Positions 1-32,826 of a stretch of 32,826 bases of DNA are shown here, in pieces. Position 1 is the stretch's first letter, and the number at the start of each line of letters is the position of its first letter. The position numbers and the translations under genes are program-made. The notes under the pieces were generated by a model. It was given only the letters and a program-made list of their open reading frames with translations. It was not told where the DNA came from and did no database searches. Source of the DNA: Bacteroidales bacterium (GTDB lineage: Bacteria > Bacteroidota > Bacteroidia > Bacteroidales > VadinHA17); NCBI GenBank assembly GCA_011620595.1, contig WOYX01000062.1, positions 1-32,826 of the forward strand, read 5' to 3'.

Positions 1-2
1 AA

Positions 3-449
3 GAAGAAATTAATGGAAGGTTTCGGAATGAATACCACAAGGGATTTATCAATTTGACCTATACGGTCAAATTGTTAAGTCATGAGTTTCATAAATCCCT
101 TAAAGCGCACGGACTTACCGAACAGCAGTACAACGTTTTAAGAATACTTCGTGGTTTTCGTTCCCAGGCACCTCTTTCTATTGGTTTTATAAAACAGCGA
201 ATGCTTGACAAAGATTCGGATGTAAGCCGAATTGTTGACAGACTTTTTGAAAAAGGATTGCTTAGCCGGAAGGAAAATCCGGACGACAGGCGGCAAAAAT
301 CTGTCGAAATTACAACAAAGGGCTTGGAATTATTGGATAAGATGTTCAATTGTGAACAGAAAGCAGATACTTTATTGAAAAATTTATCTATGGACGAAGT
401 TAAACAATTGAATTACTTGATAAATAAAATAAGAGAGAATAAAGAATAA
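3..449 (+). CDS. MarR-family transcriptional regulator, 5' end outside the window
   Basis: This is the C-terminal majority of a MarR-type winged-helix repressor, a cytoplasmic DNA-binding dimer that usually responds to a small ligand. The frame is open from base 3. A TTG at 54 could be mistaken for a start, but family-like sequence (GRFRNEYHKGF) continues upstream of it, so the true start lies before base 1. The recognition region is visible around DKDSDVSRIVDRL, followed by the wing with ENPDDRRQKSVEIT, a typical MarR wing motif with conserved Asp-Arg-Arg. A dimerisation helix closes the protein. The stop is one base short of an attC-like inverted repeat, an arrangement like a gene cassette. 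The target genes are not known from this window. Confidence 0.9.
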   Translation, partial: EEINGRFRNEYHKGFINLTYTVKLLSHEFHKSLKAHGLTEQQYNVLRILRGFRSQAPLSIGFIKQRMLDKDSDVSRIVDRLFEKGLLSRKENPDDRRQKSVEITTKGLELLDKMFNCEQKADTLLKNLSMDEVKQLNYLINKIRENKE

Positions 450-450
450 T

Positions 451-597
451 GCACAAGGTGGTAACACACGGTATAAAACATTGGGGTTTAAGTGGTTATT
501 CAAATAATCTGCCACGCATCAAGTTCGGTGTAACTAGACAGGTAAGTAGCCCGCAATTCCCAACGATTTCATACTGCAATCCGTTATCTGCAAGTGC
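451..597. repeat. Imperfect inverted repeat of about 147 bp, attC-like
   Basis: The two ends are imperfect inverted copies. The left arm (451-486) begins GCACAAGGTGGTAAC and continues GGTATAAAACATTGGG. The reverse complement of the right arm (about 561-597) reads GCACTTGCAGATAAC and then AGTATGAAATCGTTGGG. Shared blocks are GCAC, TAAC, GTAT-AAA and TTGGG. An imperfect long hairpin with TAAC/GTTA near its ends, starting just after a stop codon, is the general design of integron attC sites and of some small mobile hairpin elements. No integron integrase is present in the window. A short open frame that crosses this element (449-706) is not believed to be a gene. Confidence 0.5.
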
Positions 598-632
598 AAA
601 TAATCCTTCATTGATGCCCGAATCAATCTCAT

Positions 633-965
633 ATGAGAAACCTAGTCAGTATTATATCAATTCTAATCTGCTTCGGTATTGTAGTAATTATCTCAGAATT
701 ATTTGAACCTAAGTTTATATCTGAACGCCCAGTACTCACAGGGACTATTACAGTAATACCTGGACTAAGCTGGCTAATGAATAGACTAAAAAGGCCAGAA
801 ACAAAAACGCCAGCAGGTAACAGGTCGGGATCTGCAATGCCTTTGGCTTTGATGTGCCACAGGGTTGCGCCCCTGTATACCACTCAAAGAAAAAGGCAGA
901 GAAAAAGCGGGGCAGACCTAAAAAACAAAACCCGATTAAACTGGAGAGTTAATTGTACAAATTAA
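633..965 (+). CDS. Doubtful small membrane protein or gene fragment
   Basis: The frame encodes 110 residues. Residues 3 to 23 (around LVSIISILICFGIVVIISE) form one convincing hydrophobic helix, and residues up to about 55 look protein-like. The second half is rich in Arg and Lys without clear structure and overlaps another frame carrying an AT-hook-like motif, so the tail is probably not a real continuation. I do not recognise the family. It may be the first part of a cassette gene following the inverted repeat at 451-597, cut and joined to unrelated sequence. Confidence 0.2.
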   Translation: MRNLVSIISILICFGIVVIISELFEPKFISERPVLTGTITVIPGLSWLMNRLKRPETKTPAGNRSGSAMPLALMCHRVAPLYTTQRKRQRKSGADLKNKTRLNWRVNCTN

Positions 966-1200
966 TGCAAAACCAACCAGTCAAAGAAAAAAGATAGAGA
1001 AGAAAAGTGGCCGGCCCAGGAAGACAACCGATGTTGTCAAAATCGATTAACAGTAGAAAATAACGCAAGGCTCACGTTCATCAGGATAAAAAGGAGAAAT
1101 ATCTGAAGATTGCATAGGATATCGGGTATAATGTCTCCGACCTCATCTGGGTAAAACACGACAGTCACAGATAGCGTCTGCTGGTTTCAGGCAGGCAACT
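821..1200 (+). pseudogene. Decayed coding remnants with two AT-hook-like motifs
   Basis: No intact gene is present here. One plus frame (821-952) reads through KKAEKKRGRPKKQNP to a stop, and another (ending at about 1048) reads KKIEKKSGRPRKTTDVVKID to a stop. Both contain the Gly-Arg-Pro core of an AT-hook flanked by Lys and Arg, a minor-groove DNA-binding motif. A third piece around 1080-1170 (KEKYLKIA, then a stop, then DIGYNVSDLIWVKHD) looks like a broken helical protein. The pieces may derive from one or more small DNA-binding proteins, but no source family can be named. The remaining bases of the 450-1226 gap hold nothing else I can support. Confidence 0.3.
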
Positions 1201-1226
1201 GCGAGAGGCTTTCATGAGAAGAGGTT

Positions 1227-2225
1227 CTACCGCCACGGGGCATTAGCAACTTCAGGGTGTCTGTTTGCAGCCATCGTCACAATCTTTCTTGCCATGGCTT
1301 CATAGGAGTAGCCATGAATCTCTGCTGCCATGGCAAAGCTGGTATCAATGCTTATATCGTTATTCGGATTGAAATCGAGAAGATAGAACTGCTGGTCACG
1401 GAGGCGAAGGTCAAACCGGGCATAGTCGCGGCACCCCAGTCCTCTCCAGGCAGCAATTACCAGTTCCTCCATGGTTTTCATCTCTGCTTCATCAAGAGGT
1501 GCCGGCAACAGGGTCTCAATCATTTCATAATGTTTTGAACCGGGAATAAACTTCGAATCATAAGTACAAAGTCTGTCACGGGCTTCGCCAAAGAATGAAA
1601 AATCCATCTCTGCGGGGGGAAGCATCTCAGGTTTGCCATTGCACCATACAGAGACGTGGAATTCCCGTCCATCGATAAAATCCTCCACCAGCGCCGGCTG
1701 TTTCAGCTTATTGCTCACAACCGCGATCTGCTTTCTGAGTGCCACTGTATCATAAACAACGGAATCTTCACTGATTGTCAGGCTGCAATGTTCCCGCGAC
1801 GGTTTTACGATGGCCGGAAAGAGGCCCCAGCCTTCAGTTTCTTCCGGAGTGAGGATCTCCCCGTAGGGGGTTTTTATGCCATAGGAAGCGAGAACTTCCT
1901 TAACCTGCTGCTTGTCGTAACTCAGGTCTATTACATCCGGCATGTTACCAGTAAAGGAGAATCCCCTCTCCTGAATTGTCCTGACAACTCTGCTTTCGCT
2001 TTCCGGAATTCCGGGCAATGTTTCACAGAGGTTAAACAGCAAGGTATCATCCGGAACGTACCTGTCCAGCACTTCGCCCAGTTCTGAGTTGTTCAATTCC
2101 TCAGAAACTGCCTCTATCCCTTCTTTCCGCAGTGCTCTGCATAACTCCAGCGCTGAGCTTCGGGCACTGCTGATTTCGAAACTGTTCCAGCTCAGATCAA
2201 TATCATATATTACAACTACCTTCAC
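1227..2225 (-). CDS. ATP-grasp ligase, D-alanine-D-alanine ligase-like
   Basis: The 332-residue protein has the ATP-grasp fold used by enzymes that activate a carboxylate as acyl phosphate and join it to an amine. Visible landmarks are an N-terminal preATP-grasp region with NLCETLPGIPESESR, a central ATP-binding part with FPAIVKPSREHCSLTI (Lys contacting ATP phosphates), the LVEDFIDGREFHVSVW strand pair, and a C-terminal metal site YARFDLRL...LLDFNPNND. True D-Ala-D-Ala ligases carry an Asn-Thr/x-Pro-Gly motif in that last segment; here it is NPNND, so the substrate is probably not D-Ala-D-Ala. The gene stands alone, divergent from the lipoprotein gene at 2675. A peptide or amino-acid ligase role is the best guess. 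Confidence 0.85.
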   Translation of the reverse strand: MKVVVIYDIDLSWNSFEISSARSSALELCRALRKEGIEAVSEELNNSELGEVLDRYVPDDTLLFNLCETLPGIPESESRVVRTIQERGFSFTGNMPDVIDLSYDKQQVKEVLASYGIKTPYGEILTPEETEGWGLFPAIVKPSREHCSLTISEDSVVYDTVALRKQIAVVSNKLKQPALVEDFIDGREFHVSVWCNGKPEMLPPAEMDFSFFGEARDRLCTYDSKFIPGSKHYEMIETLLPAPLDEAEMKTMEELVIAAWRGLGCRDYARFDLRLRDQQFYLLDFNPNNDISIDTSFAMAAEIHGYSYEAMARKIVTMAANRHPEVANAPWR

Positions 2226-2674
2226 GAAAATCTCCGGTTGCTAAACTAGAATAAAAGTTTGAAAACGTGAGACGAAAAACTGATGTTATGCAAACTTTAC
2301 CCTCATAGAAAATCAAATATTTTCCAATACCAGAGATAAGACACATTTTTGCCGGAACCCTTCCCGGAACCGGGTTGCATTCAAATACTGACTGAGGTGT
2401 TGTTTACAGGCTGACCTCACCGGGGCATTCATGGTACTGACCCACGATTTGTCAGGTCGCGGCCTGACGGATGAATGCAGTCATGGCAAAACATTATCTA
2501 AAATCTTCAGCGTCCCGATTGGCATTTTTGATTGATTTTAATTATATTGCAGTTGCTTTTACCAGGCGTCATCCAATTGGCGCCAGGAGCTGTAACCCAT
2601 AAACCACTGAGCGGACAACCATATGGAGAAAGCCGAAAATCCTTAAGAGTAGGCAAAACAAAAGATTAAAACTT
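2226..2674. other. Intergenic region between divergent genes, with nested hairpin
   Basis: This 449-base gap holds no convincing gene. Its one clear structural signal is a nested inverted repeat at 2425-2478: an outer pair GCATTCAT (2425-2432) and ATGAATGC (2471-2478), and an inner pair GTCAGG (2451-2456) and CCTGAC (2463-2468) around a 6-base loop. No run of T follows, so it is not a standard terminator. It could be an RNA structure in the leader of the lipoprotein gene or a chance fold. Promoters for both flanking genes should lie here, but I could not find a pair of boxes with correct spacing. Confidence 0.3.
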
Positions 2675-3109
2675 ATGAAAACGACCATTAAATTATTTCT
2701 TGCTGTTGCAGTATTGATATTTGTGTCCTGCGGCCAGTCAAAGAAAGAGACCTCAGCAAAAGATGTTGAAAAAGAGGTACAGGAGGCCGTAGATACCACC
2801 CAGGAATTCGCAGCAGACAAGCTGGGCGACCTGAAGGCTGAATTTGACAAGTTTGCCGAGAGTGCCGGCAAGCAGGTGGACATGGTGAAGGAAGAGTTCA
2901 ACTCGCTGAGTGATGAGTTGAAGACAGAATACCAGGAAAAGCTTGACGCCCTGGAAAAGGAGAAGCAGGAGATTGACGACAAGATAGCTGAATACAAAGA
3001 GGCTGCCGATGACAAGAAGGAGGCCATGAGGGAAAACATTGAACAGCTCAATGAGGCATTTGCCAAAAGTCTCGAGACCTTCAAAAAAGAGATTGCTGAC
3101 AAGAAGTAG
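2675..3109 (+). CDS. Small coiled-coil lipoprotein
   Basis: The 144-residue protein starts with a lipoprotein signal peptide: MKTTIKLFLAVAVLIFVSC, with the lipid-carrying Cys at residue 19, so it should be anchored in the outer or inner membrane facing the periplasm. The remainder is almost wholly charged helix, rich in Glu, Lys, Asp and Ala, with heptad-like spacing (for example EEFNSLSDELKTEYQEKLDA). This predicts a long amphipathic coiled coil. No enzymatic motif is present. Proteins of this kind are usually stress-associated or envelope-structural, but the function is not known. It lies 104 bases upstream of the desulfurase-SelD fusion and may or may not be co-transcribed. Confidence 0.8.
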   Translation: MKTTIKLFLAVAVLIFVSCGQSKKETSAKDVEKEVQEAVDTTQEFAADKLGDLKAEFDKFAESAGKQVDMVKEEFNSLSDELKTEYQEKLDALEKEKQEIDDKIAEYKEAADDKKEAMRENIEQLNEAFAKSLETFKKEIADKK

Positions 3110-3213
3110 TTTTAAGGGCACCGGGAACAGAGAATGCGTGCCAGGCGGGTACAATCCCATAAACCATAGAAGTATAATGACAAAACCAGGGCATTATTTC
3201 TTATTTTTCCCTG

Positions 3214-5439
3214 ATGACAATTTATCTTGATTACAACGCCACCACCCCTGTGGACCAGGAGGTGGCACAGGAAATAAAACCATATCTCTATGAGCACTTT
3301 GGCAATCCGTCAAGTGCTCATAGTTTTGGTAGTGCAACCAAGCTTGCTGTTGAGAAAGCCCGCAGGCAGGTTGCTTCACTCATCAACTGCCAGCCCGGTG
3401 AGATTATCTTTACCAGCGGGGGCAGCGAGTCGAACAACTATGCCATTAAGGGATATGCCTTTGCCAACCGGCACAGGGGCAACCATATTATTACTTCCAC
3501 CATTGAGCATCCGGCAGTGACAGAGGTATGCAGGTATCTTGAAGGTAAGGGATTTGAAGTCACCTACCTCCCGGTTGATGAATACGGGTTGGTTGACCCG
3601 GCCCTGCTTGAGGCGGCCATCACGCCGGATACAATTCTCATCACGGTGATGCATGCCAACAATGAGATAGGCACCATCGAGCCTATAGGCGAGATGGCCG
3701 CCATTGCACGAAGGAATAACATCGCCTTCCACACTGATGCAGCTCAATCGGTCGGGAAGCATCCGGTTGACGTAAAGGAGCTGTCCGTAGATATGCTGAC
3801 CATTGCCGGTCACAAGCTTTATGCCCCCAAGGGTGTCGGTGCGCTCTACATAAGGGACGGAATCGTCCTTGAGAAGCTTATCCACGGAGCAGACCACGAG
3901 CAGAACAGGCGGGCAGGAACGGAGAATGTCGCGGAGATCGTCGGGCTGGGAAAGGCCTGTGAGATAGCCGGTCGTGATCTCGAAAAGAACATCACTCATT
4001 TGAGGAAGATGCGAGATCTCCTTCACCAACAGCTGGCAGAGCATATCCGGGATGTGAGGCTCAACGGTCATCCGGAGTTACGTCTCTCCAACACTCTCAG
4101 TCTTAGCTTCAGAAACATGGAAGCCAACATCCTCCTGAACGAGATGGAGATGAAGGGCATTGCCGCATCAGCCGGAGCTGCGTGTCATACTGACTCCGTT
4201 GATCTCTCCCCTGTTCTTGCCGCCATCGGATTGGAGAGTGAATATGCCATGGGAACCATCAGGTTCTCCGTCGGACGTAATACCACTGCTGACGAGATTG
4301 GCAGGGCATCGCAGATTATTGCCGGTATAGCCAGACGTTTGAGGCCTGACACTGGCGGGAGGCAGCAGGAGCATATCTCTGACGGAGAGAAGATAAAACT
4401 CACCAAATACACGCAGGGACTCGGCTGTGCCTGCAAGCTGCGGCCGCAGGAGCTGGAGAAGATACTGAAAGAGATTCCTGCGGGGACAGATCCGAATATC
4501 CTGGTTGACACAAGGCACTCTGACGATGCCGCCGTATACAGTATCAGTGAAACCACGGCACTTGTGCAGACCGTTGACTTCTTCACCCCCATTGTTGACG
4601 ATCCCTATGACTTTGGCGCCATATCTGCTGCCAACGCACTCAGCGATATCTATGCCATGGGGGCAGTGCCCCTGTTTGCTCTTAACATCGTTGGTTTCCC
4701 GTCGAACCGTCTTCCGATGGAGGTGCTCAGGGAGATACTCAGGGGAGCTGCCGATAAGGCTCAGGAAGCGGGGATTTGCATACTGGGAGGTCACACCATT
4801 GATGATCCTGAGCCCAAATACGGGATGGTAGTAAGCGGCACCGTTCATCGTGACAGGATATGGTCAAATGCGGGTGCCCGTGAAGGTGATGCCATCATCC
4901 TGACCAAGCCGGTAGGCACAGGCATCCTGACAACAGCCATGAAACGCGGCCTGCTGGGAGAGAAGGTCAAAGCTGAGGTGACAGCCTCAATGGCGGAGCT
5001 TAACAAAAAAGCTGCGGCTATTCTGCATCATTATACCATTCATGCCTGTACCGATGTTACGGGCTTTGGTCTTATCGGACACCTTAGTGAAATAACTGTT
5101 GCCAGCGGAGTGAATGTTGAGCTGTATGCCGACGCGGTGCCATTTTTTCCCGAGACTGAAAATCTTGCAGTGGCCGGCATTATACCCGGAGGCACTACTA
5201 ACAACCTGAATTATTTCTCACGTCACACTGTATGGGGAGAGGATATCTCTGCAATTACACGTACGCTTCTCTGTGATGCCCAGACATCCGGCGGCTTACT
5301 GGTGACCGTCCCTGCAGGAGATACGGAGAAGCTGCTGGCGGAACTCAGGGAGGCCGGACTGCCATCTTCAGCCCACATTGGCAACTGCACCTCCAGGGGC
5401 GACGGTAAAATAATGGTAAAACTGCAGATTAACAATTAA
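3214..5439 (+). CDS. Cysteine desulfurase - selenophosphate synthetase (NifS-SelD) fusion
   Basis: This is one 741-residue protein with two complete enzymes. Residues 1 to about 375 form a NifS/IscS-type PLP cysteine desulfurase: SGGSESNN phosphate loop, TDAAQSVGK, PLP Lys201 in IAGHKLY, and catalytic Cys324 in SAGAACH. Residues from about 390 form SelD: LTKYTQGLGCACK, where Cys405 matches the essential Cys17 of E. coli SelD, Cys407 the next one and Lys408 the catalytic Lys, followed by the HSDDAAVY and GGHTIDDPEPKYG ATP/metal motifs. The desulfurase half can release selenium from selenocysteine and hand it directly to SelD, which makes selenophosphate from selenide and ATP. SelD here uses Cys, not Sec. 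No selA, selB, selC or selenouridine synthase is in the window, so the end use of the selenophosphate is not shown. A GNAT gene follows after 23 bases. Confidence 0.93.
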   Translation: MTIYLDYNATTPVDQEVAQEIKPYLYEHFGNPSSAHSFGSATKLAVEKARRQVASLINCQPGEIIFTSGGSESNNYAIKGYAFANRHRGNHIITSTIEHPAVTEVCRYLEGKGFEVTYLPVDEYGLVDPALLEAAITPDTILITVMHANNEIGTIEPIGEMAAIARRNNIAFHTDAAQSVGKHPVDVKELSVDMLTIAGHKLYAPKGVGALYIRDGIVLEKLIHGADHEQNRRAGTENVAEIVGLGKACEIAGRDLEKNITHLRKMRDLLHQQLAEHIRDVRLNGHPELRLSNTLSLSFRNMEANILLNEMEMKGIAASAGAACHTDSVDLSPVLAAIGLESEYAMGTIRFSVGRNTTADEIGRASQIIAGIARRLRPDTGGRQQEHISDGEKIKLTKYTQGLGCACKLRPQELEKILKEIPAGTDPNILVDTRHSDDAAVYSISETTALVQTVDFFTPIVDDPYDFGAISAANALSDIYAMGAVPLFALNIVGFPSNRLPMEVLREILRGAADKAQEAGICILGGHTIDDPEPKYGMVVSGTVHRDRIWSNAGAREGDAIILTKPVGTGILTTAMKRGLLGEKVKAEVTASMAELNKKAAAILHHYTIHACTDVTGFGLIGHLSEITVASGVNVELYADAVPFFPETENLAVAGIIPGGTTNNLNYFSRHTVWGEDISAITRTLLCDAQTSGGLLVTVPAGDTEKLLAELREAGLPSSAHIGNCTSRGDGKIMVKLQINN

Positions 5440-5462
5440 CCTTTCAATAAAACCCAAAACCA

Positions 5463-5927
5463 ATGGAAATAACCGTCAGATCTGCCACAGAGGATGATTT
5501 CCCTGCGGTACTGTCACTCATTAAGGAGCTTGCTGAATTTGAGAGAGCACCGGAGAAGGTAACCAACACCGTGGATCAGATGAATCAGGAGCAGAGTCTA
5601 TTCAGATGCTTTGTCGCCGAAACCGATACAGGTGAGATTGTCGGCATGGCTCTCTTTTTCCTTGCCTATTACACATGGGTTGGCAAGTCGATTTATCTCG
5701 ATGATATTTATGTAAAGAGGTCGCTCAGGCATCAGAAGATCGGCACTGCACTGCTGAACAAGGTGTTTGAGGTTGCCAGGGAAGAGAATTGCAAGCGGGT
5801 AAGGTGGCAGGTGCTCGACTGGAATGAGCCGGCCATTGCATTCTACAGGAAGTGCGGGGCTGAGATCAGCGGTGAATGGCTCAACTGCAGCTTTGATGAG
5901 GCGGGTATAGCCGATTTTCGCATATAG
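5463..5927 (+). CDS. GNAT N-acetyltransferase, diamine acetyltransferase-like
   Basis: The 154-residue protein is a full-length GNAT acetyltransferase that transfers acetyl from acetyl-CoA to an amine. The layout matches the spermidine/spermine acetyltransferase (SSAT, thialysine acetyltransferase) subgroup: N-terminal VRSATEDDFPAVLSLIKELAEFE, the central YTWVGKSIYLDDIYVK strand region, the acetyl-CoA pyrophosphate loop RHQKIGTALL, and C-terminal WNEPAIAFYRKCGAE, where the Tyr is the usual general acid. The likely substrate is a polyamine or a lysine-like amino acid in the cytoplasm. The gene is 23 bases after the NifS-SelD fusion and 24 bases before a GH16 gene, so the three are probably co-transcribed, although their jobs do not obviously connect. 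Confidence 0.88.
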   Translation: MEITVRSATEDDFPAVLSLIKELAEFERAPEKVTNTVDQMNQEQSLFRCFVAETDTGEIVGMALFFLAYYTWVGKSIYLDDIYVKRSLRHQKIGTALLNKVFEVAREENCKRVRWQVLDWNEPAIAFYRKCGAEISGEWLNCSFDEAGIADFRI

Positions 5928-5950
5928 TTCAACAAATAAAAGCTGCACAC

Positions 5951-6787
5951 ATGAAAACGAAAAAAACTCTGGCCATGTTGACAATCATGATTGTCGCACT
6001 CCCTCCTTCTCACTCATTCTCTCAAGGTGAAGAGAAACCCGGATGGAGGCTGGTGTGGTCTGATGAGTTCAACGGGAACAGCATTGACACAACAAAGTGG
6101 AATGTTCTTAAGCGGGAGACCAGCAAGCACAATGAGCTGCAGTATTACATACCGGAGGAGGTATATCTTGAGAACGGATTACTGCGTATACAAAGCAGCA
6201 AAAGGAATTACGGTTCGCAGGAATACACCAGCGGCAGGCTGGACACCAGGGGCAAGTGTGCCCCTGTTTACGGCCGGTTTGAGATCAGGGCCAGGCTCCC
6301 CGGCGGACAGGGGCTGTGGCCCGCCTACTGGCTCTATCCGCAGAACCGCAACTGGCAGATGGAATATATCATGGCTGAAGCGGTAGCCAACGGAAAAGAA
6401 TCGATGATACCTGAGGAACGGCCCTGGTACAGTGAGATTGACATCATGGAGCTTCTGGGGCATGAGACCGGTGTGCTTTACGGTACTCTTCATTACTACA
6501 CCTTTGACGGTCAAAAGAGAACCAGTTCCGGAATCTGGCGCAGTTCCACGGATTACTCTGCCGGTTTCCATGTTTATGCACTTGAGTGGGAACCTGACTC
6601 AATCAGATGGTATATTGATGATCAGCCGATTCACTCCACCGTCAACGGTATTCCGCATACGCCTCATTACCTGATACTGAACACAGCAGTAGGTGGCAGA
6701 TGGCCTGGAAACCCTGATTCGACCACTGTTTTTCCCCAGTACCATGACATGGATTATGTCAGAATATATCAACGGCAGCAAGAATAA
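5951..6787 (+). CDS. Secreted GH16 beta-glucanase (laminarinase-like), intact
   Basis: The 278-residue enzyme has an N-terminal signal peptide (about residues 1-24) and a single GH16 jelly-roll domain that hydrolyses beta-1,3 or beta-1,3/1,4 glucans with retention. The opening LVWSDEFNGNSIDTTKW and the later EYTSGRLDTRGK and GLWPAYWLYPQ segments are typical of GH16. The catalytic motif is intact: Glu162 (nucleophile), Asp164 and Glu167 (acid/base) in SEIDIMELLG. The protein ends HDMDYVRIYQ, the usual last strand. A segment before the active site (around EYIMAEAVANGKES) is a little longer than usual. It is the only one of the three GH16 genes in the window that keeps its active site. Confidence 0.93.
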   Translation: MKTKKTLAMLTIMIVALPPSHSFSQGEEKPGWRLVWSDEFNGNSIDTTKWNVLKRETSKHNELQYYIPEEVYLENGLLRIQSSKRNYGSQEYTSGRLDTRGKCAPVYGRFEIRARLPGGQGLWPAYWLYPQNRNWQMEYIMAEAVANGKESMIPEERPWYSEIDIMELLGHETGVLYGTLHYYTFDGQKRTSSGIWRSSTDYSAGFHVYALEWEPDSIRWYIDDQPIHSTVNGIPHTPHYLILNTAVGGRWPGNPDSTTVFPQYHDMDYVRIYQRQQE

Positions 6788-6884
6788 CTCAATGACAATC
6801 AGTGCTTCACTACGGACGCCTTTTCAATACTCACCGGTAAAAAGGTGAACTGGTGGCGGCAGTTGATGTCTGATTCCACCAAAG

Positions 6885-7057
6885 TCTCCGGAGACTGAGA
6901 GGAGACAACAAGATCCACGGAGACTGAGAGGAGACAACAAGATCCACGGGGACTGAGAGGGGACAACAATATCCATGGGACTGAGAAGGGACAACCTGAT
7001 CTCCTGAGACTGAGAGGAGAAAATTAGGTCTCCGGAGACTGCGAGGGGCCAACAGAT
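6885..7057. repeat. Tandem repeat, six copies of a 29-bp unit
   Basis: Six head-to-tail units start at 6885, 6914, 6943, 6972, 7000 and 7029. Five are 29 bases and the fourth is 28. The shared core is close to GGAGACTGAGAGGAGACAAC. Units 1 to 3 are nearly identical in their last part, and units 5 and 6 have diverged. There are no unique spacers, so this is a minisatellite and not a CRISPR. It lies between the GH16 gene and the acetyltransferase start at 7161. Long open frames on the minus strand through the repeat reflect its composition and not genes. The rest of the 6788-7160 gap shows nothing else I can support. Confidence 0.92.
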
Positions 7058-7160
7058 AATGTGTCTGGGAGAAACAAAACAACCCGGTTGAACAATGTGG
7101 GGAGGCAACCGAAGGCAATCGGGCCTCGGAGACACAATCCGGCACAAAAGACAAAAAAAT

Positions 7161-7721
7161 ATGAGAACAGAAAAACAGAAAATGCTATTGGGAGAGTTGT
7201 ACGACGCCACGGATCCCGATCTGACAAAAGAGCGGCTTCGGACCCGGTTGCTCCTGAAAGAGCTGAATGATTCACGGGAGGATGATGATGATAAAAGAAG
7301 TGACATTATCAGGGAGCTGATACCGGACGCGGGAGCTGGTTTATGGCTGCAACCGCCATTTTATTGCGACTATGGCTCAAACATTGCAACCGGGGAGAAT
7401 GTTTTTTTTAACTTCAACTGTGTGATTCTCGATGTAATGCGTGTACAAATTGGCAACAGGACCCTTCTTGGTCCCAATGTACAGATATATACTGCCACCC
7501 ATCCGATGGATTACCAAAAGAGGGCTGCAGGACTGGAATATGCAAAGCCGGTTTCCATAGGAGAAGATGTCTGGATTGGCGGCAGTGCAGTGATCTGCCC
7601 CGGGGTTACCATAGGCGACAGGTCAGTTATCGGGGCAGGAAGTGTTGTCACCAGGGATGTGCCCTCAGATGTCTTTGCCGCCGGCAATCCATGCAGGGAA
7701 ATTAGAGACCTCAGGCAGTGA
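7161..7721 (+). CDS. maa: Maltose/galactoside O-acetyltransferase-like, hexapeptide-repeat enzyme
   Basis: The 186-residue protein is a left-handed beta-helix acetyltransferase of the Maa/LacA/NodL type, which moves acetyl from acetyl-CoA to a sugar hydroxyl. I place the start at the ATG giving MRTEKQKMLLGELYDATDP, because this is the normal N terminus of the Mac domain; the frame is open further up to 7095, but those 22 residues look unrelated. After the N-terminal helical domain come hexapeptide repeats (NIATGENVFFNFNC, VSIGEDVWIGGSAVICPG, DRSVIGAGSVVTRDVP). Catalytic His114 is in YTATHPMD. The natural acceptor is uncertain, as these enzymes are promiscuous. It lies directly after a six-copy minisatellite, which occupies its leader or promoter region. 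Confidence 0.9.
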   Translation: MRTEKQKMLLGELYDATDPDLTKERLRTRLLLKELNDSREDDDDKRSDIIRELIPDAGAGLWLQPPFYCDYGSNIATGENVFFNFNCVILDVMRVQIGNRTLLGPNVQIYTATHPMDYQKRAAGLEYAKPVSIGEDVWIGGSAVICPGVTIGDRSVIGAGSVVTRDVPSDVFAAGNPCREIRDLRQ

Positions 7722-7836
7722 CAGGTTACTGCATTACAAAAGAAGAACGGGTATAATGAACCTGAAATAATCATTAACTTTACATAGGTTACATGGTTTG
7801 GAACCTGTACATGTGCCATGAAATAAGCTGCCTGCC

Positions 7837-10611
7837 GTGAAGCTTCTGACAGAAATACTGGTAATTGGTTGTCTCATCTCCCTGACTGGCATTCACGCGC
7901 AGACATTACCCCCGATAACTGCTTACACTCCTGAAGATTACAATGCTGATAACCAAAACTGGCAGATTTGCCAGTCCGAGGAAAAATTCATCTATGTAGC
8001 CAACAACAGGGGTTTACTGGAGTTCAACGGATCTGAATGGAATCTGTACCCCTCACCCAATAACACCATTATCAGGTGTGTCAGGGCAATAGGCGACAGG
8101 ATATACACAGGGTGCTACATGGAGTTTGGTTACTGGGTCCGAAACCCATACGGGAAAATGGAATATGTCTCTCTTTTGCCATTTCTTAAGGAGAACCTCA
8201 AGGATGATGACCAGATATGGAGCATTCTTAATCTCGATGAATGGGTTGTCTTTCAGTCAAGTGACAAAATATATTTCTTCAACAGCACCACCGGCAAATT
8301 CAGGATAATTGATCCTGAAATGAATATCTACAGGGCATATAAGATTAAGGATAACATCTATTTCAGTATAAGGAACCAGGGGATCTACCGGATGGAAAAC
8401 GGTGAACCCAGGCTGCTGATTGACGATCCTGAGATCATCAACAAAAGGATAATTAGTATGTTCGGGAATTATGAGCATCTGATCATACTGACCCTTGAAT
8501 CGGGCTTTTACAAGCTGGATGGCAACAGTGCAGAGAAGTGGGATATAGAATCCAACCATTACATTTCTGATGGAAGGGTATTCTGCGGGCTGCAACTGTC
8601 GGACGGAAATTTTATAGTCGGCACCATTTCTGACGGCGTCCTTCATATCAATAGTGAAGGGCAGATTGTTTACAAGCTTGACCAAACAAACGGGCTAAGC
8701 AATAACACAGCGTTATCACTTTTCGAAGACAGTGACCACAACCTGTGGATAGGTTTGGATAACGGAATCAACTGTGCCAACATAACAGCTCGGTAAAGGT
8801 TTTTCATGACTTTGACGGACGGCTTGGAACAGTGTATACTTCTGAAGTATTTGGCGACTGGCTGTATCTGGGAACCAATCAGGGTCTGTACTGCAAAAAG
8901 GTGAACAGCCATGATCCGTTCAGGTTCATTGAGGGTACGTACGGTCAGGTATGGGATCTGTATAATTACAATGATCAGGATTTGCTGTGCGGTCATCATC
9001 TTGGCACCTATATCATCAAACATGATAAAGCCATTCTTATTGATGACAATCCCGGAACCTGGGCCTTCAGGGAGGTGCCAGGCAAGGATGGCTTGCTTGT
9101 TAAAGGCAACTATAACGGTCTCTCCGTTTTGCACAGGGTCTCGGGTAGCTGGAGGCTCAGGAACAGAATCGAGGGGTTCAACAGTTCGGCAAGGTTTTTT
9201 GAGCTCGACAACCGGGGTCAGATCTGGGTAAGCCACGAGTATAAGGGCGTTTACAGGCTTGAAATGAACGACAGTCTGACCGGGACAGCAGAGGTCACCA
9301 TGGAACCGTTTCCTGCAAATCTCAAGAATTCCAGCCTGACGAAATACGGTGGTGACATTCTCTATGCCTGCGAAAAGGGTATATACAGGTATAATGAGAT
9401 AAGCAGCTCATTTACCTATGACAGCCTGCTTAGCCCACTCATCATCAGCGAAGAATATGTTTCAGGAAAGCTGATAGCTGACAAACACGGAAGGTTATGG
9501 GGTTTCTCGAAAGAGAACATTTATTATGCAGCAATAGACCACCTGACCAACAAACCGCAAATTCATTCAATACCAATACCACTTGATCTCAGGAAGGTAA
9601 CACAGAGCTTTGAGAATATTGAACCAATCGCGGATGACACTTATCTTCTGGGCACCGCCAGGTTATCTCACCATAGATCTTCTTGGTATGGGACTGGATG
9701 CTGCTTATCAGATCCACCTTAACTCTGTGACACTACAGGACCTTGACAATAACATCGCCCATATCGAGACCGGGACTCCCGGTGAATTTAAGTTCAAGGG
9801 TGGTATCTTAACCATTAAGTATTCAGTGCCAAACTACAATAAGTACCTGGATGTCAACTATCAGTGCAAACTGGAGGGACACAGCAACCGCTGGAGTGAC
9901 TGGACACCAAAGGCTGTTTCACAATATGAAAACCTCAGCTTTGGCAAATATGTATTCCAGGCGAGGGCAAAAGTTGGCAATAAGCTTACCGATAATATTG
10001 TAACGTATAATTTTGAAGTAACCAGGCCATGGTTTCTGTCCAACATGGCTCTCCTGCTTTACCTGTTGATCCTGGTAATGGCCGGACTTGCAGTTAATAC
10101 TGCGTACAAACGCCACTATGCAAAGAAGCTGAGAAACGAACAACTGGAAAAGGACAAGCTGATTATTGTGTTAAGGAACGAACAGCTTGACAGAGAAATA
10201 GAGACAAAGAATCGCGAGCTGGCTCTGTCAAAGATGAACATTCTTAAAAAGAATGAGTTGCTTAATGAAATAAAAAATGAATTGATCCGGAAAGACAAAA
10301 GCGATAATATAAGTTCAGTTACCAGGCTGATTGACAGGAATCTCAACAACAGAAAAGACTGGAAAATATTTGTCAAGGCCTTTAATGAGGCAGATAAAGG
10401 ATTCATTGACAAGCTGAAAAGTCAACACCCCGATCTTACCCCGAACGATCTGAGGTTTTGTGTCTATCTCAGGATGAATCTCTCTTCCAAGGAGATGGCA
10501 CCTCTTATGAATATCTCTGTCAAGAGTGTCGAAACCCGCAGGTACAGGTTGAGAAAACGGATGAATCTACCACATGAAGAGAGCCTGGTAAACTACATAG
10601 TGGGACTGTGA
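7837..10611 (+). pseudogene. Triple-tyrosine sensor with LuxR-type HTH, split by two frameshifts
   Basis: Corrected, this is a protein of about 924 residues: signal peptide (GTG start at 7837), a periplasmic beta-propeller of reg_prop-type blades (for example HNLWIGLDNGI), a Y_Y_Y domain near its end (YQCKLEGHSNRWSDW), one membrane helix (about 10045-10100), a coiled coil, and a cytoplasmic LuxR-type helix-turn-helix (LSSKEMAPLMNISVKSVE). It lacks kinase and receiver domains, so binding of a glycan fragment outside would act directly on the DNA-binding end. The frame is lost near 8783-8786, where one A is missing from a short A run, and regained near 9655-9660, where one base is extra. The reading on both sides fits the family and the total length is normal. 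It sits upstream of the SusC/SusD remnants and probably controlled them. Confidence 0.85.
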
Positions 10612-10766
10612 TCACCCTACGGTTTGAAATTCCACCACTACATTGCCACTACAAAAGACCCATTTTTGCAGGGAGTATTTAAGCAGGGTTCATGCAAGAC
10701 ACTTCTGATTCACCCTTATAGTGGGCGTTTCACAACTATTTTTCGGAAGAAGTGAGAGTATTCGGA

Positions 10767-10797
10767 TTGTAGGCTTTTTGTGCAGGTAATAACTTTC
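10767..10797 (+). promoter_or_regulatory. Candidate Bacteroidota-type promoter for the susC remnant
   Basis: A TTG at 10767-10769 is followed after exactly 20 bases by TAACTTTC at 10790-10797. Bacteroidota sigma-ABfr promoters have TTTG, a spacer of 19-21 bases, then TAnnTTTG. The match is imperfect at the outer bases. The start codon at 10872 would leave a leader of roughly 65-75 bases, which is common for susC genes. The rest of the 10612-10871 gap shows no other clear signal. Confidence 0.4.
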
Positions 10798-10871
10798 TCA
10801 TCAAGGCTCATCGGTTGTAAATTAGTTTCATGTTTTACAGCACATTTAAGTCTAACCTAACCACAAGTCCT

Positions 10872-11280
10872 ATGAAATTATCATTATGTTTTAAAAGAAT
10901 CGGAATATTCTTTCTGATGTTCCTGTTCTTTGGGGTTTATGCAGTCAATGCACAAACTTTTACAATCAAAGGAACGGTAGCCGATGAGACCGGCGCTCCG
11001 ATGCCTGGAGTTTCCGTACTGGTTAAGAACACCACCCGTGGGAATAGGTGGCGACATTAATCTTGACAGGTTCAGGCTTACATCGAACATGGCATACACC
11101 AAGAGGGAATCACCGAACCTGGGTTCAAACGGGTACACTTCTTATGACCCGATGTACACTCTCCTGATCTTTTCATCAGCTGATTTTGACATCCGTGATT
11201 ACAAGGATAACTACTGGCTGAAGCCCGGGGAGGTTCAGAACAATCATTTCGGGTATAATCTTGAAACCGGCCAATACAGC
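10872..11280 (+). pseudogene. SusC-type TonB-dependent receptor remnant, two pieces
   Basis: This is what remains of an outer-membrane SusC glycan importer of normally about 1000 residues. The first piece (10872 to about 11045) gives a signal peptide ending in NAQ and the start of the carboxypeptidase-regulatory-like domain with GTVADETGAPMPGVSV. I chose the ATG at 10872 over that at 10830 because it gives a standard signal peptide. The frame then jumps: from about 11041 another frame reads GGDINLDRFRLTSNMAYTKR and SYDPMYTLLIFSS, a mid-barrel segment of SusC. The plug, the TonB-facing parts and most of the barrel are missing, so no transporter can be made. The second piece runs straight into SusD sequence. 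Confidence 0.82.
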
Positions 11281-12027
11281 GGCAAGCGACCGTCTGAACT
11301 GGCTATCAACTCTCTGAAGAATCTGAAGGACCGCAGGTTGTTCTATTTTGCTGAACCTGCCCAGGCTCAGATCACAGGCGGGCTGACCGAACAGGACTGG
11401 GATGCTTATGTTGGTGCCCCTACAGAACTTGCGCCCGACCAGCTTGCACTCAATAATGCCACAGGTAATTATTCCTTGCTCAGCAGGAGGTATGTAAAGT
11501 ACATGGATAATGACCCGATGCTTTACTTCACCTACTCAGAGCAATGCTTTATCATTGCTGAGGCGATTGAAGAGGGCTGGGTTACAGGTAATGCCCAGAC
11601 CTGGTATGAAAACGGGGTAAAAGCTATCCTGAATTATTACAGAACGCTGCCCCATACGGCCGGAGAGGTGCACGGCATGGAAATCGACCAGGCATATATT
11701 GACGGTTACTTTACAGACGCTGCCGCCTATGCAACAGCCGGAACAAAGCAGGATCGTCTGGAACAGATATGGATGCAAAGATGGCTTCTGGATTTCTACC
11801 AGGGCAATGGCGGTAATTACCCGCAGTTCCTGCGTACAGGGTTCCCGGTGTACCCGCTTGATCCGGCAACCAGTCTGAATCCTGAGGATAAAAATGTATA
11901 TCCCAAACGCTGGATGTACCCGACTGATGAACGAACAAAAAATCCCGAGAACTATCAGAAGGCTATTGACGAACAGTACGGCGGATATGACGGCATAAAC
12001 CAGGTGCCATGGTACATAAAGGACTGA
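11281..12027 (+). pseudogene. SusD-type glycan-binding lipoprotein, C-terminal part only
   Basis: About 248 residues match the C-terminal half of a SusD/RagB family surface lipoprotein, the glycan-capturing lid of SusC. Typical traits are LKDRRLFYF, YVKYMDNDPMLYFTYSEQCFIIAEA (the conserved segment where the chain folds against the TPR helices), the late IWMQRWLLDFYQGN and the ending LNPEDKNVYPKRWMYPTDE. The first half of SusD, with its signal peptide and lipidation Cys, is gone, as is the end of SusC. The two genes are joined in frame close to 11281, so an open frame from 10984 to 12027 carries SusC and SusD pieces in one chain. It is very unlikely to be exported correctly. Confidence 0.82.
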
Positions 12028-12106
12028 CAACAAAAAAGAGTGATAAATTTCTGGTTTCATTAATAGAGGTTGGTTGCTTAATTCTGATGATTGAAAGGGT
12101 TTAGAT

Positions 12107-12784
12107 TTGTGGTTAGGGAAGAGTTGTCAGATTGTAAAAGATGATAAATCGGCGCTGGTAGAGTATGATTTTGACAGGTCGCCGACAATTCTTGTGCCGG
12201 GTGACTGGAACTCTCAGGATGACAGACTGCTCTACTATGAGGGCACGATCTGCTACAAGCGTTCTTTTGACTATCAGCTGGCAGATCACGCCAGGGCACT
12301 TGATGATACACGTCTGGTAAGTGCCGCCCTGGAGAAGCATTTCAGGGACGGGGTCAACATTGTTGACGATGAAATGGGCAATCACCTTGACATTGTGGCA
12401 TTCAACCAATACACCGGCTGGTACGGAGGCTCGCTGGAGGATGCCCCTGACACAAAATGGGATATCAAATTCAATAAGCCTGTAGTAATATCAGAGTTTG
12501 GAGGAGGCGCCCTTCAGGGGTTACACGGTACCATAGAAGAGAGATGGACAGAGGAATACCAGGAGTACCTCTATCAGCTAAACCTCAAAATGATTGAAAG
12601 GATTCCCAATATAAGAGGTACCAGTCCGTGGATACTGGCCGATTTCAGATCACCCAAGAGGCTCCTTCCGGGTATACAGGACGGCTGGAACAGAAAGGGA
12701 CTGGTATCTGACAACGGCATTAAAAAGAGAGCTTTCTACACATTAAGAAGTTTTTATGATAAAATTGACGAGAAATATGAATAG
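12107..12784 (+). pseudogene. GH2 glycoside hydrolase with large internal deletion
   Basis: The remnant joins two parts of a GH2 beta-galactosidase/beta-glucuronidase-like enzyme in one frame. The first part (to about 12285) holds the sugar-binding domain segment SPTILVPGDWNSQDDRLLYYEGT. The second, from about 12286, is the end of the TIM barrel with DDTRLVSAAL, HLDIVAFNQYTGWYGG and VVISEFGGGALQG, whose Glu is the expected nucleophile. The Asn-Glu acid/base region and the central immunoglobulin-like domain, several hundred residues, are absent. The true N terminus and signal peptide are also missing; the frame opens at a TTG that is probably not a real start. The 3' end overlaps the next gene by 8 bases, showing that the original operon order is kept. 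Confidence 0.8.
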
Positions 12785-13230
12785 GAAACACCTGGCACTG
12801 CTGTCAGCTCTGCTCGTTCTTGTTGCTTCACAGTTCTTCTCATGCAGGGAGACAAACAGAACGGTACCTGACGGATATAAGCTTGTATGGTCTGATGAAT
12901 TTGAATACTCAGGCAGACCTGACAGTAACAAATGGGCCTTTGAATACGGTTTTGTGAGAAACAACGAAAAACAGTATTACACTGACAGCATGAAGAATGT
13001 CAGGGTAGAAAACGGTTATCTGATAATTGAAGCCCATAAGGAAAAAATTGCCAATACAAGATTCGGATCAGATGAATTCAGCAACAAGCCCTGGCTGCAG
13101 TATATTGCTGGTACGGATACGGCTGAATGTGGCTATTGGCGGCGGTTTAGGCTGTCGGCACGGAATTGATGATTCAGTCTTTCCTCAGAAGATGGTAATA
13201 GACTACGTCAGAGTTTATCAGATGAAATAA
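12777..13230 (+). pseudogene. GH16 beta-glucanase lipoprotein, internally deleted and frameshifted
   Basis: The ATG at 12777 overlaps the stop of the GH2 remnant and gives a lipoprotein signal peptide with Cys at residue 23 (ASQFFSC). GH16 sequence follows: YKLVWSDEFEYSGRPDSNKW, NNEKQYYTD and VRVENGYLIIEAHKE. At about 13120-13128 the reading switches frame to the end of the domain, LNVAIGGGLG, then DDSVFPQKMVIDYVRVYQ. The catalytic ExDxxE segment and about half of the fold are missing, so the product is inactive. The nine bases CGGCTGAAT at the junction can be read both as the upstream Thr-Ala-Glu frame and as the downstream Arg-Leu-Asn frame, as expected for a join at a short repeat. Confidence 0.82.
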
Positions 13231-13236
13231 ACAGTC

Positions 13237-13759
13237 ATGGTAAAGAAGAGTATTCTGGTTCTTTCACTGGTGTCAACCATATCATTTTCCTGCCAGAATG
13301 GGGGAAACAGGATTAAAAAGGAGACATATAAAGAGAAAAAAACTGTGACAGAGTACATTCTGTCATGGTCCGACGAATTCGACGGCGATCAGATCAACCC
13401 TGATAACTGGTCTTTCGAGATCTGGGACGCCGGAAGAGTAAATGATGAATGGCAGCAATATGTCAAGAATCCGGAAAACTATATGCTCCAGGATGGCAAA
13501 TTGTATATTACTGCTACCCGTACAGGTAAAAATGAAAAAGGCGGGTATGCCTCAACCCGTCTGTCAAGCAGGGGAAAAAAGGAGATCACCTATGGCCGGG
13601 TTGAATTCAGAGCCAAGATGCCATCCGGAATCGGCACCTGGCCTGCCCTCTGGATGCTGGGGGCAAATATCACTGAGGTCGGCTGGCCAGGGTGTGGATG
13701 AGACCATCTGGCCACAATCTATGATTGTCGATTATGTACGAGTCTATCAATTAAATTAA
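13237..13759 (+). pseudogene. GH16 beta-glucanase lipoprotein, deleted from the active site on
   Basis: The gene begins with a lipoprotein signal peptide (STISFSC, Cys at residue 19) and reads through most of the first half of a GH16 domain: LSWSDEFDGDQINPDNW, YITATRTGKNEKGG, YGRVEFRAKMPSGIGTWPALWML. It stops at GWPGCG followed by TGA at 13699. In active relatives the next residues are the catalytic Glu-Ile-Asp-Ile-Met-Glu. From 13688 another frame gives GVDETIWPQSMIVDYVRVYQ, the usual C terminus. The 11 bases at 13688-13698 can be read in both frames, pointing to a join at an 11-bp repeat. The missing part is about 100 residues including all catalytic acids. It follows the other GH16 remnant by six bases and ends the locus. 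Confidence 0.85.
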
Positions 13760-13830
13760 TAGCCTGTTGCCAAATGAAGTAATATAATATATAGATATCT
13801 TCGCTGGCTATCATTAAAATATGTCAACAG

Positions 13831-13866
13831 ACAAAGATCCCGGGTTCACTGACCCGGGATCTTTGT
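13831..13866. terminator. Strong hairpin terminator at the end of the glucan locus
   Basis: A perfect 15-bp stem (ACAAAGATCCCGGGT at 13831-13845 and its complement at 13852-13866) encloses a 6-base loop, TCACTG. The arms carry AAAG at the left and CTTTGT at the right, so the hairpin can act as an intrinsic terminator on either strand. It lies 71 bases after the last GH16 remnant. The remaining bases up to the next gene at 14084 show no gene; a strong AGGAGG at 14053-14058 has no start codon at normal distance. Confidence 0.85.
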
Positions 13867-14083
13867 TAAATGGGATAATTGTAGTATTTTAACGGAGTAA
13901 AGCAGGCCGGAGCCAATTCTGCCTGGAATGCGAGCAGTCTGTTATGAGATTGTTGATTTTATGACAATTAAATCCGACCATACGCCTCAGATCCATTCTT
14001 ACCTATCTCTCCGCAAGGCAGTGGGGTGGATTGGCATCTCATGGCTAACCAAAGGAGGAACCCTTTATCCCGATAAACCAATA

Positions 14084-14338
14084 ATGAACAATAAAATGGA
14101 AAAAGAAGAAAATCTTGTAAAGGTGTTTACAGGCCCCGAGCCCACGGCCCTGCTTCTGATGAAGAGGCTTGAGGAGACCGGGATCAAATCGCTGATCAAA
14201 AATGACTCCGGCCTGGGATATCTGGGCGCCGTACCTGCTGTAATCGATCTCTACATCTTTGAGGAGGATATGGAGAAGGCCAGGCCCCTGATAGAGGAGA
14301 TGAATGAGCAGCAGCAGGAGGAAGAAACCGAAGAGTGA
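14084..14338 (+). CDS. DUF2007-type putative signal-transducing protein
   Basis: The 84-residue protein fits the DUF2007 family, small ferredoxin-fold-like proteins often labelled putative signal transducers. The key part is LVKVFTGPEPTALLLMKRLEETGIKSLIKND followed in order by a Gly-rich turn (SGLGYLGA) and DLYIFEEDMEKARPLIEE; each is a recognisable family segment. I use the ATG at 14084 (the ATG at 14096 is also possible) because the open frame further upstream does not look like this family. The tail is a short run of Glu and Gln. The gene lies 22 bases before the amidohydrolase gene and is probably co-transcribed with it. The molecular function of the family is not established. Confidence 0.75.
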   Translation: MNNKMEKEENLVKVFTGPEPTALLLMKRLEETGIKSLIKNDSGLGYLGAVPAVIDLYIFEEDMEKARPLIEEMNEQQQEEETEE

Positions 14339-14360
14339 TCCCGGGCAAAAAAAACAGATT

Positions 14361-16028
14361 ATGAAAAAAACGTACAGATGCCTGACGGCAATTGTAATGG
14401 CAATAATTGCCGTGTCATGCAATAATTTAAAACAGCCCGCGGAAATGATTATTATCAATGCTGAAATATGGACCGGGAATGAGAAACAGCCTGTTGCAGA
14501 AGCGATGGCTGTCGCCGGGGACACCATCGTCGCCGTGGGCAGCAAGAGGGAGGTGATGAAGCACAGTTCCGGTGACGTTACATTTATTGACCTGGGGGGC
14601 AGGTTCGTGACCCCGGGTTTCATCGACTCGCATGTTCATCTCCTGCAGGGAGGGTCAAACCTTGCATCGGTGCAGCTGCGCGATGCCTCCACACCTGAAG
14701 AGTTCATTACACGGATCAGGGAGTATGCCGCCCTGCAGAAGCCGGGTATCTGGATCCTCGGGGGCGACTGGGACGGAATGGGCTGGGAGACTCTTCCCCA
14801 CAGGGAGTGGATTGACTCCGTCACGCCGGATAACCCGGTCTTCGTATCACGGCTCGACGGCCACATGGCTCTGGCTAACTCGCTGGCCATGAAGCTGGCA
14901 GGTGTTGACCGCAGGGTGAAGGATGTCTCCGGTGGGACTATAGAGCGAGACGGCAGCGGTGAACCAACCGGCATTTTCAAGGACAATGCCATGGATCTCA
15001 TATCTGTCAAAATTCCCGAACAGTCAGATGAGGAGGTCGACAGAGCACTGGTGGCTGCGATGAATTACCTGGCTTCCAACGGTGTCACATCCGTTCATGG
15101 GGTTGATGCTGCAAGTTATGCTGACGCCATTTACAGGGTACGAGCCAGGGGTGAGCAGATCACCCGCATTTACTACCTGAAGACCATAAGCAGATGGGAT
15201 GAGCTTCAGAAGCAGATTGAACGTGAGGGCAAGGGTGACAGGTGGATCAGTACTGGTGGTGTAAAGGGATTTGTTGACGGTTCGCTGGGCTCGCACACTG
15301 CTGCATTCATTGAACCCTACAGTGACCTGCAGACCGATTCAGGCCTGTTTGTAAACAGCAAGGAAGATCTGTACCGTTGGATATCAGAATCCGACAAGGC
15401 AGGGCTGCAGGTGGTCATACATGCCATTGGCGACCGGGCCATCAATTTCCTTCTCAATACCTATGAGAGAGTTGCTGCGGAGAACGGCGAGCGCGACAGG
15501 CGGTTCAGGATTGAACATTCGCAGCATGTTGCTCCCGGTGACATAAAGAGGTATGCCGACCTTAAGGTGATAGCAAGTATGCAGCCCTACCATGCCATTG
15601 ATGACGGAAGGTGGGCGGAGGAATATATCGGCCCTGAGCGCATGAAGACAACCTATGCCTTCAGGTCGCTTATTGACAGTGGGACGACTGTTGCCTTCGG
15701 AAGCGACTGGTTTGTGGCCCCGGCCACTCCCCTGGAAGGCATTTACGCTGCCGTGACGCGCAGAACGCTTGACGGTAAAAATCCTGACGGTTGGGTACCA
15801 GAGCAAAAGATAACAGTGGAGGAGGCGCTGAAAGCCTATACTATCAATGCTGCCTACGCCTCTTTCGAGGAGGATATCAAGGGAACCCTCGAGCCCGGTA
15901 AGCTGGCTGACTTTGTGGTGCTTGACCGTGACATCACCGCCATTGATCCCGTGGAGATATGGGATATGAAGGTGCGACAGACCTGGGTAGGCGGAAAGAA
16001 AGTTTTTGAACGCCTGGAAAACAAATAA
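14361..16028 (+). CDS. Metal-dependent amidohydrolase lipoprotein (YtcJ/Amidohydro_3 type)
   Basis: The 555-residue protein begins with a lipoprotein signal peptide (MKKTYRCLTAIVMAIIAVSC, Cys20) and continues as a complete amidohydrolase of the Amidohydro_3 family. Metal ligands and other landmarks are present in order: His91 and His93 in GFIDSHVHL, the GGVKGFVDGSLGSHTAAF strand, HAIGDRAIN, RIEHSQHV and FGSDWFVAP near the end with its conserved Asp. Relatives hydrolyse amide or cyclic amide bonds; YtcJ-like members have varied or unknown substrates. I chose the ATG at 14361 because it yields the signal peptide; an upstream ATG at 14304 would overlap the DUF2007 gene. A peptidase gene begins 10 bases after the stop, suggesting work on the same periplasmic substrate. 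Confidence 0.9.
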   Translation: MKKTYRCLTAIVMAIIAVSCNNLKQPAEMIIINAEIWTGNEKQPVAEAMAVAGDTIVAVGSKREVMKHSSGDVTFIDLGGRFVTPGFIDSHVHLLQGGSNLASVQLRDASTPEEFITRIREYAALQKPGIWILGGDWDGMGWETLPHREWIDSVTPDNPVFVSRLDGHMALANSLAMKLAGVDRRVKDVSGGTIERDGSGEPTGIFKDNAMDLISVKIPEQSDEEVDRALVAAMNYLASNGVTSVHGVDAASYADAIYRVRARGEQITRIYYLKTISRWDELQKQIEREGKGDRWISTGGVKGFVDGSLGSHTAAFIEPYSDLQTDSGLFVNSKEDLYRWISESDKAGLQVVIHAIGDRAINFLLNTYERVAAENGERDRRFRIEHSQHVAPGDIKRYADLKVIASMQPYHAIDDGRWAEEYIGPERMKTTYAFRSLIDSGTTVAFGSDWFVAPATPLEGIYAAVTRRTLDGKNPDGWVPEQKITVEEALKAYTINAAYASFEEDIKGTLEPGKLADFVVLDRDITAIDPVEIWDMKVRQTWVGGKKVFERLENK

Positions 16029-16038
16029 CCAAGGGTAC

Positions 16039-17205
16039 GTGAAAAACAGAAAGAATTTACTGAGGGCGGCATTGGCGATTTTGGTCATGCTGCCGGTTAT
16101 GAACTCTCAAAATACCAATGCTCAGATGAAGAGAGCCAGGGACTACGGAATAGAGATCGGCATCCTGCATACCGGCCGGTACAATGCCATCACTGATGTG
16201 CCGGGAGTGAAGGTAGGCCATGTCACCCTTAAAGAGGGAGACTCGGTAAACACAGGGGTCACTGCCATCCTTCCGCATGACGGAAACATTTTTCAGCAAA
16301 AGGTCCCGGCGGGGATATTCGTGGCAAACGGTTTCGGCAAGCTGACAGGCTATACTCAGGTGGAGGAGCTTGGCAACCTGGAGACACCGGTGGTGCTTAC
16401 CAACACGCTGAGTGTGTCAACTGCCATGGCCGCTGTGATTGAGCATATCCTCTCCCAGCCGGGCAATGAGAGGGTAATGAGCGTCAATGCCGTGATTGGA
16501 GAGACCAATGACGGCAGGATTAATGATATCAGGGGAAGGTACATAACCACGGAACATGTGCTGGAGGCAATAAGGAATGCCAATAGCGGCCCTGTTGCAG
16601 AGGGCAATGTCGGGGCTGGCACCGGTACCGTCTGTTTTGGTTTCAAGGGAGGTATAGGCACTTCCTCGCGTGTGTTGCCCTCTGCAAGGAGCGGTTATAC
16701 CGTAGGCGTGCTTGTGCAGACGAACTACGGGGGCATCCTGCAGGTCAACGGGGTACCTGTCGGGCGGGAACTGGGACGTTACAGCTTCAGAAACAACCTG
16801 GACGAGTACAGGGAGGACGGATCATGCATGATAGTACTTATGACCGATGCTCCTCTCACCTCCAGAAACCTGAAGCGGCTTGCTTCAAGGGCATTTGCAG
16901 GTATGATGCGTACGGGAGCATCGGGATCAAATGGCAGCGGGGATTATATCATTGCGGTATCAACGGCAGAAGAGCTGCGTATCCCCTACTCTTCCGGCTC
17001 GATGTACGAGGAGTGGCGTGAAGTGAGGAATGATGAGATGGATCTTCTCTTTCAGGCTGCGGCCGAGGCAACCGAGGAGGCTATTATAAACTCACTCTTT
17101 GCCGCGGAGACAGCCAGGACGAGAAACGGCATGACCATCCAGGCACTGCCCGTGGAGGAGACGCTGCAGATACTCCGGAAATACAACAGGTTGACTGAAA
17201 AATGA
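16039..17205 (+). CDS. P1-family (DmpA-type) aminopeptidase, secreted
   Basis: This is a self-processing N-terminal-nucleophile hydrolase of peptidase family S58, which includes DmpA and beta-peptidyl aminopeptidases. Family signatures are YNAITDVPGVKVGHVTL near the start, NAVIGETNDG, the GAGTGTVCFGFKGGIGTSSR loop, and DGSCMIVLMTDAP, where the chain is expected to cut itself between Gly and Ser so that the new N-terminal Ser becomes the nucleophile (Gly261-Ser262 from this start). A signal peptide is present (NLLRAALAILVMLPVM to NAQ). I prefer the GTG at 16039, preceded by AAGGG; an ATG at 16006 is in frame but overlaps the amidohydrolase gene. Such enzymes remove N-terminal D-, L- or beta-amino acids from short peptides. 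Confidence 0.88.
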   Translation: MKNRKNLLRAALAILVMLPVMNSQNTNAQMKRARDYGIEIGILHTGRYNAITDVPGVKVGHVTLKEGDSVNTGVTAILPHDGNIFQQKVPAGIFVANGFGKLTGYTQVEELGNLETPVVLTNTLSVSTAMAAVIEHILSQPGNERVMSVNAVIGETNDGRINDIRGRYITTEHVLEAIRNANSGPVAEGNVGAGTGTVCFGFKGGIGTSSRVLPSARSGYTVGVLVQTNYGGILQVNGVPVGRELGRYSFRNNLDEYREDGSCMIVLMTDAPLTSRNLKRLASRAFAGMMRTGASGSNGSGDYIIAVSTAEELRIPYSSGSMYEEWREVRNDEMDLLFQAAAEATEEAIINSLFAAETARTRNGMTIQALPVEETLQILRKYNRLTEK

Positions 17206-17434
17206 GTTCCATCTCAATAAGTGGTGCCATGGGAGGATTGATCTTCACGGTCGGTGATTTCTCCAGCTATGCCATAATGCATCTCTCGGCATGGCCACCA
17301 CGCAACGCACCTGAGACCGGCCCGGTTAAAAGAAGCACCCTGAGGGAGATGCGTACACCTTCATCGGGAGTGGCATACAGCAGCAACGCACATCCAGGTC
17401 TTCAGCATTGCCTTAAAGCCAAAGAGATAAGAGT

Positions 17435-18559
17435 ATGAGAGGAGTGATAATTCTGTCAGCCTGCCTGCTGCTGGCTTCATGTTCAACAAAACAACCGGGA
17501 AAGATTATGTTAAGCGGACTTGATTCATTGCTTACGGCAGAGTTCCGGGCAGATGAGCCCGGAGGGGCGGTCCTCATCATGAAAGGTGACAGCACCGTTT
17601 ACATGAGATGTATCGGACTGGCCGACCTGGAGACAAGGGATGAGATCACCCCAAACACACTTTTTAACCTCGGTTCCATCTCCAAAACCTTTGTGGCCAA
17701 CGGCATACTCATCCTGGCGGAAGAGGGCAGGCTTTCGTTACAGAACCCACTGAGCATCTATTTCCCTGAATTCAGAAGCAGGGAGATAGCCAATATGGTT
17801 ACTATCACACATCTCCTCACCCATACGTCGGGTTTGCCGGATATAAGACCCGTGGATGAGAACCGCGAATTCTTCATCACCGCGAAGGACTATGACAATT
17901 TCGCACCTGTAATGCAGGCTGAGAAGCTGAATTTCTCTCCCGGGGAGAAGTATGAGTATTCCAATCCCGCCTTCAACGGCCTGGCTCTTATCATTGAAAA
18001 GGTAAGCGGAGTGAAGTGGCAGCAGTTCATTGCTGAGAGGATCTTCGCCCCTGCCGGAATGACAACCAGCACCATCACCGACGGTCCTCACCCTGAAGAG
18101 GGTGTGGCTCACGCCTATGAGCTGGTTAACGGCAAGTGGGAAGAGTCAGACTATGGAGAATTCCCTACTTTTCCCGCTGCAGGCAACGGAGGGGTATGGA
18201 GCTCAGTAATGGAACTTGCACTGTATGAGAAAGCTATCAGTCAAAACCTCTTCCTTGGAAAGGAGCTTACAGAGAAATCAAGGAGTATTTACCGTCCGGA
18301 GAGCTGGAGTGACACCGTACCTCCCTTCATCGGTTACAGCTGGTTCATAGGTGAGGGAGAGTTTCTCGGGGAAGAAAACAGCTTCGGTGCCAGGTTCGTC
18401 TATCACACCGGCGACCAGGGAGGGTTCAGGGCTTTCCATGTAGCCATCCCGGAAAAGGATATCCTTTATGTGGGACTGTTCAACAGGCCCCCCGAAGATC
18501 TTAATTGTATCATCAGGACCGGACTGACTCTCCTCAATAAATATAACTGGCTGGATTAG
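17435..18559 (+). CDS. Serine hydrolase of the beta-lactamase class C/DD-peptidase family, lipoprotein
   Basis: The 374-residue protein has a lipoprotein signal (ACLLLASC, Cys16) and a complete penicillin-binding-like domain. The three motifs are Ser81-x-x-Lys84 (SISK), Tyr175-x-Asn177 (YSN) and HTGDQGG near the C terminus, in place of the Lys-Thr-Gly of classical enzymes. The HTGxxGG form is common in esterases and D-aminopeptidases of this family, so activity on peptides or esters is more likely than antibiotic resistance. It follows the P1 peptidase by 229 bases. Together with the amidohydrolase they look like periplasmic peptide or amide catabolism. The 17206-17434 gap contains no recognisable gene. 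Confidence 0.88.
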   Translation: MRGVIILSACLLLASCSTKQPGKIMLSGLDSLLTAEFRADEPGGAVLIMKGDSTVYMRCIGLADLETRDEITPNTLFNLGSISKTFVANGILILAEEGRLSLQNPLSIYFPEFRSREIANMVTITHLLTHTSGLPDIRPVDENREFFITAKDYDNFAPVMQAEKLNFSPGEKYEYSNPAFNGLALIIEKVSGVKWQQFIAERIFAPAGMTTSTITDGPHPEEGVAHAYELVNGKWEESDYGEFPTFPAAGNGGVWSSVMELALYEKAISQNLFLGKELTEKSRSIYRPESWSDTVPPFIGYSWFIGEGEFLGEENSFGARFVYHTGDQGGFRAFHVAIPEKDILYVGLFNRPPEDLNCIIRTGLTLLNKYNWLD

Positions 18560-18661
18560 TTTTCATTGCGATTCATAGAGGATATCAATCCAATCTCTGT
18601 TGAGCACTTGTAAACTGACCGTCGGGAAAGTCCTGCCAAAAATTATTATTATTTTTGTGCC

Positions 18662-19612
18662 ATGACACTTCAGATTTTTCTTTTGCTGGCCGGCCTGTGT
18701 CTGGTGATAGCCGGAGCTGAATGGCTGGTCAGGGGAGCCTCTTCACTTGCAAGGAAATTCAAAATACCGGATCTCACAATCGGATTGACCATTGTTGCAT
18801 TCGGGACTTCAGCCCCCGAGCTGGTGGTAAACCTCTTTGCATCAGCTACCGACCACCAGGATATTTTCTTTGGAAACATTCTGGGGAGCAACAACTTCAA
18901 TCTGTTCATCATCCTTGGCCTTGCTGGTGTGATCCTTCCGTTGAAGGTACAGGTAAGCACCGTCTGGAAAGAGATTCCAATGTCACTGGCTGCACTGGTG
19001 ATCTTCTACCTGATGGTACACATCCCCTCCCCCGGCGGGGAGATGATGCTGGGGAGAATAGACGGTCTCATCCTGCTTGGACTTTTTGTCTTGTTTCAAT
19101 ACTACATCTATCGGCAGATCAAGGATTACAAGCCGGAGGATACCGAACATAACACTTCCGGCCCGCTCTTCAGGATGATTATTTTTGTCATCCTCGGGCT
19201 CGCAGGACTAGTCATCGGAGGAAAGCTGGTGCTTGACAATGCCGTTGAGCTGGCGAAGGCCATGGGTGTCAGTGAAAAGGTCATAGGGCTGACCATAATT
19301 GCTGCCGGCACCTCCCTGCCTGAACTGGCTACCTCTGTAGTGGCCGCCATCAGGAAGAATGCCGACATTGCGATTGGCAACATCGTTGGCTCCAACATCT
19401 TTAATCTCCTCCTTATCGGTGGCACGGTCTCGGTTGTCAGTCCCGTCAAATACAGCTCAATCTTTGATGTCGACTTCTACATTCTTGCCGCAGGGACAAT
19501 CGTTCTCTTCATCAACCTGATAACCTGGAGGAAGCATCGGCTTGACAGGTGGGAGGCAGCATTGCTGTTGCTGTTTTACGTCGGTTATACTGCCTATCTG
19601 ATAGCGAAGTAA
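18662..19612 (+). CDS. yrbG: Calcium/sodium antiporter of the CaCA family
   Basis: The 316-residue inner-membrane protein is built of about ten membrane helices in two inverted halves, as expected for bacterial CaCA exchangers of the YrbG type, which move Ca2+ out against Na+ or H+. Both alpha-repeats are clear: FGTSAPELVVNLFASA with GNILGSNNFNLF in the first half, and AGTSLPELATSVVAAI with GNIVGSNIFNLL in the second. The Glu in each PEL is the ion-binding residue. The loop between the halves (YRQIKDYKPEDTEHN) is charged and cytoplasmic. The gene is convergent with the beta-helix gene that follows. Length and motifs are normal, and the start at 18662 gives a proper first helix. Confidence 0.93.
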   Translation: MTLQIFLLLAGLCLVIAGAEWLVRGASSLARKFKIPDLTIGLTIVAFGTSAPELVVNLFASATDHQDIFFGNILGSNNFNLFIILGLAGVILPLKVQVSTVWKEIPMSLAALVIFYLMVHIPSPGGEMMLGRIDGLILLGLFVLFQYYIYRQIKDYKPEDTEHNTSGPLFRMIIFVILGLAGLVIGGKLVLDNAVELAKAMGVSEKVIGLTIIAAGTSLPELATSVVAAIRKNADIAIGNIVGSNIFNLLLIGGTVSVVSPVKYSSIFDVDFYILAAGTIVLFINLITWRKHRLDRWEAALLLLFYVGYTAYLIAK

Positions 19613-19702
19613 CAGAAAACATGCTGAGAATACCGGTTAATCATATACAGGACACACCCGCCGGTAAATACTACCAGGTTCAATCGTTCACCGGCTGCTG
19701 TC

Positions 19703-21039
19703 TCAGTCTTCCGGGGGGTAGGCCCCCACATACGGTTTTGTTCGCTTTTTAAGCTTCAGCAGTGACTGTATATCGGCAGGCAGTGCCGCTGCAGCATTGT
19801 TCCCCGGGAAACCGGGAAGAGGCCTGTAATTGAGAAGCTCAGGGCTTATAAAGACATTATGATCAGTCAGCAGCATGCTGTGTCCTTCAAAGCGTGGATG
19901 AAGGGCATTCAGTTCCGCAGGTGATTCCAGGGGCGTAATACAGTTCTCAGTTTCAGCAGGGCTCCAGAGTATCAGTGGCATATCCTGGCGGTTACTGCTT
20001 TCCGCGTAGACATTATTGTCAATTTCTTTCAGCTGAGGGTCCTTCAGCCTGTCACACAGGATATTCCTCTGCCAGACGAAGAGATGAGGCCTGTTCAGGC
20101 TGGCATCGGCCGCCATCAGGTTATTGACGAATATATGACCGTCGCGTTCATCAACATCAGGACCCGTAGCCGGATGCCACCCGAAGTGATCACCCGCTGC
20201 ACTGCGCTCGCTGCGACTGATACATGCGATGCTGTTGACAAGAGTATTGTTGTACATCCTGACATCGCAACTATTGAGAATGTGTATTCCCAGTTCGCAG
20301 TTAACAAAGACGTTACCGGCGCATATAGCACCCTTCGATATCTCAAAGAAGAAGCCGCTTTCGCTGGGCCATGTCTGAAGATATGAGACACCACGGTTGA
20401 TCAGTCCCACTCCCTCAACCCAGTTGTTGATGAAAACGCCGTCAATATTGCCGACATCATACCATATGCCGTTTGAGAAGGGAAGGTCTGTCACCAGGTT
20501 GTCACTGCAGGTGACGCGGTAGCACTGGTTGAAAATCTTGACCGCAGCCGGGTAGTATCCGGTTATGCGCTCAATATTGTTGCGGGTAAAGATGTTTTTT
20601 CAAGCAATACGTCGGAGGAACTTAGAATATATATTCCCTCAGTACTCGTGTCGCTGACCTTACAGTTTCGTATTGTAAGCCTGTCCCCTCTCAGGTAAGC
20701 CGCCACGCGTGAGCAGAATGATATTGTACAGTGCTCAAGTGTGGTACCCACTACATCCTTGCCATGTTCGCTTTCCGGAGAGATGCCTTCCGTATCCTTG
20801 CCATCGACCTCTATAGCCCTGGGTGAAGTAATGCTCTCGCCCGTTGACGCCCTGTCGCCGTCGGGTGCAACGTATATTATCTTTCCCCCGGTCTGCGGTA
20901 TCTGCCAGGTTTGTCTTACCGGGCCGTACGGGCCACCAGAAGGCTGGGCAGAAATAGGGATGAAAAAGAGGGCTGTGAAAGCCGTTATGGCTGCAAGACG
21001 AAAAAAAGATGTTAACTTTAATGAGCGATCCGTGTTCAT
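19703..21039 (-). pseudogene. Secreted right-handed beta-helix protein, frameshifted and internally deleted
   Basis: Read on the minus strand, the gene starts at 21039 with a signal peptide (about 29 residues, ending ISAQ) and the opening GKIIYVAPDGD typical of polysaccharide-lyase-like beta-helix proteins. Within ESITSPRAIEVDG the N-terminal part appears joined in frame to a later part of the fold, with roughly 200 residues of the usual sequence absent (inference from relatives). The helix coils follow (LTIRNCKVSDTSTEGIYILS). At 20595-20600 a run of six T on the plus strand replaces seven and shifts the frame; restoring one base gives the smooth continuation KNIFTRNNIERITGYYP into the large second part, which ends YVGAYPPED. 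The intact form probably bound or cleaved an acidic polysaccharide. A TAACTTTA box at 21071-21078 lies upstream, without a good -33 partner. Confidence 0.78.
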
Positions 21040-21208
21040 ATTACATGACTTATTGATGAAACCGATTGTCTAAAGTTACTAAACTATGCAGGACCGTAAA
21101 AATAAATCCCATATGAAATCCACAGGATTGACCACAATCACAAACACGAATAAATAAAATTTACAATTATGTGAGGTTCCATCATACCCTTAAAATCAAA
21201 ATTATATT

Positions 21209-21563
21209 ATGATGAAAAGGAACATCCTGACTTTGGTCTTAGCCCTGATCACACTGCTCCTCACGGGTCAGCCGGGAGCTGTCAACGGCACATTCTTCAA
21301 CATGCGAGAGGGTTGCAACGTCCATTATGTCAGGGTTGATGACAGTCTCATCGCGGTAACGGACGAAGGGGAATTCGGAATCCGTGCCACAGGTGTATTC
21401 ACTGCTACGGGTGAAGTTGCAAATATCCTTCCCTGGGGGTCCGGAGCGGGAAGATGCCGGTGAGGGCACCGACGGGGTGGTTAACAGGCCTTCAGGAGAG
21501 ATACAGAGGCCTGTGCCGAGCATCCTTTTTGTAAGACAGGCTGACGATAACTGCAAGGAATAA
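21209..21563 (+). pseudogene. Unknown small secreted protein, probably frameshifted
   Basis: The gene opens with a good signal peptide (KRNILTLVLALITLLLTGQPG) and continues FFNMREGCNVHYVRVDDSLIAVTDEGEFGIRATGVF, which looks like real protein. The frame ends at 21463. If one G is removed from the GGGGG run at about 21435-21439, the reading continues WGPEREDAGEGTDGV to a stop at 21563, giving about 117 residues. I do not recognise the family. It could also be the two ends of a longer gene joined by a deletion, as in several neighbours. It is transcribed divergently from the beta-helix gene and followed by an intact thioredoxin-like gene. Confidence 0.45.
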
Positions 21564-21635
21564 GAATTTCGCAGACACTGTGCAGGCAGAAAAAAATATA
21601 AGCGCTTTATTCAAACATGACAAAAAACAACACAT

Positions 21636-22217
21636 ATGAATTACACACTTCAGCCAGGCCAAAAGGCCCCGGATTTCAGGCTCCCGGCCACTGACGGCAG
21701 GGAATACAGCCTGTCAGACTTCAATGATCACCCATACCTTGTAATATTTTTTACCTGTAATCACTGTCCGTATGTTATCGGCTCCGACGAGGTGACCAGA
21801 GCCACGGCAGAAAAATTCAGTGATGCCGGGGTGGTATTCGTTGGAATAAATTCAAACAGTGAGAACACCTATCCCGAGGACAGTTTCCCCAACATGGTGA
21901 AACGTATGGAGGATCACAAGTTTCCGTGGAAATACCTGTACGATAAAGATCAGTCGGTGGTAAAAGCCTACGGAGCTCTGAAGACCCCTCACTTCTATGT
22001 CTTCAATCGTGATCGCGAGCTGGTTTATACAGGCAGGGGCGTTGACTCCCCGCGTGACACCTCACGCATGACCGTCAATGATCTTGAGAGGGTGCTGGAG
22101 GAGCTGACATCCGGCAGGGAGATCACGGTGCCGGTGACCAATCCCATAGGCTGCAACATCAAATGGGAAGGGCGTGATGCAAAGTGGATGCCGCCCGAGG
22201 CTTGCGATCTTGTATGA
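21636..22217 (+). CDS. Thioredoxin-like redoxin of the AhpC/TSA superfamily
   Basis: The 193-residue cytoplasmic protein (no signal peptide) has the thioredoxin fold of the peroxiredoxin-like thioredoxin family proteins. Landmarks are [23 protein letters not shown] at the N terminus and the active-site Cys41-x-x-Cys44 in [10 protein letters not shown], followed by [24 protein letters not shown] with the cis-Pro, and a C-terminal extension with [10 protein letters not shown], which is characteristic of this subgroup and carries a third Cys. The likely role is thiol-disulfide exchange or peroxide reduction. Both active-site residues are Cys, with no selenocysteine despite the SelD gene in the window. 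The gene is intact and stands between damaged genes. Confidence 0.9.
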
Positions 22218-22321
22218 GCTCTCCCGCCAGACAGATCCCGGATCTTACCAAGAGATAGGGCAAGGACTGTGGTATAGAGAAAATAAATTGTGTGGGCGGC
22301 AAACAAACAAATTAGTAAATT

Positions 22322-22800
22322 ATGGCAATCAGGATAATCACTCCTATTCTTATAGTGAGGGCACTGTTGGTATCAGGCCCCCTGTGGTCACAGCAATACT
22401 CAGGAAACATCTTTGACGAGAGCGGCGACATTGGAAGATGCGCGATCAAAGGTTCAACTGAATTCGTTGCGGAGAGGCAGGAATACCTCCTGACCGGGTC
22501 AGGTGACAACATATGGTTCGGTGAGGATCAGTTTCATTTCGCCTGGAAGAAGCTGAAGGGCGATTTCATCCTGCGTGCTGACGTCAGGTTCATTGGTGAG
22601 GGCAGTCATGCCCACCGGAAGGCCGGGTGGATGATCCGCCGGAGCCTTGATACAGGCTCACCGCACGTCAGCGGCACGGTTCACGACGACGGGCTGGATG
22701 ACGGGTCAGAATATTCGCCTGACGGCAGGTACATCTATTTCAACTCGGTACGCACAGGCACCATGCAGCTCTGGAGAATGAAGCCCGACGGTTCGGAGGT
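22322..22800 (+). pseudogene. TolB-like beta-propeller protein, internal deletion and lost 3' end
   Basis: The first part (to about 22690) has a signal peptide and the N-terminal domain seen before the propeller in large Bacteroidota TolB-family proteins: GDFILRADVRFIGEG and HRKAGWMIRRSLDTGSPHVS. It is then joined in frame to a propeller blade, DDGSEYSPDGRYIYFNSVRTG, with several hundred residues missing. The bases GACGGGCTGGATGAC around 22685-22700 fit both the left (His-Asp-Asp-Gly-Leu) and right (Gly-Leu-Asp-Asp-Gly) family sequences. At about 22797-22801 the reading breaks off after MKPDGSEV and the sequence becomes part of a GNAT-HDAC gene in another frame. The full protein would be secreted; its role is unknown. 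Confidence 0.75.
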
Positions 22801-23662
22801 GCGCTGTATGAACGTCTGAGGGAGGAGGCCGGCTCGCTTGATGCCACAGGACTTTTCTGTGAGTGCCTTCCTGACGACCCGTTGCTATGCAGCGATCCGC
22901 AGATACTTCAGCAAAACCGCAAACGGCTGGCTTATTATGAGCGCTTCGGAGCAAGGCCTATTGACAACACCCTGTATGCAACTTCTGTCAAACCAGGTGA
23001 CGACTGCCCTCCCTACCTTGTCTTTGACGGACTTGGGAGAGGTGAACCGCTGTCGTGCAAGAATGCCCGTGAGATCGTCAGGGCCATACTGGAAAGGAAG
23101 TACGGAGACTATTCCGGCGCCGTTTACAACGTTACTGTGATTAACAGTTTTACAGATGATCCGGTGATTATCAGGCCTCCCCGGTACAGCCGGAGGAAAA
23201 GCAATGCCGGTGCGCAGTCTGACCTTCCCGGTAAGAAGATATGGCTGGCCGTCAATGACCGTCACTCGATCCATCACATCAGGGAGCGAGGCTATGTTGA
23301 ATCGCCGGTAAGGGTAAAAAGCATCCTGAAGGAACCTGACAAGAGCGGGCTGTTCAGGACGGGAAAGATCAGGGAGTATCCTGACAGGCATATCCTCGAG
23401 GTGCATGACCCCAACTACTACAGTTATTTCAAAAAGGTTTGCCAGAGCATCCCCGGGGGCGAATCGGTTTACCCTTATGTCTTCCCGAAAAGATATGCCT
23501 CACGGGCTCCAAAGGAGCTATCAGTACGGGCAGGCTATTACTGTTTTGACACCTTCACCCCTCTCAACCAGGATGCCTTTCTTGCTGCACGCCGGGGCGT
23601 AAACTGCACGGGCATTCTTCACCGGCTTCCACAGGGCATGGAACGGCATTAATACTAAGTAA
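22801..23662 (+). pseudogene. GNAT-histone deacetylase-like fusion protein, both ends damaged
   Basis: The frame from 22801 enters in the middle of a GNAT domain (ALYERLREEAGSLDATGLF, then YYERFGARPIDNT, the acetyl-CoA side and last strand). It continues through a linker (IVRAILERKYG) into an HDAC/acetylpolyamine amidohydrolase domain (GYVESPVRVKSILKE, EVHDPNYYSYFKKV, YYCFDTFTPLNQDAFLAARRG). At about 23602-23611 the family sequence jumps in another frame to ARAFFTGFHRAW and stops at 23662, which resembles the HDAC C terminus. The Zn-binding His and Asp residues lie in the missing part. The start of the GNAT domain is missing too. Intact relatives join an acetyltransferase and a deacetylase in one chain; their substrate is not known to me. 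Confidence 0.72.
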
Positions 23663-23740
23663 TCCAACAGCTTTGAGTATATTTGCAGAATTGGTGCAAG
23701 AGCGTAAGTACCGTGGATATTTGCGGATAAAAAGGAGCTG

Positions 23741-24616
23741 ATGAAGAGATCGATATTCAAAATGAGCAACCTGAAGAGTTACATCCTGGTGATAGTCTTG
23801 CTGGCCGTTGCCATCATACTTTTCGCGAACAAGCTTCTTTTGTGGGGCGCGGGATTTCTTGCTGCCGGGCTCATTGTCTTTGGCATACAGCAGCTCATAC
23901 AGCTCAATGTTAAGGTCTCGAAATTTGAAGACAACATCAGCGGACTTAAGGAGAAGAACCAGAATCTTGTTGAGATTAATGAGAAGCTTGCCGAAGAGAA
24001 TGCTTTCCTGAAGGAGAGGCATTTTCAGATAACTCAGATCAAGAGCATCCTTGAAATGAATCTCTTTGAGATTGACACCAGGTTCAAGCGCACCATAAAT
24101 AAGCTGGAGCAGACGGCTGACAGGGAGATCAGGTTCATCGGGAGCCTGAGTGTATCGCTGAAGGCAAAATACGGTATTGACCTGAAGGAGCTGAGATTCA
24201 AATATGTACCTGAGAGTGATGAACTTGTTGTTGCCAACATCAATCCAAGGTTTCTCTCCTTCGGCAACAGGAAGCTTGAGTGGGAATTCTTTGAAACGCT
24301 TGAGTACAGGCGACAGATGCCGCTTACCACAAAGAGGTGGATGACCAGTGATGACCTGGCAGAGAGGGCGGAAAAGCTCAAGGAGGAGATCAGGCTGCAG
24401 ACGGAGCATTCGCTGGAGAGCGGTCCCGAGGAGTTTGCCTGGATCATGGAGCCTATCAGGGAGAACGTTGAGAACACCATCAAGATCATGTTCAAGGGTA
24501 TCTGCAGCAACATTCATATTGCTGAGCGTGCAGACAAAACCTTCGTACCTATTGAGGAGATAAAGATCGACAGGCTGCAGGAGCAGAAAACGCTGAAGAA
24601 ACATGATGAGAAGTAA
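23741..24616 (+). CDS. Membrane-anchored coiled-coil protein of unknown function
   Basis: The 291-residue protein has two adjacent membrane helices near its N terminus (about residues 13-53, around YILVIVLLAVAIILFANKLL and GAGFLAAGLIVFGIQQ), then a coiled coil of about 50 residues (NISGLKEKNQNLVEINEKLAEENAFLKE), then a mixed soluble domain with LSVSLKAKYGIDLKELRFKY and ELVVANINPRFLSFGN. No catalytic motif is visible and I do not recognise the family; its N terminus suggests a cytoplasmic soluble domain tethered to the inner membrane. A ribosome site AAGGAG precedes the ATG at 23741. The last 14 bases overlap the start of the GH95 gene, so the two are translated together. Confidence 0.8.
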   Translation: MKRSIFKMSNLKSYILVIVLLAVAIILFANKLLLWGAGFLAAGLIVFGIQQLIQLNVKVSKFEDNISGLKEKNQNLVEINEKLAEENAFLKERHFQITQIKSILEMNLFEIDTRFKRTINKLEQTADREIRFIGSLSVSLKAKYGIDLKELRFKYVPESDELVVANINPRFLSFGNRKLEWEFFETLEYRRQMPLTTKRWMTSDDLAERAEKLKEEIRLQTEHSLESGPEEFAWIMEPIRENVENTIKIMFKGICSNIHIAERADKTFVPIEEIKIDRLQEQKTLKKHDEK

Positions 24617-26981
24617 AAGCCGGAAAGCCCTTCTGGCTTTTACGGTAATTGTGCTTACCCTTTCGGGATGCGGCCGGCATCAGAAGTCCGGTAGTGAATA
24701 TACGCTATGGTATGACACACCCGCCGGGGAGTGGACCGAAGCTCTACCCGTAGGCAACGGCCGTCTCGGGGGAATGCTCTTTGGTAATCCCTCTGTTGAA
24801 AGACTCCAGGTAAATGAGGAGTCGTTATGGGGAGGCATTAATGTGCCAAACAATAATCCCGGTGCGCTGGAGAACCTGCCCGGGATCAGGAAACTGATCC
24901 TTGACGGGAACATTCCTGAGGCCTATGATCTGGCCGAGAAGCACCTGGCTGGCATTCCGGGAAAGACAAGGTCATACCAGACACTGGGCGACATATACTT
25001 TCGTTTTGCAGATACGGCCGGTACGGTAACAGATTATCGCCGTGAGCTGGATCCGGAGAGAGGGATTGCCAGTGTTAGCTACCTCAGGGACGGCGGCCGG
25101 ATCGAATATGAGGTCTATGCCTCGGCTCCCGATGATATCATGGTCATCTCAATGAAGTCGCAGCGTAAGGGAGGCCTTGATATGTCTCTGTCGCTCTCCC
25201 GCCCGCAGGACGCTGTCATCACGGTGACGGAGAACCGCATAGACATGGAGGGACAGGTTATTGATGCAGAGGACCCATCAAAGGGACCGGCAGGAGAGCA
25301 CATGAAATTCTTCGCCTCACTGATGGTGATGAGCTGTGATGGAACCCTTACCCCTGCAGACTCAGTTCTAAAATACTCTGGTGGCAGTGAGATGGTGCTC
25401 TTTTTCAATGCATACACAGATTACAACATTGACCATCTCGACCTTGACCGCTCCATCGACCCTCGAAAGCGATGCATGGAAGCCATCAGCGCCGCATCAT
25501 GGAAATCGTTCAAGCTTCTGAGAGAATCACACATCGGGGAGCATTCGGAAAAATTCAACCGTGTGAGCCTGTCGCTCGGCGGTGACCCTGCTGCTGACAC
25601 CATACCCACTGATGAGCGTCTGAGGAGATTCCGGGCAGGAGGTGATGATCCGGGCCTTATAGCCACATATTTTCAGTATGGCAGGTACCTGCTGATGGGG
25701 TCATCGCGCCAGCCGGCACAGTTGCCGGCCAACCTGCAGGGCATATGGAACAAGGATATGCTTGCCCCGTGGAACTCGGACTACCACACCAATATAAACC
25801 TGCAGATGAACTACTGGCCGGCGGAGGTCTGCAACCTGGGAGAAACCGTGATGCCGCTGACCAGGTTCATTGAGGAGCTTACGGTCCCGGGCAGCGTCAC
25901 CGCCCGTGAGATGTACGGTGCGAAGGGGTGGACCTTGCATCACACAACAGACCCCTTCGGCAAGACGGCAGTGCTTGACGGCGTCTATTGGGGTATGTTC
26001 CCGCTGGGAGGTGCCTGGATGACCCTGCCTTTATGGGAACACTATGAATTTACGAATGATACGGTTTATCTTCGCGAGAGGGCCTACCCAGTGATGAAGG
26101 GCGCCGCAGAGTTTATATCCGGTTTTCTTGTTGAGGATAAACAGGGCAGGCTGGTGACAGTCCCCTCCTACTCGCCGGAAAACAGTTACATTGATCCGGT
26201 CTCGGGCAGGGAGTTCAAGCTCACCTACGGACCAAGGATGGACAACCAGATCATACGCGAACTGCTGGGAAATTGCCGTAAAGCTGCAGATATACTTGGT
26301 GTTGACCGTGAGTGGGCCGATTCACTGCAGTTCATCCTTGACAGGGTTCCTCCGGACAGGGTGGCATCAAACGGCACAATCATGGAGTGGATCGAAGAGT
26401 ATGAGGAGGCCGAACCGGGTCACAGACACATGTCGCACCTCTTTGCGCTCCATCCGGGCACTCAGATCACCCCGGAGACAGCTGAGTTGTTTGCTGCCGC
26501 TCGCCGCACCCTGGAGCGGCGTCTTGAATACGGCGGAGGGCATACCGGCTGGAGCAGGGCATGGATCATCAACTTCTACGCCCGCCTGTTTGACGGCAAT
26601 GAAAGCTACAGGCATCTGAGGCAGCTTCTTGAGAAGTCTACCCTGCCCAATCTCTTTGACACTCATCCTCCTTTCCAGATAGACGGCAACTTCGGTGGCA
26701 CGGCAGGCATCACGGAGATGTTGCTGCAGAGCCACAACGGTGTGATCAGAATCCTGCCAGCGCTGCCTGACGCCTGGCCTGAGGGTAAGGTCACCGGGCT
26801 AAAGGCCAGGGGTAACTTCGAGATCGGGATAGAGTGGAGTGACGGCTTAGCCGGCCTGATAACGATAAAGTCACTTTCGGGCGCACCCCTGAGAATAACC
26901 TACCTTGGCCGGGATACCTCGATGAAGACTGAAAAGGGGGTCACATACCGGTTTGACAGCAATCTGGAATTGATAAAGTAG
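24603..26981 (+). CDS. GH95 alpha-L-fucosidase lipoprotein
   Basis: The 792-residue enzyme belongs to GH95, inverting alpha-1,2-L-fucosidases (some members act on galactosides). It starts with a lipoprotein signal (TVIVLTLSGC, Cys23) and the family opening LWYDTPAGEWTEALPVGNGRLGGM, followed by the catalytic (alpha/alpha)6 barrel. Known GH95 active-site positions are present: Asn397 and Asn399 in HTNINLQMNYW, the general acid Glu595 in TIMEWIEEYEEAEPGHRHMSHL, and Asp694 in FQIDGNFGGTAG. The length is normal for the family. It is probably surface- or periplasm-anchored and trims fucose from plant, algal or host glycans. No susC/susD pair lies next to it; its only tight partner is the membrane protein gene it overlaps by 14 bases. 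Confidence 0.93.
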   Translation: MMRSKSRKALLAFTVIVLTLSGCGRHQKSGSEYTLWYDTPAGEWTEALPVGNGRLGGMLFGNPSVERLQVNEESLWGGINVPNNNPGALENLPGIRKLILDGNIPEAYDLAEKHLAGIPGKTRSYQTLGDIYFRFADTAGTVTDYRRELDPERGIASVSYLRDGGRIEYEVYASAPDDIMVISMKSQRKGGLDMSLSLSRPQDAVITVTENRIDMEGQVIDAEDPSKGPAGEHMKFFASLMVMSCDGTLTPADSVLKYSGGSEMVLFFNAYTDYNIDHLDLDRSIDPRKRCMEAISAASWKSFKLLRESHIGEHSEKFNRVSLSLGGDPAADTIPTDERLRRFRAGGDDPGLIATYFQYGRYLLMGSSRQPAQLPANLQGIWNKDMLAPWNSDYHTNINLQMNYWPAEVCNLGETVMPLTRFIEELTVPGSVTAREMYGAKGWTLHHTTDPFGKTAVLDGVYWGMFPLGGAWMTLPLWEHYEFTNDTVYLRERAYPVMKGAAEFISGFLVEDKQGRLVTVPSYSPENSYIDPVSGREFKLTYGPRMDNQIIRELLGNCRKAADILGVDREWADSLQFILDRVPPDRVASNGTIMEWIEEYEEAEPGHRHMSHLFALHPGTQITPETAELFAAARRTLERRLEYGGGHTGWSRAWIINFYARLFDGNESYRHLRQLLEKSTLPNLFDTHPPFQIDGNFGGTAGITEMLLQSHNGVIRILPALPDAWPEGKVTGLKARGNFEIGIEWSDGLAGLITIKSLSGAPLRITYLGRDTSMKTEKGVTYRFDSNLELIK

Positions 26982-27019
26982 TACTGTTTATAGGCCTGAG
27001 TCTGCCTGTGATATTCATT

Positions 27020-27373
27020 TCAAAGCAGAGCCTGTTCGACTTTAAGAGTCACGGCTTCACGCGGTTTTTCAGCTGGGAATGCATCATAGCCCTGTTCGTG
27101 ATTAATTATGAGCATTGGTTCAGGGCTGGCCGCCTCCCCGACAGCTGCTGTCAGATCTCCCTCAGGGTTGAACATACCCTGAACGCCCGCTGTCAGATCT
27201 CCCTCAGGGTCGAGCATACCCTGAACGCCCATGGCTCCGTGCAGTGACAGGTATATGCCGTCGACCCTCTCCTGGTTACTGACACCGTCAGGAATCATGT
27301 TTTTGACTTTGGCGCAGAACACGCTGTCAACAGGGCCACCTGAAAGCGATTTTGCCAGCACCACAGGTGGTAA
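27020..27373 (-). pseudogene. M81 (MlrC-type) metallopeptidase remnant
   Basis: In a gap of 475 bases with no intact gene, the minus strand reads VVLAKSLSGGPVDSVF, VDGIYLSLHGAM and DPEGDLT, in the order typical of the N-terminal half of M81 metallopeptidases related to microcystinase C. The start of the protein and most of the rest are absent; the sequence after the last motif (MLIINHEQGYDAFPAEKPRE) may be a distant part of the gene joined in, or unrelated. A 14-residue unit, GVQGMLDPEGDLTA, is present twice because of a 42-bp tandem duplication. No functional product is expected. Flanking bases 26982-27019 and 27374-27456 show nothing I can support. Confidence 0.6.
27148..27231. repeat. 42-bp tandem duplication inside the M81 remnant
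   Basis: Two copies of a 42-base unit beginning CTGTCAGATCTCCCTCAGGG lie at 27148-27189 and 27190-27231. They differ at three bases. The unit is a multiple of three, so on the minus strand it repeats 14 residues in frame (GVQGM.., PEGDLTA). Confidence 0.93.
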
Positions 27374-27456
27374 AAACTATTTTCCGGATTATCCTGCGGA
27401 AAGAAAAGCAGTTTTCCCATATATTTTGTAAATTTCCCGGTAACTAATTAACTGCA

Positions 27457-28200
27457 ATGAAAAACAGCTATCTCAGCTACAGGTTTCGGTTTCTCTGGCT
27501 CGCGGTGTTTGCGGTTGCCATGGGTTTCCTGGAAGCGATTGTGGTGGTTTACCTGAGAGAGCTCTACTACCCTGAAGGTTTCAGCTTTCCCCTGAAGCTC
27601 ATGTCGCCCGATCTTGTCTCTATTGAGTGGATCAGGGAGATCGCCACGCTGGTGATGCTTGCCGGTGTGGGTATCATCGCCGGAAGAAACAATCTCCAGC
27701 GGCTATGGTATGCACTCTTCGCATTCGGTGTATGGGATATCTTCTATTACGTTGCCCTTAAGTTGCTGATCGGGTGGCCTGCCTCCCTTCTCACCTGGGA
27801 CCTGCTGTTTCTCATACCGGCATCGTGGCTGGGGCCGGTGCTCGCCCCGGTGCTGAATTCAGTGACCATGATCATGATGGCCCTGCTGCTGGTGGCAAGA
27901 GAGGAGAACGGTTTCTGTGTGAAGGTTCATCTCACTGACTGGATTCTCATCTTCGGCGGTGCACTGATCATTCTTTACACATACCTGATCGATTACTCCA
28001 AACTCATCATTCAAAGCGGGGTAATGGCACGCGGAAAATCACAGGAGGCGGCAGACCAACTGATGACATTGATAACAAGCTACACACCTGACAATTACAG
28101 GTGGTTTCTCTATATTGTCGGCGAGATACTGATATTGGCTGCCACGGCAGATATCCTGATACGAAGCAGGAAATACCCAAAAACTGAAGCCATTAGTTAA
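27457..28200 (+). CDS. Polytopic membrane protein of unknown function
   Basis: The 247-residue protein is mostly hydrophobic with about six or seven membrane helices, for example FLWLAVFAVAMGFLEAIVVV, ATLVMLAGVGIIAG, LTWDLLFLIPASWLGPVLA, TMIMMALLLVA and WILIFGGALIILYTYLI. Charged and polar residues inside the first helix (MGFLEAIVVVYLREL) and in the YYVALKLLIGWP region may be functionally important. No transporter or enzyme motif is clear, and I do not recognise the family. It is a single gene between the M81 remnant and the convergent asparagine-synthetase-like gene, ending 60 bases from it. The start follows a plausible leader, and the length and composition indicate a genuine intact gene. 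Confidence 0.82.
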   Translation: MKNSYLSYRFRFLWLAVFAVAMGFLEAIVVVYLRELYYPEGFSFPLKLMSPDLVSIEWIREIATLVMLAGVGIIAGRNNLQRLWYALFAFGVWDIFYYVALKLLIGWPASLLTWDLLFLIPASWLGPVLAPVLNSVTMIMMALLLVAREENGFCVKVHLTDWILIFGGALIILYTYLIDYSKLIIQSGVMARGKSQEAADQLMTLITSYTPDNYRWFLYIVGEILILAATADILIRSRKYPKTEAIS

Positions 28201-28260
28201 TTCGGCGTGTTGATCGTGCTTTAATTGATTTATCCTGACGAGTGCCAAGATACAACCTTG

Positions 28261-29604
28261 TTAGTCTGTCCCGGGATTTATTTCGGTTCTCCCCATCCAT
28301 GAGAGAGAGAGATTGCTTCCGAAGTGTTCCCTGAAGATGCGGTAATAGAACAGCGCCTCCTTGTCGTTGAGGATCCATCCGTTTGGCAGCACCCGCTCAT
28401 TGAGGAAATCAGTGTCAGAGATAGTCTTATCCGCGATCTCTGCCAGTTTCTGACTCACCCCTGCCCCCTCCCAGAACTTTGCTTTGGGTCTCCAGAGCAC
28501 CTCAGGGGGAAGCAACCCGTCCATGGCCTTTCTGAGTATCCATTTCTCCACTCCGTTGACAATCTTGTATTTGTCGGGGATATCAAATGCAAATTTTTTA
28601 ACCAGTGGATTTGTGAAGACCAGGTGAGCCGTTGTGCCATGTGCCGAGGCACAGCGGTCAACCCGCTGGAGTGCGGTGTTGTGTAATTTTCCTGTTATGC
28701 GGATAAGTTCATCACGCAACATCTCTTCCGGAATTTCCTTCAGGTATTCATATCCTGCAAACAGTTCATCTGCACCTTCGCCTGAGAATATTTCGCTGAC
28801 ATAGTCCGATGCCTTCTCTGCAACAAGGAAATTGAGCACGGATGAACGTACGAGCAGGGTATCAAATGACTCCAGATAATAAATTACATCGGGCAGAATT
28901 CTTACCAGGTCATCTACTGCCACCATGAACTCGTGATGTTCAGCGCCAATGAATTTTGCCATCCCGGATGCAAATTCCAGGTCAGGAGCACCTGGCAGTC
29001 CTGCGGTAAAGGTCTTCAATGCCGGCAGGTATGGGGCGGCCAGTGCGGATATTGCAGCTGAATCCAGTCCTCCGGAGAGCCATGCACCGGTATCGTCAGT
29101 CCTGATGCCAGCTGAGACGGCATTGTCAAGCAGCTCTCTCAGACTTGCTGCAATTGATTCCGGGTTGTCTGATGAGCATGGGAAGCTGGGAGCGGAGGGA
29201 TTGAGATATTCAACAATACCATCGTTCTTTCCCGGGGGGATCTCACTGATATCGCAACTTTCCGGTAAAAGGGCCTTTACCTCGGAGGCGAAGGTGACAT
29301 CTCCGTCACTGTCGCTGCCTTTGTAGAGAGGAGATGCACCCAGCTCATCGCGCGCAAAAAGAAAGTTACCGTTATCAGCTGTTACCTTAGCGTAATGGCC
29401 CGGGCCAACTATATCACCAACATAATTCTCATCGTGATGATTATAAATTGTATTGCATTCCGGATCATTCCAGATTACGCCCATGGTTGTTCCTTCTGTC
29501 TCAAAGATCTTTCTTCTGCTTCGTCCGCGATGACTTATCCGGTCAAGCATCTCAGACACCTCGCTGAATGAATCCTGACGTGCTATTCCTGCTATTCCGG
29601 CCAT
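28261..29604 (-). CDS. Asparagine-synthetase-like amide ligase without glutaminase Cys
   Basis: The 447-residue protein resembles asparagine synthetase B. The C-terminal synthetase domain is complete: PP-loop SGGLDS at residues 177-182, IFSGEGADELFAGYEYL, and late segments GVEKWILRKAMDGLLPPEVLWRPKAKF. It should form an acyl-adenylate and then an amide. The N-terminal domain is degenerate. It starts MAGIAG, so the Cys2 that splits glutamine in true AsnB is Ala, and it is shorter than usual (PP-loop at 177 instead of about 230), without the NGE motif of the glutamine site. It therefore cannot take ammonia from glutamine in the usual way. Beta-lactam and carbapenam synthetases show the same loss and couple an amine of the substrate instead. 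Its start overlaps the preceding cobalamin gene by 13 bases. Confidence 0.88.
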   Translation of the reverse strand: MAGIAGIARQDSFSEVSEMLDRISHRGRSRRKIFETEGTTMGVIWNDPECNTIYNHHDENYVGDIVGPGHYAKVTADNGNFLFARDELGASPLYKGSDSDGDVTFASEVKALLPESCDISEIPPGKNDGIVEYLNPSAPSFPCSSDNPESIAASLRELLDNAVSAGIRTDDTGAWLSGGLDSAAISALAAPYLPALKTFTAGLPGAPDLEFASGMAKFIGAEHHEFMVAVDDLVRILPDVIYYLESFDTLLVRSSVLNFLVAEKASDYVSEIFSGEGADELFAGYEYLKEIPEEMLRDELIRITGKLHNTALQRVDRCASAHGTTAHLVFTNPLVKKFAFDIPDKYKIVNGVEKWILRKAMDGLLPPEVLWRPKAKFWEGAGVSQKLAEIADKTISDTDFLNERVLPNGWILNDKEALFYYRIFREHFGSNLSLSWMGRTEINPGTD

Positions 29605-31232
29605 GACTGCATTACTTTTTCCGTTCTCGTTTTCTCGCTTATTTTTTCACCTGTTGAGGGATCAATGGCGAACCAGGCTCCGTCAATCAGACTTGTGACA
29701 ATATTGCCGCACAGGTATTGATTGCCCCTGAAGTGGGGTGTATCGAGCAGTCCTTTTCTTATGGCATCAGCGAGCAGGTCGGGGTCAGACCATGGATCGT
29801 CACTTCTCTCTTCGCCAAACTTTCCGAGTGCTTCCAGGAGCACCTGCGCTTCCTCCTTCAGCTCATTCTTTCTTGCCTGAATAGCGGGGTTATCAGTAAG
29901 GTCAGGCATACCGTGGAGGGTGTTGTGCAGAACACCGTGGACTATCTCGCAACTTTCTATCAGTTCATCGGGGCAGATGGCATGATCACCTTCGCTGAAG
30001 CCGACGACGTGAAAGATATGAGGGCTGAGGGCAAGGCTTATCACTCCCGACGCTGCCAGCTGGCCCTTAGCCTGGCCGGGATTGGATGAGAAGTGTGCCA
30101 GTCCTGCTCTCACCTCACGCCACACAGTAAAAGTGCCGTCAGAGAGGCTTTCTATCATCTCATTCTTGGCCAGCATTTTAGCAATATCCATCCGGGCTGA
30201 GGTTCCGGGAGGATTATTGAACATATACTGGGATACGTAATCCTTCACCCCTGCTTTTTTTGCATTGTAAGCTGCCAGAAAAGCCATAGCCACAGCAAGT
30301 GAGTCATGAGCTTCGCGGAGGCTCCATTGGTGGGACTCATTGACCTCAACCGGTATTCCCTGCCGGGCATACCATCCCATAACTGACTGGTTCTCCTTTA
30401 TGGCTTCGTTTATCGATCTTTTTGACCTGCCGTCTATGACGTTGTACCAGCATAGGGGTATTGCTCCCCATGCATTATTTATGGTGACAACGCTCATCTC
30501 AGCCCATCTCAGCAGATCACGGGTACCGGAATAGCATCTGACAAGCGGATGGTTGCCGCAGCGTGACCTGCGGTAGATTGCCTCCAGATCTTCGGGTTTC
30601 CTCAGGGGCACACCGCCCGCTCCATCCTGTGCATGGTCCATCTCCTCCGGGTGAAAAAAGTGTTCCTGTGCGTTCTGGTCCGGGCCAATAGATAGAACAT
30701 CAAGCACGCCAGCCATGGCAATCTTCTCAATACCCTCAAGGGTCTCCTCCATGGTAGGCCTGCCAAAGTGATGACGGATCAGCGGATAGGGATATTTTTG
30801 TTTTATCCGTCCGGTCAGGGTATCAGGGAGGATTTCACTCTGATGCTGAGGATTTGATCCCCTCAGGTACTCTCTAATTCTGATTTCGGGCTCGGTACCG
30901 TCGAAGATACGGCTGAAGAGACCGGTTTCCCTTGCCACTGCTGCCACGGGCGGAGTGCCGCCGAAAATCATATGGATACCGGTTAGTCCAGCCCTGCGCA
31001 GAGCCTCACCCAGTTCAGCCAGGAGCTCTTTTGCTGATGCAGGTGTAAGCCGGTAACTCAAGGCTACGATATCAGGTTGTTCCTGCTTTATGATTTTTAC
31101 AAGCCGTGGAACCTCCACTGCGGGGCCGGCAGAGAGAGAGACAAAACCTTCACTCTCTGCAAGAGTAAGAAAGTGATGCAGACCTCCGACATGAACACAG
31201 CTGCCCAGTGCAGCGCCAACTATCTTCTTCAT
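29592..31232 (-). CDS. Single-chain cobalamin-dependent mutase-like protein (glutamate mutase-like)
   Basis: The 546-residue protein has two parts. Residues 1 to about 130 form a B12-binding Rossmann domain: GSCVHVGGLHHF near the start (His14 the lower cobalt ligand, Gly17), then ALSYRL and FGGTPP. The usual DxHxxG is CxHxxG here, with Cys12 in the Asp position. From about residue 150 comes a TIM-barrel-like region with similarity to glutamate mutase component E (methylaspartate mutase), for example KENQSVMGWYARQGIPVEVNESHQW and VSQYMFNNPPGTSARMD. In glutamate mutase the two parts are separate proteins; here the B12 domain comes first in one chain. The expected chemistry is adenosylcobalamin-driven rearrangement of an amino-acid carbon skeleton, but the substrate is not known. 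It is the middle gene of the operon, 18 bases after the dehydrogenase gene. Confidence 0.8.
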   Translation of the reverse strand: MKKIVGAALGSCVHVGGLHHFLTLAESEGFVSLSAGPAVEVPRLVKIIKQEQPDIVALSYRLTPASAKELLAELGEALRRAGLTGIHMIFGGTPPVAAVARETGLFSRIFDGTEPEIRIREYLRGSNPQHQSEILPDTLTGRIKQKYPYPLIRHHFGRPTMEETLEGIEKIAMAGVLDVLSIGPDQNAQEHFFHPEEMDHAQDGAGGVPLRKPEDLEAIYRRSRCGNHPLVRCYSGTRDLLRWAEMSVVTINNAWGAIPLCWYNVIDGRSKRSINEAIKENQSVMGWYARQGIPVEVNESHQWSLREAHDSLAVAMAFLAAYNAKKAGVKDYVSQYMFNNPPGTSARMDIAKMLAKNEMIESLSDGTFTVWREVRAGLAHFSSNPGQAKGQLAASGVISLALSPHIFHVVGFSEGDHAICPDELIESCEIVHGVLHNTLHGMPDLTDNPAIQARKNELKEEAQVLLEALGKFGEERSDDPWSDPDLLADAIRKGLLDTPHFRGNQYLCGNIVTSLIDGAWFAIDPSTGEKISEKTRTEKVMQSWPE

Positions 31233-31250
31233 ACAAGGTAAATATTACAA

Positions 31251-32360
31251 TCACATCCTGGCTTCACCAATGGCAAGAAGCCTCAGGTCTCGCAGGCTCA
31301 TGCCTGCTATCCCCAGATTCTCAACTGTGCGTCCTGCCGCACGGTAATCTTTTGCATTTATGATGGAGCCCATCCTAATGATCGAATCCATCGTATCAGT
31401 ATTGACATTCAGCATATTACCAACGGATGCCATAGGCACAAGGCTGCACGGAATATCCTCTTCAAGATATCTCATCTTCAATGACCTGGGGGCCAGGATA
31501 CCCCTGTAACCCGAATTCTTTTTCATCGATTCATAGAGTGAATGTCCTGTTGTGCTGTATGCCATGTAGAGCCACTCTCTGGCAGTGATGGCTCTTATGC
31601 CCAATGCTTCCGCCACTCTGACACGCTCATCATCGATCCGCTCCAGGATCCTGGCTACGGAAGGCGTCACTCCCTCGTGGTAAAACTGAAAATCAATTTC
31701 ATTTTCGATCCATCCGGCATTCATTACACAAAGGGCCGGATGAAAGACGCTGCCTATATTTTCAAAACTTGTCTTGAAAATGTTGTCTCCGGGAACGAAC
31801 TGAGGGTATATTCTACGCAGTTTTTCAATCACAATGGGAATCAAATGTGCCCTCACAGAAGCTACCGGAATCGAGTGTTTAATCCTGAAGATATGTACCT
31901 GGGAAGGGCCGGAAGCCCTGGAAGCATAGATGAAAGTCTGAGCTTCAGCTATGATGACCTCTGCCGTAACCTTATGCGCAATGAGTACCTGCTTAAACTC
32001 CAGTGCACCCAGGGTTCTGCCCGGATGGAGGACAATAACCTGTCCGTCGACCAGGTGCGGGGCGATCTGTTCAGCTATCCATTTGTGACCGTAAGCAGGA
32101 ACAACAACCATAATCAGCTCAATGCCCCTGATTGCCTCAGCAATATCATTGGTAGCCATATTGAGCTCTCCAAAACCCTCAACCTCCCCGGTGATCTCTA
32201 TCGCTCCCGTTGATCTTACGCCCCAAAGTCTCTCCTTACCCCTGTTGAACAGATTGACCTTATGCCCCATAAGTGCCATGTGGGCAGCCATAGCCATGCC
32301 TCCATGGCCGGCTCCAAGCACGGCAACCTTGCAGCTCTCCTTTGATCTTGTCTTTTGCAT
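31251..32360 (-). CDS. Octopine/nopaline dehydrogenase family protein
   Basis: The 369-residue protein joins a Rossmann domain (KVAVLGAGHGGMAMAAHMALMGH, the GxGxxG dinucleotide loop) to the helical domain of opine dehydrogenases, with the expected catalytic His in ENIGSVFHPALCVMNAGW. Members reductively condense the amino group of an amino acid with a 2-oxo acid using NAD(P)H, giving a secondary amine dicarboxylate (opine). I place the start at the ATG of MQKTRSKESCK, since the frame above it (from 32417) covers the likely promoter and adds only a hydrophobic piece. It is the first gene of a minus-strand operon with a cobalamin mutase-like gene and a Cys-less asparagine-synthetase-like gene, which suggests a biosynthetic and not a catabolic role. 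Confidence 0.87.
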   Translation of the reverse strand: MQKTRSKESCKVAVLGAGHGGMAMAAHMALMGHKVNLFNRGKERLWGVRSTGAIEITGEVEGFGELNMATNDIAEAIRGIELIMVVVPAYGHKWIAEQIAPHLVDGQVIVLHPGRTLGALEFKQVLIAHKVTAEVIIAEAQTFIYASRASGPSQVHIFRIKHSIPVASVRAHLIPIVIEKLRRIYPQFVPGDNIFKTSFENIGSVFHPALCVMNAGWIENEIDFQFYHEGVTPSVARILERIDDERVRVAEALGIRAITAREWLYMAYSTTGHSLYESMKKNSGYRGILAPRSLKMRYLEEDIPCSLVPMASVGNMLNVNTDTMDSIIRMGSIINAKDYRAAGRTVENLGIAGMSLRDLRLLAIGEARM

Positions 32361-32370
32361 GATTCGCTGA

Positions 32371-32393
32371 ATATTGCCTCTCTTTAGCAATAT
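32371..32393. promoter_or_regulatory. Inverted repeat, possible operator of the dehydrogenase operon
   Basis: A perfect 7-bp inverted repeat, ATATTGC (32371-32377) and GCAATAT (32387-32393), is separated by nine bases. One arm coincides with the candidate -7 box, and the whole repeat lies 10 bases upstream of the dehydrogenase start codon. A dimeric regulator bound here would block transcription. The same repeat could instead form a weak hairpin in the leader. Confidence 0.35.
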
Positions 32394-32417
32394 AAGAAAA
32401 ACCACGGAAAAAGCCAA
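32387..32417 (-). promoter_or_regulatory. Candidate promoter of the dehydrogenase-mutase-ligase operon
   Basis: On the minus strand a TTG (plus 32415-32417) is followed after 20 bases by TATATTGC (plus 32387-32394). The spacing is right for a Bacteroidota promoter (TTTG, 19-21 bases, TAnnTTTG), but the -7 box is imperfect. The start codon would be about 20 bases from the transcription start. No cobalamin riboswitch boxes are seen in 32361-32701, although the second gene encodes a B12 protein. Confidence 0.35.
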
Positions 32418-32701
32418 GGGAAACAGTCAAAAATGGAAGACTGCCGGATTGGGGTGCCGGCAGCCTTCGCTGCATTAAAACGGACTTGTGGAAAGAAAGA
32501 CAGTTGGAAGCTGTCGCCGCTTCCTGTATCGCTGCCTCTGCCGGGGGTCCTCTTTGCAAGTCACCTGGCATTGACAGAGTAAAGTTTAAGAATGAATTAT
32601 GAAGATTTGATGAAGTCCGGGGAAAATTTGCATAACTATTTGCTGTCTAATTCTCAAAGGAAAATTTCATACTTTTAGCTCAGATACAAAACGGTATTAC
32701 G

Positions 32702-32806
32702 ATGTGCAACTTCAAACAACTGAATAACCGTCTGCTGGTAACGTCATTAATCTTTTGTCTCCTTCCCGCCGGGCAACTCATGTCACAGGATGCTCAGGCA
32801 GGGTGA
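32702..32806 (+). pseudogene. Signal peptide followed by an early stop
   Basis: The 34-codon frame reads as a complete signal peptide (NRLLVTSLIFCLLPAGQLMSQ) with a few residues after it, then TGA at 32804. Secreted Bacteroidota proteins often begin this way, with the cleavage site just before Gln or Asp. It is therefore probably the first bases of a larger secreted-protein gene that is frameshifted, deleted or continues beyond the window. Only 20 bases remain after the stop, so the rest of the gene cannot be judged. It is divergent from the dehydrogenase operon. Confidence 0.45.
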
Positions 32807-32826
32807 CAGGCACAATCTGAGAGAGA

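Follow-up and report, generated by a model that had tools for sequence, protein, structure and literature searches.

An opine dehydrogenase-family gene and a single-chain B12 mutase gene form a widespread pair with a probable role in osmoadaptation

A gene for an opine dehydrogenase-family enzyme (OPD) and one for an adenosylcobalamin-type mutase (the B12 mutase) make up a core pair that recurs in both bacteria and archaea. In most Bacillota carriers a c-di-AMP riboswitch stands in front of this pair. Many loci, though not all, add an ATP-dependent amide ligase, either asparagine-synthetase-like (ASN) or a Ddl-like ATP-grasp enzyme. The OPD, B12 mutase and ASN genes in the window, meaning the whole analysed stretch of 32,826 nucleotides from a Bacteroidales bacterium, probably represent the form that a conserved osmoadaptation pathway, leading to a compatible solute, takes in Bacteroidota.

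Layout of the locus

The features of the window locus are as follows:

31251 to 32360, minus strand: OPD, NAD(P) oxidoreductase of the opine (octopine/nopaline) dehydrogenase family, 369 aa from the probable ATG start at 32360 (PF02317)
29592 to 31232, minus strand: B12 mutase, single-chain adenosylcobalamin-type radical mutase, 546 aa (PF02310 at 30.0 bits, family matches, structure model)
30861 to 31232, minus strand: B12-binding domain of the B12 mutase, aa 1-124, with the motif C12-x-H14-x-x-G17
29616 to 30833, minus strand: TIM-barrel catalytic part of the B12 mutase, aa 134-539, with the glutamate-mutase-E fold
28261 to 29604, minus strand: ASN, asparagine-synthetase-like ligase without the nucleophile Cys, 447 aa (PF00733, MAGIAG start, tree)

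The original prediction described three whole minus-strand genes with an 18-base gap and a 13-base overlap. All three reading frames are indeed open, and the gap lies at 31233-31250 between OPD and the B12 gene and the overlap at 29592-29604 between the B12 gene and ASN. The longest OPD reading frame covers 31251-32417 and gives 388 aa from a TTG at 32417. The true start is probably the ATG at 32360, because relatives begin at this site (L011 with 369 aa and L013 with 368 aa) and taaagagagg is found upstream of it.

Distribution and the variable third gene

The 80 named loci span 14 named phyla, archaea included. OPD adjoins the B12 gene in 78 of them, a pairing far beyond chance, and in the remaining two a contig end truncates the locus. 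OPD and the B12 gene also appear to be inherited jointly, with a distance correlation of 0.89. The genes were found together across many phyla, which was the check proposed for the idea of a three-gene set, and the OPD-B12 part of that set is steady. The amide ligase is the part that varies. ASN is seen in 38 of the 80 loci and not seen in 42, some of which are cut by contig ends, and of six genomes of one genus two (L011 and L013) have no ASN at the locus; for these reasons it was dropped from the fixed core. A Ddl-like ATP-grasp ligase lies within or adjoining the operon in six loci other than the ASN ones. Counted more widely, such genes are near the module in 10 loci, and in L075, L081, L088 and L095 they are inside the operon.

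A search for ASN elsewhere in 24 genomes without it at the locus returned 30 loci, of which 12 were read (L151 and L174 being the same gene). L149-L151 proved to be AsnB and L154-L155 generic AsnB, and L152 is nearest to AsnB, while L159 and L164 are distant and probably of the PurF type; the module ASN motif occurs in none of these eight. L156-L158, from archaeal genomes, are distant.

The dehydrogenase

OPD matches PF02317 at E 8.1e-46 (156.2 bits, Pfam cut-off 30) and PF01210 at 32.6 bits (cut-off 23.1), and its Rossmann domain and octopine-dehydrogenase helical domain are both above the family cut-off. The nearest solved relative is CENDH, 1bg6 (E 5.2e-70). In the alignment to 1bg6 the catalytic His226 and Asp321 (388-aa numbering) correspond to H202 and D297 of CENDH; in the family alignment the His occupies 73 of 73 filled rows and the Asp 74 of 75.

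The B12 protein

The window B12 protein scores 30.0 bits against the B12-binding domain PF02310, under the cut-off of 32.1, and matches FliG_M at chance level only, while 80 of the 81 members of its family match PF02310. C12 of the B12 motif is C in 77, D in three and a gap in one of the 81 rows, and H14 is present in all 80 filled rows. Of the 81 members 33, but not the window protein, match PF06368 (MutE) at E<=0.1, the best of them at 3.7e-09, and the window's own genome holds no PF06368 match at E 0.001. A confident structure model of the window protein from 81 sequences has a pLDDT of 93.3 and supersedes an earlier one from six sequences (pLDDT 43.7). The modelled barrel is nearest to glutamate mutase E, 1cb7_B (Z 32.9, rmsd 3.1, 375 aligned residues, VIA-align). 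The predicted label of B12 mutase is kept because of the 33 PF06368 matches among relatives and the fold search, although Pfam itself gives the window protein no mutase label.

The original prediction named rearrangement of glutamate to 3-methylaspartate as the known reaction of glutamate mutase. In glutamate mutase, the arginine claw (R66, R100 and R149) and Glu171 are presumably the glutamate-binding positions. In a weak profile alignment (E 0.0018, probability 14.7%), R66 falls on H155, R100 on a gap and R149 on Y234, so that claw and Glu171 are unmatched, and the invariant R153 and R232 are two positions off. R211, R269, R306 and R375 of the B12 protein are likewise invariant. The glutamate-binding arginines are apparently not conserved in the window protein, and for this reason the glutamate step is not supported. 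The B12 domain (aa 1-134) has no invariant PLP-type Lys, being mostly Lys only at positions 2 (54 of 81) and 75 (48 of 81). A search of viral contigs with a single protein as query found no mutase relatives.

The glutamate mutase fold would also suit catabolism, in which OPD would oxidise an opine or N-alkyl amino acid, with the mutase feeding a glutamate-type fermentation. Regulators labelled sigma-54/PAS from sequence, of the kind controlling amino-acid fermentation, occur in six loci (cluster 7). Catabolism is nevertheless distinctly unlikely. In L105-L107 true MutE stands beside two genes read as MutL-like and methylaspartase, and a comparison of these two with all 1165 ORFs in the 80 loci gave no match at E 1e-5; an amide ligase consuming ATP suits synthesis; and induction by substrate is not what a c-di-AMP switch provides.

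The ligase

ASN matches PF00733 at E 3.9e-57 and PF13537 at E 3.7e-07, and stays below the cut-offs of the AsnB profile PRK09431 (303.5 against 499), TIGR01536 (195.6 against 267.1) and the NAGGN profile TIGR03104 (87.9 against 570.1). As predicted, the window protein lacks the Cys and begins MAGIAG. The N-terminal Cys is absent from 28 of 37 ASN rows and kept in nine, one of the keepers (L084) being a generic AsnB. The module ASN group is separate from AsnB paralogues (SH-aLRT 92) in a tree that includes 11 of 13 paralogues, L122 and L131 being left out. The SGGLD loop, the Glu of SGEG and the active-site Lys of the ATP-dependent synthetase domain are kept. The columns that we take to form the aspartate site of asparagine synthetase are altered, TT to xL and D384 to A, N, L or others.

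The prediction of a ligase of the beta-lactam-synthetase kind did not hold. The Glu of SGEG is present in the window (FSGEGADE) and in the 13 other module rows displayed, and it stands in the column where beta-lactam synthetase presumably has the Tyr of its Tyr-Glu dyad; beta-lactam closure by ASN was rejected on this column. This bears on the reading of the module as a source of a specialised metabolite, beta-lactam or antibiotic-like, or of a metallophore built from an opine. Opine dehydrogenases are used to make metallophores in some bacteria, and Cys-less relatives of ASN close beta-lactams, so the families have precedents of this kind. Such a product is very improbable here: besides the Glu, NRPS and metallophore-uptake families are absent from the best 25 flanking families of each tally (see below), and the many phyla together with the joint inheritance of OPD and the B12 gene (correlation 0.89) resemble core metabolism.

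Riboswitches and neighbouring genes

The c-di-AMP riboswitch RF00379 immediately precedes the module's first gene in 24 of the 80 loci, namely 23 of the 28 Bacillota loci and L066, a locus of unassigned phylum. The other five Bacillota loci have none at the module, and L066 is the only bearer among the 52 non-Bacillota or unassigned loci (50 genomes scanned under stricter filters; L072 and L074 scanned in another run). The distance to the module is 6-171 bases, taken from the longest ORF and estimated by tblastn for L089 and L092. The 28 Bacillota genomes hold 51 RF00379 RNAs in total; 24 genomes have any, 23 of these have one at the module, and in seven of the 28 the module switch is the sole one. 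It heads ATP-grasp-OPD-B12 in L075, L081 and L088, and in L094, where ASN stands apart, both ASN and OPD-B12 have their own. The L055 genome has one RF00379, away from the module. The leader of L056 comprises a promoter-like element (8619-8647), the aptamer (8671-8802), a terminator-like hairpin (8848-8875) and the OPD start (8904), the order required of an OFF switch. A passage of PMC9337991 treats high c-di-AMP as a signal of no osmotic distress and places a c-di-AMP switch before a gene (ablA) for beta-lysine, an osmolyte precursor.

The flanking proteins scanned number 257, of which 130 are mostly non-Bacillota and 127 mostly Bacillota, and families were tallied as the best 25 of 162 in the former and the best 25 of 183 in the latter. 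In the 130, the MscS channel (PF00924) and a PF00324 permease are commonest with five each, followed by MarC (four) and trehalose-6-phosphate synthase (three). MscS is inside seven of 48 loci against 0.37 expected, kinship being ignored and the seven loci representing about four lineages; trehalose-6-phosphate synthase is inside five of 48 against 0.08 expected, again with kinship ignored. Both families were picked for counting only after having been noticed. In the 127, Ddl (nine) and thioesterase (seven) top the tally, and among the best 25 no osmotic family is enriched save for two trehalose synthases. Cluster 76 (L030 and L035) was dropped as a cation antiporter because Pfam gave no match. 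PF05552 genes stand behind the module in L048 (25.7, above the cut-off of 22), L061 (20.5, below it) and L065; these were left out of the evidence.

The riboswitch and Ddl also raise a cell-wall role, in which the module would make, under c-di-AMP control, a peptidoglycan building block or modifier (an opine-type or D-amino-acid dipeptide analogue). c-di-AMP riboswitches also accompany cell-wall remodelling genes, according to sections of PMC7266159 and PMC3766115. Ddl-like ATP-grasp genes are near the module in the 10 loci noted above, four of them in the operon, and D-Ala-D-Ala carboxypeptidase (PF00768) is found in five of the 257 flanks (two in the mostly Bacillota tally and three in the other), all placeable ones in close Thermoanaerobacter relatives (cluster 17). 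A cell-wall role is still unlikely, since the only other wall families in the two best-25 tallies are PBP5_C, part of the same carboxypeptidase, and LytR_cpsA_psr, and the usual third gene is ASN, not ATP-grasp. The module is also present in archaea, which to our knowledge have no murein.

The preferred osmotic role is proposed because relatives have osmotic neighbours and a c-di-AMP riboswitch, and this regulation is the strongest clue. The window has no RF00379 and no osmotic family among the ten flanking proteins scanned, so the role would extend to it by descent only.

Proposed pathway

Osmotic stress would lower c-di-AMP, and the riboswitch would then permit transcription of the module. 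OPD would join an amino acid and a 2-oxo acid reductively to an opine, and the adenosylcobalamin mutase would shift the carbon skeleton of this opine by a glutamate-mutase-like radical step. ASN would adenylate a carboxylate and convert it to an amide, which would leave the product less charged. Cys-containing relatives may use glutamine as ammonia donor, and the Cys-less window ASN free ammonia or another amine. The end product would be a compatible solute of low charge, metabolically inert. The two uncharged amino-acid osmolytes described in a portion of PMC1224877, both amides, have masked charges. One guess at the chemistry, offered as a long shot, is N-(1-carboxyalkyl)glutamate to N-(1-carboxyalkyl)-3-methylaspartate to its beta-amide, an N-substituted 3-methylasparagine.

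The small biosynthetic pathway originally proposed survives as the best reading in its outline, namely a dehydrogenase, a radical mutase and an amide ligase driven by ATP; the ligase is variable, and conversion of glutamate to 3-methylaspartate is not supported. In its full form the proposal is more tentative, though a serious candidate: an undescribed class of compatible solute in many phyla of anaerobic bacteria and archaea, made by OPD and then a new single-chain B12 mutase rearranging the opine itself, often amidated, and switched on when c-di-AMP falls, where a switch exists.

No description of the OPD-B12 gene set or pathway was found in the open literature, in line with the claim that a pathway with these three parts is undescribed; primary ydaO/c-di-AMP riboswitch papers may list the operon. 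The module is apparently a widespread bacterial and archaeal pathway undescribed so far. If the proposal is true, many anaerobes, among them Thermoanaerobacter and other thermophiles as well as the biogas genus Tepidanaerobacter, use a solute overlooked so far, a nameless B12 mutase family gains a function, and a main target of c-di-AMP riboswitches in carrier genomes is explained. No earlier osmolyte pathway is known to include a B12 enzyme, and no earlier B12 mutase is known to act on an opine, so that this one would be the first in both respects. The chemistry would be open to direct testing, with regulator, enzymes and cultured hosts at hand.

Comparison with known systems

OPD belongs to the same family as N-(1-D-carboxylethyl)-L-norvaline dehydrogenase (1bg6) and the octopine dehydrogenases and has the same catalytic His/Asp pair, and it differs in being paired with a B12 mutase.

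The B12 protein and glutamate mutase (GlmE/GlmS, PF06368) share the barrel fold and a collinear profile alignment, and a PLP lysine is seen in neither. In contrast to glutamate mutase, the window protein is a single polypeptide that carries its B12 domain at the N-terminus; identity is 14%, and no fermentation genes of the two kinds searched for lie beside the B12 gene in the 80 loci. D-ornithine 4,5- and lysine 5,6-aminomutase have the same fold class (Z 26.5-30.3), and the former also combines the barrel with the B12 domain on a single polypeptide (B12 domain at residues 604-740 of 3kow_A). However, the B12 domain of both is C-terminal, and the window protein is without the conserved PLP Lys.

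ASN shares the synthetase domain with its SGGLD loop, Glu and Lys with asparagine synthetase B and the beta-lactam and carbapenam synthetases. It differs from asparagine synthetase B by the missing Cys and the changed aspartate-site columns, and from beta-lactam synthetase by lacking what we take to be its Tyr.

At the pathway level, pyrrolysine synthesis by PylB, PylC and PylD combines a glutamate-mutase-like rearrangement (by a radical SAM mutase), an amide ligase and a dehydrogenase. The three-step logic is similar, with unrelated mutase and dehydrogenase families, and homology is not claimed. The NAGGN pathway has a similar amino-acid-derived solute logic, its amide being made by an asparagine-synthetase relative (TIGR03104). 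The beta-lysine pathway is alike in c-di-AMP control (ablA, in the same passage of PMC9337991). The enzymes differ from those of both, since the steps here would be coupling to an opine and a radical rearrangement by a B12 enzyme.

Gene module and its distribution

The gene module is real and conserved, and its importance is probable. Three intact minus-strand ORFs, with the gap and overlap of the original prediction, were borne out by ORF calling in the window:

31251-32417 (the ATG at 32360 is the likelier start), minus strand: opine-dehydrogenase-like gene (OPD), intact ORF
29592-31232, minus strand: single-chain B12 mutase gene (B12 gene), intact ORF
28261-29604, minus strand: asparagine-synthetase-like ligase gene (ASN), intact ORF

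OPD matches PF02317 in Pfam, and its closest solved relative is CENDH (1bg6, E 5.2e-70). ASN carries PF00733 and a vestigial glutaminase domain (PF13537, residues 54-113), with asparagine synthetase B as the closest solved relative (1ct9, 1.7e-48). In the middle protein, a B12-binding domain scores slightly below the Pfam cut-off, and the closest solved relatives of the N-terminus are small corrinoid proteins. A 247-aa membrane protein at 27457-28200, for which neither Pfam nor NCBIfam gives a match at E 0.1, is kept next to the module within the genus (cluster 23: L017, L018, L020, and L028).

The B12 protein was matched in 8 of 60 related genomes (own included), all within the window's genus. 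In the same-genus loci read for gene order (L010-L015, n=6; L007, on a short contig, was left out), OPD is next to the B12 gene in all six, with L014 and L015 cut by the contig end. ASN follows the pair in L010, L012, L014, and L015, and none is present there in L011 and L013. In L016 of the same-genus genome G019, the operon persists only as remnants at about 9320-9805 (one OPD start and two mutase pieces), and thus the pathway is being lost in that genome.

Scanning named genomes with a six-row profile turned up 116 relatives; the analysis kept to the best 80. The recurrence of all three families as adjacent genes across phyla holds for OPD and the B12 gene, which adjoin in 78 of these 80 loci, and only in part for ASN, found in just 38 of the 80. 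ORF calling gave the OPD-B12 adjacency in 71 loci, 69 of them on the same strand and at most 200 bases apart; the exceptions are L048, with ASN between the two, and L074, with opposite strands. Seven pairs in which the ORF caller had masked one partner were added by tblastn (L053, L055, L066, L083, L089, L090, and L092), and the two loci without a seen OPD neighbour (L044 and L057) both begin at a contig end. By the record titles of their genomes, the 80 loci represent 14 named phyla, including one of archaea, and 8 of the loci have no phylum assigned: 28 Bacillota, 20 Bacteroidota, 7 Ignavibacteriota, 3 Planctomycetota, 3 Methanobacteriota, and 1 or 2 for the others, although most of these genomes are metagenome bins, and some are bound to be mislabelled (L039, labelled Alphaproteobacteria, is almost identical to the Bacteroidales L067). 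Pairwise distances correlate at 0.89 between OPD and B12 proteins (2485 pairs) and at 0.71 between ASN and B12 proteins (666 pairs), which argues that OPD and B12 are inherited as a pair.

B12 mutase

The AlphaFold model of the mutase, built from 81 sequences, has a mean pLDDT of 93.3. Its top match by Foldseek and VIA-align is glutamate mutase E (E 1.3e-16; Z 32.9, 375 residues), followed by lysine 5,6- and ornithine 4,5-aminomutase (Z 26.5-30.3) and then methylmalonyl-CoA mutase (up to 22.2). The putative cobalt-ligand His is present in all 80 filled rows of the alignment, and the first position of the DxHxxG motif is occupied by Cys in 77 of 81 sequences and by Asp in 3. No conserved Lys able to bind PLP was found in the B12 domain across the 81 rows, in which R153, R211, R232, R269, R306, and R375 are invariant. 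The glutamate chemistry first proposed is not supported, as the glutamate-binding arginines of true MutE (L105-L107) are unmatched in a profile alignment that is itself weak (E 0.0018, probability 14.7%). We infer that the enzyme acts as a carbon-skeleton mutase on a larger, acidic substrate, e.g., an opine.

Ligase and the third slot

The 38 loci with ASN comprise a 37-locus cluster minus L084, whose AsnB is generic, plus L041 (partial) and L055. In a midpoint-rooted tree, a single group unites the module ASNs, the window's included (37 rows, SH-aLRT 92, not starred), separate from 11 paralogues, among them the canonical, Cys-bearing AsnB of the window genome (L098); the L084 protein groups with the paralogues. 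The Cys nucleophile is retained in eight module ASNs (L037, L046, L048, L056, L058, L060, L063, and L094) and lost in the 26-row clade of the window (100, starred), so the ASN ancestor was probably glutamine-dependent, which in turn suggests the use of ammonia and the formation of a primary amide. Further Cys-less rows outside this clade are L050, L086, and L092. In the alignment, the columns of the E. coli AsnB aspartate site, which we take to be Thr322, Thr323, and Asp384, are altered, and the SGEG Glu and active-site Lys are kept. With this Glu in place, the suggested beta-lactam-type ligase lacks support; the outline of the original pathway idea survives without its glutamate and beta-lactam-type chemistry.

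The commonest order with ASN is OPD-B12-ASN (29 of the 75 loci in which a B12 ORF was called, L084 among them); ASN-B12-OPD (L061 and L065), B12-ASN-OPD (L048), and ASN-OPD-B12 (L094) are rarer. A Ddl-like ATP-grasp gene replaces ASN in the operon of L075, L081, L088, and L095 (L075 and L095 Pfam-scanned), and lies upstream of the module in L082 and L085. In the Tepidanaerobacter-type genomes (L054, L059, L069, and L096), a typical Ddl gene is divergent and next to the module. In six loci (cluster 8: L054, L059, L064, L068, L069, and L096), a small 4HBT-type thioesterase gene comes after the B12 gene.

c-di-AMP riboswitch and flanking genes

The module is, on balance, probably a compatible-solute pathway. 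Besides the window, 46 of the 80 loci were scanned with Rfam, and whole-genome searches for the c-di-AMP riboswitch (RF00379) covered the genomes of 78, the remaining L072 and L074 being among the Rfam-scanned loci. RF00379 precedes the module in 23 of the 28 Bacillota loci, as well as in L066, which has no assigned phylum; measured to the first gene's longest ORF, it lies 6-171 bases away (L089 and L092 distances from tblastn). None was found in the window by Rfam scan or at the other 51 loci outside Bacillota, where stricter filters in the genome search of non-Bacillota and unassigned genomes lose weak matches; the genome of L055 has one away from the module, with the DNA before OPD cut off. 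Among the five Bacillota loci without it (L062, L078, L083, L084, and L086), L083 and L084 are cut near the module, and the whole genomes of L062, L078, L083, and L086 contain zero copies. The first gene behind RF00379 is the ATP-grasp in L075, L081, and L088, and OPD elsewhere.

Of 51 copies in the 28 Bacillota genomes, 25 are at the module, and the module's copy is the sole one in G060, G061, G066, G109, G111, G114, and G116. L094 has one copy ahead of a separate ASN and another ahead of OPD-B12, and L091 has a tandem pair (8509-8632 and 8772-8898) ahead of OPD-B12, which could sharpen the response. L056 and L059 show a promoter-like site, the aptamer, a terminator-like hairpin, and OPD in succession, with one hairpin each vs 0.3 and 0.2 in shuffles. 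Two other RNA matches were recorded: a candidate cis-regulatory DUF805b RNA in the window (2623-2655, RF02914, 42.1 bits vs gathering 35.6), and nhaA-I RNA (RF03057, listed as a riboswitch) in the planctomycete L053 (8254-8307, 47.4 bits vs gathering 37), ~500 bases before OPD. The latter, being ion-related, would suit an osmotic reading, though its distance to OPD is large.

Pfam scanning covered 257 flanking proteins, at most two on each side (130 from L017-L058 and 127 from L058-L096). In the first set, PF00324 permeases and MscS channels are commonest (5 each). Next come MutS, dihydroorotate dehydrogenase, MarC, and AsnC regulators (4 each) and trehalose-6-phosphate synthase (3), and several of all these counts stem from close relatives. 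In the second, the top families are Ddl (9) and thioesterase (7), and trehalose synthase (2) is the sole osmotic family. Of 48 loci, 7 contain an MscS gene vs 0.37 expected from whole-genome numbers (P 7e-8), and 5 contain a trehalose synthase gene vs 0.08 (P 1e-8); both families were picked after sight and the loci are non-independent, so the P values are just a guide. The window's scanned flanking proteins belong to GH95, PF00144 serine hydrolase (two), amidohydrolase, ROK, MFS, SIS, URO-D, and patatin families, with no osmotic family among them.

Comparison with known systems

No description of the set of OPD, B12 mutase, and ASN was found in the literature searched, which did not extend to two primary riboswitch papers. 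The available excerpts of a metagenomic opine dehydrogenase paper contain neither 'operon' nor 'genomic context' (PMC10787698), and those on Tepidanaerobacter acetatoxydans discuss potassium, proline, and betaine and make no mention of 'opine' or 'glutamate mutase' (PMC4374699). By published accounts, a c-di-AMP switch is found with the osmolyte gene ablA and high c-di-AMP signifies no osmotic distress (PMC9337991), the c-di-AMP regulon includes osmotic and cell-wall genes (PMC7266159, PMC3766115), and two uncharged osmolytes are described, both of them amides (PMC1224877).
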